Shown: in pieces, positions 1-63,496 of the stretch
Layout: each line of letters opens with the position of its first letter
Numbering within the stretch: position 1 is the stretch's first letter
DNA from: a virus
Length of the DNA: 63,496 nt
Virus record (IMG/VR): IMGVR_UViG_3300012920_000036
Coordinates: 1-63,496 of that record
Strand: one strand, 5' to 3'
Program-made: the position numbers and the translations under genes
The notes under the pieces: generated by a model
What the model saw: only the letters and a program-made list of their open reading frames with translations
Told to the model about the DNA's origin: nothing
Databases searched by the model: none

Positions 1-186
1 GGTAGCGGGTGTCAGAACATAAAGAGTTTTGAGGCAGACTTCGGAGGGGTGGACATAGAATACTACCCAACACATCCGAGTCAGGAGGAGAAAAGCATTT
101 TTGATTTTGGCAGCAGAACAGAGGACTTAGTAGTGCCAGCGAACTGGGACGGCCCTTTGCTGATGCCAATGAAAACGATAAAATAA
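1..186 (+). CDS. 3' end of a tail-appendage-region protein (partial)
   Basis: An open frame runs in from the window edge and stops with TAA at 184-186, giving 61 residues ending in MPMKTIK. No domain is recognisable. It is followed after one base by the next start. The fragment at the right edge (63239-63496) ends on a complete codon, so if the molecule is circular the two pieces form one continuous 147-residue fibre-type gene. That join is inferred, not seen. Confidence 0.7.
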   Translation, partial: GSGCQNIKSFEADFGGVDIEYYPTHPSQEEKSIFDFGSRTEDLVVPANWDGPLLMPMKTIK

Positions 187-187
187 T

Positions 188-634
188 ATGGCTAACATAT
201 ATTCTATATGCCGGTACGAACCTATGTGTTCGTGTGACGATACGAGTCGGGTCTGTTCAATTATCATTGGCATGACTGGAAAAGACGAATCAAATGATAG
301 GCACAATGGCTACGATGATGGGGTGCTGAATCTGGAGGACAACAAGCCTTTGCTAACTGATGTTGCTACTCCAGAGAAAGCGTCAGAATTGGTTTCTCAA
401 TTCGTGGCAGATCAAGGTTTCAAGGCAAGCATCGACGCGCAGATCGAAGCATCGAAATTGCGTGATGTTCCTCCCGAAAATTTTGAAGTGCCAGAAATCA
501 CTTTAGATTTAAGCGTGGAACCAGCAGTAGGTAGTCCGGCAAATCCAGCGGTGGAGCCTCCAGCGGAGGAATCTAGCGAGGAAAAAGCGGAGGAATCCAG
601 CGAGGAGGAAAGTACAACTGATGGCGAAGGGTAA
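188..634 (+). CDS. Acidic protein of unknown function, 148 aa
   Basis: The N-terminus is rich in cysteine (CRYEPMCSC) and the last 40 residues are low-complexity Glu/Ser/Pro (repeated ESSEE). No domain is recognised. The ATG follows an AT-rich leader without a Shine-Dalgarno. Its end overlaps the next small gene, placing it in the late virion/lysis operon. A disordered, virion-associated or chaperone-like role is possible, but nothing in the sequence proves it. Confidence 0.6.
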   Translation: MANIYSICRYEPMCSCDDTSRVCSIIIGMTGKDESNDRHNGYDDGVLNLEDNKPLLTDVATPEKASELVSQFVADQGFKASIDAQIEASKLRDVPPENFEVPEITLDLSVEPAVGSPANPAVEPPAEESSEEKAEESSEEESTTDGEG

Positions 635-779
635 ACTTACTCAACGGCAGATGTCCGCACTAGAGCGACACTCTGAACATCATACCAAAAAACACATGAG
701 CAGCATGAAAAAGATGATGCTTGATGGAAAAACATTTGGCGAAGCTCACAAAGCTGCCATGAGAAAGGTTGGGCAATAA
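621..779 (+). CDS. Small basic phage protein, 52 aa
   Basis: Starts MAKGKLTQRQ and is Lys/His/Met rich (HSEHHTKKHM, then MKKMM). Similar short proteins with an 'LTxRQ...HSxHHTxKHM' pattern recur in marine phages, usually of unknown role; that is recollection of a family, not a search. It overlaps the gene before it by 14 bases, and its TAA shares a base with the next ATG (TAATG), so translation is probably coupled. Confidence 0.7.
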   Translation: MAKGKLTQRQMSALERHSEHHTKKHMSSMKKMMLDGKTFGEAHKAAMRKVGQ

Positions 780-937
780 TGCCAAAATCAAAATCAGATA
801 AACCAAAACCAACAAGCCCAGCCAAGTGGAATAAAGCTCTGGCTGAAGCTAAAAGTAAATACAAGGTGCATCCAAGTGCGTATAGCAACTCCTATGCAGC
901 CAAGCGTTACAAAGAAATGGGAGGAGGGTGGAGGTAA
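779..937 (+). CDS. Small basic phage protein with PSAYSNSYAAKRY motif, 52 aa
   Basis: The 52-residue protein ends with YKVHPSAYSNSYAAKRYKEM and a Gly-rich GGGWR tail. This 'K(V)xPSAYANxxAxKxYKxxGGGWR' ending is a widespread phage signature of unknown function. It starts on the TAATG overlap with the preceding gene and ends in the same way at 937, so three tiny basic proteins are made in tandem. Confidence 0.75.
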   Translation: MPKSKSDKPKPTSPAKWNKALAEAKSKYKVHPSAYSNSYAAKRYKEMGGGWR

Positions 938-1188
938 TGGCGTATCAAGGTGGGCTTAGACAATGGCACAAGGAAAAGTGGATAGACACTAAAACTAACA
1001 AGCCATGCGGCAGAAGTAAGGGCGAAAAGCGTGGGGTTCCTGCGTGTAGGCCGACAAAAAGAGTTAACTCGAAAACCCCGACAACTGCTGGGGAAATGAC
1101 TGCGGCTCAAAAACGAAAGTTCAAAGCTCGAAAGACTGCTTTAGGTCAGCCACCTGGAAAACCTCGGCGCGTAAAAAGGGCTGCATAA
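937..1188 (+). CDS. Small basic phage protein (GGLxxWxKEKWID family), 83 aa
   Basis: Starts MAYQGGLRQWHKEKWID and continues with KPCGRSKGEKRGVPACRP, a pattern seen in many marine phages and possibly nucleic-acid or metal binding because of its paired Cys and high Lys/Arg content. I chose the ATG at 937 (TAATG overlap) over an in-frame ATG at 928 because the family begins at MAYQ. Function is unknown. Confidence 0.75.
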   Translation: MAYQGGLRQWHKEKWIDTKTNKPCGRSKGEKRGVPACRPTKRVNSKTPTTAGEMTAAQKRKFKARKTALGQPPGKPRRVKRAA

Positions 1189-1207
1189 ATCACTTGTGAG
1201 TTCTGAG

Positions 1208-1220
1208 TTGTAACCTTAAA
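1208..1220 (+). promoter_or_regulatory. Recurrent motif copy 1 (TTGTAACCTTAAA)
   Basis: This is a variant of the TTGT(C/A)ACCTTAA motif found at six other places in the window. It lies in the only sizeable gap of this gene group (1189-1256), 36 bases before the start at 1257. Confidence 0.5.
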
Positions 1221-1256
1221 ATACTGATGCTTACACAATAAGCGAGCAAAATCGAT

Positions 1257-1466
1257 ATGGCAGAGATAACAGAACAGGTAAAACAAGCTGTGCAGATTCT
1301 TGCACAGATTGCAGATAGAGCATTGGTTGATGGTCCTTCGGGCAGACAGCGTGATCAAGCAGTACAAGTACTCGCGGAACACGCCGGATTGTCTACAGAT
1401 CAATCAAACAATCCTACGATACAAATGCCCACCGATGGTGAGGCTGAAGACGTTGAATCTAATTGA
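1257..1466 (+). CDS. Unknown small protein, 69 aa
   Basis: MAEITEQVKQAVQILAQIAD is a predicted amphipathic helix; the C-terminus is acidic. No family is recognised. It heads the putative lysis gene group, after a 68-base gap that holds copy 1 of the recurrent motif. The next membrane-protein gene overlaps its 3' end. Confidence 0.6.
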   Translation: MAEITEQVKQAVQILAQIADRALVDGPSGRQRDQAVQVLAEHAGLSTDQSNNPTIQMPTDGEAEDVESN

Positions 1467-1620
1467 CGATATAAAAGTTTGCTTGGCTACAGGGCTTGCG
1501 TTCGGGGGGTGGTATTTAGAACCCCTCGATCTTGTTTTTAAAATCCTTGTTAGCCTTGCATCCTTTATTTACGTCATTCTTAGAATCAAGTACCTAATCA
1601 AACAGAATAAAGAGAAATGA
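1435..1620 (+). CDS. Small membrane protein, holin candidate, 61 aa
   Basis: Two hydrophobic stretches (about residues 15-30 and 34-52, including LVSLASFIYVILRI) are followed by a basic tail KYLIKQNKEK, the arrangement of a small two-segment holin. I start it at the ATG at 1435, which overlaps the previous gene by 32 bases; the frame is open farther upstream. It ends in an ATGA overlap with the next gene. Holin function rests on topology and position only. Confidence 0.5.
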   Translation: MVRLKTLNLIDDIKVCLATGLAFGGWYLEPLDLVFKILVSLASFIYVILRIKYLIKQNKEK

Positions 1621-1937
1621 AAAAAATTATTCTATTAACGGCCCTGCTCGCAACTGCGAGTACGGTGAACGCAGGCGGACTTTTCGGAGCCGGTCTGAAA
1701 CCAAAACCAAACGTAACTTTGTTTGGTCAAAAACTGTCATGGGCAATCCCGTCTCTTTGCATTGGAGCAAAGGCAGGAGTTCTGCCGGATGCAGGATTAT
1801 CGTCAGACGGAATCAATTTTAAAATTCCGTACTTCGCACTCGATCTACCATTCCCCAGCATCACCATCAAAGGGACAAACTCTGTCACCGAGGTGAAGAT
1901 TGGGGCAATCGAGAAAACCAAACAGGAGTCTAAATAA
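1617..1937 (+). CDS. Exported protein with signal peptide, 106 aa
   Basis: Residues 1-19 (MKKIILLTALLATASTVNAG) form a clear Sec signal with a type I cleavage site near VNA-GG. The mature part of about 86 residues is beta-prone and has no recognisable domain. It sits between small membrane proteins in the presumed lysis region, so a periplasmic lysis or virion-assembly role is possible. An endolysin motif is not visible. Confidence 0.65.
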   Translation: MKKIILLTALLATASTVNAGGLFGAGLKPKPNVTLFGQKLSWAIPSLCIGAKAGVLPDAGLSSDGINFKIPYFALDLPFPSITIKGTNSVTEVKIGAIEKTKQESK

Positions 1938-2191
1938 TGTTTAAAAGTAAAACTGTACTAACCGCTTTAGGAGCCGCGCTTGCATCTACCGGCGCAGCCC
2001 TTGAGGGAAGTATGGCATGGCCTGACGCGATAAACGTCATCGTGATGTCTGTTCTCAGCATTTTCCTTCGCCACGGCATCTCCAAAACAGATGCCAAGGT
2101 CAGCGAGGCGACTGAAGCAGCGTCTGCTGCCGAGGCAGCAATTAAGGTTAGTGCCTCAACGGTTAAGGCTAAGGCAAAGAAAAAAGCCTAA
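1937..2191 (+). CDS. Small membrane protein, second holin candidate, 84 aa
   Basis: Hydrophobic segments at about 5-22 (TVLTALGAALASTGAALEG) and 28-45 (PDAINVIVMSVLSIFLRH) are followed by an Ala/Lys-rich charged tail ending KAKAKKKA. This is typical of holins or antiholins. It shares one base with both neighbours (TAATG junctions), so it is translated as part of the lysis run. Confidence 0.55.
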   Translation: MFKSKTVLTALGAALASTGAALEGSMAWPDAINVIVMSVLSIFLRHGISKTDAKVSEATEAASAAEAAIKVSASTVKAKAKKKA

Positions 2192-2385
2192 TGGCTTGGC
2201 TCTTGGCATTGCTGAAATTAATACCAGGACTGGCTAAGATTTTGGCCAAGCTGGAGGAGACAATGCGATATGCTCAAGCTGAACAAAGACGTGAAGCCAA
2301 GCACTCTCGCGTGGACGATGCCATTGCTGACGCTCTGGCTAGTCCTCACGATAGGGACGGGCTGCACGACGACGAAACTAAATAA
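2191..2385 (+). CDS. Inner-membrane spanin-like subunit candidate, 64 aa
   Basis: An N-terminal hydrophobic/amphipathic helix (MAWLLALLKLIPGLAKILA) is followed by a charged helical stretch rich in E, Q and R. That is a short version of an Rz-type i-spanin, although the membrane segment is weak. A second reading frame with a lipoprotein-like start begins inside it at 2270, the classic overlap of spanin pairs. Assignment depends mainly on this architecture. Confidence 0.45.
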   Translation: MAWLLALLKLIPGLAKILAKLEETMRYAQAEQRREAKHSRVDDAIADALASPHDRDGLHDDETK

Positions 2386-2521
2386 TGTTGACCGGCTCAT
2401 AGAGCGTCACCCGAAAGGGTTTAAGGACGCTGTCAGGGCCAGCGAGGAGGCTACTGAGTTTGTCCGTGATGCATTGAAAACCTTGGCTGACGTGGAGGCA
2501 ATGGTCGAGAGAGGAAATTGA
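2270..2521 (+). CDS. Lipoprotein-like protein, o-spanin candidate, 83 aa
   Basis: The N-terminus has a hydrophobic core LLTLWLVLTIG followed by TGC at residues 31-33, a weak lipobox whose -3 position is Gly. An in-frame ATG at 2318 would give a shorter and more typical lipoprotein signal. The rest is helical and charged. It overlaps the preceding membrane protein in another frame by 116 bases (68 if started at 2318). This suggests an Rz/Rz1 pair; a non-lysis lipoprotein remains possible. Confidence 0.5.
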   Translation: MLKLNKDVKPSTLAWTMPLLTLWLVLTIGTGCTTTKLNNVDRLIERHPKGFKDAVRASEEATEFVRDALKTLADVEAMVERGN

Positions 2522-2528
2522 ATGCGGG

Positions 2529-2918
2529 ATGCTCGCCACGGGGAAACGAGGGGAACTGCTGGCGGCTGAGAAGCTCATTGAGAACGGCTGGGACATTGCA
2601 CTTCCTATCGATTCCTCGGTGTTTGATCTGATCGCTGTCAAAGGTGATCGACGGTGGCGCATCCAAGTTAAATCAACCCTTCAAAAACATTCCTACGAGA
2701 ACACGACTCCCCACTACCAGTTCCAGATAGCCAAGGGCAAAAGTTTCAAACACAAATACGAGTCAGGTGAATTAGACTTCTTCATTTGCGTTGCCCTCGA
2801 CAGCCACCGATTCTGGATATTCCCCTTTGGTAATCTGGATAAATTCACCGTCAAGGTTTACGATAATTCAGCAAGGTACAGAGAGTACGAGAACGCATGG
2901 GAACTGCTCGAAAAGTAG
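2529..2918 (+). CDS. PD-(D/E)XK endonuclease, intron-endonuclease-like, 129 aa
   Basis: The sequence shows the core of the family: an N-terminal Glu (GKRGELLAAEKL, residues 5-16), then SSVFDLIAV with Asp near 33, then RIQVKST with a Q-x-K motif near 46-48. This resembles the PD-(D/E)XK group I intron endonuclease family (I-Ssp6803I type), also seen as small stand-alone nucleases. It lies directly before attP, where cargo genes are common. Nuclease fold is likely; the target is unknown. Confidence 0.7.
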   Translation: MLATGKRGELLAAEKLIENGWDIALPIDSSVFDLIAVKGDRRWRIQVKSTLQKHSYENTTPHYQFQIAKGKSFKHKYESGELDFFICVALDSHRFWIFPFGNLDKFTVKVYDNSARYREYENAWELLEK

Positions 2919-2926
2919 AAAATGAA

Positions 2927-2947
2927 TGTGGGAATAGTGTGGGAATA
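2927..2947 (+). repeat. Left arm-type repeats of attP (two TGTGGGAATA copies)
   Basis: TGTGGGAATA occurs at 2927-2936 and 2938-2947, 11 bases apart, about one helical turn. The same pair recurs at 3181-3190 and 3192-3201 on the other side of the tRNA-like core. Related inverted copies are visible at 3079-3088 and 3136-3145. This is the layout of integrase arm-type binding sites. Confidence 0.65.
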
Positions 2948-3017
2948 ATAATAAGTACCCAAAAATTAAAGACGTAAATAACTGGACTACAATTAGATAA
3001 GCCAAGAAGCACCGTTA

Positions 3018-3064
3018 GCCTTTTAAGCCGTTGGTTGTGAGTTCGAGTCTCACCCGACCCACCA
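3018..3064 (+). other. attP: attP core: 3' half of tRNA-Lys(UUU)
   Basis: The 47 bases match the last half of a tRNA: anticodon loop CTTTTAA, 3' anticodon strand GCCGT, variable loop TGGTT, T stem GTGAG/CTCAC with loop TTCGAGT, acceptor strand CCGACCC, then ACCA. The bases before it cannot complete the anticodon stem (TTAGC where ACGGC would be needed), so only the identity block for recombination is present. It stands next to the integrase gene, as usual for tRNA-targeting phages. Confidence 0.8.
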
Positions 3065-3180
3065 TTCTTTTTCCTTTGTTTTCCCACTTTTCCTAACGAT
3101 TTTGCACGTTTTGAAGCTGAATCGTGTTTTACTGATATTCCCATTCTCTCTCAAATTTTCCTGTTTTCTGCCAAAATTTA

Positions 3181-3201
3181 TGTGGGAATAATGTGGGAAT
3201 T
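3181..3201 (+). repeat. Right arm-type repeats of attP
   Basis: TGTGGGAATA at 3181-3190 and TGTGGGAATT at 3192-3201 repeat the pair seen at 2927-2947 with the same 11-base spacing. They directly abut the end of the integrase gene and probably bind the N-terminal domain of the integrase. Confidence 0.65.
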
Positions 3202-4611
3202 TTAGGCCGCGATTGAAACAGAGAAGTATCGGTTCACCTGTTTGCCGTTCACTTTTGCGCCAAGGTAATTCTTATCCAGACAAGCCACCCCTGTTCCCAT
3301 CTCGTATTTCAGAAATTCTTTTGGGTCTTGGTCGTTGTCCTTGGCTCGTAGCTCGCTGTACCTGTAAGTTCCAAAGCTGTGGCGTGGGCCATCTTGAATC
3401 CAATCAATGCCGATATGTTTGGCAATGTTATTGACCGCTTGGCCAGCAGAGTCTCTGACGCTTTTAAACAATTTCTCAAAGGCAGCTTTTGTCTCCGGTG
3501 TGACTTCGCCACGCTTTTTAAATTCCTTTTGGCATTCGTGGTACAAGGGGTAGAGGCGAGCGGCACACTCATTAGGAAGAAGCCCCCCTTTAGCGACCTT
3601 GCCCCTTCCTCTAGCCTTATCGAAATATGGCCAAAGTATCTCTTTTAAGTTCGGCTTAATTTCAACATGGCGAGTGCCACCACCAAGTTTACGTTTCCCA
3701 ATGGTAATGTAATTAGAATCCCAATCGATCTGACTCCATTGAATCAGCATTGCCTCAGAAGGGCGACACGCTCCGAAAAACTGCATAGACAGTATCGGGA
3801 GCCAATCGAAGCTGCGGCCCTGTTTGTCCCAGCCGGTACTGGTTTCCAGAATTGAGTAAGTTTCATCCGGTGAAAAATATTTAACGTGATCTAAACCAAA
3901 TGATTGAGAGGTGTTGTCTTTCCCAGATTTCATTTTCAGTTTTCGGATTTCAAACTTACTATCCACTAAGCTCGGCTCTTGGTCTTGCCCCCATTTTAAA
4001 AACGCCTTAACTGACTTTGCATATTTGTCATAAGTCTCTTTCCCCCATTCCTTCCTGCGCTTCTTCCGCCAGAGATCATCCATCCGTGCCAGTAGTTCCG
4101 CGCACCCAACACCATACAGCGGGTTCTGTAACCACGGACTAAACACTAGCTCAAGATGCCGCTTGATCGAACCCACTTGGTCAATACCAACCTCGTCTGA
4201 TTTGTATTCCAAAAACCTTTCTATGCAGTCCTCCACGGGACGTAATGCAAACTGGCTCAAATACTTCTGATGTTTTTTCCAATCCCTAATAATCTCTAAC
4301 GGGGTCTTGTCTGTATCAACATCAGCCATTTCGTTTTTAATATCCTGCCATTGGCGGTTGTCGGATTCCGTCATTCCAACAGACTTGCCACCGTTCCAAT
4401 TCTGGCAGAGATCGTGGGCGAATTTATCAACAGCCTCTTCAGTTTTCCTGTTGGTGAATTTGCGATTATTTGGACTATGTACGGTTGAAGTGAAATACAA
4501 TATTTTAAAACCTTTTCGGTCACTCTCCCATTTGTATTGCAACCCCATTTCCCTAGCGGCTCTATTTTGCTTGGCCTTGCCGTTCTGCCATAATGTCCAA
4601 CTCATTTGCAT
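3202..4611 (-). CDS. int: Tyrosine-recombinase integrase, 469 aa
   Basis: Catalyses site-specific recombination between attP and the host tRNA-Lys gene. A central SAM-like core-binding region (about 110-230) is followed by the catalytic domain: Arg283 in ACRPSEAM, a KRK turn near 306-309, Arg410 in GPRHSFGTY and the nucleophile Tyr449 in KNYLG. The His of the usual HxxR box is Asp here, and the second His position reads MGTG. Similar substitutions are familiar in Verrucomicrobia-type integrases. It is the last gene of a leftward three-gene block and its end touches the right arm repeats. Confidence 0.88.
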   Translation of the reverse strand: MQMSWTLWQNGKAKQNRAAREMGLQYKWESDRKGFKILYFTSTVHSPNNRKFTNRKTEEAVDKFAHDLCQNWNGGKSVGMTESDNRQWQDIKNEMADVDTDKTPLEIIRDWKKHQKYLSQFALRPVEDCIERFLEYKSDEVGIDQVGSIKRHLELVFSPWLQNPLYGVGCAELLARMDDLWRKKRRKEWGKETYDKYAKSVKAFLKWGQDQEPSLVDSKFEIRKLKMKSGKDNTSQSFGLDHVKYFSPDETYSILETSTGWDKQGRSFDWLPILSMQFFGACRPSEAMLIQWSQIDWDSNYITIGKRKLGGGTRHVEIKPNLKEILWPYFDKARGRGKVAKGGLLPNECAARLYPLYHECQKEFKKRGEVTPETKAAFEKLFKSVRDSAGQAVNNIAKHIGIDWIQDGPRHSFGTYRYSELRAKDNDQDPKEFLKYEMGTGVACLDKNYLGAKVNGKQVNRYFSVSIAA

Positions 4612-4632
4612 TGCGTTTAAAGAGAAATTTTT

Positions 4633-5685
4633 TTACCAATCAACTCCGCAAGCGTTAACTCCGCAAGCGTTCTTCGGCCCACGCGATCCTGCTGTGTCCT
4701 CGACTTCCTTGGAATTTTTTATCTCCTCCTTAAAATAATTAATGAAATTTTCTTCATTATGTTTCTTCATCTGCTTAACAAATTGATTCCATGAATTCTT
4801 TTGGGCAAACGGGAGATTTTCGATTATTTCCGCAAACGATAGTTCATCCTCAAGTTTTTGATATTCAGCTATTGGGACAGTTTTAGGATTACTAACTCGC
4901 GCCGCCATTTCAACTGTTATCGTTTTGTCCCAGCCATCAAGGGTTTGAATCCATTCCAACACGTTAAACGATTGTAGGCCAATTGCCATGTTAACCGCCA
5001 ATTTGTAATAAATCATTCGGGTAAAATCATCATTCCCTAGTATCTCTTCCATTCGTACTGGGTTGTCGTAAGCTATCGAACGGGCTAACGCCATAAACTG
5101 GTTTTTTGTGTCACGCTGGGTTCGCCAACGGTTCGCCAATTTAATTTGGTGGTCAATGACTTTATCTTTCGCCTCCAGTTGAGCATCTTTTTCGTCGAGT
5201 TGCTCGTTAAGAGACATTATGTGGTCGGTCAATCCCTCGGCACGTTCGCCCATGTGTTTATAGTATTGGTAGTGAATCTGTTTTTCCGTTTCAGCAGCTT
5301 CATGTAACGATAGAATTGTCCTATTGTGAGCTTCGATATGTTCATCGCGTCGAGCAATTCCTTTTCGCAGCCCATTAATTTTGCTGTTTAGCTCGGCGTT
5401 TTTTACAGCCGTTTCCTTTGCCTCATTCACCGCCATTTGAACGCGATATTCCTCGTAACAGGCAAATAATATAGCAATGGATACAACCACAGCTATGGTC
5501 TTCCAGCCCCCACGGCTAACATGGCGCATAATGCTATTGCACCTGGTATCCGCTGTAGCTTCAGCTAATTCGGCTCGATGGTCAGCGTTTTCGTTTGCTA
5601 CTTCCGCACGAACATCTGCTGCATCTTCCGCAACTGATTGATTATCTATTATTTTTTTTTGATTATTTGTTATTTTGTCCAACAT
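4633..5685 (-). CDS. Membrane-anchored coiled-coil protein of the lysogeny block, 350 aa
   Basis: Residues 1-55 are charged and helical (repeated A/E/D/R heptads), residues about 62-77 form one membrane segment (TIAVVVSIAILFACYE), and about 85-200 is a long coiled coil rich in E, K, Q. The last part is globular and ends with a duplicated ACGVNACGVDW. No known family. Its place between integrase and regulator, on the lysogenic strand, suggests expression from the prophage; superinfection exclusion would fit but is only inference. Confidence 0.65.
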   Translation of the reverse strand: MLDKITNNQKKIIDNQSVAEDAADVRAEVANENADHRAELAEATADTRCNSIMRHVSRGGWKTIAVVVSIAILFACYEEYRVQMAVNEAKETAVKNAELNSKINGLRKGIARRDEHIEAHNRTILSLHEAAETEKQIHYQYYKHMGERAEGLTDHIMSLNEQLDEKDAQLEAKDKVIDHQIKLANRWRTQRDTKNQFMALARSIAYDNPVRMEEILGNDDFTRMIYYKLAVNMAIGLQSFNVLEWIQTLDGWDKTITVEMAARVSNPKTVPIAEYQKLEDELSFAEIIENLPFAQKNSWNQFVKQMKKHNEENFINYFKEEIKNSKEVEDTAGSRGPKNACGVNACGVDW

Positions 5686-5698
5686 GTTCTTAATTTGT

Positions 5699-6010
5699 TT
5701 ATTTGGTTATTGCCTTTCGTTTTGCTTTTACAGCAGCAAGCTCACGATTGAGCCGCTTTAGGTTTTCGCTCATTTTCTTTTGGGTGATTTCGATGGTTGA
5801 AGCTATAGACGTTAGTGCGTCGGCAGTTGCGATTTGAGCCGCTTCGCTAACATCTAAGGCATCGGCTTGCACCCCCTCCTTTAATTGACTTCGGATAGCA
5901 TACTCTATCCATTGGTTAATCGACATTTCTTCAGAAGCAGCAGCTTGCTCAATCATTGAGTACAGAGTGTCTGTGCATCTAAAGGCTCGATTTGTTTTTT
6001 TAGGTTTCAA
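5699..6010 (-). CDS. Ribbon-helix-helix regulator, 103 aa
   Basis: The N-terminal 50 residues fit an Arc/CopG-type ribbon-helix-helix: strand NRAFRCTDTL, helix MIEQAAASEE, then SINQWIEYAIRSQL. A helical, Lys-rich tail follows. First gene of the leftward operon, divergent from the rightward regulators, with a palindrome at 6045-6059 in the shared promoter region. It is the best candidate for the lysogeny repressor or for an autoregulator of the integrase operon. Confidence 0.7.
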   Translation of the reverse strand: MKPKKTNRAFRCTDTLYSMIEQAAASEEMSINQWIEYAIRSQLKEGVQADALDVSEAAQIATADALTSIASTIEITQKKMSENLKRLNRELAAVKAKRKAITK

Positions 6011-6044
6011 AATAATGCTTATTGATCTCGGTTCTTGAAAAAAT

Positions 6045-6059
6045 TTTCTTTAAAAGAAA
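6045..6059. promoter_or_regulatory. 15-bp palindrome, operator candidate
   Basis: TTTCTTTAAAAGAAA is a perfect palindrome (arms TTTCTT/AAGAAA, 3-base centre) in the 183-base divergent gap between the leftward ribbon-helix-helix gene and the rightward operon. The gap is strongly A+T rich and includes a T/A run near 6106-6120. Binding by the adjacent ribbon-helix-helix protein is inferred. Confidence 0.4.
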
Positions 6060-6193
6060 TATGCGAACCGGCTTCAAAATAGTTCAGTTTCATGCATTGT
6101 CAAATTTTTTTTTAAAAAAATGAAACCCAAACAAAAAAAGTTATTGCGATATCATTAAAAAAAGTTTTCACTTTCCGAGTGCCAACAAAGCGG

Positions 6194-6349
6194 ATGAAAG
6201 AAAAAAAAGAGAAAACCACGGGCTTTGCGTATGACAAGGAAACAGGGAAGTTAATAAACGCTGGGGCAAAGTTGCACTTAAACGGTAAGGGAAAGCCCAG
6301 CATTAGCAACTTCCTTCGCGCAGCCGTTCACCAGTATTTTGAGAAATAA
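6194..6349 (+). CDS. Small RHH-like protein, at least 51 aa, start uncertain
   Basis: From the ATG at 6194 the product ends SISNFLRAAVHQYFEK, which looks like the second helix of a ribbon-helix-helix fold. In-frame sequence upstream (codons for KKVFTFRVPTKRM) would supply the missing beta strand, but no ATG is available there; a GTG at 6179 or a rare ATT codon would be needed. It ends on TAATG with the next gene. First gene of the rightward operon. Confidence 0.55.
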   Translation: MKEKKEKTTGFAYDKETGKLINAGAKLHLNGKGKPSISNFLRAAVHQYFEK

Positions 6350-6600
6350 TGGGTTGGAACGATTTGCAGATAAAAGTTAAGCCAGAAACTCCCAAGGCAA
6401 TCAGAGGCATCGAGGAGATGTTCACCATTAAGGAGTTAACTTCCCTGACAAAAAAAGGAGCATCTACTTTATACCGACTTATGGAACCTTGGGATGTGAG
6501 AAAGACGAGCGACATAGGGCCGAATGGTGAAATCCCTTACAAAAAAGTCGGAGGCTCCACCAGATTTACAGCAGAAACAGTAAGACAACTTACAACATAA
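6349..6600 (+). CDS. Excisionase-like HTH protein, 83 aa
   Basis: FTIKELTSLTKKGASTLYRLM (about 25-45) is a MerR/excisionase-type helix-turn-helix and IPYKKVGGSTRFTAETVRQL the typical wing and last helix of the HTH_17 class. It starts on a TAATG overlap at the head of the rightward operon. An excisionase or Cro-like role fits both sequence and place; direct evidence for either is lacking. Confidence 0.65.
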   Translation: MGWNDLQIKVKPETPKAIRGIEEMFTIKELTSLTKKGASTLYRLMEPWDVRKTSDIGPNGEIPYKKVGGSTRFTAETVRQLTT

Positions 6601-6603
6601 ACT

Positions 6604-7476
6604 ATGTTCAAGAAAGCAACAAAAGAGCAGGCCAAATTACGAATGGCATTAGCAGGAGTCTCCGGCTCCGGTAAAACATACACCAGTCTTTTATTTGGAA
6701 CCACCATTGGAAAGACTGCATTCATCGACACCGAGAAAGGGTCAGCGTCAAAATATGCTGACCTTTTTGATTTCGATGTATTGGAACTGGATGACCACCA
6801 TCCAGACAAGTTTGTCGAAGCGATCAAGGCGGCAGAGTCGGATTACGATTGTGTTGTCATCGATTCGCTTACTCACGCTTGGAACGGGAAAAATGGCTGT
6901 CTTGAATTGGCAGACCAGGAATCAGCAAGGAGTAAGAGCAACAACAGTTACATTGCTTGGAAAAAGATCACTCCTATCCATGACCGGCTTATCGCCTCAA
7001 TCCTGTCGGCTGAATGTCACGTCATCGCGACGATGCGACAAAAGCAACAGTATGAGGCAGGCAAAAACGAACAGGGAAGATTTACCGTAGCTCGTCTGGG
7101 AATGGCTCCTGTTCAGCGGGATTCAGTCGAATACGAGTTCGACATAATGGGCGAGATGAACATCGACAACCAGTTGGTGATTACCAAAAGCCGAATGGCT
7201 TCATTGTCCGGCAAGGTATTCACAAAACCAGACGCTGAAATAGCAAAGCAAATCATGGCTTGGTGTGGTAGCGGAGACGCCCCGAAAGAGTATTCGCTAG
7301 ACATCGCACTACAAACTCAGCTTGAGCCAATTATCAGCGGCAAAGAGGTTAATCTCGATAACTGGTTGAAAAAGGAAAAGCACATCACGACTAAACAGAC
7401 GTGGAGGAACATGCCGCACAGCATTGCGGAGAGAGCCATCAAAAACTCTGAAAAGTTCCTAGCAGCAATATCGTAA
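6604..7476 (+). CDS. Sak4-like RecA-fold ATPase (AAA_24), 290 aa
   Basis: Walker A GVSGSGKT at residues 18-25 and a Walker B strand CVVIDS at about 83-88 place it in the AAA_24/Sak4 group, single-domain RecA-like ATPases of phage recombination modules. The C-terminal 70 residues are an extra helical domain. SSB and a nuclease lie downstream, the usual partners in single-strand annealing. It probably loads on ssDNA and promotes annealing. Confidence 0.85.
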   Translation: MFKKATKEQAKLRMALAGVSGSGKTYTSLLFGTTIGKTAFIDTEKGSASKYADLFDFDVLELDDHHPDKFVEAIKAAESDYDCVVIDSLTHAWNGKNGCLELADQESARSKSNNSYIAWKKITPIHDRLIASILSAECHVIATMRQKQQYEAGKNEQGRFTVARLGMAPVQRDSVEYEFDIMGEMNIDNQLVITKSRMASLSGKVFTKPDAEIAKQIMAWCGSGDAPKEYSLDIALQTQLEPIISGKEVNLDNWLKKEKHITTKQTWRNMPHSIAERAIKNSEKFLAAIS

Positions 7477-7527
7477 AAATTTGGGCAGGAATAGAGTCGA
7501 GAGGAGAACTCCGAACGAGGCTTGCAT

Positions 7528-7597
7528 ATGGCATATAAATACAACGACGAGACTCCGTTGTACCGCATAGATGGTTGGACATAAATGCATATGCCAT
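7528..7597. repeat. Inverted repeat around an 18-codon open frame
   Basis: ATGGCATAT (7528-7536) and ATATGCCAT (7589-7597) form a 9-base inverted repeat in the 171-base gap 7477-7647, and TGCATATG is also directly repeated. Between them runs an 18-codon frame starting MAYKYNDETP, with GAGG seven bases upstream. Either a regulatory site or a leader peptide; neither is proven. Nothing else is visible in this gap. Confidence 0.3.
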
Positions 7598-7647
7598 CCC
7601 ACCTAAGTGCAGCCTTTTGATGAACACCTGTCCTATTTAATTTAATA

Positions 7648-7881
7648 ATGGCTAACTCAAACCAAGAAACATTTCAGCAATCAGAGGCTGGGCATTACAG
7701 CTACCACTCTCTGGATAACCCCTTTGGCTATAATGAAATTAGTAAAAAAGTTTCACGCAAATTAAGGCTCAACATTTTAAAGGGGAGGTGGTCACCGGAC
7801 ACAAGCGACGACATGCAGATGTTGCGTAAATTCAAGGAAAGCAAACTCACCCCAGAGAAGTTTTTGGAAACGTGGAAGTAA
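7648..7881 (+). CDS. Unknown protein of the recombination operon, 77 aa
   Basis: A hydrophilic protein with aromatic residues near the N-terminus (SYHSLDNPFGYNE) and a basic helical middle (KKVSRKLRLNILK). No domain is recognised. It follows an AT-rich leader (TTTAATTTAATA) without Shine-Dalgarno and precedes the split nuclease. Confidence 0.55.
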   Translation: MANSNQETFQQSEAGHYSYHSLDNPFGYNEISKKVSRKLRLNILKGRWSPDTSDDMQMLRKFKESKLTPEKFLETWK

Positions 7882-7887
7882 AAAAAT

Positions 7888-8115
7888 ATGGCAGCTTCAG
7901 ACTTATCAGAATCGGGCAACTCAGGGGAAAAAATGGAAGAAAGGGGTCACCACCCACACAGCCCCAGCACATGGGCGAAAATAAAAAAGTGCAGCTTGTA
8001 CAAGAGCGACCCAACGCCAAGTAAGTACGCTCTGATCGGAACTCAAAGCCATGAACTTTTGGAGGAAAAGTTAAAGTCATACAACAAGAGTGTCCGTAAA
8101 AATAACATTGAATGA
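7888..8115 (+). CDS. N-terminal piece of split AddB/Cas4-type Fe-S nuclease, 75 aa
   Basis: HSPSTWAKIKKC (Cys35) is the start motif of RecB-like PD-(D/E)XK nucleases with a 4Fe-4S cluster, and GTQSHELLEE (51-60) carries the first catalytic Glu. The frame then ends soon after the GTG of the next gene (8090). The rest of the fold, with the Asp, the D-x-K pair and three more Cys, is encoded in the same frame from 8521. On its own this fragment cannot be an enzyme; see the finding on gene splitting. Confidence 0.7.
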   Translation: MAASDLSESGNSGEKMEERGHHPHSPSTWAKIKKCSLYKSDPTPSKYALIGTQSHELLEEKLKSYNKSVRKNNIE

Positions 8116-8566
8116 AGGCGAGACGGCTGTCGCATCAGTCTCCGCAATTCTGCGCTACACAGTCAACAGAGCCTCTGGAGTTGTTGACCGTAAGGGTGGG
8201 CCGCAATCGTGTTGGAAAACAGACCTAAACGGTGTCGGTGCTGAAATGGCATTCGCTAAATACAAGAACCTCTATCCAGATTTTTCCACCAACCCACGGC
8301 AGGGGGGAAGCGACTTTACGTTAATCAATGGTGATGAGGTTGACATTAAATGCACCCAGTACAAGACCGGCAAACTGATCGTCAACAAGGACAAGAACAC
8401 CTCCAAAACTAAATATTATATTTTAGTAATAGGAGAAGTTCCGACATTTGAAATTGTGGGATACGCCACAGCGGATGAGGTCTTCAAGAATGAAAACCTC
8501 AAGGAGATTTATGGCCGTGAATGTTACCAAATAGAACAATGCAATCTGCACCAAATACAGGGGTAG
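8090..8566 (+). CDS. PD-(D/E)XK nuclease-like protein inserted in the Fe-S nuclease gene, 158 aa
   Basis: Shows GVGAEMAFAKY (catalytic Glu near 52), RQGGSDF with Asp, and DEVDIKCT with D-x-K, an arrangement seen in a common phage protein family (GPQ...D.NG.GAE.AFAK ... VD.K.T). The GTG start lies within the end of the upstream nuclease fragment and its stop within the start of the downstream fragment. It is thus a complete gene that exactly occupies the break, like a free-standing homing endonuclease; a mobile origin is inferred. Confidence 0.7.
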   Translation: MSVKITLNEGETAVASVSAILRYTVNRASGVVDRKGGPQSCWKTDLNGVGAEMAFAKYKNLYPDFSTNPRQGGSDFTLINGDEVDIKCTQYKTGKLIVNKDKNTSKTKYYILVIGEVPTFEIVGYATADEVFKNENLKEIYGRECYQIEQCNLHQIQG

Positions 8567-9372
8567 AGTGGGCATACGAGTACGTCCTCGATGTCGCTAA
8601 AGGCGAGGAGTGCCTGCTTGAGGAGAACGTCAGTTATGAACGTGACGGTGAAGTTCTTTACAGCGGATACGCCGACGTGATCGTTGGCAACCACATCCTA
8701 GATTACAAGGAATCATCTGAAGGCTACTACCGCCCACAGCTAAACGGATATGCGGCTGCGTGGATGCAGAAAACATTTAAAGAGGAACTGACGTGCCATG
8801 TCCTTTACGGACAAACCCAACGCGCCGATGTGTGGACAATCACCGCTGATGAAGCCGATGAATATGTCACATCAATTTTTGAGATAGTTAATTCAGAAAA
8901 CAAAACGCCGACAGCAAATGAGTACTGCAAGTGGTGTGCAAATTTATCCGGTTGCAGCGGTGTTAATGAACTCATGGTCAGCGCAATCCAAGAAGGTTTA
9001 ATAGTAAACTTCGATTGCCCAGAAAGATTATCCGCAGCCAAGAAGCTCGTTCCAATTTTCAAGGCGTGGATAGACGGCGTGGACAAGCTGACCAAATCCA
9101 CACTTGAAAGCGGAGGCGAGGTTCCTGGCTACAGGCTATCGGAACGCAACGGTAGACAATTTGTAAGTAACGATTTTTTTGCAGAGGTGGCAATGCAAAG
9201 CACCGTTAGGAATTACGACATCACAAAAGTTTTGGAACAATGCAGCATCACAGTTCCTAAAGCCAAGGCGTTGTTTAAGGACATAACTGGAAATGATTTA
9301 CCGCAGGAGTTTTTGCCAAGGAGCAATAAGACTTTTGCCGTATTAGCAGATAAGACTAAAAAAATAGATTAG
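8521..9372 (+). CDS. C-terminal piece of split AddB/Cas4-type Fe-S nuclease, 283 aa
   Basis: GYADVIVGNHILDYKESS gives Asp52 and Asp61-x-Lys63 of the PD-(D/E)XK site, and CKWCANLSGC gives Cys136, Cys139 and Cys145, the CX2CX5C ending of Fe-S exonucleases such as AddB and Cas4. The remaining 130 residues are helical. The start may be the ATG at 8521 or the one at 8539. The missing N-terminal Cys and Glu are in the piece at 7888-8115, in the same frame. A role in end resection with the Sak4-like ATPase and SSB is likely if the halves associate. Confidence 0.75.
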   Translation: MLPNRTMQSAPNTGVEWAYEYVLDVAKGEECLLEENVSYERDGEVLYSGYADVIVGNHILDYKESSEGYYRPQLNGYAAAWMQKTFKEELTCHVLYGQTQRADVWTITADEADEYVTSIFEIVNSENKTPTANEYCKWCANLSGCSGVNELMVSAIQEGLIVNFDCPERLSAAKKLVPIFKAWIDGVDKLTKSTLESGGEVPGYRLSERNGRQFVSNDFFAEVAMQSTVRNYDITKVLEQCSITVPKAKALFKDITGNDLPQEFLPRSNKTFAVLADKTKKID

Positions 9373-9373
9373 T

Positions 9374-9772
9374 ATGAGTAACTACAACAGAACGGTGTTA
9401 ACCGGACACCTCACAAGCAAACCGGAAACCAAGGAACTGCCAAGCGGAACTACGGTTACAGAATGTGACATAGCTGTTAACAAGTCATGGAAGGACAAGA
9501 GTGGCGAGTGGCAGGAGAAGGTAAGTTTTGTTCCGTGCAAAATATGGGGTGAGCGTGGGCCAGCTATTGCTGAACGATTCGACAAGGGACAACACGTTCT
9601 GATCGAAGGCGAGATCGAGATGGATAGCTGGGATGACAAGGAGACGGGCAAGAAAAGAACAAAGCTATCCATCATCATTACAAAGATGCTGAAGCTGGGA
9701 AGGCTTGGAGGAGGCGAACCAAACGAGGCTCCTAAAGCTGCACCGAAAAAAGACGACGACGTACCTTTCTAA
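9374..9772 (+). CDS. ssb: Single-stranded DNA-binding protein, 132 aa
   Basis: A full OB-fold SSB: NRTVLTGHLTSKPETKEL at the start, FVPCKIWGERGPAIAERFDKG in the middle, and the acidic hydrophobic tip DDDVPF that recruits replication and repair proteins. It lies between the split nuclease and a RusA-like gene in the recombination operon and protects ssDNA during replication and annealing. Confidence 0.93.
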   Translation: MSNYNRTVLTGHLTSKPETKELPSGTTVTECDIAVNKSWKDKSGEWQEKVSFVPCKIWGERGPAIAERFDKGQHVLIEGEIEMDSWDDKETGKKRTKLSIIITKMLKLGRLGGGEPNEAPKAAPKKDDDVPF

Positions 9773-9773
9773 T

Positions 9774-10113
9774 TTGCCTGTAAATAAAAATGATTCATCT
9801 GGTGATACAGGGGCATGGTCACATCATAAATTTCAAGAACTGCAAAGCTTGTTGGAGGAATATGTTGGTCACAGTCCCAAAGGCAAAAAACCAGATGAAG
9901 GCGATAGTGCAAGATTTCGTGTCACAATTGATCTCCTTGTATCAGACAACCGACGCCGCGACCCAGACGGGGCAATCAATACAATCATGGATTGCCTCGT
10001 CTCTGCCGTCCGACGATTCGGTGAGGGAGATCGACCAAATACTCGTTCGCGTAAAGCGAGTTCCAAAAGGAAAAGAGGGAGCAATCATAACGCTAAATAA
10101 AATCAACCAATGA
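9774..10113 (+). pseudogene. RusA-like Holliday junction resolvase with +1 frameshift
   Basis: Frame one (from a TTG at 9774) gives RFRVTIDLLVSDNRRRDPDGAI and ...NTIMDCLV, matching the Asp-rich RusA core. The expected ending, DDSVREIDQILVRVKRVPKG, lies in the next frame and stops at 10113. The switch is needed around 10005-10015, by skipping one base. It may be a real mutation, a sequencing error or programmed frameshifting. The usual N-terminal strand of RusA is not obvious. Without the shift the first frame runs to 10100 with an unrelated tail. Confidence 0.6.
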
Positions 10114-10116
10114 ATT

Positions 10117-10326
10117 TAGCCCCACCCGTTCATAGTACAGATCAAATCAGACGAGCTTGGTTCCGCACGTCTGCCATTTGTTTTTTGGTGTTTTCCAAAT
10201 GGTTAAGGGTGGTCTGTGGGTGGGGCTATCAATTTAGTGGAACAACCCAGCGCCGTTGCTGGACGCCACTAAACCCCATGCAGGGGGCGGCTAATCCATC
10301 CTGCATGGGGATATAATTTTTTTTAA
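10117..10326 (+). ncRNA. Compact multi-stem structured RNA with intrinsic terminator
   Basis: Five perfect stems are nested here: P1 TAGCCCCACCC/GGGTGGGGCTA (10117-10127 with 10218-10228) closes P2 CAGACG/CGTCTG (10148-10153 with 10168-10173) and P3 CCATTTG/CAAATGG (10174-10180 with 10196-10202). Then P4 TTTAGTGG/CCACTAAA (10233-10240 with 10266-10273) holds CCAGC/GCTGG (10247-10251 with 10258-10262), and P5 is the terminator. This is far more perfect pairing than expected by chance. The class is unknown to me; a cis leader of the replication genes or a small trans-acting RNA are both possible. Confidence 0.65.
10274..10326 (+). terminator. Intrinsic terminator before the initiator operon
   Basis: CCCCATGCAGG (10274-10284) pairs over 11 bases with CCTGCATGGGG (10300-10310), followed by ATATAATTTTTTTT. 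It ends the structured RNA and separates the recombination genes from the replication genes beginning at 10329. Confidence 0.8.
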
Positions 10327-10328
10327 TC

Positions 10329-10691
10329 ATGGACGACAAAAACAAAACTACAACAGATAGTGGCCAAGATTTAATCGAATTGAACGGCCAAATGGTAAAC
10401 GAAACCCTTGCAAAAAAAGAAGTTAGGGAGTCGTTTAATTTAATGGCTCATCTTGCTAATGGCGCTTCAGTTCGCGACTTGCCCAGAATCGTTGACAAGA
10501 CGGATTTGAATGAAGATGACAAGTTCATCATTGCGGCTCTTGTCGTGACCTGTAATGCGTTCTGCTACGACATAGCAGGCGAACCTAAAGCAGATGAGAT
10601 TCTCGGCGGCACAGAGGGGTGGCAACTCCTGCGCGAGGCTCTAAACGCTGTTCAGCCACAGGAGGAGGCAGAGGGGGATGTCGGCAACTAA
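10329..10691 (+). CDS. Unknown acidic protein, 120 aa
   Basis: Helical, acidic at both ends, no recognised domain. Starts three bases past the T-run of the terminator with no Shine-Dalgarno, and overlaps the initiator gene by 14 bases. Its place directly before the replication initiator suggests a replication accessory or regulatory function, by position only. Confidence 0.6.
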   Translation: MDDKNKTTTDSGQDLIELNGQMVNETLAKKEVRESFNLMAHLANGASVRDLPRIVDKTDLNEDDKFIIAALVVTCNAFCYDIAGEPKADEILGGTEGWQLLREALNAVQPQEEAEGDVGN

Positions 10692-11529
10692 TTGCCTATT
10701 TCAATTCTGGACGTGGCGAAGGAACGGCATCGAATTCAAACCGACTGACTGCGACCTGTACTACTGCCTTTTAGACAGTAGCGTCAGGTTTGGTGGAGGG
10801 GAATTTACCCTCTCAAATAAGTGGCTGATGAACTTGCTGGGCGTATCACTTCGCCAGCTTCAGCTATCGCGTGAACGACTACACGATCAAGGTCTGATCT
10901 CGTACAAAAACGGGTCACAGACCAGTACTCCGAGATACGAAATCAACGACATCTCAGAGGTCAAACATCCCGACCAATTACGGGCTAGTAGTACTATCCA
11001 AAGTGCTGATCAAAGTACTGTCCAAAGTAGTACCCAAAGTACTGATGGAAGTACTGATCAAAGTAGTGAAACGTCAACAAAGTTGGTTAAAAAGAAAAGT
11101 AAAAGTAAAAATAAAAAATATATAGATATCTTTGTAGACCGAACACTACTCCCAGAAAGCCTCAGAGGAGATGAAACGGTCAAAGCGTTGAAAGGTTATC
11201 TGGAACATCGCAGGGCTAAAGGCGCTAAGAATTACACCGATCAAGGACTGGACAAGTTGCTGAAGCTTTTAACCGGCTGGGAATCTGAATCAGCCGGTAA
11301 AGCGGCGGCTAGTCTCGATCACTCGGTTTTAAACAACTGGGTGGGTTGTTTTGAGAAAAAGGATTTCGGGGTAGCTCTTCCGGCAAAAACTAAAAACAAA
11401 ATACCCTCATGGAAACTCGATGAAGTCATAGGCGGCTTACAGGACGAGCTTCTTCGTACACACAGCAAGGAAGAGAGGGAAAGAATCTCCCTTCAGATCA
11501 AGGAATTAAAAGCTCAACGAGATGACTAA
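10678..11529 (+). CDS. Replication initiator, lambda-O-like, 283 aa
   Basis: Residues 1-90 form a winged-helix domain (FTLSNKWLMNLLGVSLRQLQLSRERL...LISYKNG) as in phage O/DnaD-type initiators. Residues about 100-145 are a Gln/Ser/Thr linker then a Lys-rich stretch, encoded by the iteron array and an A-rich tract. The C-terminal helical domain (about 150-283) would contact the helicase. The DnaB gene follows with an 8-base overlap. Order, domain plan and internal iterons match the lambda O gene and its origin. Confidence 0.75.
   Translation: MSATNCLFQFWTWRRNGIEFKPTDCDLYYCLLDSSVRFGGGEFTLSNKWLMNLLGVSLRQLQLSRERLHDQGLISYKNGSQTSTPRYEINDISEVKHPDQLRASSTIQSADQSTVQSSTQSTDGSTDQSSETSTKLVKKKSKSKNKKYIDIFVDRTLLPESLRGDETVKALKGYLEHRRAKGAKNYTDQGLDKLLKLLTGWESESAGKAAASLDHSVLNNWVGCFEKKDFGVALPAKTKNKIPSWKLDEVIGGLQDELLRTHSKEERERISLQIKELKAQRDD
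10999..11070 (+). repeat. ori: Iteron array inside the initiator gene, putative replication origin
   Basis: Six tandem 12-base units begin at 10999, 11011, 11023, 11035, 11047 and 11059, with consensus CAAAGTACTGAT; an AGTACT palindrome is at the centre of several. A degenerate seventh unit precedes them. Directly after them lies an A-rich unwinding tract (about 11075-11140). Repeats plus adjacent A+T-rich DNA within an O-like gene is the arrangement of oriLambda. Confidence 0.7.
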
Positions 11530-12868
11530 TCGCCAGCCACCAAGAAGTGATGAAGCAGAAAAGGGTTTCCTTGGCTGCATTCTTCTCGGTGCTATGGACG
11601 AAGCTGTCGCGCTTGAGCCGAAGGTTTCAGAGGAATGGTTCGCTGATCACAAGCATCAGCTTCTATGGGAATCATTCATCTCCATGATGAATGCGAATAA
11701 GCCGGTGGATATCCAGACACTTGTTCACTATCTGGGAGAGAAAAAGACTTTAAGCAAGATAGGTGGGCCGTCCTACCTCACAGAGCTACAGGATTCCACT
11801 CCTAGCGCATTTAATCTCCAGTACTGGTACGACATCCTAAAGGAAAAGAAATTCGCTAGAAGGGCTATTAGCGGGGCAACACGGATACTTGACGCAGCGT
11901 ACATGGATACCACCGCACTTGACCTAGTTGTCAACGAGGTGGAAAACGAAATATTCTCTCTATCCAACGAAGCAGAATCCAAAGAGGAAACGCAGCAGGA
12001 TTCGCTCATCCGCATCGCCGGTAACATGGAGAAAGCCGCAGCCGGTGAGTCTGTCCAAACCGGCATCCGCACACACTTTCCAGACTTCGATCATTACACC
12101 GGAGGATTACACGCCGGCCAGCTAATCATTATCGCTGCCAGACCAGGAATTGGTAAGACATCGTTCGCCCTCAATATCGCCAGCAATCTACTTTTCCCAG
12201 CTTACGGCGACCCTACTCCTGTCGGCATATTCTCCCTTGAGATGACCCGCGATCAACTCAACACCCGCATGATAGGTGGCTTGTGCAAAGTCAACATGCG
12301 CCGAGTCATGCAAGCCAAAAGCAGGCTCACCCTTGAGCAGCAAAAGAAAATGGCGGAGATCATCCCCACGCTAATGAAGTCACCTCTCGTCATCGATGAC
12401 AGGGGAGGCATCAACATTAACCAAATCTTTTCCCGCGCCAGACGCATGGTTCGTAAGGAGAAAGTCAAAGTCATATTCATCGACTACCTCCAACTGGTTC
12501 GTGGGCCAAAAGGAATCGACAAAAAGAATTATGAAGTAGGTTACGTCTCTGAAACTCTCAAGGCTATGGCCAAGGAACTCAACGTCGTTGTCGTGGCACT
12601 CGCTCAGATGTCGCGCACCTTTGAATCACAAGATCGTCGCCCACGACTTTCAGACCTAAAGGACAGCGGCAACCTAGAGCAGGACGCTGATGTTGTCGGC
12701 TTCCTATACCCCCATAACCCAGAGGAATCTCACGACGCAAACATCGTACCGGCTCGACTGGATCTTGCCAAAGTTCGCGAAGGAGAATCCGGCTCAATCT
12801 GCGACTTAACTTTCTTCAAGGAATACACCCTCTTTGAATCTGCACCTAAATTTCCTGACTACGAATAA
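11522..12868 (+). CDS. dnaB: Replicative DNA helicase DnaB, 448 aa
   Basis: N-terminal helical domain (PRSDEAEKGFLGCIL...) and RecA-like C-terminal domain with Walker A ARPGIGKT at 206-213, FSLEMTRDQL, Walker B VKVIFIDYLQL near 317-327, and DLKDSGNLEQDADVV. Full length for the family. It starts within the end of the initiator gene (ATGA-type overlap), so initiator and helicase are co-translated and probably form the loading complex at the internal origin. Confidence 0.95.
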   Translation: MTNRQPPRSDEAEKGFLGCILLGAMDEAVALEPKVSEEWFADHKHQLLWESFISMMNANKPVDIQTLVHYLGEKKTLSKIGGPSYLTELQDSTPSAFNLQYWYDILKEKKFARRAISGATRILDAAYMDTTALDLVVNEVENEIFSLSNEAESKEETQQDSLIRIAGNMEKAAAGESVQTGIRTHFPDFDHYTGGLHAGQLIIIAARPGIGKTSFALNIASNLLFPAYGDPTPVGIFSLEMTRDQLNTRMIGGLCKVNMRRVMQAKSRLTLEQQKKMAEIIPTLMKSPLVIDDRGGININQIFSRARRMVRKEKVKVIFIDYLQLVRGPKGIDKKNYEVGYVSETLKAMAKELNVVVVALAQMSRTFESQDRRPRLSDLKDSGNLEQDADVVGFLYPHNPEESHDANIVPARLDLAKVREGESGSICDLTFFKEYTLFESAPKFPDYE

Positions 12869-12871
12869 TGT

Positions 12872-13282
12872 ATGCTGGCGGACGAATTTCCACTCATCGA
12901 AGATCAATGCAGGATGTTAGTTCTGATGGTGATTCTTCGGGCAGTAGAGGACTACCAACTGTGCGTGTCATCCGGTTATATCCGTGGAAACTCCGTCGAT
13001 ACCTCCAAGATATATCACAATTTCAAAACCAACACCGGCAGACTCGGACTAGGTCTAAGCGAACCCTGTGACATACAATCACTCATATCTTTTTTTCACG
13101 GGGAAGGTCTTGAAAACCTCCTTGAAGTCGCAAGCCTCAACGTCGATGCCGACTGCGTCAAACGCGCCTTACACCTCCCATACGGCTCAATCTCAGGCGC
13201 TTTCTTTGGAACAGTCGAAAGTAACTTCACCCAATGTGGAAACTACTCAACAACCTACCCAGACCCAGAAATCAATTTTTAG
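12872..13282 (+). CDS. Phage protein of unknown function, 136 aa
   Basis: MLADEFPLIEDQCRMLVLMVILRAVEDY is helical; farther on, ISFFHGEGLENLLEVASLNVDADCVKRAL resembles an 'FFxSxxxExLCxxxGLDPxxVRxxL' segment frequent in phage and prophage hypothetical proteins. I prefer the ATG at 12872 over the one at 12868, which opens a different frame without family-like content. It follows the helicase directly. Confidence 0.7.
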   Translation: MLADEFPLIEDQCRMLVLMVILRAVEDYQLCVSSGYIRGNSVDTSKIYHNFKTNTGRLGLGLSEPCDIQSLISFFHGEGLENLLEVASLNVDADCVKRALHLPYGSISGAFFGTVESNFTQCGNYSTTYPDPEINF

Positions 13283-13286
13283 CACT

Positions 13287-13628
13287 ATGGAAATAGAACA
13301 ACTACAAAACCAAATCGTATCCGCCCTCGAAATCAAAACCGACATGGGAAAGGAAGCTGTCCATGTGTTCCTAGAATGCATGAGTCTCCTAGACAAAAAG
13401 CAACAGGACTACGGCTCCAGTAATATCGCCCCATCCAAGGACGTTGATTTCAATCTGCTAGGCGTGTCCTTCCGCACCAATGACAAAGTGCAAAGGGCAT
13501 TCAATCTCATCAAAACCAAAATGAGAGAAGGCGGTGAGCCAAACAATGAGTCTCTGGAAGACACATTCAAGGACACCGTAAACTACGGAGTCATCTCCAC
13601 TCTAGTTCACAGGGGGATTTGGAAATAA
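13287..13628 (+). CDS. Nmad1/DUF1599-like protein, 113 aa
   Basis: LLDKKQQDYGSSNIA, then FRTNDKVQRAFNLIKTK and NNESLEDTFKDTVNYGVIS, is the pattern of the DUF1599 / nucleotide-modification-associated domain 1 group, small helical proteins found beside phage nucleotide metabolism genes. I start at the ATG at 13287; the frame is open farther upstream within the previous gene. Exact activity is unknown. Confidence 0.7.
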   Translation: MEIEQLQNQIVSALEIKTDMGKEAVHVFLECMSLLDKKQQDYGSSNIAPSKDVDFNLLGVSFRTNDKVQRAFNLIKTKMREGGEPNNESLEDTFKDTVNYGVISTLVHRGIWK

Positions 13629-13807
13629 GTTACTGGGTGGAAAAAGCACAAGCTGAAATTCGTTGGAGGAAATACGCAGAAGAATGCCTTGCAAATCCAA
13701 AAGCAACAGAGTCAGAAATCAAATGCGCCATTCTCGGAATACAATGCTTCGACAAGGAACTAGCCAAAAAATTGGAAGCCAAGAAACCTTACAAGCTAAA
13801 GATATAA
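13619..13807 (+). CDS. Small unknown protein, 62 aa
   Basis: Helical, with WVEKAQAEIRWRKYAEECLANP and a basic end KKLEAKKPYKLKI. It needs a TTG start at 13619 (overlap of 10 bases with the gene before) or a GTG at 13637. No family recognised. Confidence 0.5.
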   Translation: MEISYWVEKAQAEIRWRKYAEECLANPKATESEIKCAILGIQCFDKELAKKLEAKKPYKLKI

Positions 13808-13812
13808 TCATC

Positions 13813-13875
13813 ATGGATGAAGAGGATGCCATCGCTTACGAACTAGCCAAACAAAGGGAAAACAATGTGGGATGA
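13813..13875 (+). CDS. Very small open frame, 20 aa
   Basis: MDEEDAIAYELAKQRENNVG, acidic and helical, bridges the gap between 13807 and the zinc-ribbon gene, which it overlaps by 11 bases. It may simply couple translation. Confidence 0.35.
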   Translation: MDEEDAIAYELAKQRENNVG

Positions 13876-14005
13876 ATATGACTGCATCGACCCTGAGTGG
13901 GATGATGAATGCAGAGACTGCGGACGTACTTTTACGAACCAAGGTCTGCACGGAATCGAATGCCCACATTGCGAAGAAGAAAACGACGAGGAGGAAGAGG
14001 AATGA
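13865..14005 (+). CDS. Zinc-ribbon-like protein, 46 aa
   Basis: Two CxxC pairs (CRDCG and CPHCE), 17 residues between the second Cys of one and the first of the next, form a plausible zinc ribbon, flanked by an acidic end (ENDEEEEE). The gene is short but well placed: it overlaps its neighbours on both sides, the right one by ATGATG at 14002. Confidence 0.6.
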   Translation: MWDEYDCIDPEWDDECRDCGRTFTNQGLHGIECPHCEEENDEEEEE

Positions 14006-14316
14006 TGGATGTATGGGTTACCCGCATTGAATGGCTGAATGAGGATTCTAAACTACCAAACCCAAGCGCGGAGGAACCATTAAAAATAAGCGTGAAGAAT
14101 ACCGCTGCCCTTCGCGGCACACTACAGGATATATACCAATCAACAGTAGGAGAGTTCCTGTACAGAACCTACGAACCAGGAAGCACCGTTCCAGATTGGA
14201 TAGGTAAAGTGACCGGCTATGAGTGGAATGAACTAATAGCCGAAGCCAAAGAAAAAAACCTTAACAAGGAACAACAACAAGCCAACATTGATAAACTAAG
14301 AAAGAAATATGAGTAA
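14002..14316 (+). CDS. Unknown protein, 104 aa
   Basis: Starts MMDVWVTRIEWLNED from the overlap with the zinc-ribbon gene. A predicted alpha/beta part is followed by a charged helical end. No domain recognised. It overlaps the next gene by 8 bases. Confidence 0.6.
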   Translation: MMDVWVTRIEWLNEDSKLPNPSAEEPLKISVKNTAALRGTLQDIYQSTVGEFLYRTYEPGSTVPDWIGKVTGYEWNELIAEAKEKNLNKEQQQANIDKLRKKYE

Positions 14317-14536
14317 CGAAAACACGACGGACAAAATGTCTCTGGGTCATTCCAGAAATACATATGATGACAACTCTTTTGAGCAAGCCCACAAAGATGG
14401 AAACATCAGACAATCCATGCTTGGGAAATACACCAACTACATGAAAGGGGCTGTTCATTGCTGGCTTGATAAGCCAGCCGGTTCAAATAAAACCAAAGCC
14501 ACCAACCGGCAAAAACCAAGGAAGAGGAGGAAGTAA
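14309..14536 (+). CDS. Unknown protein with basic tail, 75 aa
   Basis: Polar N-terminal part (SLGHSRNTYDDNSFEQAHKDGN) and a strongly basic end RQKPRKRRK, suggesting nucleic-acid contact. The end shares one base with the next start (TAATG). Confidence 0.55.
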   Translation: MSNENTTDKMSLGHSRNTYDDNSFEQAHKDGNIRQSMLGKYTNYMKGAVHCWLDKPAGSNKTKATNRQKPRKRRK

Positions 14537-15066
14537 TGCCTAACTACACTAAAATACAAACGTATTTAAGTACACACGACGGGGAGAAGCTGGAAGAGGA
14601 AGCTACAAGAAAGGACACTTCCGTCGAAAAACTGGTCAACTCAATTATACAAAACCACTTAGATGGGGTTGAGAGAGGTGACATGTTCCACAAATTCTTG
14701 GGGGTAAGCCCAAACAAAGATGGCGGCTACACCACAAACAAGGCGTTCATCAAACACTCAATTAAACTTAACAGAGAAATAGCCAATGCTTGGGAAGGCG
14801 CACTAAACAACATGGAAGATGATAAAATAAAAACCAACTACAAGGTAAATTGGAGTAAAGAGATTTGGGAAACCGATATCGCTGAAATCCACAAGTCAGC
14901 AAAAAAAATCGGTGTTTCAACACAAGACTACATAAGCCACCTACTCGATCAACTTAACGAATTAAAAGTCAATTTCATTGCATCGGATGAGGATGAAAAC
15001 CGGAAACCTTCAGACACCTCATCAGACAGCAACTCAGACACTAATCAGACGCAGGATAGCCAATGA
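14536..15066 (+). CDS. Protein with two RHH-like segments, 176 aa
   Basis: TKIQTYLSTHDGEKLEEEATRKD...SVEKLVNSIIQNHL looks like a ribbon-helix-helix domain; a second segment, IHKSAKKIGVSTQDYISHLLDQL, near 115-140 has the same helix-turn pattern. The last 25 residues are Ser/Asp/Thr/Gln rich and encoded by a repeat that recurs downstream. DNA binding is likely, the target unknown. Confidence 0.6.
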   Translation: MPNYTKIQTYLSTHDGEKLEEEATRKDTSVEKLVNSIIQNHLDGVERGDMFHKFLGVSPNKDGGYTTNKAFIKHSIKLNREIANAWEGALNNMEDDKIKTNYKVNWSKEIWETDIAEIHKSAKKIGVSTQDYISHLLDQLNELKVNFIASDEDENRKPSDTSSDSNSDTNQTQDSQ

Positions 15067-15137
15067 ATACAGGGGTTAAGTGACTCCTTAAACAAAAGCC
15101 TCAGACACCTTTTCAGACAGCTATCCAGACACAAATC
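15010..15137 (+). repeat. 37-base imperfect duplication, copies at 15010-15046 and 15101-15137
   Basis: Both copies begin TCAGACACCT and contain TCAGACAGC and CAGACAC; about 31 of 37 bases agree. CGGAAACCT also occurs just before copy one and just after copy two. The first copy encodes the low-complexity tail of the preceding protein; the second lies in the 81-base gap before the next gene. It looks like slippage or a decayed tandem duplication of the gene end. Confidence 0.6.
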
Positions 15138-15147
15138 GGAAACCTAA

Positions 15148-15411
15148 ATGAAACAAAACGACCAAGTGTTCAACGTCCCAGTCCGCTATGACGTTGAGGA
15201 ACAACGGGAAATAGTAGCCAAGGTCACCCTCGATTGGAGGCAGATGAGAGAGATCGTCGAGAACTTTTTCAATTACATGTGCTACGAAGAACGAATGATG
15301 TGGATACATCAAAACGTAAAAAAAAAACCACGACAGTTAAGCCCACAAGAACAAAGAAAAATTGATCTATGGGAAAAGACGAGAAAGCTACGTCGTGCTA
15401 AAGAAATCTAA
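15148..15411 (+). CDS. Unknown protein, 87 aa
   Basis: MKQNDQVFNVPVRYDVEEQREI is beta-like, then aromatic and basic helices (KKKPRQLSPQEQRKIDLWEKTRKLRRAKEI). No domain recognised. It overlaps the following zinc protein in another frame by 17 bases. Confidence 0.6.
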   Translation: MKQNDQVFNVPVRYDVEEQREIVAKVTLDWRQMREIVENFFNYMCYEERMMWIHQNVKKKPRQLSPQEQRKIDLWEKTRKLRRAKEI

Positions 15412-15616
15412 CATCTCTCGCAGAGCGAAACCCACCAAAGCATCCTGCTTCGTCTGCGATCACCCCAAAGAATGCCACCATTACGACAAATCCGTGGACG
15501 CTCACCTCTGTAAAGACTGCTGGCAAATCGCCCTCGCCATAGACTCCTACCTAGCACTACCAAAATTTGAACTCAGACACCCCGACCCCAACGAATTCCC
15601 GCCGAATTACAGGTAA
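15395..15616 (+). CDS. Zinc-binding small protein, 73 aa
   Basis: CFVCDHPKECHHY and LCKDCW provide two Cys pairs plus His for a treble-clef or zinc-ribbon fold. I use the GTG at 15395; the frame remains open upstream to 15362. It overlaps the HU-like gene by 50 bases. Similar Cys-rich proteins are common in phage early regions. Confidence 0.55.
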   Translation: MLKKSNISRRAKPTKASCFVCDHPKECHHYDKSVDAHLCKDCWQIALAIDSYLALPKFELRHPDPNEFPPNYR

Positions 15617-15893
15617 ACGAATCAGATCGTCCACCTATTGCAAACATATCGCCAAAAAACTTGGCGTTCCCCTCGATGTCGTCCGATCTGTCATCCAATA
15701 TCACAACCACCTAGTAGCTCAGTCCCTCATCGACGGTAAATCTGTCACCATATCCAACATAGGTACACTTCACACACTACCTTACCCCAAACGTGTACTC
15801 AAAAACGGCGTTGTTCGCGAGAAATCCACAAGAGTTAAGCTACGAACCAACCAGCGCCTTCAGAATCTCCTGAGAGAACAAGCCAGACGGTGA
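15567..15893 (+). CDS. HU/IHF-like DNA-binding protein, 108 aa
   Basis: SSTYCKHIAKKLGVPLDVVRSVIQYHNHLVAQSLIDGKSVTISNIGTLHTL has the two helices and first beta strands of the HU/IHF fold (compare '...LLEGKSVxIxGFGTF'), and a basic arm-like end VKLRTNQRLQNLL follows. The start is a TTG at 15567 and could be later. It may shape DNA for replication, integration or packaging. Confidence 0.7.
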   Translation: MNSDTPTPTNSRRITGKRIRSSTYCKHIAKKLGVPLDVVRSVIQYHNHLVAQSLIDGKSVTISNIGTLHTLPYPKRVLKNGVVREKSTRVKLRTNQRLQNLLREQARR

Positions 15894-15905
15894 TATACTA
15901 CCGTA

Positions 15906-16166
15906 GTGGCCCACATTAATGTCCATATTTTCGGACTAGAAGCAGAATGTTTGGCTTCCGAATGGGAAGACAGCTATTGCACCAACAGGGACTATATTGA
16001 TGTTGTGGCCACAGCTACTTTTTACATCGATGAAGATGAACCCAGAGATATTCACGCCGATCTAGCCGCCAATGCCAACAGCAAATTAGCTGAACCTCTG
16101 GTTTATAAGTGGGTTGATGACTGTCGTGACCAATATATCGAGATGATGAACCGACCAAGACGCTAA
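15906..16166 (+). CDS. Unknown acidic protein, 86 aa
   Basis: Beta-rich start (HINVHIFGLEAECLASEWEDSYC) and YIDVVATATFYIDEDEPRDIHADL. No domain recognised. GTG start at 15906. Its end overlaps by 4 bases the end of a convergent minus-strand gene, marking the end of this transcription unit. Confidence 0.6.
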   Translation: MAHINVHIFGLEAECLASEWEDSYCTNRDYIDVVATATFYIDEDEPRDIHADLAANANSKLAEPLVYKWVDDCRDQYIEMMNRPRR

Positions 16167-16537
16167 TCTCCCCACCCAACGTCCTCATCACTCAAGCCAT
16201 TCTCGTCTGCCCAGCATTTTCCACCGAAAATTACCTTGTAAGGCATGTAACACCCACACCCAGCACCATGTCCCGTGTACGGACGACACCGCTTCATAGC
16301 TTTATCGTACACAATACACCCTCCACACCCCCGCATCTTACGGAAAAACTCTCTACGGCTAATCCTACGGCCTGTAATGAGCGTTTTTAGGATGTCCTTC
16401 GCCAGATACATGCGCTGTTTCCACGTCAACTGACCAAACTCCACGCGCATAACATCAGTCCATCCCTCAAATCTACGGAATATAAACCGGACAAATCCCA
16501 TATGGGGGTATTTTAGCCACCCCTGTATATGAGACAC
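16163..16537 (-). CDS. Cys-rich zinc-binding phage protein, minus strand, 124 aa
   Basis: RKMRGCGGCIVYDKAMKRC then GAGCGCYMPYKV and KCWADENGL give seven Cys in the C-terminal half, matching a family with 'C..C...RC....GCGCY.P.K......CW' seen in many phages. The N-terminal half is basic and helical. It is the only minus-strand gene outside the lysogeny block; its promoter must lie in 16538-16771. Confidence 0.65.
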   Translation of the reverse strand: MSHIQGWLKYPHMGFVRFIFRRFEGWTDVMRVEFGQLTWKQRMYLAKDILKTLITGRRISRREFFRKMRGCGGCIVYDKAMKRCRPYTGHGAGCGCYMPYKVIFGGKCWADENGLSDEDVGWGD

Positions 16538-16771
16538 GGGGTTTTTTTAGGGGGAGGGGGTTGGAAATCGAAAAATGACCGAAAGTTGAGAAGAGAGGTA
16601 TATATATATTCCAGGCGCTAAAGCAAAACCCCCCTCGCCCCCCTGCCTGGTCTTGGTCCTGCCTGTCACCTTAAACAATGAAAGGTGACAATCGCCTTTT
16701 GACACATAGTAACGGGGCGGCATCGAACCAAAAAAACCGCCTCAATATCGAAATAAATAGATAAAAATAAC
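16538..16771. other. Divergent intergenic region, 234 bases
   Basis: Separates the minus-strand Cys-rich gene from the rightward gene at 16772. It holds a G-rich stretch (16540-16560), an alternating TA run (16599-16609), a C-rich stretch (16629-16643) and the palindromic copy of the recurrent motif. A 28-codon frame begins at 16678 (MKGDNRLLTH) and ends at 16764. Promoters for both directions are expected here. Confidence 0.5.
16664..16690 (+). promoter_or_regulatory. Recurrent motif copy 2, palindromic form
   Basis: TGTCACCTT (16664-16672) and AAGGTGACA (16682-16690) are perfect inverted 9-base arms around AAACAATGA, so a possible ATG at 16678 sits in the loop. This is the most symmetrical of seven motif copies and suggests a dimeric DNA-binding protein or a translational hairpin. 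Confidence 0.6.
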
Positions 16772-17347
16772 ATGGCTAATACTAATAAAACCAATAACGA
16801 AACAACAGCCCCGCAACTTAACGGCGCGGCAAACGAAAACACAATCGCTGTCGATAATAATTCCGGCAGGAGCAACCGCAACGGAACAACCGCAAAACCA
16901 AAGGCAAAAAACGAAGCCAAGGCCAAAGCACGGGCAACCCGTCGCAAAGCCAAAAAACTGACAAAAAACGGCGGGGAATTAATTCCGATTAAATTCGGTA
17001 ATAAAAAGACAAACTTTTATTTCATCGAAGGAATCAACTTGGCGGATTTTATAACCAAAAATAAAAACGTAAAGGAACTGGCGTTGTTATCTAAAGACCA
17101 CCAAAAAGACGTATTGAACCGAGTACACAATCAATTTGCGTTAACCACCGGCCGTTTTGAATCAATAAAGGTGGGCAAGGCAACCGGCAAATGGAGCCGC
17201 GAAGACGGGCAATATCGTGCTTTCGTTTCGATGCAAGGCAAGTTGCGTCGCGAAGCTTTCGACGACGAAAAACTAGCCGCCTTGGCAAAAGACAAGGCGA
17301 AAATGCTGGCAGCATATGCGGAAAGGGAAGCTTCCCTCAAAAAGTAA
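16772..17347 (+). CDS. Basic Ala/Lys-rich protein, 191 aa
   Basis: Residues 1-45 are Asn/Thr-rich and disordered, 42-70 are a Lys/Ala/Arg run (KAKNEAKAKARATRRKAKKL), and the rest is an alpha/beta domain (PIKFGNKKTNFYFIEGINL). DNA binding is plausible from the charge. Base use around it (many AACCGG and GCCAAGG words) differs from its neighbours, as in the RNA-like region downstream. Family unknown. Confidence 0.6.
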   Translation: MANTNKTNNETTAPQLNGAANENTIAVDNNSGRSNRNGTTAKPKAKNEAKAKARATRRKAKKLTKNGGELIPIKFGNKKTNFYFIEGINLADFITKNKNVKELALLSKDHQKDVLNRVHNQFALTTGRFESIKVGKATGKWSREDGQYRAFVSMQGKLRREAFDDEKLAALAKDKAKMLAAYAEREASLKK

Positions 17348-17353
17348 AATAGT

Positions 17354-17381
17354 TTTGTTCTCCGGTTCGCCGGAGAGCAAA
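17354..17381 (+). other. UUCG-capped 12-bp hairpin
   Basis: TTTGTTCTCCGG pairs with CCGGAGAGCAAA (one G-U) around a TTCG tetraloop, immediately after the stop of the preceding gene. UUCG tetraloops are characteristic of stable natural RNA hairpins. Confidence 0.65.
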
Positions 17382-17416
17382 CCAAAGCCAAGGCTATTCG
17401 CTTTGGTTTTGTTTTG
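17379..17416 (+). terminator. Probable intrinsic terminator
   Basis: AAACCAAAGC (17379-17388) pairs perfectly with GCTTTGGTTT (17400-17409) and is followed by the T-rich TGTTTTG. It partly shares bases with the hairpin before it, so the two may be alternative structures. Confidence 0.55.
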
Positions 17417-17932
17417 TTCTCTGTTCTCTGAAAAATAAAGCGAAAAGCATTGAAAACTGGCACGGTTGCACAAACCGCCCAAAGTAAATGGAAAAACTTT
17501 TCCCTTTTATTGTGTACATTAATTCGCCCGTGATTATTTAAGGGCGTTGACTAATGCCGACCCGCCAAGGGTTGGGGCGGTTCAACGTCGCGGAAAAATA
17601 ATTGCGTTGCGATTGTCGCAAAAAATTTGGTTGCGTTTAATAGAAAACCACCGGCAAACCGTATCGCGGGAATCAATCCTAGTCGCTTGGCAAGCGTAGG
17701 TACAAAGGGCGAAATGCCTTGTCGAACCGCAACCAAAAAAACTGACAATCAACAAACCGGCAAGGGGCGTCCGCAATTTGAAGCAATAAAAACAAAAGTT
17801 TTGCTTGGCTGAAAAGCCTATCAATAAAGCTTTCGATTTTGGTGCATGGCCAGAAAAGGCCAAGGCGAATCTATTCGCCAAGCGTACCATTTGCCCAAAG
17901 CGTTTTACAAAAAATAAAGTAAAAACGTGGCG

Positions 17933-18005
17933 GGGGAATTGTGTCTTGAATCAATTCAATTGATTTTTCAAGTGTTCCCCGTCAAAACCGTTTCCCTTTT
18001 TTTTT
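17933..18005 (+). terminator. Long hairpin followed by T9, possible terminator or RNA boundary
   Basis: GGGGAA (17933-17938) pairs with TTCCCC (17975-17980), and inside it CTTGAA (17945-17950) with TTCAAG (17967-17972). After 16 bases comes an uninterrupted run of nine T. The distance is long for a standard terminator, so this may be an internal domain instead. Confidence 0.4.
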
Positions 18006-18463
18006 GATTAGACAAAACGTCAGGGGTGGATTGTGTCCGCTTCACTCTTTTAGGGTGTTTGGTTCAAAACCTATCGCGATTAATACCGCCGATAAATAGG
18101 GTTGGCCATGCGGTTCGGGTAAAGTGAACCGATAAGCTGACGTATTAAGGGAATTGTTCCGCATAAATCGTGCAGCATCTAGGTGTAGGATGGGAGAAGT
18201 GTTCCCTGCCGTCGCCTGGAAAATCTATTAGCCTGAGTAAATGGCAAACGCACAAGGTTTGCGTTGTGTTACTGATTGGATGCGACCGCATCGCTCATGG
18301 CTAGGATTCGCAATTGGATGGATCACGGTGGTACGAGACGTGACAAAACGCCAGAGGGGTTTCAATTAGAAACGAGTGCGTCCATTGTTAAATAATACAC
18401 TATACAGCAGACGTGACAGGTCTTGACTGGGTAGATTAATTAAATGTTAGTGGCCAATAGGAA

Positions 18464-18500
18464 GGGCGGCACTAGGCAACTGGTGTCGCCCTTTCCCTTT
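18464..18500 (+). terminator. GNRA-capped 12-bp hairpin, end of the large RNA
   Basis: GGGCGGCACTAG (18464-18475) pairs with CTGGTGTCGCCC (18480-18491) through a GCAA tetraloop, with two G-U pairs. TTTCCCTTT follows. A GNRA cap and G-U pairs indicate selection at RNA level; termination is likely but the T-tract is weak. Confidence 0.6.
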
Positions 18501-18570
18501 GGTGCATTGCCTTCGTTGCACTCTTGGGGTGTGACGACGGCAGCGCACCGCTGCTAATAGGAGTAATGTA

Positions 18571-18864
18571 ATGAGTAAAGAAGTAATGAATGAGTACGCT
18601 CGCCCTATTTGTGAGCGTTTAGAGTGCAACGTAGTCCCTGTCGTGGACTATGAATACACCAAAGATGGTGTCGTGAAGAAGGAAAGCCGTGAGTTGTATG
18701 CTAACGGCTCGTACTTGGGTCAGGTTCCGAAGAGGGCTGGTCAAAAGGATGTTGTGAACCATTGCATGGCAATGGGGATGTGTGCGGAAGCGGATGAAGT
18801 TGTTGTTTCATTCGATAAGACACCGCGCATCGAGAACGAATACCTCAATCAATTAGGCTTATGA
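18571..18864 (+). CDS. Unknown protein, first of the accessory array, 97 aa
   Basis: Has one of the few clear Shine-Dalgarno sites in the window (AGGAG, seven bases before ATG). The protein is alpha/beta with a Lys/Glu-rich middle and no recognised domain. It ends in an ATGA overlap with a tiny membrane protein. Good ribosome binding directly behind the large RNA suggests strong or separately controlled expression. Confidence 0.65.
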   Translation: MSKEVMNEYARPICERLECNVVPVVDYEYTKDGVVKKESRELYANGSYLGQVPKRAGQKDVVNHCMAMGMCAEADEVVVSFDKTPRIENEYLNQLGL

Positions 18865-18941
18865 AACCTACCAAATTGATCTTGCTGGGTGTGGCGTCGT
18901 GGTTCATTGGGCTGGGCGTTGGACACGTCCTGTTTTTTTGA
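18861..18941 (+). CDS. Single-span membrane microprotein, 26 aa
   Basis: MKPTKLILLGVASWFIGLGV plus GHVLFF is one membrane segment with a positive N-terminus. The start overlaps the preceding stop (ATGA), which supports translation. Function unknown. Confidence 0.5.
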   Translation: MKPTKLILLGVASWFIGLGVGHVLFF

Positions 18942-18949
18942 TGGATCAA

Positions 18950-18960
18950 TTGTCACCTTA
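18950..18960 (+). promoter_or_regulatory. Recurrent motif copy 3 (TTGTCACCTTA)
   Basis: Followed by CAATTAAGG, giving a partly palindromic ACCTT/AAGGT pair, and 16 bases before the ATG at 18977. It stands at the head of the long accessory gene run. Confidence 0.55.
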
Positions 18961-18976
18961 CAATTAAGGTTAACGC

Positions 18977-19150
18977 ATGACGCAGCAGAACCTTTTTGAA
19001 TCAACCAAGACAACCAATCGGCGGGGTAAAGTAATTACAAAATGCCCACGACCATTGGCTGACTGGTGGTTCAACAGAATCTATAAGGAAATAAATAATG
19101 ATAACGACGGAAAAACTATTCGAGATGAGCGGGTTAAGCGGCACGTTTGA
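18977..19150 (+). CDS. Small basic protein, 57 aa
   Basis: Starts MTQQNLFESTKTTNRRGKVI; later CPRPLADWWFNRIYKEINND. The first start after motif copy 3. It overlaps the next gene by 53 bases in another frame, so one of the two starts may be misplaced. Confidence 0.5.
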   Translation: MTQQNLFESTKTTNRRGKVITKCPRPLADWWFNRIYKEINNDNDGKTIRDERVKRHV

Positions 19151-19448
19151 CACGGCCATCCCGCAGGAAAGATTCGACGAAATAGCTGATGCCCTTGGGG
19201 AGAATCCCTGGGGCATGTTTGTTTGGTGGTATCCCGCAAGAACCGACAGGGAATATGACACATGCGGGATGGGCGGCAAGTTGATGGCTGTCTCTACCTT
19301 GTTTCGCTTGGCGATGGATCGGCGGAAGCTGATTGAGAACGAAGAGAAGTATCGTTTGGTCACCCGTCTGATGGGTGGCGTGGACAAGGACATTGTCCTA
19401 GCGGATGAGAAGGAGTGCATGGAACAGGAGAAGGCATATTATGGATGA
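19098..19448 (+). CDS. Unknown protein, 116 aa
   Basis: ITTEKLFEMSGLSGTFDTAI and the aromatic NPWGMFVWWYPARTDREY suggest a compact alpha/beta protein; no family recognised. AAGGAAATAA precedes the ATG and may serve as ribosome site. Overlaps the next gene by 8 bases. Confidence 0.6.
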   Translation: MITTEKLFEMSGLSGTFDTAIPQERFDEIADALGENPWGMFVWWYPARTDREYDTCGMGGKLMAVSTLFRLAMDRRKLIENEEKYRLVTRLMGGVDKDIVLADEKECMEQEKAYYG

Positions 19449-19911
19449 AATACAGAGGATACATCGTGCGGCTCAAGAACTTAAAAGAATGATGCCCACT
19501 ATCCTGCCAGCCAAGAAAAACTCACAGAGTGTGCTGGATAAAATGTTTGAGGAATTGTTCAACGCAATAGAAGAAGTAAGAACAAAACAAATGAAAACTA
19601 ATGAACCGAGGAGTGTGGTCAAACACACACGAACCATCACGACATTCTACTTTAGTGATGAGTTAAACGAGGAACAACTGAAGAGTAAGATTGAATTGTT
19701 CCTGGAAGAGTTACAGTTGCCCGACTCTTACGAAGAGTTTGATGTGCAGCCGGTAACGAATGAGTGTCCAAGTGAGGAGATTGATGAGGTGAAAACATTA
19801 TCAAAGGAGGACGAACTGGAAAGTGAACTAACCAAACACAACATACCATACGACTTGGCTATGGAAGGGTGGTATCACCACAAACAAGAAATGCAATGGC
19901 TACCAAAATAA
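19441..19911 (+). CDS. Unknown acidic protein, 156 aa
   Basis: Helical at the N-terminus (MDEIQRIHRAAQELKRMM), beta-like in the centre (RTITTFYFSDEL), acidic C-terminus. I start at the ATG at 19441; the frame is open farther upstream. No domain recognised. Confidence 0.6.
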   Translation: MDEIQRIHRAAQELKRMMPTILPAKKNSQSVLDKMFEELFNAIEEVRTKQMKTNEPRSVVKHTRTITTFYFSDELNEEQLKSKIELFLEELQLPDSYEEFDVQPVTNECPSEEIDEVKTLSKEDELESELTKHNIPYDLAMEGWYHHKQEMQWLPK

Positions 19912-20600
19912 AATACGAAGGCAACGAAGACATTGAACTGATGGCCACCGCCGATGGCGGCAACCACCGGAGGTTTGACAGCTTCGCATGGCACAGCCCA
20001 CCTTGGGATGATGAAGGTATGGGTGGGCCGAATGACTGGGCAATGTTCTACACCAGGAACAGAGACAGTACGTTGATAGATCAAAGCAATCATGCGTACA
20101 TCAAGAAGGCAATGGAACCATACGAAGAGGATGGTACTGCCAGAGATGAAAGGCATGGAAGCTGGGCCTGTGGCTGGGTTGAAGGCTTTGCTATTCGGGT
20201 GTTAAAGGATGGTAAAGCGACTGATGCATACAAGGTGTACAGCAACATACAAGATGCATTGAGTGCATACCCGCTACTCGATGAGGAAGACCACTCAAAC
20301 CGTGAGTACGAAGCGACAATCGAGAACATCAAAGACATAGCCACCGATGTTAGGGATGATGCTCCAGATCATTGGGCCGAGAAGGTTTATGGATACCTAT
20401 CTTACAATTACCCAAACTCTTTGGAATCAACAGATGACCAAGGTGGCTGGCCAAAGGATGAGCTAGTGCAGGAAGCGTTAAGGAATCTCTGTTACTTGGA
20501 CATTGATGACGATGACATGACTGAGGAGGAGAGAGAACAGTACGAAAGAGAGAGAAGAATAAAACTGAATGATCATTTGCAAATTAAATTAGCGATATGA
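19896..20600 (+). CDS. Phage/plasmid protein with GSWACGWVEGFAIRV motif, 234 aa
   Basis: Contains PNDWAMFYTRNRDSTLIDQS, then HGSWACGWVEGFAIRVL and ALSAYPLLDEEDHSNREYE. This combination recurs in proteins of many phages and plasmids whose function is unknown. The ATG at 19896 fits the family start better than one at 19869. The C-terminal end is an acidic helix. Confidence 0.65.
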   Translation: MATKIKYEGNEDIELMATADGGNHRRFDSFAWHSPPWDDEGMGGPNDWAMFYTRNRDSTLIDQSNHAYIKKAMEPYEEDGTARDERHGSWACGWVEGFAIRVLKDGKATDAYKVYSNIQDALSAYPLLDEEDHSNREYEATIENIKDIATDVRDDAPDHWAEKVYGYLSYNYPNSLESTDDQGGWPKDELVQEALRNLCYLDIDDDDMTEEEREQYERERRIKLNDHLQIKLAI

Positions 20601-20866
20601 GAGGAGTAGCAATTAACCAAATAATGAAGATCGATAGCATATGCTACGAGGTGGCAAGTGCTTTGTTAAATAGGTATCGCCATGCCAACACCACAAATCC
20701 TGCTGAAATTAGGATGTGTCTTAATTCATGCGTAGATTATTGGCGTGAGGAAGGCATGACAGTTAGAGAATATAGTCAGGCTAATGCCGTGAAAAAAGTG
20801 CAGTCAATCTGCAATGTAGTATTTAGGTTGAGAGATTACGATTACCCTTCAAATGAAAGAGATTAA
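20597..20866 (+). CDS. Unknown helical protein, 89 aa
   Basis: ATGA overlap with the gene before. Mostly helical, with Cys near MKIDSICYEVASALL and AEIRMCLNSCVDYW. No family recognised. Confidence 0.55.
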   Translation: MRGVAINQIMKIDSICYEVASALLNRYRHANTTNPAEIRMCLNSCVDYWREEGMTVREYSQANAVKKVQSICNVVFRLRDYDYPSNERD

Positions 20867-21119
20867 GCAAACACCAAGTATCGATAACGATAAAATAAAA
20901 GAGATAGCGTTAGAGATAAACGCATTAAAGTTTCAGTTGAAAATGGCAGCGCATAATAAAGATGGAATAAGCATGGGCAATGCAGCGCAAATACTTAGAT
21001 GTAAATATGGATTCACTTACAGCATGACAGTAAACGCCTGCGGTATGATGCCAGCAGAATATGATTCCTTGGTAAGCCTTTGGGACGAAGAGGATTTCAG
21101 CGGACGGAAAAGATATTAA
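20853..21119 (+). CDS. Unknown helical protein, 88 aa
   Basis: Lys-rich helical start and a second half YGFTYSMTVNACGMMPAEYDSLV, loosely like a small DNA-binding helix bundle. Overlaps its left neighbour by 14 bases. Confidence 0.55.
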   Translation: MKEIKQTPSIDNDKIKEIALEINALKFQLKMAAHNKDGISMGNAAQILRCKYGFTYSMTVNACGMMPAEYDSLVSLWDEEDFSGRKRY

Positions 21120-21145
21120 CCCACAACAGACAGATAAAACACAAC

Positions 21146-21547
21146 ATGTATAGCAAAGTAGATGTAGCTGAAAAGATATTGGATATCTATAACAGCGAAT
21201 TAGCACAGGAAACCATTAACGCAACCGTTCAAGGATTGTGTAAAGGTTTGATCGAGAAGGAAAAGTTATCACGGATAACGTCTGACCTTGATGGAATCAT
21301 CCCTCGTATAAGAGAACTGAGCGATGAAGCAGAGGGCATAGCTTGCTCCTGCGATTCTTTCAATGAGTCGTTTGGCACATGGAGAGACAATGACCTGACG
21401 GAGGAGATTGTTGATAAGGTTCAAAGAGCATGGAGCCAGATAGATGAAGGCAGTTCAGAGCTAGAGAAAATAGCTGACGACTATGAGGAGAAGGTGCAGG
21501 CCGAACTGCACAGGTTAGACCCTGAGAACTACGAGTTAGAAGAATGA
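21146..21547 (+). CDS. Unknown coiled-coil protein, 133 aa
   Basis: Long acidic helices throughout (KLSRITSDLDGIIPRIRELSDEAEG). I use the ATG at 21146; an open frame continues upstream. It ends in an ATGA overlap with the LPD29-like gene, so the two may act together. Confidence 0.55.
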   Translation: MYSKVDVAEKILDIYNSELAQETINATVQGLCKGLIEKEKLSRITSDLDGIIPRIRELSDEAEGIACSCDSFNESFGTWRDNDLTEEIVDKVQRAWSQIDEGSSELEKIADDYEEKVQAELHRLDPENYELEE

Positions 21548-22245
21548 ACTACCTAAAGAAAATACAGAACACAGTTAAGGGTGTGATTGCGAAGTCACAC
21601 AAGAGCGATTCAAGTGGCGAGTTGTATCTGGACACAGCAGATGTCTCAAAGATTCTAAAGATGAGACTTAAATATCTGTATCCCGATACAAAATTCTCTG
21701 TCACCTCAGAGAAATACTCGATGGGATCGAGCATCTACATCCGATGGCAGGATGGCCCTGTTGCTGACGAGATAAACGACTTGGCGCGGGGTTATCAACT
21801 CAAACGGTTCGACGGCATGATTGATATGGAAACGAACTGTAAGGCGTGGCTGTGTCCCGATGGGTCAATGGAGACAGCACACATCGATGGCACAACAGAC
21901 AGCAGAGGATACATTGAGGATTACATTGCTGATCCGCCTAGTCCTGGTGCTGTGCTGTGTTATGGCGGGGCTGGTTACATAAACACAAGCCGTGACTTGT
22001 CCTACCCCAAACTAAAGTGGGCAATTGACAAGGCGTTTACATACTTTTCTGACCTAAAAGAAGTAAGTAAGCCAACTGTCGAAGAGCGGACAGATTACAA
22101 AGGTAAGACGTATGGATTGCTCAAGGATGTTGCGACTGTACAGATAGGCAACAGGTGGCTTGAGCAGATGCTGTATGGATTTGCCGAGTGCTTTGACTAC
22201 ACCAAAGATCCATACGAAAAGAAGTGTGAAGTTAATGGCTGGTAA
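21544..22245 (+). CDS. LPD29-like protein, 233 aa
   Basis: TADVSKILKMRLKYLYPDTKFSV, then GSSIYIRWQDGPVADEINDLA and LKRFDGMIDM match the large polyvalent protein-associated domain 29, normally part of giant polyvalent proteins of phages and conjugative elements. Here it stands nearly alone with about 150 further residues of unknown fold. Polyvalent proteins enter the host with the DNA and often counter defences; whether this one does is unknown. Confidence 0.65.
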   Translation: MNYLKKIQNTVKGVIAKSHKSDSSGELYLDTADVSKILKMRLKYLYPDTKFSVTSEKYSMGSSIYIRWQDGPVADEINDLARGYQLKRFDGMIDMETNCKAWLCPDGSMETAHIDGTTDSRGYIEDYIADPPSPGAVLCYGGAGYINTSRDLSYPKLKWAIDKAFTYFSDLKEVSKPTVEERTDYKGKTYGLLKDVATVQIGNRWLEQMLYGFAECFDYTKDPYEKKCEVNGW

Positions 22246-22246
22246 A

Positions 22247-22258
22247 TTGTCACCTTAA
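22247..22258 (+). promoter_or_regulatory. Recurrent motif copy 4 (TTGTCACCTTAA)
   Basis: Starts directly after the preceding stop codon and ends four bases before the ATG at 22263. It takes the place where a Shine-Dalgarno would be expected. Confidence 0.6.
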
Positions 22259-22262
22259 TATT

Positions 22263-22490
22263 ATGGAAAACTTAGATAAAAAAACACAGGGAAGATGGGC
22301 GTTGTGCAACACAGCAATGGCGCTGGCTGAAGAGAACTTATTTGGAACAAGCAATGATGGACTATGTATCCAATGCGGTTCGATACAGGGCGGCTGTGAA
22401 CCAGACGCACGGAAACACAAGTGTGAAGACTGTGGGGAACACGCAGTCTACGGAGCAGAGGAAGCGGTGATGGTACTGGGTTTATGTTGA
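22263..22490 (+). CDS. Zinc-binding phage protein (GGCEPDARKHKCEDCG), 75 aa
   Basis: CIQCGSIQGGCEPDARKHKCEDCGEHAVYGAEE is a conserved Cys4 arrangement found in many phage and plasmid proteins of unknown function. Directly controlled by motif copy 4, and followed by a hairpin, so it may be a one-gene transcription unit. Confidence 0.7.
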   Translation: MENLDKKTQGRWALCNTAMALAEENLFGTSNDGLCIQCGSIQGGCEPDARKHKCEDCGEHAVYGAEEAVMVLGLC

Positions 22491-22493
22491 CAC

Positions 22494-22522
22494 CCTTCGG
22501 CTCCTGGTATCATCACCGAAGG
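22494..22522 (+). terminator. Hairpin after the zinc protein gene
   Basis: CCTTCGG (22494-22500) pairs with CCGAAGG (22516-22522). No T-run follows (TTCATAAATT), so it may be an attenuator or mRNA-end stabiliser rather than a full terminator. Confidence 0.45.
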
Positions 22523-22536
22523 TTCATAAATTAACT

Positions 22537-22839
22537 ATGGAAAAAATAAACACCTGCCTTGGCAAGTTCAAGGGGGAAGAGCGGACGAGAGTCTGGATAG
22601 AAGGCAAGCGGTTAACTGAGGCAGGCTTCAAGGTCGGCGCACGATACACCAAGAAATTCAACAGGGTGACTATCGTTCTAACCTTGGACAGCGAAGGGCC
22701 GTTGAAGGTTTCAAGTCGTGGCTTAGTACCTATCATCGATCTATCGGGAAAAAAAATCAGAGAGTTCTTTGAGGATAGTGATGAGGTACAGGTCACATTC
22801 AAACAGGGCGTAATAACTTACAAAGGAATCAATGTATGA
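22537..22839 (+). CDS. Small beta-rich protein, 100 aa
   Basis: RVWIEGKRLTEAGFKVGARYTKKF followed by VPIIDLSGKKIREFFEDSDEVQVTF resembles a small family I associate with cytosine methyltransferase loci on phages and plasmids, with a possible SpoVT/AbrB-like or SymE-like fold. A cytosine methyltransferase is encoded 6 kb downstream. Function unproven. AT-rich leader, no Shine-Dalgarno. Confidence 0.55.
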   Translation: MEKINTCLGKFKGEERTRVWIEGKRLTEAGFKVGARYTKKFNRVTIVLTLDSEGPLKVSSRGLVPIIDLSGKKIREFFEDSDEVQVTFKQGVITYKGINV

Positions 22840-23321
22840 TAGCAGAAGCTAAAGAAATAATGAGAATAAGCGTATTGTACGAGAGTAATGGAAGCTCTTA
22901 CAGGTGTGGGGCAAAGGAGAAGAGTGACAACACAAACACAACAGACTTCTTATCTAGTCAGACTCATCAATGGAAAAGAGAAAAAGTGAAAGGTCTATGT
23001 TGTTTTCGTTTAAACAACTGGATGGAAGACCCCCGGAAGTGGGCTGTTGAAAGCCGTAGAAGTGCAATAGACATCACAGTATCTGGCAAACTACAGCATT
23101 GGTATCAACACTCTTTCACATTGGCATGGGGGGATAACGAGTTTACCGCAAGGTATACTGATGTGGAAAAAATCTATGCCACTTACTTGGACGATGAAAG
23201 CTGTTGGGATGATGACAAAATCTTCAATCACAATCATATGCAACTGGAGTGTTTTCGGATTGAGTTGACTCCCATTACTATAAGGGCAAATGGAAAAGTA
23301 ATAATGAATCTAAACGACTAA
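22836..23321 (+). CDS. Unknown protein, 161 aa
   Basis: Beta-rich with many Trp and Tyr (LQHWYQHSFTLAWGDNEFTARY) and a final strand-rich part. Overlaps the gene before by 4 bases and shares TAATG with the next. No family recognised. Confidence 0.55.
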   Translation: MIAEAKEIMRISVLYESNGSSYRCGAKEKSDNTNTTDFLSSQTHQWKREKVKGLCCFRLNNWMEDPRKWAVESRRSAIDITVSGKLQHWYQHSFTLAWGDNEFTARYTDVEKIYATYLDDESCWDDDKIFNHNHMQLECFRIELTPITIRANGKVIMNLND

Positions 23322-23797
23322 TGAGTAATACTATAGAAAACTACAAGAGAAAGATGGAAGAGAGATTGAACGAACACATGATGCGAACTGCATTGTGGGT
23401 GCGAGGTATACTGGAAACAAACTACTGGAGATTGAAAGTATACTACAAGGATGCACTCAACACGACGGAGGCAGCGATGGCTTACACCGCCGATGGGTTT
23501 GAGAATATGCAACGCAACTCACACTACGAGTTTCGTAAGATGGGTTTCATTAGGGCTGATGGGCCGTGGAACAGCGGCGGCGGATGCATGATCTTGAGGA
23601 TATACTTCCAATCATTCGCACTCTCCATTGGTGATGAGGACATCCTCATAATCAAGAGAGAGTCGGAGGGTGAATATGGAAAGGCATGTGAGACTGATGA
23701 GGGTTGGATTGAATACGTCGATGAATACTGTTGCGGTGGAATTGAAGATGCGAAATTGAAATCAATTCAATGGGCGGAGGACTGGCCGGTTGGGTAG
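23321..23797 (+). CDS. Unknown protein, 158 aa
   Basis: Helical N-terminus (TIENYKRKMEERLNEHMMR), then an alpha/beta domain with Gly-rich GPWNSGGGCMILRIYF. Cys residues near the C-terminus (DEYCCGG). No family recognised. Confidence 0.55.
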   Translation: MSNTIENYKRKMEERLNEHMMRTALWVRGILETNYWRLKVYYKDALNTTEAAMAYTADGFENMQRNSHYEFRKMGFIRADGPWNSGGGCMILRIYFQSFALSIGDEDILIIKRESEGEYGKACETDEGWIEYVDEYCCGGIEDAKLKSIQWAEDWPVG

Positions 23798-23829
23798 CAA
23801 TAGGTAAGGAATAAAAATAAAAGTAAGGA

Positions 23830-24096
23830 ATGAAAGTAAAAGAACTGTTACAAAAAATAATAAAGTCGGGCTGCTCATTGGATGATGAGTTGTGTTTGGT
23901 TACCAAGTTTGATTACCAACAGGTACACCACTTGTTGCACAATGAGGAGGAAGAGGCAAAACAGACTGGGCCACGAGCGGAACACTTAATGCAAGCAATG
24001 TGCGAACCAGATTTTGCCACCACCACCAGAGAAAGTGATCGTGTTTTAATATTAGAGTTTCATTACAACGAACCAAAAAGAAAACTAGGCTTATGA
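23830..24096 (+). CDS. Unknown protein, 88 aa
   Basis: Preceded by GTAAGGA, a moderate ribosome site right at the ATG, and a second TAAGGAAT upstream. The protein is helical and mixed in charge. ATGA overlap with the next gene. Confidence 0.55.
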   Translation: MKVKELLQKIIKSGCSLDDELCLVTKFDYQQVHHLLHNEEEEAKQTGPRAEHLMQAMCEPDFATTTRESDRVLILEFHYNEPKRKLGL

Positions 24097-24386
24097 GATT
24101 CTACTTAAATCTAAAACAAACCATAACGAGATCAACAAATGCTGTCTTTGTTGAGATAACCAAGAAGCGACTGATCGAGGAAGGGTACATTGACGCAAGC
24201 TGCGGTACTGAATGGAAGGAACACGCCTCTAACTACATACATGAATCATTGGATGACCTGTGTTGTGAAGGTGAACTTAAAACACACGATGATTTAGAAA
24301 GAGTAGTGTGCTTTCAAATGTACGACAGCAATTCATGGAACGATGAATATTCAGATACAGAAATTGATGAGGTAGAATATGATTAG
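24093..24386 (+). CDS. Unknown acidic protein, 97 aa
   Basis: MRFYLNLKQTITRSTNAVFVEIT is beta-like; the end DEYSDTEIDEVEYD is very acidic. Overlaps the next gene by 8 bases. Confidence 0.55.
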   Translation: MRFYLNLKQTITRSTNAVFVEITKKRLIEEGYIDASCGTEWKEHASNYIHESLDDLCCEGELKTHDDLERVVCFQMYDSNSWNDEYSDTEIDEVEYD

Positions 24387-24969
24387 AAAAATATGCGAAC
24401 GATGCGGTGCTAACGGAGACACGCTGCACATCATGGGCCATGTCTACTGGGTTGAAGAAGAACAAGTACATGGGCTGTACGATTTCGTAGGTGATTACGA
24501 TTGGTTCTGTGACACCTGTGGTGCTGAGACAGGCGTCGAAGAGGTAGACCTTGAGTGGGATGTGGAGATTGTTAAGGCAATAGATGGCAACACCTTTGAT
24601 ACTGAACCGTTTGAGGAGAACCCTGACAAGATAAAGAAGCTAATCGATGAGCTTGATGACACCGTGGATAAGACAAAGCCAATACTCTACAACGTGTTCG
24701 TCAAGGTATCACCATCAAGTGAGCCTTACATCGAGGATGGCTTAGACGAGGACGGCTTAATCAAGTACAAGAAGGAAGGAAGGTCTGACTTCGACATCAA
24801 ACATTCCATGTACTTCTATGACTACGACAAAGCCAAGGAATACGAGGAAGCTATTGGCGAGACACCATTGCAAAAGACATACGATGTGTACGATAACAAC
24901 ATCAACAGTCAGGGTGTGGACATTGTAAAATATTATGAAGAACAACGTAAAGCTGAAGAAGCTAATTGA
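24379..24969 (+). CDS. Zinc-binding acidic protein, 196 aa
   Basis: CERCG near the N-terminus and CDTCG about 40 residues later make a zinc ribbon. An acidic linker and a C-terminal alpha/beta part follow (YNVFVKVSPSSEPYIEDGL). Such protein surfaces can mimic DNA, but that is speculation. Confidence 0.6.
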   Translation: MIRKICERCGANGDTLHIMGHVYWVEEEQVHGLYDFVGDYDWFCDTCGAETGVEEVDLEWDVEIVKAIDGNTFDTEPFEENPDKIKKLIDELDDTVDKTKPILYNVFVKVSPSSEPYIEDGLDEDGLIKYKKEGRSDFDIKHSMYFYDYDKAKEYEEAIGETPLQKTYDVYDNNINSQGVDIVKYYEEQRKAEEAN

Positions 24970-25210
24970 ATACAAGGAAGCATTAGAAAGGATGCTCTGG
25001 CATCGTGATGTAGCGAGAGAGTTGCAGGCAACGCTGACTAACACGACGCATGAGTGGTTCAGAGATGCGGAGGATAAGGAGTTCTTTAACAGATTCCTTA
25101 ACGAGATGAGGGTGGTCGAAAGCCATGCTCAATCTACCACGACACACATGGATGATTTGTGTGGGGTGTTCGATGCGGAACTAGAAGAGAAGATCAAAGA
25201 GTATGAGTGA
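24935..25210 (+). CDS. Unknown helical protein, 91 aa
   Basis: Helical with repeated E/R/K and a central FRDAEDKEFFNRFLNEMRVV. Overlaps the gene before by 35 bases in another frame and ends in ATGA-like coupling with the next. Confidence 0.55.
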   Translation: MKNNVKLKKLIEYKEALERMLWHRDVARELQATLTNTTHEWFRDAEDKEFFNRFLNEMRVVESHAQSTTTHMDDLCGVFDAELEEKIKEYE

Positions 25211-25370
25211 GATAATAGTCAAAGACAACTATGCATACATGGTTGCACCAAATCCTAACGAGAACAATGAACCTTGGGTCTATTACCAACCAATCCATGA
25301 ACACTTATGGATGGAATGTGACGCCAGGATGTTGGACATAGATAAGATAAAGAAAGAGTTAACCAAATGA
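25203..25370 (+). CDS. Small unknown protein, 55 aa
   Basis: Starts MSEIIVKDNYAYMVAPNPNE; aromatic (EPWVYYQPIHEHLWME). Coupled on both sides by short overlaps, which supports that it is real. Confidence 0.55.
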   Translation: MSEIIVKDNYAYMVAPNPNENNEPWVYYQPIHEHLWMECDARMLDIDKIKKELTK

Positions 25371-25549
25371 AACCATACGCATTACAGCTACAGTACATTA
25401 ACTTCTACACCGGAGAGGAGTCATTGAAAACAATCAGCTATCACAAGTCGGAGCGAGCAGCAAAGGTTGCACGGAGAAAAGCGGGTCAGAGTAACGTCTG
25501 GAATAACATCTGCCTACCAGCCGATGCCTATGTGATAACTAAACTATGA
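25367..25549 (+). CDS. Small basic protein, 60 aa
   Basis: LQLQYINFYTGEESLKTI is beta-like, followed by a basic helix SERAAKVARRKAG. ATGA overlaps on both sides. Confidence 0.55.
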   Translation: MKPYALQLQYINFYTGEESLKTISYHKSERAAKVARRKAGQSNVWNNICLPADAYVITKL

Positions 25550-25830
25550 AGGCATACATCATAACAGGCAGAGTGCCTGACCACGACAACGAAACGCTTT
25601 GGTTCCAAGCTGAATCATATGCAGATGCTGTGTCTAAATTCATAAAGGCTATGCATATTGATGAACCGGAAGGTAAGAAGGAGACAATAGAACTTCACGG
25701 CGTGGCGGTTTACTTGGACAACGTGACCGAAGTAACAGGTGAGTTCGATGTTCACCTGTCTGCTGGTTGGCAGGAGATGAGTGATGAAGCCAAGAAGTAC
25801 ACTAAAAGAAAAACAGCATATCAAAGATGA
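25546..25830 (+). CDS. Unknown protein, 94 aa
   Basis: MKAYIITGRVPDHDNETLWFQAESYADAVSKFI has the look of a small ferredoxin-like alpha/beta fold; the end is basic. ATGA overlaps on both sides. Confidence 0.55.
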   Translation: MKAYIITGRVPDHDNETLWFQAESYADAVSKFIKAMHIDEPEGKKETIELHGVAVYLDNVTEVTGEFDVHLSAGWQEMSDEAKKYTKRKTAYQR

Positions 25831-26030
25831 GTGAGATACAACATCCGTTTGTTCTAACAGAACAAGGAAGCACAGTCATTGATCGCAACGAGGTGATCAG
25901 AACGATAGCCCTTGAGGTGTGTGACACATCGAAGGGAGATACAGATGCCGACTATCATGCGGCAAGGGATACAGTTTTGTATTCATACTTCAGAGACGTA
26001 GACAATTACGTCGAAAGCATTAGGTCGTAA
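25827..26030 (+). CDS. Small acidic protein, 67 aa
   Basis: Helical and acidic, with a beta start (HPFVLTEQGSTVIDRNEVI). Last gene before a 28-base gap with an AAAGG site for the next gene. Confidence 0.55.
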   Translation: MSEIQHPFVLTEQGSTVIDRNEVIRTIALEVCDTSKGDTDADYHAARDTVLYSYFRDVDNYVESIRS

Positions 26031-26058
26031 GACCATAACCCCTAACAGAAAGGTAGAT

Positions 26059-26760
26059 ATGTCCAACGGAGTTATCCTTTGGGAGAGTAGTGCTATTGTG
26101 TGTATTGCTACTGGATTGAAGCGACCCAGTAGCAACAAGAAGACAGGCCCGATGATACAAACATACATCATACGGAGAGACATGCATCCAGTTGAGGCAA
26201 TCAAGACTGGCAACGACGATGCAATCTGCGGTGACTGCGTACATCGAGGAGTGAACGGCAAGAAGAGAACGTGTTACGTTGAGGTAGGCAAGTCAGTCAG
26301 TCAGGTGTACCGGAGTTACATGAATGGCGGGTACGAAAACGAATGGACCTATGACTTGTTTAGAGATAGAAAGGTAAGGGCCGGTGCTTACGGTGACCCT
26401 GCATATGTCCCACATTCAATATGGAAAGGCATCTATGAGGTTGCGGCTGGCATGACAGGCTACACTCACAGGTGGAAGAATGACTTTGCCCAAGGCTACA
26501 AGGATTACTTGATGGCGAGCGTCGATTCAACCGCTGAACTTGAGCAGGCATGGGACATGGGTTGGAATACATTCAGAGTCAGACCGCAGGGAACCAAGAA
26601 GATCAAAGGCGAGGCGCAATGTCCGGCAGCTACAGAGTCACCGGCTGAGACTGAGTGTGCCAAGTGCCTGTTGTGTTGCGGCAACCAAAGTAAAGTGAGA
26701 GGTGTGTCCCTGGATGTACACGGTATCGGCAGTAAACATTTTAATGTAACCTTAAATTAA
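26059..26760 (+). CDS. Phage protein with three Cys clusters (DUF7227-like), 233 aa
   Basis: PMIQTYIIRRDMHPVEAIKTG, CGDCVHRG, then RAGAYGDPAYVPHSIW, GMTGYTHRWK and CPAATESPAETECAKCLLC match a phage/plasmid family with conserved 'GAYGDPAxVP' and 'GYTHQW' motifs and metal-binding Cys. I recall it as DUF7227, but I am unsure of the number. Function is unknown. AAAGG seven bases before the ATG serves as ribosome site. Confidence 0.7.
   Translation: MSNGVILWESSAIVCIATGLKRPSSNKKTGPMIQTYIIRRDMHPVEAIKTGNDDAICGDCVHRGVNGKKRTCYVEVGKSVSQVYRSYMNGGYENEWTYDLFRDRKVRAGAYGDPAYVPHSIWKGIYEVAAGMTGYTHRWKNDFAQGYKDYLMASVDSTAELEQAWDMGWNTFRVRPQGTKKIKGEAQCPAATESPAETECAKCLLCCGNQSKVRGVSLDVHGIGSKHFNVTLN
26743..26755 (+). 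promoter_or_regulatory. Recurrent motif copy 5 (AATGTAACCTTAA)
   Basis: Located in the last codons of the upstream gene and ending four bases before the ATG at 26760, the same distance as copies 4 and 6. Confidence 0.55.
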
Positions 26761-27323
26761 TGGAATACAATTCAGAAAAAGAAAAAGAAGAATTATATAA
26801 GACAATAGCAGAAAGCTACTTAAAGAAGCATGGGCTAGATCATTGGACAGTTAAGATAACGAACACGAAGAGAGTATTGGGTTCATGTAACAGCAGTAAG
26901 AAAATCTTATCCCTGTCTAAGCATCACATCAAACACAGCACAGACACAGAGATCGAAGACACCATCAAGCATGAGATAGCCCATGCGTTAGCCAACAACC
27001 TTTACGCTGAGAACGTAGGGCATGATAAGCGATGGAAGGCTGTCGCCAAGATAGTTGGAGCCATCCCCAAGCGAGCATCAAAGCAAGGCCCACCTCACAA
27101 GTACGAGCTTGTCGATAAACGCTCCGGCAAAGTGATACTCAAGTATCACAGGAAGCCAAGAGGGTGGCGTAACATTCCTACTAGTTGGAGCCTAGTAGGA
27201 GATGAATCAAGTAAGGGACATCTTGGGCTGTATGAAGTCGAGGTGTCGGAGATTACAAACCCATTTCTAAAAACAGATAAGAATAAACCAGCATACATGG
27301 TTAAAAGGAAACTAGTAGAATAA
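26760..27323 (+). CDS. SprT-like zinc metallopeptidase, 187 aa
   Basis: HEIAHAL at 71-77 is the HExxH zinc motif and GHDKRW near 88-93 gives the third His, as in SprT/Spartan. Upstream strands (NSSKKILSLSKHHI) match the SprT core. The C-terminal 80 residues are extra. In cells Spartan removes DNA-protein crosslinks; phage copies may clear proteins from DNA. It is directly downstream of motif copy 5. Confidence 0.8.
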   Translation: MEYNSEKEKEELYKTIAESYLKKHGLDHWTVKITNTKRVLGSCNSSKKILSLSKHHIKHSTDTEIEDTIKHEIAHALANNLYAENVGHDKRWKAVAKIVGAIPKRASKQGPPHKYELVDKRSGKVILKYHRKPRGWRNIPTSWSLVGDESSKGHLGLYEVEVSEITNPFLKTDKNKPAYMVKRKLVE

Positions 27324-27598
27324 TGAAAATAAGAGAGATAAAAGAACTGCGGAAAGGGGCGAAGCTTCCTCTTCCGCCTAAAGGAATTGCTCACGCAGAT
27401 GCTTTGACTAAGCAGTATTGCGCTGATGAATCGTTCACTCAGTTATGCAAGAGAGTACCCACGCTTGACCTAGAATATTGCGAGCCGGGATCGAAACGCT
27501 ATGAAGATTTAAAATTATTAAGGCATTATTACAGATGCCAAACAGGGCGTAATGCGTACCCAGAACATCACACAGATATTAAAGAAACTAATAAATGA
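27323..27598 (+). CDS. Unknown basic protein, 91 aa
   Basis: Shares TAATG with the peptidase gene. Lys/Arg rich, with Cys residues spread through TKQYCADESFTQLCKRV and LEYCEPGS. No family recognised. Confidence 0.55.
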   Translation: MKIREIKELRKGAKLPLPPKGIAHADALTKQYCADESFTQLCKRVPTLDLEYCEPGSKRYEDLKLLRHYYRCQTGRNAYPEHHTDIKETNK

Positions 27599-27957
27599 TG
27601 ATAAATAATTTTGAAGAGTTCATTAAGGCGAGAGGGTTCGGAGAGAAGAGTGAAGCTGATGTGGGAAGAAACACATACAAGTACACATCATGCGGAGCTT
27701 TCTTTGCCAAGGAAGATTGGGGTGTTGTGGTTGGCTCCATCGTGGAGGGAGTTGACTACGGCACAGAGACACACGCTTTGAAATATGCATTCGACATTAA
27801 AGAATTTTGGGATGCATTAGAGCAAGTGGAGAAGGAAGCAGATCAAATATGGAAGGCGACTCATGGTTGTGATGATTGCGGAGAAGAGAATGAGTTTGGA
27901 TATATCCCTATCAACCCTGAGTGCAAAGCATGTGAAGGAGAAGGTGCGATAATATGA
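27595..27957 (+). CDS. Zinc-binding protein, 120 aa
   Basis: CDDCGEENEFGYIPINPECKACEGEG at the C-terminus resembles a DnaJ-type zinc ribbon; the first 85 residues are alpha/beta. ATGA overlap with the RlpA-like gene. Confidence 0.6.
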   Translation: MMINNFEEFIKARGFGEKSEADVGRNTYKYTSCGAFFAKEDWGVVVGSIVEGVDYGTETHALKYAFDIKEFWDALEQVEKEADQIWKATHGCDDCGEENEFGYIPINPECKACEGEGAII

Positions 27958-28307
27958 AATACATAATACCACTAATAATAATGGCTGCCGCCTACATGAC
28001 AGGCGGATCAACAGAGACTGAAGCCTCCTGGTATGGAGAGAAGTACCGAGGTAAATTGTGTGCCAATGGGACACCGTTTAATCCTGACAAGATGACGTGT
28101 GCATCTTGGGACTATCCATTCGGTACGATGCTTGAGGTGAGTTATCAAGGCAGAAAGATCCATGTAAAAGTGACAGATCGTGGGCCTGCCAAGAGATACT
28201 ACAACAAGGGAAGGAAGTTAGACTTGAGCAAGGCAGCATTTGCCAAGTTGACACAGGGGAATACTGATATAGGAATAATAAGAGTACGCATTACTGTTGT
28301 GAAATGA
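27954..28307 (+). CDS. RlpA-like exported double-psi beta-barrel protein, 117 aa
   Basis: An N-terminal hydrophobic segment (YIIPLIIMAAAYMTGG) is followed by EASWYGEKYRGKLCANGTPF, YPFGTMLEV and VKVTDRGPAKRY...LDLSKAA, the complete RlpA barrel. RlpA enzymes cut glycan strands lacking stem peptides. The His usually found in the 'TAAHxxLPFG' loop is replaced here (TCASWDYPFG), so enzymatic activity is uncertain, while TDRGP is kept. It may help lysis, since no ordinary endolysin is seen in the lysis cassette. Confidence 0.75.
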   Translation: MKYIIPLIIMAAAYMTGGSTETEASWYGEKYRGKLCANGTPFNPDKMTCASWDYPFGTMLEVSYQGRKIHVKVTDRGPAKRYYNKGRKLDLSKAAFAKLTQGNTDIGIIRVRITVVK

Positions 28308-28498
28308 AACTAGAGAAACCAAGGGGGGCGACACACGCTAGGATAGTGACGCCGGAGAAAAAGAAATCCATTGCATCAATCAAGGACATCGATGTGTTTG
28401 TTGGCACAACTGGTGTGATTACTTGGTTGAAGGAGACAAGGGGAAACACCTTCAAGGAACTGGGGTCGATAGCCTTTGATGGTGAATTAGAAACTTGA
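28304..28498 (+). CDS. Small unknown protein, 64 aa
   Basis: Basic, with HARIVTPEKKKSIASIKDIDV. ATGA overlap with the RlpA-like gene. Followed by motif copy 6. Confidence 0.55.
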   Translation: MKLEKPRGATHARIVTPEKKKSIASIKDIDVFVGTTGVITWLKETRGNTFKELGSIAFDGELET

Positions 28499-28510
28499 TT
28501 GTCACCTTAA
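28499..28510 (+). promoter_or_regulatory. Recurrent motif copy 6 (TTGTCACCTTAA)
   Basis: An exact match, partly overlapping the preceding stop codon, four bases before the ATG of the methyltransferase at 28515. Confidence 0.6.
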
Positions 28511-28514
28511 AAAA

Positions 28515-29561
28515 ATGGTAAACAAAACGGGTGTGGATTGTCCCACCACGACTCACATCTCTTTATGCACCGGCTGTGCAGGGCTTGACCTCGGACTACG
28601 AGCAGTTATCCCATCTCTTCGCACAGTACTTTATGTGGAGATCGAAGCCTTCAATTGCTCCAACTTGGCGCAGAAGATGCAACACAACTCCTTGGATGAA
28701 GCACCTATTTGGACTGATCTTACATCCGTCCCTGTGGAAAACTTTCGAGACAAGGTATTCGCAATCTCTGGAGGCTATCCATGTCAGCCCTTCTCATTTT
28801 GTGGAAGCAGACAAGGCGAAGAAGACGAAGGAGGCAGACACCTCTGGCCGTTTTGTCGCAGAACAATTCGAGCTATTCGACCTGTCTTCTGTATGTGGGA
28901 GAATGTCGAAGGACACATCACGCTTGGACTGTCAACAGTCATTAGCGATATGGAACACGATGGTTACCGCGCAACGTGGGGATTATTCTCAGCGCAAGTC
29001 GATGCAGATGCTCCGCACCAGAGAAAGAGAGTGTTCATCCTTGGCTTGCGGGAAGATGTCGATGCCGAAATCTTCAAGGACATCTGTCCAGAACTGGCCG
29101 ACGCCGACAACTCAAGACTGGAGAGATGGCTCGTCGAGGCGGAACGAGGACAACCTAGCGAGGGGTGGCAACCATGCAGTCAGCCTACAGCACAAGGTGC
29201 AGGCGGAGAACTGGCCGACACCAACGGTCAGCGACTACAAGGGCAGCGGCCCGATGACTATGAGGGACGACGGGGTAACAAGGATGTGCCGTCTGGACTA
29301 CGCAGTCGAACAGTCTGGCCAGCCAGACCAGGTGAGCCGCAAGAATCCTGGGAACCACCAAGAACAATTGAAGTCGGTGAGACTGAATCCGAGATGGGTG
29401 GAGACTTTGATGGGCTTGCCGGTGGGCTGGGTGATGCCGAGTTGTACGTCTCCTGTGACAATCGAGTAGACGAGTTACGAACATTGGGCAACTCAGTTGT
29501 CCCGCAGTCTGCTAGTGCTGCGTTTCTTCATCTAGCAAAAAGACTAATCCAGAATAAATAA
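28515..29561 (+). CDS. C5 cytosine DNA methyltransferase, 348 aa
   Basis: Motif I CTGCAGLDLGLR (about 18-29), the catalytic Cys in GGYPCQPFSFCG (near 89), ENVEGH (near 129), HQRKRVFILG (motif VIII) and LGNSVVPQ (motif X, near 323) are all present. The recognition region (about 185-300) reads ELADADNSRLERW and ELADTNGQRLQGQ, and WPARPGEPQESWEPPR, known from phage enzymes. Methylation probably protects the phage from restriction. The same region is also open in the next frame; see the separate entry. Confidence 0.9.
   Translation: MVNKTGVDCPTTTHISLCTGCAGLDLGLRAVIPSLRTVLYVEIEAFNCSNLAQKMQHNSLDEAPIWTDLTSVPVENFRDKVFAISGGYPCQPFSFCGSRQGEEDEGGRHLWPFCRRTIRAIRPVFCMWENVEGHITLGLSTVISDMEHDGYRATWGLFSAQVDADAPHQRKRVFILGLREDVDAEIFKDICPELADADNSRLERWLVEAERGQPSEGWQPCSQPTAQGAGGELADTNGQRLQGQRPDDYEGRRGNKDVPSGLRSRTVWPARPGEPQESWEPPRTIEVGETESEMGGDFDGLAGGLGDAELYVSCDNRVDELRTLGNSVVPQSASAAFLHLAKRLIQNK
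29050..29469 (+). other. Second reading frame with methyltransferase-like sequence
   Basis: In the +1 frame relative to the methyltransferase, open from 28531 to 29469, the stretch reads NWPTPTTQDWRDGSSRRN, NWPTPTVSDYKGSG and LNPRWVETLMGLPVGWV. These are typical of the recognition region and the 'LNPxFVEWLMGFPxGW' end of other C5 methyltransferases. The upstream half of this frame does not look like a protein. It is probably a fossil or an alternative frame, not a separate gene. Confidence 0.55.
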
Positions 29562-29562
29562 C

Positions 29563-29895
29563 ATGACAGTATACCGTTGTGGTGGGGTTAAGCCTCATCA
29601 GATAAGGGAGACTGTTGAACGTGTGCTGCATGACCATCCTCATTCGATGGTTATCGATGGGCATTTGCCTGCCGTCAGCGCATATCAACAGCCAGTAGTA
29701 TTTGTGTACTTCTTGGGCTTCGACATACTTGGTTACTTCCAAAAGCCAAGTCTTGTTGAAGGAGTGACCGGCGTGGTCACCAAGCTTGAGTATCTTGGGC
29801 CACTCAAGAGTGCATATTCGGCCAAATACCTAGAGTATTTGGAGAACCATTGCCGAATCTATTCGGCGTTTACAAACTGGGTTGAGGTGGACTAG
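29563..29895 (+). CDS. Unknown protein, 110 aa
   Basis: Beta-rich with hydrophobic strands (PVVFVYFLGFDILGYF). Begins one base after the methyltransferase stop. No family recognised. Confidence 0.55.
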   Translation: MTVYRCGGVKPHQIRETVERVLHDHPHSMVIDGHLPAVSAYQQPVVFVYFLGFDILGYFQKPSLVEGVTGVVTKLEYLGPLKSAYSAKYLEYLENHCRIYSAFTNWVEVD

Positions 29896-29924
29896 CCTCG
29901 GCCCTTCAAGAAAGGAACTAAGTA

Positions 29925-30524
29925 ATGAAAACAGTATACCCAACACACATTGGAGTAACCGTGCATGACTATGAAATTGAACAAGCAGCCAACCATGCAA
30001 GTGAGTTTGCCTCGACTGAAGAACACACGCATCGATTGCCGTACGAAGTTGAAGAACCCAAGTTGCATTGGAGAGTAAGTGCAGATAACCACGGAGAGAC
30101 TCAACATGTTTATGAATCGTTTGATCTTGATGTACATGGTGGGCTTATTAGGCGGGGAGATGATGGCAAGCCAGCGGAGTTTGATACTGAGGATGAAGCG
30201 TGGAAGTTTGCGGAGAAAGAGCAAGCCAAGGTAATTCAAAAGCTAACCGATGAAATCAAATCCTATGCTGTTGAGCTACCGACTTGGGTTTGGATCGATC
30301 TTCACGCCCATTATGAAAATGTTAGAGGCACAACTAATCACACCATAATTGAAATAGAAATAGGTGATGATGTTATCAAGGCACACGCTGAGTATGGTGG
30401 GCCACAAAGAAATAGTGAAACAGGAGATGATATATGGGCATTCGGCAGGGCGTTGAAAGAGTTTAAACAGAAACTAGAAGCACACTTCGGCGGGTCGATA
30501 CCAGAAGAGAAAGCAAAAGCATGA
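29925..30524 (+). CDS. Unknown acidic protein, 199 aa
   Basis: AAGGAA nine bases upstream of the ATG is a usable ribosome site. The N-terminal half is acidic with His (HASEFASTEEHTHRL), the C-terminal half is alpha/beta (NHTIIEIEIGDDVIKAHAEYGG). No family recognised. Confidence 0.6.
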   Translation: MKTVYPTHIGVTVHDYEIEQAANHASEFASTEEHTHRLPYEVEEPKLHWRVSADNHGETQHVYESFDLDVHGGLIRRGDDGKPAEFDTEDEAWKFAEKEQAKVIQKLTDEIKSYAVELPTWVWIDLHAHYENVRGTTNHTIIEIEIGDDVIKAHAEYGGPQRNSETGDDIWAFGRALKEFKQKLEAHFGGSIPEEKAKA

Positions 30525-30703
30525 AAATAGTTAACAAAAATGAGTTACACCTAGAAGATGACAAGTTGGTGTACGTTCACGTTGGAGGGCGGGTCATCTA
30601 CATCGACAATAGTACAGGCGAGATGCTTGTAGAGATGTGGAGAGATGACGGGGGCTTACCACCTGTAAAAAGTAAGATTTTGCATAGAGAGGAATCAGAT
30701 TAA
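30521..30703 (+). CDS. Small beta-rich protein, 60 aa
   Basis: LVYVHVGGRVIYIDNSTGEMLVEMW suggests one small beta sheet. ATGA overlap with the gene before. Confidence 0.55.
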   Translation: MKIVNKNELHLEDDKLVYVHVGGRVIYIDNSTGEMLVEMWRDDGGLPPVKSKILHREESD

Positions 30704-30704
30704 G

Positions 30705-31145
30705 ATGAAACTTCACAAACACTTACTGAATGCAGACACCTATGAATGGCTCTTGGACATTGATAGATATTATTTTACATTCAGCGACGATCTGGAAACT
30801 CTCTACGTTGAGTTCAGCAAATCTCCGATAACGCAAACGTATCATGCATACAAGAACGATAGTACCGATGAGATGTATTATGATTGGAGCCAAACATCAG
30901 CCAAGGCATCTGCCAATGCAGACACAAATGTTCAAGAAGATGCCTTGAGCGATGAAATGTGGACAGTTGTAAACCAAGTCGCCAAACTTCACTTCATAGC
31001 TAAAGAGCGTTATCTCTGGGATGAGTATGTAGACCCAGACGGACACACAACTGATGAGGAATGGGAGAGTGGCACAGTAGCTGACCGGATAATGCTAATG
31101 GACAAGTGCAGCATGTTAGAGGTTGTTGATCTTGTCCCTCAGTAA
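30705..31145 (+). CDS. Unknown acidic protein, 146 aa
   Basis: Aromatic and acidic (YEWLLDIDRYYFTFSDDLETLY), with an acidic helical end. Last gene of the accessory run; a short hairpin TCCGC/GCGGA lies just behind it (31150-31166). Confidence 0.55.
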   Translation: MKLHKHLLNADTYEWLLDIDRYYFTFSDDLETLYVEFSKSPITQTYHAYKNDSTDEMYYDWSQTSAKASANADTNVQEDALSDEMWTVVNQVAKLHFIAKERYLWDEYVDPDGHTTDEEWESGTVADRIMLMDKCSMLEVVDLVPQ

Positions 31146-31191
31146 CTAATCCGCCATGCTGCGGAATTTCCCTTGACCCAATCAAGTATTG

Positions 31192-31203
31192 TGTCACCTT
31201 AAA
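31192..31203 (+). promoter_or_regulatory. Recurrent motif copy 7 (TGTCACCTTAAA)
   Basis: Lies in the 64-base gap after the accessory run, six bases before the TTG chosen as start of the next gene. A TTGACC at 31173 could be a -35 element, but no good -10 follows at the right distance. Confidence 0.55.
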
Positions 31204-31209
31204 TTCTGT

Positions 31210-31662
31210 TTGAACAAAATCGTATACAGATTTTGGGATCAGATTGATAGGTATCCCCCCTGTCTTGTTAGGTTGCTGGCTAGAATCCCAAGGGGTAGGC
31301 CACTAACCAATTCGGAGATAGCAGAGAAATCCGGCTTGTCTGAGGGGCAAGTCGTGTCGTTAAGCCATTGCACCAACTGGGCGGGGGTGGATATCTATCA
31401 GCTAAAGGCATTCAGTCAGGCGTGTGGAGTTGACCTGTTTAATTCCAAGGACATGCGGAGAGTGACTGACTACATAAGAAAGCGTCCGTCATTCAGATAT
31501 CTCAAAGCGTCAGGTGAATGGGATGTTTTCTACAAGCCTTTGGTTGTGAAGTGGGTAAGTCATTATGAATCTACCAAAGGAAGACCTAGACAAGGCGGTG
31601 CTGAACAGCCGGAAGATAAGGAATGCGAACAAGAGTATACAGGGCTGGCAGAAACGGATTGA
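31210..31662 (+). CDS. HTH protein, 150 aa
   Basis: LTNSEIAEKSGLSEGQVVSLSHCTNWAGVDIYQLKAFSQACGVDL is a lambda-repressor-like helix-turn-helix. The start TTG at 31210 (MNKIVYRF) is chosen because of the motif upstream; no ATG is near. It heads a group with a coiled-coil protein and the second recombinase, so it may regulate it. Confidence 0.65.
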   Translation: MNKIVYRFWDQIDRYPPCLVRLLARIPRGRPLTNSEIAEKSGLSEGQVVSLSHCTNWAGVDIYQLKAFSQACGVDLFNSKDMRRVTDYIRKRPSFRYLKASGEWDVFYKPLVVKWVSHYESTKGRPRQGGAEQPEDKECEQEYTGLAETD

Positions 31663-31933
31663 TGATTCATTAAAAGAAAAGGAAGAACACACAGAGAATT
31701 TACTTAAATGTAATGCTGACATTAAAAGATTACAGGGCGAGATAAGAAGGCTGGGTGTGCTGTGCCAAGGTATCAACAAAAGAGTGGGAGGATACCAAGC
31801 GAAGGTACAAAAGCTGAAGCTTTCCATTAAGGATGAGGAGAAAAGATTGGAACAAAAGTTGGAAGATAAATGGGTAGAGAAAAAGAGACAGGAATTTAGA
31901 AGGAACTGTTACGTCAAAAACTTAAACATATGA
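31565..31933 (+). CDS. Coiled-coil protein, 122 aa
   Basis: Nearly all of it is a Lys/Glu-rich coiled coil (KEKEEHTENLLKCNADIKRLQ). It overlaps the HTH gene by 98 bases in another frame, an unusually long overlap, and the recombinase gene by 4. Part of the overlapped N-terminus may not be translated. Confidence 0.55.
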   Translation: MNLPKEDLDKAVLNSRKIRNANKSIQGWQKRIDDSLKEKEEHTENLLKCNADIKRLQGEIRRLGVLCQGINKRVGGYQAKVQKLKLSIKDEEKRLEQKLEDKWVEKKRQEFRRNCYVKNLNI

Positions 31934-33000
31934 AATTAAAGAAGAAGAAAGGAGTTTACTATGTCTCCTTTAAAACTGCTGAAGGAACAAAAGAAGTCAG
32001 CACTAGATGCACCAACAAGGATGCAGCGTTAAGAGTCTGCGAGCAGGCAGACATAGAGAAGATGGAAGCACTACTCAAGGCGAACTCCTTGAGGGAGGAT
32101 GTGTTTCAGAAGATGAAGGGTGGCGACAAGATAACCAATGAGCAGGCAATCGAGCAGTACACAGAGTGGTCTGCATCAATTGGTAAGTCTGAAAGAACTG
32201 TGCAGGAAACCGTCATCCACATTGAGAAGTTTCTCAAAGCCAAGAAGCTGATGAAGCAAAGGCCAAGCGCCATCAACGAGAAGCTGTTGTCCAGCCATAT
32301 CAACAGCAAGGCCAGCGACAATAAGGCCAGCACCAGACGTGTGATGTTGTCTGCCGTTGCAAATTACATTGAGTACTGCAATGCCAAGGGTTGGGTGGCT
32401 GGCAACCCAGCCAAGCTGGTTAAGATTAACAAGAAGAACCTGTCCCATTATCAGAAGGAAACAGAAGAGAAGAAGGTGTTTACTGATGATGAGGTTAAAT
32501 GGATTGAGGCAATGACCGATGGGTTCTGGAACGTGGCAGTACACCTATCTTACGAGACTGGCCTGCGTATCGGTGACATCTGCCGACTGGAGTGTGCATC
32601 CCACAACGTAGAGGAATCAACGCTGGCTGTGTGGACAGAGAAGAGGGACAAGCGTGTTGAACTACCGTTGAGTAAGAAGCTGAACCTCAAGCTGCACAAC
32701 TGGAAGGGCGACAAGAACAACACAAGGACGAAAGAGTTGTTCTTCCCTACTGAAAAGGAGAGGCACGAAGACCCAAAGAAACGTAGCTACCACTCAGTAA
32801 CATTCAGAAGAATTATGGAGGCTCTGGGTATCGAGGGTAAATCATTCCATAGTTTACGAGCTACCTATGCGACCAATGCCAGCATCAATGGCAGACCTTG
32901 GTGGGAGATTGCCAAGGACATGGGGCATACAGATGTGGCTACGACTCAGGTCTACATCAAGGACAAGAACAGGTACAAGCCTGTTGCTAAAGTGGTGTGA
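31930..33000 (+). CDS. Second tyrosine recombinase, 356 aa
   Basis: All catalytic residues are present: Arg213 (TGLRIGD), Lys238, His307 and Arg310 (HSLRATYAT), His333 (GHTDVATTQ) and Tyr342. An N-terminal arm-like domain (1-65) and a SAM-like core-binding domain (70-160) precede it. It is unlike the first integrase and is not next to any tRNA fragment that I can see. It could resolve genome multimers, flip a segment or be a relic of another integration module. It couples to the terminase region by a GTGA overlap. Confidence 0.88.
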   Translation: MKLKKKKGVYYVSFKTAEGTKEVSTRCTNKDAALRVCEQADIEKMEALLKANSLREDVFQKMKGGDKITNEQAIEQYTEWSASIGKSERTVQETVIHIEKFLKAKKLMKQRPSAINEKLLSSHINSKASDNKASTRRVMLSAVANYIEYCNAKGWVAGNPAKLVKINKKNLSHYQKETEEKKVFTDDEVKWIEAMTDGFWNVAVHLSYETGLRIGDICRLECASHNVEESTLAVWTEKRDKRVELPLSKKLNLKLHNWKGDKNNTRTKELFFPTEKERHEDPKKRSYHSVTFRRIMEALGIEGKSFHSLRATYATNASINGRPWWEIAKDMGHTDVATTQVYIKDKNRYKPVAKVV

Positions 33001-33716
33001 GCGTTAAGGAACAGGTACTTTTAAACATCCACAAAGCCCTTGATGAAACCGAGGGCGACATAAAGCTGGCGGCAAAGTTGATCGACATGCCGCTCGCCAA
33101 GCTCAAGCGGTTAGTGAAGGAGACGCCTGACCTTCGCAGTAAGTGGGGCGATGACAGCGCAGGCCCACCTTCTGACTCGGAAACGGTGAACAGGACACCC
33201 ACAGTTAAACAAGATCCTGATGAAAAATTTGCCATTGAGTTAAAGAAACAGGACAGACTGCTCAAGTCTGGGCTTGCTGCTGTGGGCATACATGGGGCGG
33301 CAGCAGACGAGGCGGTAGCCTACTCTGTGTTCGCCAGACAATCCTTTGACAGCGTCCGTAACATGGTTGACGGTGGAGCAGCCAAGTTATTTGCCGATCT
33401 GATGTGCGATGTCCGTGAGGTAAGGGAAGAGATATCTCAGGGAACAGATGACATCGAGCGGGAGAAGGTGCTGCGAGAGGATAGGTCTAGGTTGGTGAAG
33501 CATCTGTTGGAATTAAACGACAGAGTTCAGAAAGCATCCTTCACTCAGGCTCAGATACTGGCAAAGAAAGAGGAGATGAAATCGGGTCGTAAGTCTGGTA
33601 AGCCAGGATTTACTCCGGTTCAAGCGATACAGATTAAGACAGATGCCAAGACGGTCACCATCAACGAAGGCACTTCCGAAAAGAATTCGGATACTAAACC
33701 TGACCTTCAAGATTAA
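32997..33716 (+). CDS. Putative small terminase subunit, 239 aa
   Basis: LNIHKALDETEGDIKLAAKLIDMPLAKLKRLVKE (about 8-40) is a small helix-turn-helix suited to DNA recognition; the rest is helical with a charged end. Its place before the large terminase supports the call, the sequence alone does not. GTG start overlaps the recombinase stop. Confidence 0.55.
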   Translation: MSVKEQVLLNIHKALDETEGDIKLAAKLIDMPLAKLKRLVKETPDLRSKWGDDSAGPPSDSETVNRTPTVKQDPDEKFAIELKKQDRLLKSGLAAVGIHGAAADEAVAYSVFARQSFDSVRNMVDGGAAKLFADLMCDVREVREEISQGTDDIEREKVLREDRSRLVKHLLELNDRVQKASFTQAQILAKKEEMKSGRKSGKPGFTPVQAIQIKTDAKTVTINEGTSEKNSDTKPDLQD

Positions 33717-33981
33717 GTGGCTGGACAGAGCCATGCACAATGCCGCTGATGCATATGGTTTTTGTTGTTACGACACACAAACCATCGCCATCACCGCCGG
33801 TCTTGAAAAAGATCAGATGGCTGACGTGGTGTTGCATGAGATAATTCATGGTGTGTATTACGCTATGGGTTTAAAGGAAAGCAGCGACGAAGAAAAGGTA
33901 GCACATCGATTAGCCACAGGGTTGTGTACCGTTTTCAAATCTAACCCAAAGTTTTTTAAGTGGTGGAGTGAGTTACTTTAA
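33643..33981 (+). CDS. Small HExxH metallopeptidase-like protein, 112 aa
   Basis: HEIIH at 65-69 and DEEKVAHRLATGL about 15 residues later look like an ImmA/IrrE-type zincin core. It overlaps the presumed small terminase gene by 74 bases and the large terminase gene by 14. Such small peptidases sit near terminase genes in some phages; a substrate is unknown. Confidence 0.65.
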   Translation: MPRRSPSTKALPKRIRILNLTFKIKWLDRAMHNAADAYGFCCYDTQTIAITAGLEKDQMADVVLHEIIHGVYYAMGLKESSDEEKVAHRLATGLCTVFKSNPKFFKWWSELL

Positions 33982-35473
33982 TGAGGATGACATCGAGGCG
34001 TTGGCAACAACAACCCTCAGTAAGACTGGGCCAAAGCCTAAAGGCACATGGTCACCAGACCTCAACCCCACTCAGCAAAAAATATTCGATACCCCTGCAA
34101 GATTCGTACTTGGCTACGGGGAAAAAGGTTCCGGCAAAACAATAGCCTTTGGTCACAAGGTTATCCGCCACGCATTTGAGAACAACAATGCGCTGGTTCT
34201 AATCATTGCACCATCCATACGAACAGGTTCCGAAGGTATCTGGCACGATCTTGATACTTTAATAATCCCTGCTTGGGAGGATGGTATTGGCTTGGAGACT
34301 ACGGCTGCAAAGCTAGACCCAAATACAAAGGACAGGCATCGGTGGGTTAAGAATCGTTTCGATGGTTGGTCAAAGCTATTACTTGTTTCCATTCCATATG
34401 CTGCCGCCGTTGAGCAACGGGTCAAAGGCCCAGCGCCATCGATGGTTTATGTGGATGAGATTACCAACTGCGAGGGGCGGGAGTATATGACATACCCAGC
34501 CGCGCAGCTTGGCAGGCGGCGTGGTATTGATGGGCCACAGCAATTCTGTGCCTCATGTAACCCAGAAGGGCCATCGAACTGGGTGTACAAAGTATTCTTT
34601 GAGGAGTGTTACGACGAGGATACCGGCGAGAAAGACCCAGACATGGAGACTTACCATGTCCCGATCACGGAAAACCTAGACAGGTTGCCGGACGGATACG
34701 TCGAGAACCTCCATCGAATACTCAGAACTGACCCAATTGAAAAGCGCAGGCTGATAGATGGTGAATGGGTTGACCGTCCCACCGGAGAAGCCCTGTTCCG
34801 AGACTACTTCCAGCCAAACATGCACATCAAGGGAGACGCAATGAGTGGGGATGGGCTGGTTCCAATTAAAGGATACCCAATCATTATCGGGTATGACCTT
34901 GGTCAGGTGTTCAGTTCGGTGACCTTTCTCCAGTTGGTTCCGACCAAGGAAAAACTGGTGTGGATGGTGATCGATGAAGCAGATCACCTTGGAGAACGCA
35001 TACTTTATAAGCGATTAGTGCAGGAGATTCTCCAGAAAATGGCTAAGTGGGACAGGAGAATGAGCCATTCTTTTAAATACCAGCACATATCTGACTCCAG
35101 CAGTATCAATCAATGGCATCCTGGTGGCGAAGGTAGCTATGATTCATGGGACATAGAGCGGTTTAGTGACGGTAAGATTAAGCTACAGGGATGCCCGAAG
35201 GGTAGTGGCAGCGTGGAGGCAAGGGTCAGAATCCTGCAAAGCAAGCTGTTCCAAGATGAATTTTATGTGTCAGCCGTCTGCCAGAACACAATTGATACCC
35301 TCAACAACCTAGAGGGTGACGATAAAACCGGCATAAAACCAAAGCGTTCCAAGTATATTCACAAGTTTGACAGCATATCCTATCCGTTATTAAAGATGGA
35401 GCTAACGGGAGCCAGAAACTACTTGCCACAGGAAAATGTCCGGCCACACTTAATACATTGCGGAGTTGATTGA
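33968..35473 (+). CDS. terL: Terminase large subunit, 501 aa
   Basis: Walker A GEKGSGKT at 51-58, Walker B SMVYVDEIT near 155-163, and the RNase H-like nuclease domain from about 300 with IIGYDLGQV (first Asp near 309). Full length for a packaging ATPase-nuclease. It moves DNA into the procapsid through the portal encoded 0.9 kb downstream. Confidence 0.92.
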   Translation: MSYFNEDDIEALATTTLSKTGPKPKGTWSPDLNPTQQKIFDTPARFVLGYGEKGSGKTIAFGHKVIRHAFENNNALVLIIAPSIRTGSEGIWHDLDTLIIPAWEDGIGLETTAAKLDPNTKDRHRWVKNRFDGWSKLLLVSIPYAAAVEQRVKGPAPSMVYVDEITNCEGREYMTYPAAQLGRRRGIDGPQQFCASCNPEGPSNWVYKVFFEECYDEDTGEKDPDMETYHVPITENLDRLPDGYVENLHRILRTDPIEKRRLIDGEWVDRPTGEALFRDYFQPNMHIKGDAMSGDGLVPIKGYPIIIGYDLGQVFSSVTFLQLVPTKEKLVWMVIDEADHLGERILYKRLVQEILQKMAKWDRRMSHSFKYQHISDSSSINQWHPGGEGSYDSWDIERFSDGKIKLQGCPKGSGSVEARVRILQSKLFQDEFYVSAVCQNTIDTLNNLEGDDKTGIKPKRSKYIHKFDSISYPLLKMELTGARNYLPQENVRPHLIHCGVD

Positions 35474-35478
35474 TACTT

Positions 35479-35802
35479 ATGGCTAAGTCAAACGACTATA
35501 GAAAGGCAGCTACCGGCTCATCACCTAAGTCTAAGATGAGGTGTGGCGAGGTACGTCGAAGCACTAGAGCCGGTAAAAAGATAATGAAGAAGTACTGCGT
35601 GGGCGGAAAAGAAAAGCTAGTTCACGCAGGGGCAAAGGGATATGGCCATAACTACAGCGCCGCTGCTCGTAAGTCTTTCAATGCTAGGCACAATTGCTCT
35701 TCCGCTAAAGCAGGCACAGCAAGGCACTTGGCCTGTACTGAACTTTGGAAATCTGGTGGCAGAAAAAAATCAAATCCTAAATCTCGTAAAGGTAAATACT
35801 AA
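35479..35802 (+). CDS. Small basic phage protein, 107 aa
   Basis: GKEKLVHAGAKGYGHNYSAAARKSFNARHNCSSAKAGTARHLACTELW resembles a marine-phage family ('GKVKLIRFGxKGxxxxxTxxxRxSFxARHxC'), basic and Cys containing, often near structural genes. It starts six bases after the terminase and shares TAATG with the next gene. Function unknown. Confidence 0.65.
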   Translation: MAKSNDYRKAATGSSPKSKMRCGEVRRSTRAGKKIMKKYCVGGKEKLVHAGAKGYGHNYSAAARKSFNARHNCSSAKAGTARHLACTELWKSGGRKKSNPKSRKGKY

Positions 35803-36074
35803 TGGCAATTAATAACATTAACGACAAGGTCGTCTTAAATCTGGACGACAATGATGGCTTGGCGGATTACTTCTCCATGAAAGAACCAGGAGAAGAATGC
35901 ACCATGACCATTACGGGCAACCTCGATGAGCAGACAGCAGACCAAGCAGTCCTGTCGATAAACAAAGTCAGCGTTGAGGGCTACGATTCTGGTAAAAAAA
36001 AGGACGACGACGAGCTTCCCGTGATGATGATCATGGCAGGAAAGGCAAAGAAAAAGGCAGGAGATTCGTACTAG
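35802..36074 (+). CDS. Unknown acidic protein, 90 aa
   Basis: Acidic N-terminal half (KVVLNLDDNDGLADYFSM) and basic end (GKAKKKAGDSY). No domain recognised. Directly followed by a 35-codon frame. Confidence 0.6.
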   Translation: MAINNINDKVVLNLDDNDGLADYFSMKEPGEECTMTITGNLDEQTADQAVLSINKVSVEGYDSGKKKDDDELPVMMIMAGKAKKKAGDSY

Positions 36075-36182
36075 ATGGCATTGAAAATCCAAGAGCGTAC
36101 AGGGCTTACAGGTTCTGGCGTGGCAAAGGAATCCTTGATGGGTGGACAACACGCAGAGTTGTTAAGTGCTGTCGTTATTTAA
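36075..36182 (+). CDS. Very small open frame, 35 aa
   Basis: MALKIQERTGLTGSGVAKES starts directly after the previous stop. It may be real, or a remnant in the 255-base stretch between the genes ending at 36074 and starting at 36330. Confidence 0.35.
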   Translation: MALKIQERTGLTGSGVAKESLMGGQHAELLSAVVI

Positions 36183-36210
36183 ATTTCACTCTGGAGGAGT
36201 TGGCTGCGTC

Positions 36211-36333
36211 ATGCTGCATACCGTTTTCACAACTGAAGAGATGGATGCACTCAGGAAAAGTTCCCAGCCATGTCGCTCTTTTATTCCACTTCCAAGAGGA
36301 GGCACTACTAGAAACACAGTATCCAAGTTATGA
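36211..36333 (+). CDS. Very small protein, 40 aa
   Basis: MLHTVFTTEEMDALRKSSQP, then a basic end. A GGAGGAG lies twelve bases before its ATG, and it overlaps the portal start by ATGA; both support translation. Confidence 0.5.
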   Translation: MLHTVFTTEEMDALRKSSQPCRSFIPLPRGGTTRNTVSKL

Positions 36334-38624
36334 TAGATTTCGAGATTCTCAAAGAGGCAGGCACAACCAACGAGAGGTTGAGGGAAATGTTTACAGCGAA
36401 GCTTCCGCCGAAGCCGATGCTGGATGAGCTTCCCAAAGAGGAACGCAAAAGGATTGAGAAGGACATCGACAACAGGAAAAAGATTGAAGATGTAATTAGC
36501 AGTCGTGTCTCTGAACATATCCTGTGGTCATTAAAGAACCACCACCTGTATTCATCAGTTGATCTGGCATGGGATTCAACTCCGATCACCAGACAAATAG
36601 TTCCGCTAGTGTTGTATGCTCAGAAGAGAATCAACATGGAAGCCTGTGTTAAGGAACTTGGTAAACTAAAGAACACCAGTCAGTACGTTAAGAAGGATGC
36701 CAAGGGCAGCGTTGTCGGCATCAACTTGCCTAAATTTTTCGAGGTAAACATCAACCTCATTAGATCGTTTGTTACCCGACGACTAGCCGCACAAAGCAAC
36801 AGGTTCAACAACCTGTATCCATTCTTTAAGTACGAGGCTAGAACCACAGAGCCAGCCGGTAAATTAAGGGCTGATGTACTGAGCCAGCGCATCGATGTGA
36901 TGGCAGATCAGTACAACTACCGGCACTTCCAGACCCAGCTTATAAGGGACATGTTCCTCTACGGACACTCAGTAGCATTCCCAAGAGCAGCATGGGAAAG
37001 AGACGTGCATTGGGAACAGACTCCTATTGCAGAGCAGTACGCTACCGAGGGTACGATGACCAAGAAGCGTACTAAGATAGTCAGGGAAGGCGTAAGCTGG
37101 GTCGCTCCTCACCCAACAAGAACCTTCTATGATTTCAACTATCCCCTAGCCAGCCTCAACACAGATACTGGCTGTGAGTATGTGGGGTTCTGGGACATAT
37201 GCCGATTCGGTGACATCTTAGAGAATCCTAACTACTTTAATAGGGACGAGGTTGGGTTTAGCTCTGGGCAAATAGGATTGTTCAGTCGGTATGCTAATTA
37301 CTTTAACCAGTACTACACAACAATCACTCCCCCCACGCAAAAGGATGACCTGACCAGCTTCAATGACAGGAAGAATCAAGTCGGCCACTATGGTGGGGAA
37401 GAGAAAGACACGTCGGTATTCATCACAGAATACTTTGTTAAGATCATACCCAAGGATTACGGGATAGGTACTTACCCGTTCCCTGTGTGGGTACACCTCA
37501 AGGTTGCTGGAGAATACACGGTTGTTTACGCAGAGATACTGCCAAGCGCACCGGCTTCGGTGTTCTCATTTAACGAGAACGACTCACGTTTGCTGAACAT
37601 ATCCGTGGCACACGAACTGATGCCATTCCAAGATCAATTGACCAACCTGTTCAGCCAGCTACTTGAAACCGCAAAGGCAGACCTGTTCTCTGTCGCCATA
37701 ATTAACTCAGACTTATGGCCGGACAATGACGAGGGTCATAAGGCTTTAGAGGATTTCCGCAATACCATGAAGGGCGAGAACTTCTACGCCTCTACTCATG
37801 CGTTGGATGCCAGCTTCAGCAAGCTGCAAGACTTGGGCATAGACCCAACAGCAGACAACATATTTAAGGTTGTCAGGAGTCAGCCCAATGGGAACCTGAC
37901 AAACATATTCAACTCAATCACACAGCTACTCGCTATGGCTGAGAGGCTGATGGCTTTGTCTCCGCAAGAGCAAGGTCAGCCAGCGCCAAGGGAAATCTCT
38001 GCAACCGAGGTGCTATCCATTAGCAACACAACCGACAGCGTTTACACATTCATATCCGATGCCATCGATGAAGGGCGAGCCAGCATGAAGCGTGTCCTTT
38101 ACGAGTCGCTAATATCATGTGGCAGCAATTCAATTCACCTTCCAGTTCTTGGGCGGTACACAAGAAATATAATTGAAAGAGCAGGATTTGAGGTGGAGAT
38201 GGGCGACGGAGATTTGATGGACCCTGACATGGAGCGTAGGTACACCGTCATAGGAAGCAAGCGAGCCTTGTGCCATGACTACATATTTACGAGCCGCGAC
38301 GGCAGCGAAAGAGCAAGCAACTCACAGGCTGCTAATGTTCTGGTGCAACTTATACAGGTACTCAATCAGCCACAGGTTCTTGGAGCTATCGGCAAGGAGA
38401 AATACTTTGAGATTATCAATGAGATATTCCGCCTGAGTGGCGCGGGAGTAGACTTAAAGCTAGAGCTAACTCCTGGTGACAATGACAGTATGACAGCACC
38501 AGATGATCAGACGCAGGCTGCACTTCAACAGTTCGGCCAAGCGATTCAGAAAAACAGCGCAGACATACAGGCAATAGTGCAAGCCATACAAGGGCCGGAG
38601 CAACCCGTGCAGGCTATGCAGTAA
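36330..38624 (+). CDS. Portal (head-tail connector) protein, 764 aa
   Basis: Long mostly alpha-helical protein with the order N-terminal helices, clip/stem region with SVFITEYFVKIIP, and a long C-terminal helical crown ending in a Gln-rich tail (QFGQAIQKNSADIQAIVQAI). Size and position between terminase and scaffold fit a podovirus-type portal ring through which DNA is packaged. No single motif proves it. Confidence 0.75.
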   Translation: MIDFEILKEAGTTNERLREMFTAKLPPKPMLDELPKEERKRIEKDIDNRKKIEDVISSRVSEHILWSLKNHHLYSSVDLAWDSTPITRQIVPLVLYAQKRINMEACVKELGKLKNTSQYVKKDAKGSVVGINLPKFFEVNINLIRSFVTRRLAAQSNRFNNLYPFFKYEARTTEPAGKLRADVLSQRIDVMADQYNYRHFQTQLIRDMFLYGHSVAFPRAAWERDVHWEQTPIAEQYATEGTMTKKRTKIVREGVSWVAPHPTRTFYDFNYPLASLNTDTGCEYVGFWDICRFGDILENPNYFNRDEVGFSSGQIGLFSRYANYFNQYYTTITPPTQKDDLTSFNDRKNQVGHYGGEEKDTSVFITEYFVKIIPKDYGIGTYPFPVWVHLKVAGEYTVVYAEILPSAPASVFSFNENDSRLLNISVAHELMPFQDQLTNLFSQLLETAKADLFSVAIINSDLWPDNDEGHKALEDFRNTMKGENFYASTHALDASFSKLQDLGIDPTADNIFKVVRSQPNGNLTNIFNSITQLLAMAERLMALSPQEQGQPAPREISATEVLSISNTTDSVYTFISDAIDEGRASMKRVLYESLISCGSNSIHLPVLGRYTRNIIERAGFEVEMGDGDLMDPDMERRYTVIGSKRALCHDYIFTSRDGSERASNSQAANVLVQLIQVLNQPQVLGAIGKEKYFEIINEIFRLSGAGVDLKLELTPGDNDSMTAPDDQTQAALQQFGQAIQKNSADIQAIVQAIQGPEQPVQAMQ

Positions 38625-38627
38625 TTT

Positions 38628-40124
38628 ATGGCAACAGTAGCAGAACAAACAGAGACAAATGAACTACAGCAAACCGAAGAGCAAGAAGGGCAGCATGTAC
38701 AAGAGCAGCAGCCCGAAGCCGAAGAGCAGCAAACCCAAGCCGAAGAGCCGGAAGAAATAGGGTCAATTCACGACGACCCTTTACTGAGTTCTTTGTATGA
38801 AGACCTTGGCTTAATATCTAAACCCGAAGAGGTAGAGATAGAACAAGTCGAGGAACCTCAACCCGAAGAACCAGAGCCGGAGCCGGAGCCGGAGCCGGAA
38901 CAGGCCAGTCAGGACGACGAGCCTGACCAACCGGAGCCGGAGCCAGAGCAAGAACCCAAACGAAACAAGACGTTTGAGGTTAAACCTCCTGTTACCCAAA
39001 CGGATGTTAGGGATGCGGTGCGTGAAGAGTTTGAGAAGTTCAAGCTACCTCAACAAACTCCAGAGCCAGAACCACAACCAGAGCAGCCTGTAGACTCTTA
39101 CGAGGACACTCTTCTCGACGAGCAGCGTGATGAACTTGCCTTAGCTAGATACGCCGAAAGCAAGATGCCCGACAAGTATAACAAGATGGGCAAAAAGCTG
39201 TTAGACTTCTATAAAAAGCTCGATGCTTATGCAGAGAATGCACAGCAAGATCCTGACAGAACTCTAGATCATAACGATGAAGAGTTAATGCAGTTCATCG
39301 AGGATAATAAGCCCACCATTTCTGCATCTGAAACCAAGAAGCTGGAGAAAATGATGTGGAAAGAGGAAGCCCTTGAGGAAGCCCGTAAGGAAACTCAGAA
39401 AGACCGGCAGGATTTTGAGCGTAAGCTCCATGAGCTAGAAGCAAGGCCGAAGATTAATGAAACGATAAAAGAGTTTGAGTCTAGCCTGCCTGCAATGGTT
39501 CCCGATGAGATAGGAGATTTGATTCGTGATGCCGGATTAGACAAGGCCGAGAAGGAAAGCCCTTATGAGGTGTCCATCATTAAGGAGAAGATGGCTAGTG
39601 CCACCAACCTTGCCAAAGAATACTTAAACATAAGTAACGGCATCAAAGATTTTGATGGGAACAATAACAACCACTCTTGGTTGTTAAGTTTCATCAACAA
39701 TCAAGCTGAGTACTTTGCGAAAAATGGTGGCAACGATCTGGTCAGGCAGGATTCGTATGGCAACAAGGCAAACTTTGTTACACCTACTGAATACGCAGGG
39801 CTTGCAGGAAAAGGACAAACGTCTGGCAAATGGACATTCACTAGCGACGACGTTCTTAAAATGCTTGGGGCTAATGCCATTAAAGAAGCGCAAGACACCA
39901 TAAAAACTGAGGAAGAACGGTTAACTAGGATGGGTTTTGTTCGTCAAAAGAAATCACCCGCCGCAGAACCGAAGAAAAAAACCAAGCAAGCAGCCGAAGC
40001 AAAGCCAATTACTCCACCCAAATCAAAGTCTAGTGCAGGCCCAGGTGCTGCTGATAGTGCAGCAATAGAGGAGCCTCCTCCTGTTGGTGGCGACATTATT
40101 GACATACTGAATATGAAAGAGTGA
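38628..40124 (+). CDS. Scaffolding-like acidic protein, 498 aa
   Basis: The first 170 residues are nearly all Glu, Gln and Pro (EPEPEPEPEPEQ repeats); the middle is helical; the end is Lys/Ala/Pro rich with ILNMKE last. Acidic, elongated proteins between portal and major capsid protein are typical scaffolds that leave the procapsid. The DNA has matching GAGCCG repeats near 38870-38945. Confidence 0.75.
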   Translation: MATVAEQTETNELQQTEEQEGQHVQEQQPEAEEQQTQAEEPEEIGSIHDDPLLSSLYEDLGLISKPEEVEIEQVEEPQPEEPEPEPEPEPEQASQDDEPDQPEPEPEQEPKRNKTFEVKPPVTQTDVRDAVREEFEKFKLPQQTPEPEPQPEQPVDSYEDTLLDEQRDELALARYAESKMPDKYNKMGKKLLDFYKKLDAYAENAQQDPDRTLDHNDEELMQFIEDNKPTISASETKKLEKMMWKEEALEEARKETQKDRQDFERKLHELEARPKINETIKEFESSLPAMVPDEIGDLIRDAGLDKAEKESPYEVSIIKEKMASATNLAKEYLNISNGIKDFDGNNNNHSWLLSFINNQAEYFAKNGGNDLVRQDSYGNKANFVTPTEYAGLAGKGQTSGKWTFTSDDVLKMLGANAIKEAQDTIKTEEERLTRMGFVRQKKSPAAEPKKKTKQAAEAKPITPPKSKSSAGPGAADSAAIEEPPPVGGDIIDILNMKE

Positions 40125-40152
40125 TTCCGCACAACAGCGGATAAATAATTTA

Positions 40153-40179
40153 TAGGCTAAAATAAATTCATTTAGCCTA
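40153..40179 (+). terminator. Hairpin before the capsid gene
   Basis: TAGGCTAAA (40153-40161) pairs perfectly with TTTAGCCTA (40171-40179), followed by CATTTTATAAACTTTTTTGG. It lies in a 149-base gap. It may end the packaging transcript or process it so the capsid mRNA is made separately and in excess. Confidence 0.55.
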
Positions 40180-40273
40180 CATTTTATAAACTTTTTTGGC
40201 GGGTCATATACCGTCCTGTAAATTGATTTCAACCTTCTAGTAAGGGAAACCATTAAAAGTATAGGACTAAATT

Positions 40274-42193
40274 ATGGCACTCAGTAATATTGTAAGCAAC
40301 GTATCCTCGGATGGAAGTGGCACAAGGACACTCCCCACGGATAATTGCACCCCACGCGCCTTAATTGTCGATGATAGCTGCGGCTGCACCCTTACCAAGG
40401 CCAGCTTCAAAGCTATGACTAAAGACATGTTTGAGGCTCAAGGTATGGACGAAGTCGGCATGGCCCGAATCATCGCCCAGACTAAAGAGGCTCGACTAGC
40501 AGGCGCACAAGAGCGGACATTAACTGATCTTCTCTTGAGTCGGCACGTCTCATTGCCCACGGCAAAGGGAGGTGGAAGCGAATCGATCATTGCACCATTC
40601 AGCTTGGTTCCACGTCGCAACACAGTTAACCCGAATTACTTCCAAGTATATGCTGGGTCTGTTCCTGCGACAGGTGATGCAGCTATTGCATCTGGCGGAA
40701 CTGCAATTGATGCAACTGCAACAACAGGGGCTGGCGCTGCTCTTCCAATGGAAGGGAGTTCTAATGCTGGCATCGCAAACACGTTTGCTTGGACAATCAA
40801 GGTTTACCTTGGGCCAGACCCAGGAAGTGGTATCACCAAGCAGAACTTTAACAAGAGTTCCGTTGATAATCTTGGCCGTTTCTTCCTTCCTGGTATGTTC
40901 ATCATGGTTGAAACAAATGGTAACGGAATTTACCAAGGGCCGGGTGCTGACTCTGATAGTTACAGCGTTCAGATGGAGGTTATCGGTGCTAAGTCGCTAA
41001 CAAACCAGACTGTGAACGGTGTTGCTGGATACGAAGCAGCCGAGGTTATTGTTAAGCCCAGCGTAGATAAAGATACATGGGCTGGCTATAACGGTACTGG
41101 CCCGTTGAACTCTGGTACTGCCGCTGAGAAATTACTCAAGCAAAAGCATCAGCCAATCGCTGGCACTTTGTCTATCTTGGCTAACTCTGTCAGCGACTAC
41201 GAGAAGTGGTGCGAACAAGGCCCAGCCATCAACGACTTAAACCTTGTTGAATATTGGCAACAAACGATGCGGTGGACGCATTGTTACAACGACGAGTACT
41301 TGAAGGCTCTTGAAGCTCCTTATGCTTCGGACTGGTTCAAGAACTTCCGCAGCCTTCCACTTGCACAGCAACGCAAGCAGCAGGAGATGCTACACGAACG
41401 CTCGTTTTATAACACCGTCTTCTACGGACAGGCTATAAACGATAAGCAAACCGTTAATGGTTATACCGATCTGCCAAAGGTCTATGACTCAGCAGATGCC
41501 ACCTGTCACCTAGAGTACAAGGCCAACACGCTTGGTATTCGCACACAGCTTAATGAGTGCGGACGTGTACATCCTGGTGCAAATGCTGCCTTAAATATCG
41601 ACACGATTCTTGAAGCTGCTTACGCAGTCAAGAGAGAGCGTGAGAATACAGCAGGCACGGTTGACACCATCGATGCCATGACCGACAGGTTCACGGCTGC
41701 TAAGATTCACGACATAATGATCAAGTACTACAAGGCTAAATATAGTGCTGACATTACGTTGTTTATCCAAGCTGGTCAGAAACTGACGGATAGTGTGACC
41801 GGCAAGGTTGCCTACACCTACAACAAGTACGACATTCCAGATCATGGCCTGAGTTTAGCGGTGTTCACCGATCCGTACTTTGATGATCGTTTGACTGCCA
41901 CTACAGGTGCGCCAACGTCTCTTGCCGCCGGTATAAAAACCCGCGCACGGACGTTCTGGATGATCGACTGGTCTGATATTGCTATTAATATCATCAAGAC
42001 CAACAGCGTTCGTCGTCAGACTGATGTGGACAATGACATCTACAACTGTGTCATTCAGCCAAACGTCAATCACTACATCTTGAACTCCAAGACTTTTGAA
42101 GTTCGGGTTGGCAATCCAAATCGCCACGTTGTGATTGAGAACTTCACGGACGGGTGTCCGACCCTGACTGTTGCAGGGTGCGACCTGTCTTAA
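40274..42193 (+). CDS. Major capsid protein, 639 aa
   Basis: Large alpha/beta protein located right after the scaffold and set apart by hairpins on both sides, as expected for a strongly expressed capsid gene. The N-terminal 120 residues are helical (FKAMTKDMFEAQGMDEVGMARII) and the remainder is beta rich with insertions. I see no diagnostic motif, and it is long for an HK97-type subunit, so inserted domains are likely. Confidence 0.7.
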   Translation: MALSNIVSNVSSDGSGTRTLPTDNCTPRALIVDDSCGCTLTKASFKAMTKDMFEAQGMDEVGMARIIAQTKEARLAGAQERTLTDLLLSRHVSLPTAKGGGSESIIAPFSLVPRRNTVNPNYFQVYAGSVPATGDAAIASGGTAIDATATTGAGAALPMEGSSNAGIANTFAWTIKVYLGPDPGSGITKQNFNKSSVDNLGRFFLPGMFIMVETNGNGIYQGPGADSDSYSVQMEVIGAKSLTNQTVNGVAGYEAAEVIVKPSVDKDTWAGYNGTGPLNSGTAAEKLLKQKHQPIAGTLSILANSVSDYEKWCEQGPAINDLNLVEYWQQTMRWTHCYNDEYLKALEAPYASDWFKNFRSLPLAQQRKQQEMLHERSFYNTVFYGQAINDKQTVNGYTDLPKVYDSADATCHLEYKANTLGIRTQLNECGRVHPGANAALNIDTILEAAYAVKRERENTAGTVDTIDAMTDRFTAAKIHDIMIKYYKAKYSADITLFIQAGQKLTDSVTGKVAYTYNKYDIPDHGLSLAVFTDPYFDDRLTATTGAPTSLAAGIKTRARTFWMIDWSDIAINIIKTNSVRRQTDVDNDIYNCVIQPNVNHYILNSKTFEVRVGNPNRHVVIENFTDGCPTLTVAGCDLS

Positions 42194-42204
42194 AGTAATC
42201 ACCA

Positions 42205-42233
42205 AGGGCGGGGGGGCTAGTCTCCCTCGCCCT
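42205..42233 (+). terminator. Hairpin after the capsid gene
   Basis: AGGGCG (42205-42210) pairs with CGCCCT (42228-42233), extended inside by GGG/CCC pairs. ATATTTG follows. It is a partial terminator or an mRNA-end stabiliser. Confidence 0.55.
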
Positions 42234-42247
42234 ATATTTGTAATATT

Positions 42248-42625
42248 ATGGCACAGATAAAATCAACTGACACGTTCACGGACGTTAAAGATCACATTCA
42301 AAAAGGTAGAATCCTTTCCAAAGGAGCAAACCTTACTATTGCGAGTGGAGCTATTACTGTTACGGATTCATACCACATTGTTGACGGCGAAGGGGCAACC
42401 GATGATGCATTAACTGACATCAACGGAGGCAAACAAGCTGGCCAGATACTTGTGTTGCAGTCGGCTGATAATAACAACAACATTACAGTCACCCACAATA
42501 CAGCAAAGCTATGCCTAAACGGTGCAGCTAACTTTGTTTTGAATACGAACATCGATACGCTTACTTTAATGTACGATGGAGCAAAATGGGTTCAGATAGC
42601 CTCGTCCAATAACTACGACGACTAA
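42248..42625 (+). CDS. Small beta-rich virion protein, decoration candidate, 125 aa
   Basis: Beta-rich sequence with repeated Asn/Thr/Ala strands (LTIASGAITVTDSYHIVDG; NNNNITVTHNTAKLCLNG) that resembles fibre or decoration proteins. It lies alone between two hairpins directly after the capsid gene, so it may be made in amounts similar to the capsid protein. Confidence 0.6.
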   Translation: MAQIKSTDTFTDVKDHIQKGRILSKGANLTIASGAITVTDSYHIVDGEGATDDALTDINGGKQAGQILVLQSADNNNNITVTHNTAKLCLNGAANFVLNTNIDTLTLMYDGAKWVQIASSNNYDD

Positions 42626-42650
42626 TTTCTCTGCTAACTGCTCGCCATTT

Positions 42651-42683
42651 GGGGTAGGGAGGAAACTCCCTGCCCCATTTTTC
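42651..42683 (+). terminator. Strong intrinsic terminator with GAAA loop
   Basis: GGGGTAGGGAG (42651-42661) pairs over 11 bases with CTCCCTGCCCC (42666-42676), one T-G pair, around a GAAA tetraloop; ATTTTTC follows. It separates the head genes from the tail genes. Confidence 0.85.
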
Positions 42684-42720
42684 CTTTGACCCACCCTTAT
42701 GCAGGAGTACTTTAGGAGTT

Positions 42721-43104
42721 ATGGCAGAAAAGCATTATGGCATTGCCAACGCGAACAGGCTAATTGAGGTCAATGGAGTCGCCTTGAGGTTCACTCCATA
42801 TGAACACAGCGCGGGTGCTTATACCGGATTCTATTCCACATCTAACACACAGGAACAAAAGTCTTTGGATGATCTTGTTAAGACCAAAGAGATTTTTGTT
42901 ATGACTGGAGAGGAAATAGAAAACATTAAAAAAAAAGCACCAAGCTTGCGAAGCTCAACAGTTTCTCCGGCCCAACCCCCACCAGTAGAGGATGCGGTAG
43001 CTGTGGCAGAAAATAAAGAGCTACCCGATGTTGAAGATATTCTTGCGGTAGAGAAAGTGGCGAAGCCGGTAGTTAAAAAAAGAGGGCGTAACAAAAGCAC
43101 ATGA
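42721..43104 (+). CDS. Unknown head/tail protein, 127 aa
   Basis: First 75 residues look like a small folded domain (KHYGIANANRLIEVNGVALRF); the last 50 are Pro/Val/Glu/Lys rich. Phages often have such a protein between capsid and tail adaptor. ATGA overlap with the next gene. Confidence 0.55.
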   Translation: MAEKHYGIANANRLIEVNGVALRFTPYEHSAGAYTGFYSTSNTQEQKSLDDLVKTKEIFVMTGEEIENIKKKAPSLRSSTVSPAQPPPVEDAVAVAENKELPDVEDILAVEKVAKPVVKKRGRNKST

Positions 43105-43847
43105 CTTGGAGCGAGTTTAAAACTGACGTTAAAACATTACTAACCGTCGATGCCAACCGTCTTGGTGCTACAGATTTTACTAATCGTTTTATCTTAGCCG
43201 GAACAGAGTCTGTCTTATCACACGTTCCTTTTTACAGGGCGGTCAACACAACTCGTTACAACAATACCGCCCCAACTGGAATCAAACCGTTAACCACAGA
43301 GGGCAACGCATCTGCTGGTGTCCTGCCAGAGCAGGCAAACGTCATACAGGCGTGGGTAATTACTGACGCAGATGGTGATCCATCAGTAACCGATAGCTCA
43401 GATTCTGAATGCGTCAGGTATCCCTTGATTTCATACAGCTATTCAAATCGACAGGATTTAATATGCGACACCCCCGTCATGGAAAGATCACAAGGGTATA
43501 TGGCTATCGGAAAAGCCGGTGACTTCTTTGTCTATCCAAGACTAATTGACTCAGAGATTCTTGAGCTAACATGGGAGGGTGAAAGAGCTAATCACCAGGA
43601 TTCAGACAAGGTTCCATATGACTCTCCTGTTGCAGAGTGCGTGGCTGAATATGTAAAGGCGCACGTCAAGAGAGAGGTCGATCACGACTTAAAACTTTAT
43701 GAGAGTTACTTAGCTTCGTTTCGTCGCAAGCGACGTGACCTTTATTTGAACACACGTTCAAGAACCCACATCCGCAAACAGGATGGCACGGGTAGAATTT
43801 TTACAACTCTATGTACAGAAACAGAGGTAGAAACCAGCAATTGCTAA
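43101..43847 (+). CDS. Head-tail adaptor / tail tube A-like protein, 248 aa
   Basis: TWSEFKTDVKTLLTVDANRLGATDFTNRFI is a helical start typical of adaptor proteins; a beta middle and a basic helical end (KREVDHDLKLYESYLASFRRKRRD) follow. It stands where T7-like phages have gp11. The call is from size, order and layout. Confidence 0.6.
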   Translation: MTWSEFKTDVKTLLTVDANRLGATDFTNRFILAGTESVLSHVPFYRAVNTTRYNNTAPTGIKPLTTEGNASAGVLPEQANVIQAWVITDADGDPSVTDSSDSECVRYPLISYSYSNRQDLICDTPVMERSQGYMAIGKAGDFFVYPRLIDSEILELTWEGERANHQDSDKVPYDSPVAECVAEYVKAHVKREVDHDLKLYESYLASFRRKRRDLYLNTRSRTHIRKQDGTGRIFTTLCTETEVETSNC

Positions 43848-43848
43848 A

Positions 43849-45720
43849 ATGAGTGCTTTAATCACAACGACAGATGTAGGCGGTAGTCCAGATGTACCAG
43901 ACGCAACCGTAACAACTAAATGGAAACAATACCTATGGGTAAGGCAAGTTGGTTCGTCAGCAGTTCCAAAGGTTTATGTTTGGAATGACTTCGCAACAAG
44001 TGATGCCACCTATTTAAAGTGGCAGGAGAAAGCTGACGTAAGTGCTGGGTCAATAGTCAACTCGCAGATCAGTAATAGTGCTGCGATTGCTGGTAGTAAG
44101 CTCGACCTGACAAACACAATTGTTAACGCTGACATCAACTCATCAGCGGCTATTGATTCATCCAAGCTGGCTACGGTTCCTTACGCAAAGCTGAACCTGT
44201 CTGGCGCTGTGACTAATGCGGACTTAGCTGGCAGCATCAGTCAGGATAAACTTGCTGGAAGCATTGGCATTGGAAAGTTGAGCCTGACAAGTAGTATCAC
44301 CAATAGCCACATCAATGGCTCTGCGGCAATAGACTCATCGAAGCTTGCCACTATTCCTTACTCGAAACTTACTCTTTCAAACTCAATTACAAACAATGAC
44401 GTAGCAACAACTGCTGCTATTAGTTACAACAAGTTATCTGTATCAGATGGCGACATCCCGTTTGCAAAGCTGTCGATTAGTAATGGTGACATCAGTAACT
44501 TAAAAATCGACAAGCTTTACGAAAAGAGACTGGCGATTCAGACATCACACTCGTCAAGTGGTTCAACCCTGCAAGTGCCGGATGCTGCCAAACAGTTGGA
44601 CGGTATTTACAGGGGAGTGTTATCAAGCTCTGGTGACCAATCAATTGTCCTGCCTGACTTAAAGAAGTTTAACGTAAAGATTAATAACGCCAACGGTTAT
44701 TCCAATGGAGCGACAAGTCTTACTGTTGATGCGTTACCTCAAGCATTGTACGCCGGTCAGGTTGTGACATTTACAAATGACGCCACCTTTACTTTATCTG
44801 CTAACGCTAGTGCGGATGCCACTACAATTACAGGAAAGCTCGTTGCATCATCGACGGTAGTCAATGACAGCTTGGGATATGTTTACGACGGAACAAGCTT
44901 CAGACTTTCTATCTTTAAAGGCGGCACAGGAGGCAAGGTTGACATACGGATAGCCGGACATATTCCATCTGCTGGCACATATTCTGGGTCGAACCTGACG
45001 CTAACTCTTCCGGCTGGTCACGGTATACTGACAAGCGACAAGGTCACCGTGACTGGAATGACACCTGACTACTACAACGTGGTTAAGGCACAGGTCACCA
45101 ACGCTACTGACACCCAGATAACCTATGTGAATCAGTCCAGCACCACACCGGCTGCTAATGCTACCGGCTTTGGATTAGTACGAAGATCAGAGAAGTTGGT
45201 CAACAACTCCACCGGAGTTCTTGCTGACTCAATAACTGTTATTCCTACGACTGCTGCTAATGAAAATAAAAAGATTGTTATTCATTGTATCGCTGACTCA
45301 AACAAAGGCGATGGGCAATGGTTGATTGGTGGCATTCCGTCATACTCATCCACTACGTTGCAGGCTGAATCTGGCGAAACCTTTTCTAAATCTGTTAAGA
45401 AGGATTTACCTACCTCAACCAAGGTGTTTAAGACGGGTAGTTCTGAAGCTGAAAGTGTAGGGTCAGGCAAAACTGTTACTGTTGCCTCTAATCATGGAGA
45501 CACCGCAGCAATTGGAGACAAAATCCTTTTTGAAGGGGGAGGCATCCTTACATTAACTGGCGCGGTATCCGCATCACAGACTAGCCTTCTAGGAACTATC
45601 TCTGGCTTTGGGATTGGGCCAAATGAATTTGGTCACCGCATTCCTCGCATAGACGGAGCTTTGCTTGAGTCGGGGCGTGAATTCAAGACAGCTACCAACA
45701 TCGTAATGATCGTACCGTAA
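43849..45720 (+). CDS. Tail fibre-like protein with SAAIxxSKL repeats, 623 aa
   Basis: Residues about 60-225 hold repeats of the type 'I.N..I..SAAI..SKL' (ISNSAAIAGSKLDLTNTIVN; INSSAAIDSSKLATVPY), a sign of a triple beta-stranded shaft common in marine phage fibres. The C-terminal half is beta rich with Gly and Thr. Probably a trimeric receptor-binding or shaft protein. Shares TAATG with the next gene. Confidence 0.7.
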   Translation: MSALITTTDVGGSPDVPDATVTTKWKQYLWVRQVGSSAVPKVYVWNDFATSDATYLKWQEKADVSAGSIVNSQISNSAAIAGSKLDLTNTIVNADINSSAAIDSSKLATVPYAKLNLSGAVTNADLAGSISQDKLAGSIGIGKLSLTSSITNSHINGSAAIDSSKLATIPYSKLTLSNSITNNDVATTAAISYNKLSVSDGDIPFAKLSISNGDISNLKIDKLYEKRLAIQTSHSSSGSTLQVPDAAKQLDGIYRGVLSSSGDQSIVLPDLKKFNVKINNANGYSNGATSLTVDALPQALYAGQVVTFTNDATFTLSANASADATTITGKLVASSTVVNDSLGYVYDGTSFRLSIFKGGTGGKVDIRIAGHIPSAGTYSGSNLTLTLPAGHGILTSDKVTVTGMTPDYYNVVKAQVTNATDTQITYVNQSSTTPAANATGFGLVRRSEKLVNNSTGVLADSITVIPTTAANENKKIVIHCIADSNKGDGQWLIGGIPSYSSTTLQAESGETFSKSVKKDLPTSTKVFKTGSSEAESVGSGKTVTVASNHGDTAAIGDKILFEGGGILTLTGAVSASQTSLLGTISGFGIGPNEFGHRIPRIDGALLESGREFKTATNIVMIVP

Positions 45721-48098
45721 TGCCTCGCTACCGGAGTGTAACAATCAAGCCAAGCCAAGGTGGACGACTCTTATCCAGAGTTTCCGAAGCCGAGGCTGGC
45801 ATTGAGAATTATACTGTAAAGCGAGACTGGCGGCGTGACTTAGATCGAGAAAAAAAACGAGAGGGTTACGATTGGTTCTGGGGTAACCAAAGCAGAAGCC
45901 TTGACGGTCAGCAATATCCTGGGGGCGAAGGCGTCTCTGAGGAGATCACATTCATTCACTCTGCGAGACGACCTAACGGAAAGACCGCGCTACTTGCTGG
46001 CAGCGCAACAAAGCTGTACAGGTTCCTGTCATCCAATGAGGGGTATGCGACAGATTACGCCGAGGATTATACTGAAACAATCAGCGGCAACTGGACAGAG
46101 ATAGGCAGCGGGTTTAGTTCAACGGGAAACAGGTGGGAGGCTGTAAATATAAACGGCTACACCGTGTTTAATAACGGCGTTGATCTACCCCACTTGTACC
46201 GACTTGAGTGGGACAAGGCAGAGCCTATACATGAGATGCGTGAACAAGGCATCAGTAGTGTTGGGACAATCGCAGCATACAATGGAATATTAATGTGTGC
46301 TGACGTGTCTGAGATTTCTCAAACCAATCTCGACACTTTGATGTCACCGAATACAGCAACTGGTGTGACGGCAGCGCAGGAGGGTTCAGTCTTCAGCCAG
46401 CCAACAGTTGCCAGCATGGCAGCTAATGCTACCGATGTTGTTGCATCAACATCGATGTTCACGCCCAGCGATGTAGGTAAATCCATCCGCTTCACTAATG
46501 GCTTTAAGACCACAATCGTTGGTGGTTCCGGCACAACGGTACAGGTAGATACGGCTCCGACATCTGCAATAGAAAACCTCGCCTTCTTCCTTATAGATAA
46601 CAGGGAAAATTATGGATCTTATACAGTTCGTTGTTTTCCTGGTTATTTCACGGAAAGCATGGTTGGGTTGAAAATGCTGTTCGACTCTGGGGAAGTCAGG
46701 ACGATAACAAAGTTCATCGATGGTCAGACAGCTATGGTCGATCTTGACTCTCCAATTGCTGATGGAACTTTTAAATTAGAAAACCCAGATTCGTACAAAG
46801 CTTACACCGGCAACACAACTAGGCGGCAGTACCGATTAGCGTGGAGTTTGCCTGACTATCCCGATGAGTGGGGAGTTGTGCTGTCAGGTTCGATCACCAA
46901 GGGTGACGATAAGCTCACGTTGAAGTGGCCTGCGAAGTCCATAAAAACCGGCGACAGCTTGACGATTACTGGGGCTGGAGTAAATGGCGGGAACTTGGTG
47001 GCTACTGTACAGTTTATTTCAGTTGCTGGCGCACAGTTAACTCTTGATAAGACAGCCGACACCTCGGTAACAAGCGCGACAGTTCAGCCAACGACAGCTA
47101 TCGGCAGCATCATTGGATTTGATGACATCCAAGATGACGGAAGCGGCATTCTTAAAATGGCAGAGTTGCAGGGCAACTTGGTGGTCTACAGGGACACATC
47201 GATTTTCTTATTCCAATTTACAGGCAACACCGCCAGTCCCTTTAATGTAACCAAACTGGCAATCCCTTCCGGTAAATCTCTCTACTACCGGCACACGCTT
47301 GTTAACATCAATGGGCGTGAACATGTGTATGCTGGTCGATCTGGCTTCTACGAGTTCGATCTTTCATCTCGCATACCAAGAGCAATCCCAGCGGCGGATG
47401 CTGTGTCTGATAAGTTTTTTAATACAGCGAAAATTGAGGACACCGAGAAAATCTTTTCAGTTCACAATACGCCTACTCAGGAGGTTTGGGTTATCGGAAC
47501 AGGAACAGATGACAGGTGTCTGTGCTACGACTACAAATACGACACATTCTCTACCACAAATATTCCAGCCACAGCCGCAGCAAGCGTGAAGAAACCGGAG
47601 ACTGAGTTGGTTAATGAGGAATCAGAAGACTGGTTTGTTTTTGGTGACACCAACGGAGTGGTGTTTACTTATGGCAAGGTAGACAAAGAGTTAAAATGGG
47701 GTGACGACTCGACAGTAGGTAAATCAATTTACTATCGGCGGATTAACTCTGCCAAAGAAAAGTACGATAGCATTTTAAAGTTTGGGTTGTACAACTTTGG
47801 GAACGCATTAGACGAAAAGGATTTGCGAGGTTATGTGCTGCATCTAAGCAGCAAGACACCAGGAAATCCAGAGGTCACAGTAAAAATTTATGGAACGAGA
47901 AACGAAGCTGAAGACACCACGCTGCTGGGAAGCCAGACGCTTACAGAGGCTGAAACAAAGAGCCTTATCGCGTGTTATTTTAGACAACATTTGTTTCAAG
48001 ACGAAATACAAGCAAGCGGCATGATCGATGTTCAATTTAGTGGAAGAACTTTTGATGCTGCAAGCATAGATACTGAATCATTAATAAGGAAATCATAA
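45720..48098 (+). CDS. Tail tube/nozzle-like protein, 792 aa
   Basis: Beta-rich throughout with repeated blade-like segments (SARRPNGKTALLAGSATKLYRF; NGYTVFNNGVDLPHLYRLEW; NINGREHVYAGRSGFYEFDL), as in T7 gp12-type nozzle proteins and related beta-propeller tail proteins. Size and position support a tail nozzle. Confidence 0.65.
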   Translation: MPRYRSVTIKPSQGGRLLSRVSEAEAGIENYTVKRDWRRDLDREKKREGYDWFWGNQSRSLDGQQYPGGEGVSEEITFIHSARRPNGKTALLAGSATKLYRFLSSNEGYATDYAEDYTETISGNWTEIGSGFSSTGNRWEAVNINGYTVFNNGVDLPHLYRLEWDKAEPIHEMREQGISSVGTIAAYNGILMCADVSEISQTNLDTLMSPNTATGVTAAQEGSVFSQPTVASMAANATDVVASTSMFTPSDVGKSIRFTNGFKTTIVGGSGTTVQVDTAPTSAIENLAFFLIDNRENYGSYTVRCFPGYFTESMVGLKMLFDSGEVRTITKFIDGQTAMVDLDSPIADGTFKLENPDSYKAYTGNTTRRQYRLAWSLPDYPDEWGVVLSGSITKGDDKLTLKWPAKSIKTGDSLTITGAGVNGGNLVATVQFISVAGAQLTLDKTADTSVTSATVQPTTAIGSIIGFDDIQDDGSGILKMAELQGNLVVYRDTSIFLFQFTGNTASPFNVTKLAIPSGKSLYYRHTLVNINGREHVYAGRSGFYEFDLSSRIPRAIPAADAVSDKFFNTAKIEDTEKIFSVHNTPTQEVWVIGTGTDDRCLCYDYKYDTFSTTNIPATAAASVKKPETELVNEESEDWFVFGDTNGVVFTYGKVDKELKWGDDSTVGKSIYYRRINSAKEKYDSILKFGLYNFGNALDEKDLRGYVLHLSSKTPGNPEVTVKIYGTRNEAEDTTLLGSQTLTEAETKSLIACYFRQHLFQDEIQASGMIDVQFSGRTFDAASIDTESLIRKS

Positions 48099-49192
48099 TG
48101 CCAATTGTAGATTTAAATTACAGGAAAGACCAAACTACTGCATTAACCTCTACTCAGGTTGATCGGAACTTTGAGTTGGTGCAGGACTTTACCAACGGGC
48201 TTGAGACTCTGTACAACACAGCGTTCAACCAAGACGGTTCATTTAAGGTTCCAGTTACCGCAACCAACATACAATCCGATTCGCATTTCTACGCAGAAGA
48301 CACGTCAAGTAACGATGATTATGCAATCACTTTGTCGCCTGCTATCACAGCGTACAAAGACGGAATGGTTGTTGCCTTTAAGGCCAAGACTACGAATACG
48401 GGTGCTGCTTCACTCAACGTAAATTCAGTAGGTGCAAAAAGTATATTTAAACGAAAAGATATTCCGCTTGAGGATGGTGATATTGTTGCCGGTCAGATTG
48501 TAGAAGCTCGGTACAACTCAACAACGGATGGATTTGAAGTCACTACACCATTATCCAATCAGCTTGGTTTAAAGACCGGAACCAAGGGGCAAAAAATTAG
48601 AGTAGATGATGAGGGTAAAATAGAATTTTACACACCGACCTTGGCGTCTGCTGAGTTCTCTTCACATGCTACTCCATACTGGGCAGGCATTAAGGGGCAA
48701 GTTTTATTTGGGACTGACAAGGAAGCCGATACCTCTCTGTCCGCAACGGCAGGGACAGCCACTCAATTTAGTGGGAATTCAGATGCTACGAATCCAATTA
48801 CAGGTGTGGAATTGTTATTCCCAGACGTGGGTTATCCTCAAAATAGCGCAGCTAATAGATATTATGAGGCTACTTTTGATGATGATAAAAGCGCAACTGC
48901 CGGTGGGGTTCCAATTGCTGAGACATCTGGGTTGATGCTTTTAATTCAGCATTATGGGTATGATGGAATTTTCGGGTCTGTGAATATATTCAGTCCAACG
49001 ATTGCTGCCGGAGGAAAATACATTCCAATATACGCTCACGAAACTGGGGATTGGACAACCACCGGAAAAGGAGTTCATTCCGCTATTGTTGTTTGCCCTA
49101 GATTTGACGCTCATACATATAAGTTTAAAATAATTACCTCTAATAATGCCGGTTCACACTACACCGCATTTAAAATACTGGGTCATTATTAA
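48098..49192 (+). CDS. Tail fibre-like protein, 364 aa
   Basis: The N-terminal 50 residues (YRKDQTTALTSTQVDRNFELV) form an attachment domain, then a domain with ITAYKDGMVVAFKAKTTNTGAASLNVNSVG, common in phage fibres. The C-terminal half is a beta-rich head. Starts in TAATG overlap with the nozzle-like gene. Confidence 0.7.
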   Translation: MPIVDLNYRKDQTTALTSTQVDRNFELVQDFTNGLETLYNTAFNQDGSFKVPVTATNIQSDSHFYAEDTSSNDDYAITLSPAITAYKDGMVVAFKAKTTNTGAASLNVNSVGAKSIFKRKDIPLEDGDIVAGQIVEARYNSTTDGFEVTTPLSNQLGLKTGTKGQKIRVDDEGKIEFYTPTLASAEFSSHATPYWAGIKGQVLFGTDKEADTSLSATAGTATQFSGNSDATNPITGVELLFPDVGYPQNSAANRYYEATFDDDKSATAGGVPIAETSGLMLLIQHYGYDGIFGSVNIFSPTIAAGGKYIPIYAHETGDWTTTGKGVHSAIVVCPRFDAHTYKFKIITSNNAGSHYTAFKILGHY

Positions 49193-49194
49193 TT

Positions 49195-49797
49195 TTGGAT
49201 ATTACTCTGCGAATTGCTGACGGTTTCGCCCCTAACGCAGATCAGATTAGGGAGGAAATATTGTCCGCAAATTTCACGGACGAAGTTGGCCCAGACGGTT
49301 ACAACTACACAGGTATCTGCCTAGAAAACCAACCTGACCTAACCAAAGAGATTGCTGCGCTTGTTGGGTTTGATGTTGAAATAAAACTCTCATGCTTTCG
49401 GGTAAGTTATGAAAAAGAAATGCCGCATAACCATGTGCATTCTGATGGGATATGCGCCAAATACGCAGGCATACTTTACCTAAACCCAAACCATCAACGC
49501 AGAGGAGGTACTGCCTTTTGGAGGCATAAGGTAGGCGGATGGGATTCATTGCCAACCGATGACGAGCTAATAAAAGACGGCAGAGATCCAGTTGAATTTA
49601 ATTTGGATATGGTCGAGGAGTGGCAGCGCAGAGATCAATGGGCCATGTGTGGATTTGCCGAGATGAAATTCAACAGGTTCATAACCTATCCCACAAAAAT
49701 GTTTCACAGTCGTTACCCGCACGAAGCCTTCGGCACTACACTCTCGGATGGCAGACTAATATGGACAGTATTTTATGATCGTAAGGGAAGCGAATGA
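49195..49797 (+). CDS. 2-oxoglutarate/Fe(II) oxygenase-like protein (DUF6445-like), 200 aa
   Basis: CFRVSYEKEMPHNHVHSDGI contains the H-x-D iron site (His82, Asp84); YAGILYLNPNHQRRGGTAFW is the core strand pair, and FHSRYPHEAFG gives the distal His near 172. This fits the DUF6445-type oxygenases frequent in marine phages. TTG start at 49195. In a tail operon it may hydroxylate a virion or host component; that is inference. Confidence 0.75.
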   Translation: MDITLRIADGFAPNADQIREEILSANFTDEVGPDGYNYTGICLENQPDLTKEIAALVGFDVEIKLSCFRVSYEKEMPHNHVHSDGICAKYAGILYLNPNHQRRGGTAFWRHKVGGWDSLPTDDELIKDGRDPVEFNLDMVEEWQRRDQWAMCGFAEMKFNRFITYPTKMFHSRYPHEAFGTTLSDGRLIWTVFYDRKGSE

Positions 49798-50212
49798 TGA
49801 CGACTACAAACAGTTAGACAGCCTTTGCCAAAAATTCTTCAAAGAGGGCGGTCTAAAAGGAGTACCAAATAACTTTTCCGCAGGACTGAGGAAACATGTG
49901 GATGCAGGCTTCGCCCTGTGCCTTGTCCTTGTTCGCGATGGTGTAGTGCTGGGTACAATTGGCAGCATGATTAGTGAAGACTTTATAACAGGCGATCTGA
50001 TCTGCACCGAAATGTTCTGGTACGTCGAACCTCAATACAGGCGTCATGGCATTCGATTACACAAGGCGCTGGAAGCGGAGGCAAAAAATCGCGGGTGTGA
50101 ACGAATTTACATGGTACATTTAGCAAAGCTAAAGGCTGATAAACTAGAACGATATTATAAGAGATGTGGCTACGAACCTTTAGAAATTTTTTACAGCAAA
50201 GAGTTAACATGA
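49775..50212 (+). CDS. GNAT N-acetyltransferase, 145 aa
   Basis: The acetyl-CoA motif is WYVEPQYRRHGIRLHKALEAEA (about residues 86-107), preceded by the strand LGTIGSM and followed by LERYYKRCGYEPLE. Complete GNAT fold. Overlaps the oxygenase gene by 23 bases, so two putative modifying enzymes are translated together amid structural genes. Substrate unknown. Confidence 0.85.
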   Translation: MIVREANDDDYKQLDSLCQKFFKEGGLKGVPNNFSAGLRKHVDAGFALCLVLVRDGVVLGTIGSMISEDFITGDLICTEMFWYVEPQYRRHGIRLHKALEAEAKNRGCERIYMVHLAKLKADKLERYYKRCGYEPLEIFYSKELT

Positions 50213-50225
50213 GAAAGGCATTAAC

Positions 50226-51272
50226 ATGGCAGCGGTAACAGCAGGGGTAATAGGCGCTGGGGCAGCGGTAGCTGGTTCAGTTAGAGCAGGCAAGGAGGCT
50301 AAGAAGGGGCGACGTGCCGCCAGAGATTCCGCCGCCGCTGATAGAGAGTTTAATTACAGAATGTTTCAAGAGGGCCGAGGCTCTAAGGGTAGTGCCAAAC
50401 TTCCTCTTTACATGAAGGATTCCAGCGGACGACTAATCGAGCCAATAGCAGGAACGCAAGCCGCCGATATCTTTTCTATACCCCTCGACAAAACTCCCAG
50501 AGAAAGACTCAAGGAGTTTGAAGATATTTATGCTGCCGAAGAACCATTGCGTCAGCAGGGCATGGACACTTTGCGAGGCATCTATGAAGGCGAAGGTGGG
50601 GTTAGTGATTATGAAAGGAGACGGTTGCAGAATGTTGCCCCAGTATCTGAAGCTGAAAGGCAGCAGGCGCAAACCATAGGTCAATCTGCTGAGTTGGCAT
50701 TAGCCCAGCAACTTAACGCACAACGTGCAAGAGATGCTATGGCTGGAATATCCGGCAGAGCTAACCTTGGTTCACAATTGGCAAGTGCTACGATTAGGCA
50801 AAACGCAGCGCAGCAGCAGGCTGGTGCATTGGCAGATGCTAACCTAGCAGATGCTCGTCGTAATGCTGCGATTTCAGAGGATGCATATCGGATGCAGTTG
50901 GACAATCCGCAGTTGGCAGATTCGATTGCAGCCATGCGAATAGCCTCACAGCAGCAACCTTACAATCAGTTAGTGGAACAAGCAGGGCGACAATACTCCG
51001 TGTTACAGCCATTTGAGATAGCACCAGGAACATTTAAGGCTTCGCCGTTGCCGTCTCCTGCGGTTGACACGTCAGGTTCAGCAATACTCGGAGGCATATC
51101 TGGTGCAGCAAATGCGTTCGGCCAGTACGCTCGCAACAAGCAGATGATGGACATGCTGAATCAGCAGCAATTTATGAGACAGCCAACATACTACGGCACA
51201 AACCCAGATGGTACTAACGTCACCTCTGGTCAAGCCGAAGTTGGCACAGGTTTTGACTTTGGTTCAATATAA
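50226..51272 (+). CDS. Internal virion / ejection protein, 348 aa
   Basis: A small Gly/Ala hydrophobic start (VTAGVIGAGAAVAGSV) then long Ala/Gln/Arg-rich helices (ALAQQLNAQRARDAMAGI; LADARRNAAISEDAY) and a Gln-rich end. Typical of podovirus ejection proteins that leave the capsid with the DNA. First of three such genes in a row. Confidence 0.7.
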   Translation: MAAVTAGVIGAGAAVAGSVRAGKEAKKGRRAARDSAAADREFNYRMFQEGRGSKGSAKLPLYMKDSSGRLIEPIAGTQAADIFSIPLDKTPRERLKEFEDIYAAEEPLRQQGMDTLRGIYEGEGGVSDYERRRLQNVAPVSEAERQQAQTIGQSAELALAQQLNAQRARDAMAGISGRANLGSQLASATIRQNAAQQQAGALADANLADARRNAAISEDAYRMQLDNPQLADSIAAMRIASQQQPYNQLVEQAGRQYSVLQPFEIAPGTFKASPLPSPAVDTSGSAILGGISGAANAFGQYARNKQMMDMLNQQQFMRQPTYYGTNPDGTNVTSGQAEVGTGFDFGSI

Positions 51273-51296
51273 CAACGCCAACCAGTAACAAGCATT

Positions 51297-52889
51297 ATGG
51301 CTACTGAAAAAGAAGTTTTTGAAATGGCAAGACAGGGTGTGCAGCAGGCTGCTGCCCCCTTGGTGGGAATGATGTCGGACAGGGTTGCCATGAAGGCTCA
51401 AGAAATAGACCGGCAACGCAAATTAGCTGACGACCAACGACGTAGGGACGAGGCACGGCAGGATTGGATTGAAAAATTCAACATGCAAACCGCCGCTGCG
51501 AAAGAAGCAGCCAAGGTTTCAAGGGACTTTGCGAAGTCAGAACGTATTGCTAAAACCGAGGCTGCGAAAGAAGCAGCCGAGGCTACAAGGAATTTTCAGC
51601 GAACGGAATCGGATTGGAACTTCTACCGGAACCGCATGGTTGAGCTTCAAGACAGGGGTTTTGCTATTCAGCAGGATGAAAAGGAGATGCGACTCAAGGC
51701 TGCTCAGTACGGGATGGTAAATGCTAATGAAGCTTCTATCGAAGATGTTTATAAGCACATCTATGATAATGCCCCAGAGGAGTTGGAGAAATTTAAGAAA
51801 CGTCAGCGAGATGCTTTCACCGCATTGAATCCTGAAATCCATCAAAACTATGAAAACTTATCTGAGCAACGAAATGCAATCTATGGGCAAATCGGTGAGT
51901 TAATTAGAAATAGTTCCGGCCCAACTGAGGACGAAATACTGAAGAGCCTTTTACCTAGATTAATTGCCGACCCAATTTTCAAATTAAACGAAACGGATAT
52001 TGAGACAATTAGGACTGAGGGACTGGCGGGTTTGGCTAGACTTATTCAGAATGATGACGCAGCGCAACAACAACTAGGAACTTTGATGAAACAAGTTTCA
52101 GAAGAGGTTGGTGACGCAAAATCAAAACAAGTTTCAAATGATATTTCATTACTGATGGAGCAAGTGCGAGTAATTGATTCCAATATGAAAAGGATAGAAA
52201 CGGTGAATCCATCTATCGGCCTTGAATCTACAACTGTAATTAATGCAAGAACTTCGCGAAATTTCTTAAATAATCGAAACCAAGATACTGTTCAGACAGG
52301 GAGGTTCAATTTACCTCCGCAAGGTGGGGCTACTCCGGCAGTAACTCCACCTCCTGCTCCGGTGACTCCGGCAACCCCGACAAATCAAAGCACAACTCCT
52401 CCTCCCGCCTTTACTCCTGCCGCAGCACCTTCCGATGCGGACAGCCCTGCCGCTGGAGGCTTTGGCCCTGCTATCCCTTCTACTCCCACGTTGGACATGA
52501 GCCGCTTTGGGCCGTTATCTGATGACACGGATGCTCTGGAAAAAGAACGAACTGATCTTGAAGATAGAGTGCGAGTTCAAAATACCCAGATAAATAAAGC
52601 GATTAAAGGAGGTCGGCAACCTTATGGCCCTACAGTAAGAATGAAAGCTGAAAACGAACAGCGAATCAGCGACATCGATAATATGATTTTCCGGTTGAAC
52701 CAAGACAACATTAGCCCCGTTCCGCTTGAAGGTGGCGACCCAGGATTTAGAGGTGTTGTTTCTGGTAACCCAAAACCACAAGAGACTTCTGATGAAAGGT
52801 CGATGCGTATCCGCCGACTCCTAGATGAATCAAACAGGAGAACTCGCGAGGAACTACGCAGATCACCCTTCTACGGCGGCGGTCAATAA
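51297..52889 (+). CDS. Internal virion / ejection protein, 530 aa
   Basis: Long charged coiled coils in the first 200 residues (EIDRQRKLADDQRRRDEARQ), a Pro/Thr/Ala-rich linker at about 345-400 (PAVTPPPAPVTPATPTNQ) and a charged end. Probably an ejection protein working with its two neighbours. Confidence 0.7.
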   Translation: MATEKEVFEMARQGVQQAAAPLVGMMSDRVAMKAQEIDRQRKLADDQRRRDEARQDWIEKFNMQTAAAKEAAKVSRDFAKSERIAKTEAAKEAAEATRNFQRTESDWNFYRNRMVELQDRGFAIQQDEKEMRLKAAQYGMVNANEASIEDVYKHIYDNAPEELEKFKKRQRDAFTALNPEIHQNYENLSEQRNAIYGQIGELIRNSSGPTEDEILKSLLPRLIADPIFKLNETDIETIRTEGLAGLARLIQNDDAAQQQLGTLMKQVSEEVGDAKSKQVSNDISLLMEQVRVIDSNMKRIETVNPSIGLESTTVINARTSRNFLNNRNQDTVQTGRFNLPPQGGATPAVTPPPAPVTPATPTNQSTTPPPAFTPAAAPSDADSPAAGGFGPAIPSTPTLDMSRFGPLSDDTDALEKERTDLEDRVRVQNTQINKAIKGGRQPYGPTVRMKAENEQRISDIDNMIFRLNQDNISPVPLEGGDPGFRGVVSGNPKPQETSDERSMRIRRLLDESNRRTREELRRSPFYGGGQ

Positions 52890-52898
52890 TGCACGACG

Positions 52899-55800
52899 AT
52901 GCCCAACACTTTAGTAGATCATTACCGTTCTCGGTTTCCTGACGATAGCATTAGCGATCAAGGGATTATTGGCGGATTCATTCGCCAGCATGGCGAGTCT
53001 GCAATCAAGACACAATACCCTGACGCTTACTCTCAGTTTATAAAACAAAGACGGAAGGATGATGTAGACAGGTATAACCGTGTCAATCCGTCTGGGCTTG
53101 GTGGTGAGTGGTGGAAAGCGGCTAAACGCACCACAATAGGGTTAGGTGAAATTTCGTTAGCGGGATTTGGTTTAGGGGCAGAGGCTGTTGGGTGGGAGTC
53201 TGCTCGCGACTACCTAATGATGAAGGCAATGGAGCTTGGTCAGGATGCCTCTGATGTATCAATAGCTGCCGCTGAACCAGAATGGGAGGACGTTGATGGT
53301 CTTTATGAATCACTACAATATGGAGCCGCAGTCTTTGGTGAAGCAGCGCCATCCTTGGTGGAGTCACTTGCTGTTGCCGGTGCTGGTGCTTTGGTGGGTA
53401 GCGGCGCCGCTCCTGGCCCTGGTACTGTTGCTGGCGGGGTGGGCGGATTCTTCGCTAAGAACGCTGTTAAAAATCTTCTCAAGAAAGAGGTTCGCGAACG
53501 GGTAAGAGAGAACCTGGAAAAACAGGTGGGGCGAACGCTTACTGATGACGCACTAAAATACACCCTACTTAAAACTGCTTTGTCTGGAAAAGGTGCAGGC
53601 AAGGACATGATCAAGGCACAAATGAAAGCCGCTGGCGCGAAGCTGGGCGGCACAGTTGCCACCACCCTAAACAGCTACGGTTTATCCTCCGGTGAAATTT
53701 ACAACTCGTTAGCAAGCAACCCTAACGTAGACCCAGATGACGCTATGGACATTGCGCTTGTCGGAGGTCTTGTTGCTGCTGTCCCTGACACATTCCTGCC
53801 TTCATACATTATGAAGCAGTCAGGGATTGTTGATGCTCTTGCCGGTACTGTTAAAGGGAAGATGGCAAAGGAGCATGTGAAGAGGAGATTTAATGGCTAT
53901 GTTGGGAGACTAGCCAAGCAGGCTGCTATCACGATTCCGACTGAAGGTGCAACTGAAGGTTTCCAAGAGTTAGTTAACATTGCTGCTGAAAAATACGGAG
54001 ACAAGACAAGCGAACACTTCAAGGACACGGGGCGACTGTTCGCTCCTATGGATATTTATGATGACCTAACCGATGAGGAAAAAGGTCGAATCGATAGGGC
54101 AATAGTAGTTGGCGCTGCCGCCGGAAGCATGGGTGCTGTTGGTGCAGCCACAAGAAGAACGGCAGAGGATACTGATGACACAGACGTAACACCAACAGAG
54201 CCAGCAGAGGATGTAGTCGATGAAATTTACGCTCCAACAGATGAGGAGAAAGCAATTATCACAGCCTTGGTTGCTAAGGAGGTAGCTGGAGGTGACGTTA
54301 AAAAGGAGCTTACTGATGCCAATGTTTTCAGTAACAGGATTCTGACAAGATTTTATGTTTCTGAGAAAAAAAGGGCTTTAGAAGAACAGGGTTTTCGTTT
54401 GGATGCTAAAAAGGATTCAGATGAAAAAGCAGAGGTAGACGAAGACTACATTAACTTCATTAATGAACAAATTATCGTAGTCAAAAACTCAGACCTGTCT
54501 CCAAAGATTCGTAAGTACCTACTTGCACAACTCAATGAGAAATTGAGAGCAGCAAAGAAAGGTGCGAAACCTGACGCCACGACATCGATGTCTATGGCTG
54601 GCGAGGCAGTCGAAGTTAAGTCGTTACTCGATGAGCAGTTGGGCTTACTGGAACCACAGCCGGAAGCTGAACCTGTAGCTGAAACCCGTGAGCCGATAGC
54701 AATGCTGCCGGAGTCAGTCGGGGCGGAAGAAATTCGGAATAGAGAACGAGATCAGAAGTGGCAGAAAGAGGACAACGCCAAGGAAGCTGAGAAATTACAG
54801 GCACAGAAAACTGAGGGTGAAAAGAAACTCGCACTTCTTAACGAGCGATTAGCCCAAGCAAAAAAAACCGCTGTGCAAACAGAAGGTGATCGGCGTACCC
54901 GTGAAACAAATTTAGCTGCGATTTGGGCAGCCGCTTCTAAATTAGATAGACAAGAGGATAACGCAGCACAAAAAGCTTTTGAAGAGAAGCAGAAGTTTGC
55001 AAAAGCTGCTGAGAATTTAAGGCAGAAAAAAGCTAAAGCTGCTGAGAAAATTAAAGCAACAGCAGAAGCACAACAGGAAACCACAGAGGAAGAAACATCT
55101 ACACAAACCACTCAAGAAACAAAGGAGGCTTTTAACGCCGGTCACGTTGCAGATGAACCAAAGTCTAGCGCACCTGATAAAAGGCTAACGTCAACGGGAG
55201 GCATTAAGGTTCCGCCCATCTTTGAAATCACTTCTCAGATACGGGAGAGATTCAAGGGCAAACTTGATTTGTTAGGAAACATTTTAACACAGGGGGCGGG
55301 GAAAAAAGAGAAAGGCAAAGGGAAGTCTAAGAGGGATTCAAGACGCATAACTGCATTACTTGAACCAAACAGCGGAGAAGTGTATGCCGTTAAAACATGG
55401 AAGGAAGGTGGCAATGTTTGGATGGCATCTGAAGATGGAACCAGAATCAAACTTGAAACAGTAATAGAACAGGGTCTGATTCCTATATTCAGCATACTTA
55501 CAAAGCCAGATGCGAGTGTTAAAGACTATTCGGTATACCCTAACAGAAATGATTTTGATTCCACAATCGCTCAACAAGTCGCAAACGAAAAAATAGATGC
55601 AGAAATTGATACAGAAATTAAACAGCGTCCACCTCAACCTAATTCGGTTAGTGAGAAAGAGGCACAAAGTTTACCTTCAAACAAAAAGGTAAAAGCCTTA
55701 TTCGACGCAATCGTTCGTGCCGCAGTAGCCAGAGGCTTGAACATTGAAATCTTTCAGAATGAACAGGCGGCAATGGAGGGTGAGTATGGTGCGTATGCTA

Positions 55801-58800
55801 ATGCCTTTAAATTAATTAGGCTGGCACTAGCAGACTCAGCTAATCCGACAAGCGAAACGATACGACTTCTATTGCATGAGGTGGCTCATGCTGTGTTTGC
55901 CAATGAGCCGGTTCACATTCGTGAGTCGATTCACTCTGCCATTAACAACATGAGCGACAAGGCACTCCAGCTTGAGGGCTTTACGATGGCTGTACCGGAG
56001 GGAGTGAATGAAGCAGAGGTTATCCAAGAGGAACGCTTGGTGGAGACAACCTCGATCAATTTACAACAGGAAGGGTTTGACCCAACCAACGCTCAATCGA
56101 CAGCGCAGAAACTCTTTAGGTTTCTAAAGGACATTTACTACAGGGCGTCGATGGCAATCCAGCGAGCTACAGGGCTTAACATTGCCAACGATCAGTTACC
56201 TCTTCTTTATTTCCAGAACCGCATGAGGATGTTCCTTGCTGGAGACAAGGATGTTTTCAGCTACCTCAGTTTCTTGGGTGGGCCTAAACCAAACCACACA
56301 GAAACTGTGGGAATGTCACGCAAGGTGCATGACTCTTCCATAGAAATAGACATCAGCTTTCGAGACAAGTTCGTGGACTATCCAGAGGTCGTCCCTGACA
56401 ACCAACTTGCTGCAAGGCTTGGCGTCAGACAACGGCCTAGTCCCAGCAGGAGAACCACAGCGCCAGAACCTATCGTCCAGTATGGAGAGGAATACGATAG
56501 CGTACAGATGAAGACGGGAGAGGTGTACACTCTCAAGCTCATCGATGACGCTTATCGTAAAATGTACGAGGCATGGCGGGTTAGCGGAGCCACGCCAATG
56601 ACATACGAGGAGTGGCTGGCTAGTGACATGATGGGCAAGGATGACCCTGCTGTTTTGATTGCTGAGATAAACAGCGAACTGGCAGCTAACGGGCATGAGC
56701 AGATAAACCCAGACGATGTAACGAGTGTTAGCCTTGAGCAAAACAAGCAGCTACCGAAAGCCAAGGAGGCTGCTTATGTTCATATCAGAAGCGTCAGGGC
56801 CAAGCTGCAAGACAACTACATAAACGGTCAGCAAAACCTAGACCCGTCCAAACCAAAGTCGCTTTCTGAAAAGGTTAAGAAAGCAAAAGAGGCTGTCGTC
56901 AAATGGTTGCAGCGATATACCGATGCCGATGTTTCACTCAACCAGATTTACACCATGCTAGATGAGGCTGTCTCTGAACTTCGCGATGACATGCGGCAGA
57001 TCGGCAACGCATCGAGGCGCAAAGGTGAACTTTATCAGATCATCAAGCAGCTTGAAGGCAAGACGCCAGAGGCGAAGGCTGTTCAGCAAGTTGAAAAGAA
57101 ATTACTTAAACTTGTCAGGGAAACCAGAGACGGCAAAGGCAACTTCTTCGACATGGTCGAGGCAGCGGCAAGAGTTTTGCAGGACAGAGGAGACACCGAA
57201 TCACGCTGGAACACTTTAACTGTTACTCAAATAGCTGAGTTACTTGATGCATCTGGTGTTGATATTTTACAGCCTTTAATCAAAGACCGCCAAATGCTGG
57301 CGGCTGTAATTGCTATTGCCAAAAAGGATTCACTCGTAATGGATTTACTCTCTCTTCGACGCGATAAAGAGAGAGCCGGAGTTGACGAAATACTCAAAGA
57401 GTTTCTGGCGAAAGGGCGAGCAGACGAGAACACGATCAAACATGCTACCAGGAGAATCCCCAGACTTGAGAAAGTTGCGAATCGCATTTTGCTGCAACTG
57501 AACACCAAGCAGAAGGCGCTTGAATCTGATCAAAGAGAATTACAAAAACAGACTGAGCGAGTTTTGTTTTGGGATTCGGTAGCTGAAACTATCGATGACA
57601 CAATGGGTATGCTGGAGGAAGACCTTGGCATAGAGGACGCTGATAAAAACGTACAGGCATTTGCTTTGTACGACGGCGCGAAGATTCCTGTTCCAGCCAG
57701 CCCCAACACTTCCATCGAAGACCTTAAAGATCCATCGAAACAAAAGGAAGTATCACTCAAGGCCAGCAAGTTTTCTCAAGATCAAATCCGCAGATACTAT
57801 CAGCAGATTAAGACGTGGCTAGTAGCCAACGCTGACAAGCCTAAGTCCGCCACCTACCGGCAAATGGAACGTATCGCAGATGAGTTGGCGATTGCCGGTG
57901 CTGACCTAATGGACAAGAGCATTAGGCGGGTCGTGGGACAAAAACTTGCTGACTCATTTAGCAAATCATTATTCAGCATAGGCTCTGGAATCTCTCGCTT
58001 GATGGGCAGGAGAATTGAGCGTTTCCAAAACGAATGGCAACGCATGGAGAAAGAAGCTGATCTTATTGGCTCACAATGGACGCTCGCAGAAAAAGCGTTG
58101 ATGAACGAATTGCTAAAAGGGCGGTTCTATAAAATTGATAGGAGACAGGAATTTAGAGAAGACTGGTATCAAAAAGCGTTACAGTTTTTTGAGAAACGCC
58201 CAGACCTCCTTAACTTCAGTAAGGATAGTAGGGAGATGCGGCGGAATGCATATAACCAATACCTTAATAGATTATCAGAATCCAATGAGTTTGCTCAGAT
58301 CATAAAGAATAATGATAAAGTCAGGGATTTGTTTTACAAATACATGGACGCAACTGCGAAGAGTTCTGGTTGGTTTGACCAACAGCGCAGTCGTCTTCGT
58401 ATCAAGCTCGCGTCTGATCCGAAATATGGATACCTCCGTGAATCAATTGGTGAACCCATATTTACGGTAATGCGGAGACTGTCTGGTCACGCCTCTCTCA
58501 TCTACGAGATAATGAGAGAAAGCGGGTGGCTGGAAATTAAATCTGACCAACCATTCGATGACACAAGGCCGCTGTTTTCAAAAACAGTCTGGCGGGATTT
58601 TGTGAAACCAATCGTGCAGAGAGAAGGACGGTCGATGATCGGCTCTGTACACAGGCCAGATGGGGTTCAAAGATTAGCCAGACGCAGCAGTCTAATCGAA
58701 GCATATGAGAACACGGCAGTTAATGAAGCTGGCTTTTATTCGATAAAAGACTTTGCCGAGAAGCTTTACTCTCTTGAAGAAGGCGACCCTACGGACATGG

Positions 58801-61313
58801 AAGCAAGACAGCAATTCATTGAGCAAACCTTCTCAACATTTAACGACATCTTTCAGACGCTTCACGATCAGAAAAAAGAATTCAATCAAGCCAATAACGA
58901 CGGAAACATGGGAGTACCAATGCGTGTTCTCATGGATGCCCGAAAGTCTGAGGAACTACCCGCTGAGTTCTTGGAGCATGTGACATTCGATTCACGCACC
59001 ATGAAGCAGATGGCCAAAGTGATGGCAATGGAATCTCAGTATGGACGTAACATGTCCACAATGATTACTGGGTTTGCCCAGCTAATACAGGAACTATCAG
59101 ACAAGGCCAAACTCTATGAATCTATTGTTAAGGAAGTAGGTCTTGCTAACCCAAGGGTAGGCAGGGGAGGGAAAACAAAACTAATAAAGGACGAATTTAA
59201 GGCGCGTGGTCTGAACTACGATGTTTACAGTCAAGCTACAAAGAATTTGGACTACGCTACTAGCTTGAGAGATCAATGGGTAGCGTTCACTTCAGCAGAA
59301 GGTCACGTCTCAACAGAAAACCGCATGGCCCAAGAAGTTGTTGGGACTATGGCAGGAGCCACCGTCCAAGGCTTTGGTACGCTCCTGCTTGATTTGACTG
59401 CTCCTATCATTCAAGGCCAAACAAAGATGACAGGAGTAGGCGGTACTAAATTTGCAGCATCGATTTACAAGAAAGCATTTGGCGAGGTGCTAGGTAGCCT
59501 GTGGCAGTTGTTCGGAAAGACTCTTGGCTTGAAAGCGGACAACGCAAGGCGTCGTGCAAGGAACGGTTATATTTTTGCAGACGCTCATATGAGGATGCAG
59601 GACCAATTTACCAGCGCCTTAAATGAGGTAAACGAAAACGACAGACTCCTGGTCGAAGAGGGAGACACTCCTGTTCAAGCCTTTGGAAAACGAACCAAGC
59701 GTGGGTTGCTTAACTTCACTAGAATTATACGAACATTGATAGGTTCTGGAGTTGGCAAATCCAAGCTGGCTGAAAACGATGCAGCTTTCTCAACAGTCAA
59801 ACCACAAGCTCCGTACACATGGGGGAGTGAGATTGTACACGCTGCTGCGGTGGATGCGTATGTGGAAAAGTTTGAGGCAATACTCTCACGGGCTGTGGAA
59901 TATTTTCAAAATGCAGAGAACGAGAGTGACTTAACGAATCCTACTTTTGCATTCACTATTAAAAAACACGCTGAAGATTTAGGCTTCGGTAAACGCCTTG
60001 GCTTATTCGATAGCTCGCTTGATCTGGAGTATTTTTTAAATGCACTAAACGAACAGGGATTGTCCTTAGAACAACTGGCGAGAGAGTACATTGAAAGATC
60101 AAGTGCAGATTCAGAAGCCGCACTTATCACAGACAACAATTTCCACCACCTAGCCGCACTTGCCAACAGGGACATAATGTTGGCAAACAATGTGACTACT
60201 CAGTCTAAATTTTTAATCACAGGCAAGGTTGCCCCAGTTCTTCAAAACCTAGTCGGGTGGTCGATCAGAAGAAGCGGCGACTTGATAAGGATGATGAGAA
60301 AACCAGGTGGTGAGGGTGAGATGTTTGATAAAAATTGGAGAGACGCAATGATGCGACTCACTTTTGTGATGGTTCCTACAGCGTTAGGCGCTGCTGTAAT
60401 CAAGGACTGGTGGGATGAAGAGGTGTATGGGAAAAGCCCAAATGTTCTACGCTTCAGAGATGCCCAAACAGCAAGAGATTATTTGTTCACAGCACTTGAT
60501 AGAACAGCAAGAGTTGGTGTCTTGGGAATTGCCGGAGACGCAGCCAATAGTACTCTAAATGTTCAAACAGGAAGGGGTTTTAGTTTGGATTCGCGGATAT
60601 ACGCTGTGTCTTCCATGTTCCAGTTGGCTGGAGCAGTAAACAATGCTTACACACAGAACTTTGCCAACTATGAGACGGTTTACAGGCCAATGCTTCAAGC
60701 ATTAGGCGGCTCTGGTTTCCTCCAGAACATGACCACCTACAAGAATTTCTTTGAGACAATTAGCGGTGCTGACCTTGAGATTCAAGAGGATAGAATTGTA
60801 GGCCGAATTAATCTTGAGAACATAATTCGATCAGCAGGACGAGGGTCAAAGAACCTCGATGTAAGAATGATGGGGGGAAGCGGGATGCGCTATTTGTCCA
60901 ACCCAATACGCCCTCACATTAAGGACATGATCACGGCTGCGTACAGCAATGACGCGAGAGACTTCTACAATTCCTACAGACAAGCCTTAGAGGCAGCTAG
61001 GTTGGCAGGCAAGGCTGACCCACAGGATTCTGTAGCTCGCAGCTACGGGGCATACAATCCTCTAAGAAAGGTTTTCAAGACTGACCCAACTGAGGGTGAG
61101 TACGCTCAGTTACTGTCCAACATGGACAACACCACGGCTCGCACCGTCCGGCAGGGGCTGGATTTGTTTAACAAATATGGCGAGCAGATTGGGTCACGCG
61201 CATTCTACGGCAAAGCGGAAAGAAAAAAGAAATCAAGAGGAGTGAAGATGACCGGCAAACTGCCAACCCTTTCTGACTACAGACTGGCAGCTACCCTGCC
61301 TAATTTCCGTTGA
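52899..61313 (+). CDS. Giant internal virion / ejection protein with zincin motif, 2804 aa
   Basis: One frame of 8.4 kb, 13 percent of the window. The N-terminal 400 residues contain several Gly/Ala hydrophobic segments (e.g. VAGAGALVGSGAAPGPG), 600-760 is a coiled coil of K/E/A, and HEVAH at 993-997 inside LLLHEVAHAVFANEP is a zinc-peptidase motif. The last 1600 residues are mainly helical, with a hydrophobic stretch MMRLTFVMVPTALGAAVI near 2485. Very large proteins of this kind follow the tail genes in podoviruses and cross the envelope during DNA entry. The start 9 bases after the previous stop has no Shine-Dalgarno. Confidence 0.75.
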   Translation: MPNTLVDHYRSRFPDDSISDQGIIGGFIRQHGESAIKTQYPDAYSQFIKQRRKDDVDRYNRVNPSGLGGEWWKAAKRTTIGLGEISLAGFGLGAEAVGWESARDYLMMKAMELGQDASDVSIAAAEPEWEDVDGLYESLQYGAAVFGEAAPSLVESLAVAGAGALVGSGAAPGPGTVAGGVGGFFAKNAVKNLLKKEVRERVRENLEKQVGRTLTDDALKYTLLKTALSGKGAGKDMIKAQMKAAGAKLGGTVATTLNSYGLSSGEIYNSLASNPNVDPDDAMDIALVGGLVAAVPDTFLPSYIMKQSGIVDALAGTVKGKMAKEHVKRRFNGYVGRLAKQAAITIPTEGATEGFQELVNIAAEKYGDKTSEHFKDTGRLFAPMDIYDDLTDEEKGRIDRAIVVGAAAGSMGAVGAATRRTAEDTDDTDVTPTEPAEDVVDEIYAPTDEEKAIITALVAKEVAGGDVKKELTDANVFSNRILTRFYVSEKKRALEEQGFRLDAKKDSDEKAEVDEDYINFINEQIIVVKNSDLSPKIRKYLLAQLNEKLRAAKKGAKPDATTSMSMAGEAVEVKSLLDEQLGLLEPQPEAEPVAETREPIAMLPESVGAEEIRNRERDQKWQKEDNAKEAEKLQAQKTEGEKKLALLNERLAQAKKTAVQTEGDRRTRETNLAAIWAAASKLDRQEDNAAQKAFEEKQKFAKAAENLRQKKAKAAEKIKATAEAQQETTEEETSTQTTQETKEAFNAGHVADEPKSSAPDKRLTSTGGIKVPPIFEITSQIRERFKGKLDLLGNILTQGAGKKEKGKGKSKRDSRRITALLEPNSGEVYAVKTWKEGGNVWMASEDGTRIKLETVIEQGLIPIFSILTKPDASVKDYSVYPNRNDFDSTIAQQVANEKIDAEIDTEIKQRPPQPNSVSEKEAQSLPSNKKVKALFDAIVRAAVARGLNIEIFQNEQAAMEGEYGAYANAFKLIRLALADSANPTSETIRLLLHEVAHAVFANEPVHIRESIHSAINNMSDKALQLEGFTMAVPEGVNEAEVIQEERLVETTSINLQQEGFDPTNAQSTAQKLFRFLKDIYYRASMAIQRATGLNIANDQLPLLYFQNRMRMFLAGDKDVFSYLSFLGGPKPNHTETVGMSRKVHDSSIEIDISFRDKFVDYPEVVPDNQLAARLGVRQRPSPSRRTTAPEPIVQYGEEYDSVQMKTGEVYTLKLIDDAYRKMYEAWRVSGATPMTYEEWLASDMMGKDDPAVLIAEINSELAANGHEQINPDDVTSVSLEQNKQLPKAKEAAYVHIRSVRAKLQDNYINGQQNLDPSKPKSLSEKVKKAKEAVVKWLQRYTDADVSLNQIYTMLDEAVSELRDDMRQIGNASRRKGELYQIIKQLEGKTPEAKAVQQVEKKLLKLVRETRDGKGNFFDMVEAAARVLQDRGDTESRWNTLTVTQIAELLDASGVDILQPLIKDRQMLAAVIAIAKKDSLVMDLLSLRRDKERAGVDEILKEFLAKGRADENTIKHATRRIPRLEKVANRILLQLNTKQKALESDQRELQKQTERVLFWDSVAETIDDTMGMLEEDLGIEDADKNVQAFALYDGAKIPVPASPNTSIEDLKDPSKQKEVSLKASKFSQDQIRRYYQQIKTWLVANADKPKSATYRQMERIADELAIAGADLMDKSIRRVVGQKLADSFSKSLFSIGSGISRLMGRRIERFQNEWQRMEKEADLIGSQWTLAEKALMNELLKGRFYKIDRRQEFREDWYQKALQFFEKRPDLLNFSKDSREMRRNAYNQYLNRLSESNEFAQIIKNNDKVRDLFYKYMDATAKSSGWFDQQRSRLRIKLASDPKYGYLRESIGEPIFTVMRRLSGHASLIYEIMRESGWLEIKSDQPFDDTRPLFSKTVWRDFVKPIVQREGRSMIGSVHRPDGVQRLARRSSLIEAYENTAVNEAGFYSIKDFAEKLYSLEEGDPTDMEARQQFIEQTFSTFNDIFQTLHDQKKEFNQANNDGNMGVPMRVLMDARKSEELPAEFLEHVTFDSRTMKQMAKVMAMESQYGRNMSTMITGFAQLIQELSDKAKLYESIVKEVGLANPRVGRGGKTKLIKDEFKARGLNYDVYSQATKNLDYATSLRDQWVAFTSAEGHVSTENRMAQEVVGTMAGATVQGFGTLLLDLTAPIIQGQTKMTGVGGTKFAASIYKKAFGEVLGSLWQLFGKTLGLKADNARRRARNGYIFADAHMRMQDQFTSALNEVNENDRLLVEEGDTPVQAFGKRTKRGLLNFTRIIRTLIGSGVGKSKLAENDAAFSTVKPQAPYTWGSEIVHAAAVDAYVEKFEAILSRAVEYFQNAENESDLTNPTFAFTIKKHAEDLGFGKRLGLFDSSLDLEYFLNALNEQGLSLEQLAREYIERSSADSEAALITDNNFHHLAALANRDIMLANNVTTQSKFLITGKVAPVLQNLVGWSIRRSGDLIRMMRKPGGEGEMFDKNWRDAMMRLTFVMVPTALGAAVIKDWWDEEVYGKSPNVLRFRDAQTARDYLFTALDRTARVGVLGIAGDAANSTLNVQTGRGFSLDSRIYAVSSMFQLAGAVNNAYTQNFANYETVYRPMLQALGGSGFLQNMTTYKNFFETISGADLEIQEDRIVGRINLENIIRSAGRGSKNLDVRMMGGSGMRYLSNPIRPHIKDMITAAYSNDARDFYNSYRQALEAARLAGKADPQDSVARSYGAYNPLRKVFKTDPTEGEYAQLLSNMDNTTARTVRQGLDLFNKYGEQIGSRAFYGKAERKKKSRGVKMTGKLPTLSDYRLAATLPNFR

Positions 61314-61346
61314 CCCAGAACATACAGAATTTAACCTAATTACATT

Positions 61347-61640
61347 ATGAGTGATTCATTAATTAAAAAACTACCGGCGGTTCACGTTAGTGAGTTTTTA
61401 GCTACAGCCACCGCAGTAAGCACAACCGTTGGGGCAACCCAAGTCGTCTCTATAACTGATGTTGTAAACTCAGGAGCAAGTGTATTGGACATTAAAGAGT
61501 CTGTTACAGGAGGAGATGTTGCGATGAAAGTTCCGGCAGCTACCGCAGTTTCCCTGCAAGTTCCATTGCGTATGGCTGCGGGTAAAAAGCCATTTGCAAG
61601 TGTGGCCGGTGCAACAATCGGATTTATCGTAGAAGGCTGA
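61347..61640 (+). CDS. Small beta-rich protein, 97 aa
   Basis: Val/Thr/Ala-rich strands (ATATAVSTTVGATQVVSITDVV). Probably a virion decoration or fibre-accessory protein by position between the giant protein and the fibres. Starts after an AT-rich leader and overlaps the next ATG by one base. Confidence 0.55.
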   Translation: MSDSLIKKLPAVHVSEFLATATAVSTTVGATQVVSITDVVNSGASVLDIKESVTGGDVAMKVPAATAVSLQVPLRMAAGKKPFASVAGATIGFIVEG

Positions 61641-61897
61641 TGCTGAGAAAGCAGTCTAGTCCCGTCATACGCGATACTGGCGACTTGCCCAGTATACCCG
61701 TGGATATTGCGAAGGATTATCCGTCGCTGAACAACTGGTGGGACGATTCTGTTTCTGTGATAGATAGGTTGCGTACCGTTAGTGTGGAAATAACAAAACA
61801 GGAACTGTTAACAAAGTTAGAGGTTACAGGTGAAGTAGTTGGTACAACTGACGAACAGGAAATAGACAGCAAAGTTATAGGAGGAGGATCATTTTAA
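61640..61897 (+). CDS. Unknown small protein, 85 aa
   Basis: Contains YPSLNNWWDDSVSVIDRL then an acidic end. Its 3' part has GGAGGAGGATC just before the next ATG, a strong ribosome site for the fibre gene. Confidence 0.55.
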   Translation: MLRKQSSPVIRDTGDLPSIPVDIAKDYPSLNNWWDDSVSVIDRLRTVSVEITKQELLTKLEVTGEVVGTTDEQEIDSKVIGGGSF

Positions 61898-63238
61898 ATG
61901 AGTAACGTACTAAAAATTAAATCACGGCAGTCTGGGGCGGCTGGCGCACCCGCATCTTTAGCCAGGGCTGAGTTAGCTTACAACGAGCAAGACGATACTA
62001 TTTATATCGGACACGGAAGCGGAACCGACTCGTCTCGCACCAAGAAAGCTATTGGCGGCGTAGGCGCATTTGTCGATAAAGCGTCATCGCAAGTCCTCAC
62101 TAACAAAGACTTAACGGCAACCAGTAACCAATTCACCGTAGCTACAGCCACTCAGTCAGGCGTTGTTGAGCTTGCAACCGATGCTGAAACTAACACAGGT
62201 ACAGATCAGTTTCGAGCAGTCACTCCTGCTGGCATAGGAGCATTTACAGGTACAAACAACATTACCACGGTAGGTACTATCAGCACGGGAGTCTGGAGCG
62301 GAACTAAACTCGTCGCTGGAAAAGTTCCTAACATCGAAGACCTTACAGTTGGTGGTGATCTTGCGATGGGTGGCAACAAAATCACAGGGTTAGCTGATCC
62401 GACCATCGCCAGCGGGGCAGCAACAAAATCCTATGTCGATGCTGCAAGGTCTGGGCTGGATGTTAAGGCATCTGTACGAGTCGCCTCTACAGCAGCTATT
62501 TCCGGTTTCCCTGACCTATCATCTGCGCCGACTATAGATGGGATTACGCTACAGGATGGAGACAGGGTTTTAATTAAGGATGAGAGTTCAGCAAGTAACA
62601 ATGGAATCTGGGTTTGGAATAACTTAGGCAGCGTATTCAGCAGAGCTACAGATTTTGACACCAATACCGAGGTAACTGCTGGAGCTTTTACATTTGTAGA
62701 GGAAGGCTCAACTCATGCTGACTCAGGCTGGGTGGTCACAACTAACGACGATATAACTGTTGGCACTACTGGAATTACATGGTCACAGTTTAGTGGGGCA
62801 GGACAAATTACAGCCGGTGATGGTGTGCAAAAAAGCGGGAACACATTATCCGTGATGCTGGTTCCTACCGGCGGGTTAGACTTTGCTACTCATGCTGGCA
62901 AACAAAAGATTACCGCTAATTATAGTGATGCTAACGCTTTGGGAACTCTTCCTATAGCAAAGGGGGGTACTGGGGCTACAACCGCATCTGCCGCTCTAGC
63001 TAATCTCGGTTACACGGGGGCAACTAACGCTAATAATTTCACAATGAATATCAGCAATGATGGTGGAAGCGCAGATGCATTTGCCTCTGGGTCTACATTA
63101 AATATAACTGGAGGAAGCGGGATAGGTGTTAACAGATCAAGCAACAGCTTTAGTATAGCAGTAGACACCACATCAGTAGCAACCCTAACGTCAACTCAGA
63201 CGCTTACGAACAAGACCATAGATTGTGGAACTTTCTAG
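61898..63238 (+). CDS. Tail fibre protein, 446 aa
   Basis: N-terminal VLKIKSRQSGAAGAPASLARAELAYNEQDDTIYIGHG is the 'hyaluronidase-like' fibre start common in phages; middle GNKITGLADPTIASGAATKSYVDAARSGLDVKASV and AKGGTGATTASAALANLG are standard fibre modules. Probably receptor binding. GGAGGAGG ten bases upstream is the strongest Shine-Dalgarno of the region. Confidence 0.85.
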   Translation: MSNVLKIKSRQSGAAGAPASLARAELAYNEQDDTIYIGHGSGTDSSRTKKAIGGVGAFVDKASSQVLTNKDLTATSNQFTVATATQSGVVELATDAETNTGTDQFRAVTPAGIGAFTGTNNITTVGTISTGVWSGTKLVAGKVPNIEDLTVGGDLAMGGNKITGLADPTIASGAATKSYVDAARSGLDVKASVRVASTAAISGFPDLSSAPTIDGITLQDGDRVLIKDESSASNNGIWVWNNLGSVFSRATDFDTNTEVTAGAFTFVEEGSTHADSGWVVTTNDDITVGTTGITWSQFSGAGQITAGDGVQKSGNTLSVMLVPTGGLDFATHAGKQKITANYSDANALGTLPIAKGGTGATTASAALANLGYTGATNANNFTMNISNDGGSADAFASGSTLNITGGSGIGVNRSSNSFSIAVDTTSVATLTSTQTLTNKTIDCGTF

Positions 63239-63496
63239 ATGTCCAATACGATTCAGATTAAGCGCAATACCAGCGGCGCACCTAGTAGTTTAGACGCTGG
63301 CGAGTTAGCAGTTAATCTCACAGACAAGAAGCTCTGGGTCGGCAATAATGCTGGCGATGGCGTACTTCATCTAAACGACCACCTCCCACTTGCTGGCGGC
63401 ACACTCACGGGCAGTCTTACTGGAACTGACGCAAACTTTGAACGCAGTTTAGGTAACAGCCAACCAACAGATACCACATCCAGTATATACTTAAAA
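63239..63496 (+). CDS. Tail fibre-type protein, 5' part (partial)
   Basis: Starts MSNTIQIKRNTSGAPSSLDA right after the previous stop, then ELAVNLTDKKLWVGNNAGDG and LPLAGGTLTGSL, the usual beginning of a phage fibre. It reads out of the window after 86 complete codons and would continue in frame into positions 1-186 if the molecule is circular. Confidence 0.8.
   Translation, partial: MSNTIQIKRNTSGAPSSLDAGELAVNLTDKKLWVGNNAGDGVLHLNDHLPLAGGTLTGSLTGTDANFERSLGNSQPTDTTSSIYLK

Follow-up and report, generated by a model that had tools for sequence, protein, structure and literature searches.

A gene-free 1.2-kb block in a metagenomic phage is likely a structured noncoding RNA

We found that a gene-free block at 17348-18570 of a metagenomic phage, an IMG/VR virus record whose full 63,496 nt were analysed (the window), is likely a structured noncoding RNA. 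The block is noncoding, is conserved, is structured beyond chance on the + strand and shows some compensatory change. Since it is kept in a close relative, either identically or by matched changes, it is probably a large folded RNA. The first-pass annotation of this DNA had proposed a large structured RNA here. The block evolves as noncoding sequence, folds with a strand bias, has compensatory pairs in its 5' part and is extremely conserved in its 3' part, all of which agrees with that proposal. Our leading reading, held tentatively and at a little under an even chance, is that 17416-18562 is a large structured noncoding RNA of the + strand that would be processed from an operon and would act in trans. 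By analogy, phages that share a promoter-like element with the window may lend it support, as they hold gene-poor blocks of 0.6-1.2 kb in the same neighbourhood; against it count the single homologue (two sequences in all), the lack of a known ribozyme in the block, and the lack of excess folding in the blocks of two relatives (G018 and G025).

The phage carries a DnaB helicase gene and a terminase that has ~40 relatives among other metagenomic contigs. No cultured phage is closely related to it: of 50,697 phage records, the best match to its terminase is ~25% identical across most of the protein's length. Phage integrase and C5 cytosine methylase genes lie upstream of the terminase gene, at 31930-33000 and 28515-29561. 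The sole true homologue of the block that we found is in IMG/VR contig 3300030333_005826 (G001; loci L002-L004, L083 and L099), which has the same gene order as the window and the same block.

Among stretches of the window that have no + strand ORF of at least 70 aa, 17348-18570 is the longest if 4739-6348, occupied by minus-strand genes, is set aside. The best ORF of 17348-18570, 102 aa on the minus strand, does not exceed what chance gives, with 16.6% of shuffles reaching 102 aa; compared with G001, stops and indels have been gained in this ORF, and its changes are spread evenly over the three codon positions. In the 3' half, every frame has 5-17 stops, and a 1-nt indel is found at 18220 relative to G001. 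The first-pass annotation had named a conserved open frame as a finding that would speak against an RNA, and we found no frame across the block that survives comparison with G001. Hence, with the best ORF at chance level and no frame kept, its statement that these 1.2 kb contain no credible gene holds. The block is flanked upstream by a 191-aa gene (16772-17347, + strand), which has a lysine-rich N-terminal half and is fast evolving, and downstream by a 97-aa gene (18571-18864, + strand), for which no family was found. The 191-aa protein belongs to no Pfam or PHROGs family, its structure model is unreliable and unusable (pLDDT 43.5), and it has no profile similarity to the first gene after the promoter-like element in the relatives G018 and G025.

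The MFE of 17441-18570 is -392.4 kcal/mol, compared with -335.0 (sd 10.0) kcal/mol in dinucleotide shuffles (z -5.71), and none of 13 control segments of equal length, taken from coding parts of the genome, goes beyond it (z -0.01 to -4.82). Hence, given how far down the controls reach, the folding excess of the block is real yet moderate, not huge. In fixed 150-nt windows, the mean z of the block is -1.19 vs a background of -0.65 (sd 1.24). The excess is concentrated on the + strand, where the 3' half has a z of -4.9 vs -2.7 on the minus strand.

All of the stems named earlier are present, including the UUCG cap, the GCAA cap and a long-range 10-bp pair, and all lie on the + strand. At the upstream end (17353-17411), a UUCG-capped hairpin (CCGG-UUCG-CCGG, ~17363-17374) and a terminator-like hairpin with a T-rich tail (17383-17411) hold three compensatory pairs; these first hairpins look like the terminator of the upstream gene rather than the body of the RNA. 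The best Rfam match, Phe_leader at 17339-17415 (27.9 bits vs a cut-off of 55), is this terminator-like hairpin and was rejected. Beyond it lies the 5' variable domain of the candidate (17441-18010; 80-93% identity to G001; z -3.4), with a hairpin at 17557-17575 that holds two adjacent compensatory pairs (CG to TA, twice), a long-range domain at 17611-17750, a hairpin at 17864-17879 with one compensatory pair (GC to AT), and a long hairpin with a 10-bp base predicted by folding at 17928-17984. The long-range domain contains the helix 17626-17635/17728-17737, a perfect 10-bp pair in the window (P = 0.94), of which nine of the ten pairs are kept in G001. The 3' conserved domain (18011-18480) is noncoding and identical to G001 at 467 of 469 positions. 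It is followed by two long hairpins, the first with 14 bp and the GCAA cap (18462-18493, cap 18476-18479; P 0.97) and the second with 21 bp (18501-18549), which adjoins, just upstream, the ribosome-binding site of the next gene and is a candidate processing site. Two near-repeats, GACAAAACGTCAGGGG (18011-18026) and GACAAAACGCCAGAGGGG (18342-18359), had been taken as possible marks of duplicated domains; both copies are present and kept in G001, but self-comparison found nothing beyond an 18-nt motif, so that the repeats stand but duplicated domains are not supported.

Identity to G001 varies along the block, going from 76% at 17348-17440 through 80% at 17441-17640, 93% at 17641-17940 and 81% at 17941-18010 to 99.6% at 18011-18480, with 94% at 18481-18570. 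In the 5' half, double changes keep pairing at 17359/17376, 17365/17370, 17386/17408, 17562/17570, 17563/17569 and 17867/17876. Over the whole block, pairing is kept in 6 of 8 double changes between these two sequences, compared with a mean of 1.05 when the same changes were dealt at random (P = 0.0002). The consensus of the domain 17605-17755 has 42 pairs, each of which can form in the window as well as in G001, five of them by way of a one-sided change. The 3' half has zero compensatory pairs because it has almost no variation relative to G001: with 3 differences, 18017-18490 is the least changed of 1308 windows of 470 nt in the 14.7 kb aligned, below any gene. Since the downstream genes are also close to G001 (4 to 6 differences in their closest 470-nt windows), part of the identity of the 3' half may be due to a recent exchange between lineages, in which the window and G001 would have recombined near 18010. 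An island of divergence at 16772-17640 (~13-22% differences vs G001, with flanking regions at only a few percent) spans the 191-aa gene and the beginning of the RNA's 5' half.

The locus is anchored across the clade by a Cys-rich 124-aa gene with a GCGCYMP motif (16163-16537, minus strand; no Pfam match), a relative of which is found in 17 contigs. Just beyond the start of this gene, at least 10 contigs have an element with GAAAGTTGAGA, which is invariant across 10 aligned sequences, followed by TAT and a C-rich stretch. In the window, this promoter-like element reads GAAAGTTGAGAAGAG...TATATATA (16581-16607, + strand) with the C-rich stretch at ~16629-16644, and it may act as a promoter. GAAAGTTGAGAAGAG...TATATA is conserved in ten contigs, but its spacing does not fit sigma-70. 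Past the C-rich stretch, a hairpin, GTCACCTT...AAGGTGAC (16665-16689, + strand), is all that the window has to correspond to the leader block found directly after the element in relatives; comparable hairpins were seen by eye in G031 and G029. The gene-poor blocks past the element measure ~1.1 kb in G018, ~0.8 kb in G025, ~1.1 kb in G028 and ~0.6 kb in G031, and G029 has two (~0.75 and ~0.6 kb) that flank its first gene on both sides. Unlike the relatives' blocks directly after the element, that of the window lies after the first gene. Folding is strong in one G029 block (RNA2, z -6.0) and absent as an excess in G018 (z -0.7) and G025 (z 0). Hence, the relatives' blocks are not uniform. Homology of the window block to those of G018, G025 and G029 was rejected as unsupported, there being no nhmmer or covariance-model match, and the window RNA is related to the relatives' blocks by position only. 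Five of the 17 contigs with the minus-strand gene end within ~0.5 kb of it (L101, L104, L106, L107 and L108), a pattern suggestive of either a locally hypervariable region or an obstacle to assembly. On another contig (3300030333_005045), locus L150 has a manA RNA match below cut-off at 1602-1858 on the minus strand (39 bits, E 1e-6), with a tRNA directly after it, within a 1.07-kb gene-poor gap.

In our leading reading, the RNA would be made within an operon whose transcription would start at the conserved element near 16581. The terminator-like hairpin at 17383-17411 would separate it from the upstream mRNA and the long hairpins at 18462-18493 and 18501-18549 from the downstream mRNA, and processing would release it from the operon transcript. 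Its body, 17441-18500, would then act in trans as a folded RNA composed of a fast-changing 5' domain and a nearly invariant 3' domain, possibly with the 191-aa protein as a partner.

The main rival, which we regard as rather unlikely, is that the block is a cis-acting structured 5' UTR for the 97-aa gene and those that follow it, through which the long + transcript would be controlled in its translation, stability or antitermination. The block does lie directly upstream of the 97-aa gene with its last hairpin abutting the ribosome-binding site, and in relatives such blocks come after the element and before the first gene. However, a leader of 1.1 kb would be very long, G029 and G028 each have several blocks that flank different genes, and no riboswitch or leader family of Rfam matches the block.

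We also compared the window's own fold with G001 and found that 28 of its 49 variable pairs, including many of the 5' stems, are broken there, some of them through alignment shifts. Hence, not every predicted helix is right. Together with the moderate overall folding excess and the contigs that end in this neighbourhood, a sign of local variability, these broken pairs would fit a relic or hypervariable spacer, made of the remains of exchanged genes with stems that come from terminators or composition and with no selection on RNA. This we consider clearly unlikely, as no stretch of the alignment is more conserved than the noncoding 3' half and double changes preserve pairing above chance.

A replication origin or recombination site, that is, an element acting as DNA rather than RNA, is very unlikely. 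It would draw on a local turn of GC skew at ~16.5-18 kb, with a similar place in G018 and G025, and on the adjoining divergent gene. However, the dip in skew falls on the one minus-strand gene of that area, and an origin called from GC skew was rejected as weak; moreover, the + strand RNA folds more strongly than the minus strand, and changes of the G-C to G-U type that are kept in stems fit an RNA.

Ribozymes occur in the same neighbourhood of relatives. Rfam gave two matches in G028, a type II hammerhead (45 bits), which passes its curated cut-off, and a twister-P1 (60 bits, E 4e-11), which falls just short of its own, and two more hammerhead cores with a loop I-tail pseudoknot were seen by eye in G028 just upstream of genes. 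A loop I-tail pseudoknot and a short stem II characterize the type II hammerhead (PMC3088659). A hammerhead-like core whose stem II is bulged lies just upstream of the first gene past the element in G018 (L061 11953-12003); Rfam did not score it. In G028 (contig 3300027653_000012), at least three type II hammerheads and one twister-P1, those above included, thus lie between successive small genes (candidates at L086 8783-8890, 9300-9378 and 9626-9693, and at L097 4259-4324). Hence, as the ribozymes and hammerhead-like cores of G028 and G018 adjoin genes, it is plausible by analogy that transcripts of this kind are processed in this lineage. The block itself could be a novel self-cleaving or self-splicing RNA, for which these neighbours would speak, but we judge this highly improbable: unlike G028 and G018, the window RNA has no detected ribozyme, the block having no hammerhead core and no match to a ribozyme or intron family of Rfam, and no split gene is seen around it.

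The first-pass annotation had also suggested GOLLD or ROOL, and this identity was not upheld. Scans of the block with Rfam 15 at gathering and permissive thresholds (E<=5, E<=2), the comparison that the annotation had proposed, matched no plausible family, GOLLD and ROOL included. At E<=10, neither the GOLLD model (RF02032; controls matched only below cut-off) nor the ROOL model (RF03087; its positive control gave no match either) matched in the window or eight relatives. Blastn against INPHARED phages gave no match, G001 was the only real match in pattern scans of viral contigs with GACAAAACGYCAGRGG and GCGTTTAATAGAAAAC, and scans of genome contigs gave no further member; covariance models R1 and R2, nhmmer and patterns found no third member. 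A hit of R1 in L158 (E 0.14) was rejected because it falls within a coding gene, and a 24-nt match of 17624-17647 in G025, G022, G017 and G026 never extends beyond 44 nt and was taken as chance.

ROOL is a large structured RNA of phages and prophages, and GOLLD, an RNA-only 14-mer cage, is often near tRNA genes. In GOLLD, a large noncoding RNA encoded by phages, the 3' part is conserved and the 5' part less so (PMC12286853). The window RNA is likewise large, from a phage, and variable in its 5' part (76-93%) with a conserved 3' part (99.6%), as seen in one pair of sequences, and as a candidate large structured phage RNA it also resembles ROOL. It differs from both in matching neither model at E<=10 (a test in which the ROOL control also failed) and from GOLLD in being known from two contigs alone with no tRNA nearby, ARAGORN having found none in the window; tRNAs do occur in the relatives G029, G031 and G025. 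Hence, the block resembles GOLLD in its plan alone and is not filed as a member; a very divergent GOLLD or ROOL RNA is the least probable explanation.

It is possible that the block represents a new class of large RNA, although two sequences cannot establish a class. The fuller version, which we find conceivable though doubtful, is that it would found a new class of large phage RNAs that act in trans; the operons of this lineage would carry RNA blocks of 0.6-1.2 kb at a fixed place and free them by cleavage, with ribozymes in some members and with double-stranded stems in the window. Elaborately structured RNAs longer than 500 nt are, to our knowledge, known from bacteria and phages in only a handful of cases, and what GOLLD and ROOL do is, as far as we know, still an open question. 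If our reading is true, a further unrelated large RNA would mean that phages invent large RNAs repeatedly, and a lineage with differing gene-poor blocks and ribozymes at one place would provide a natural comparison set for their function.
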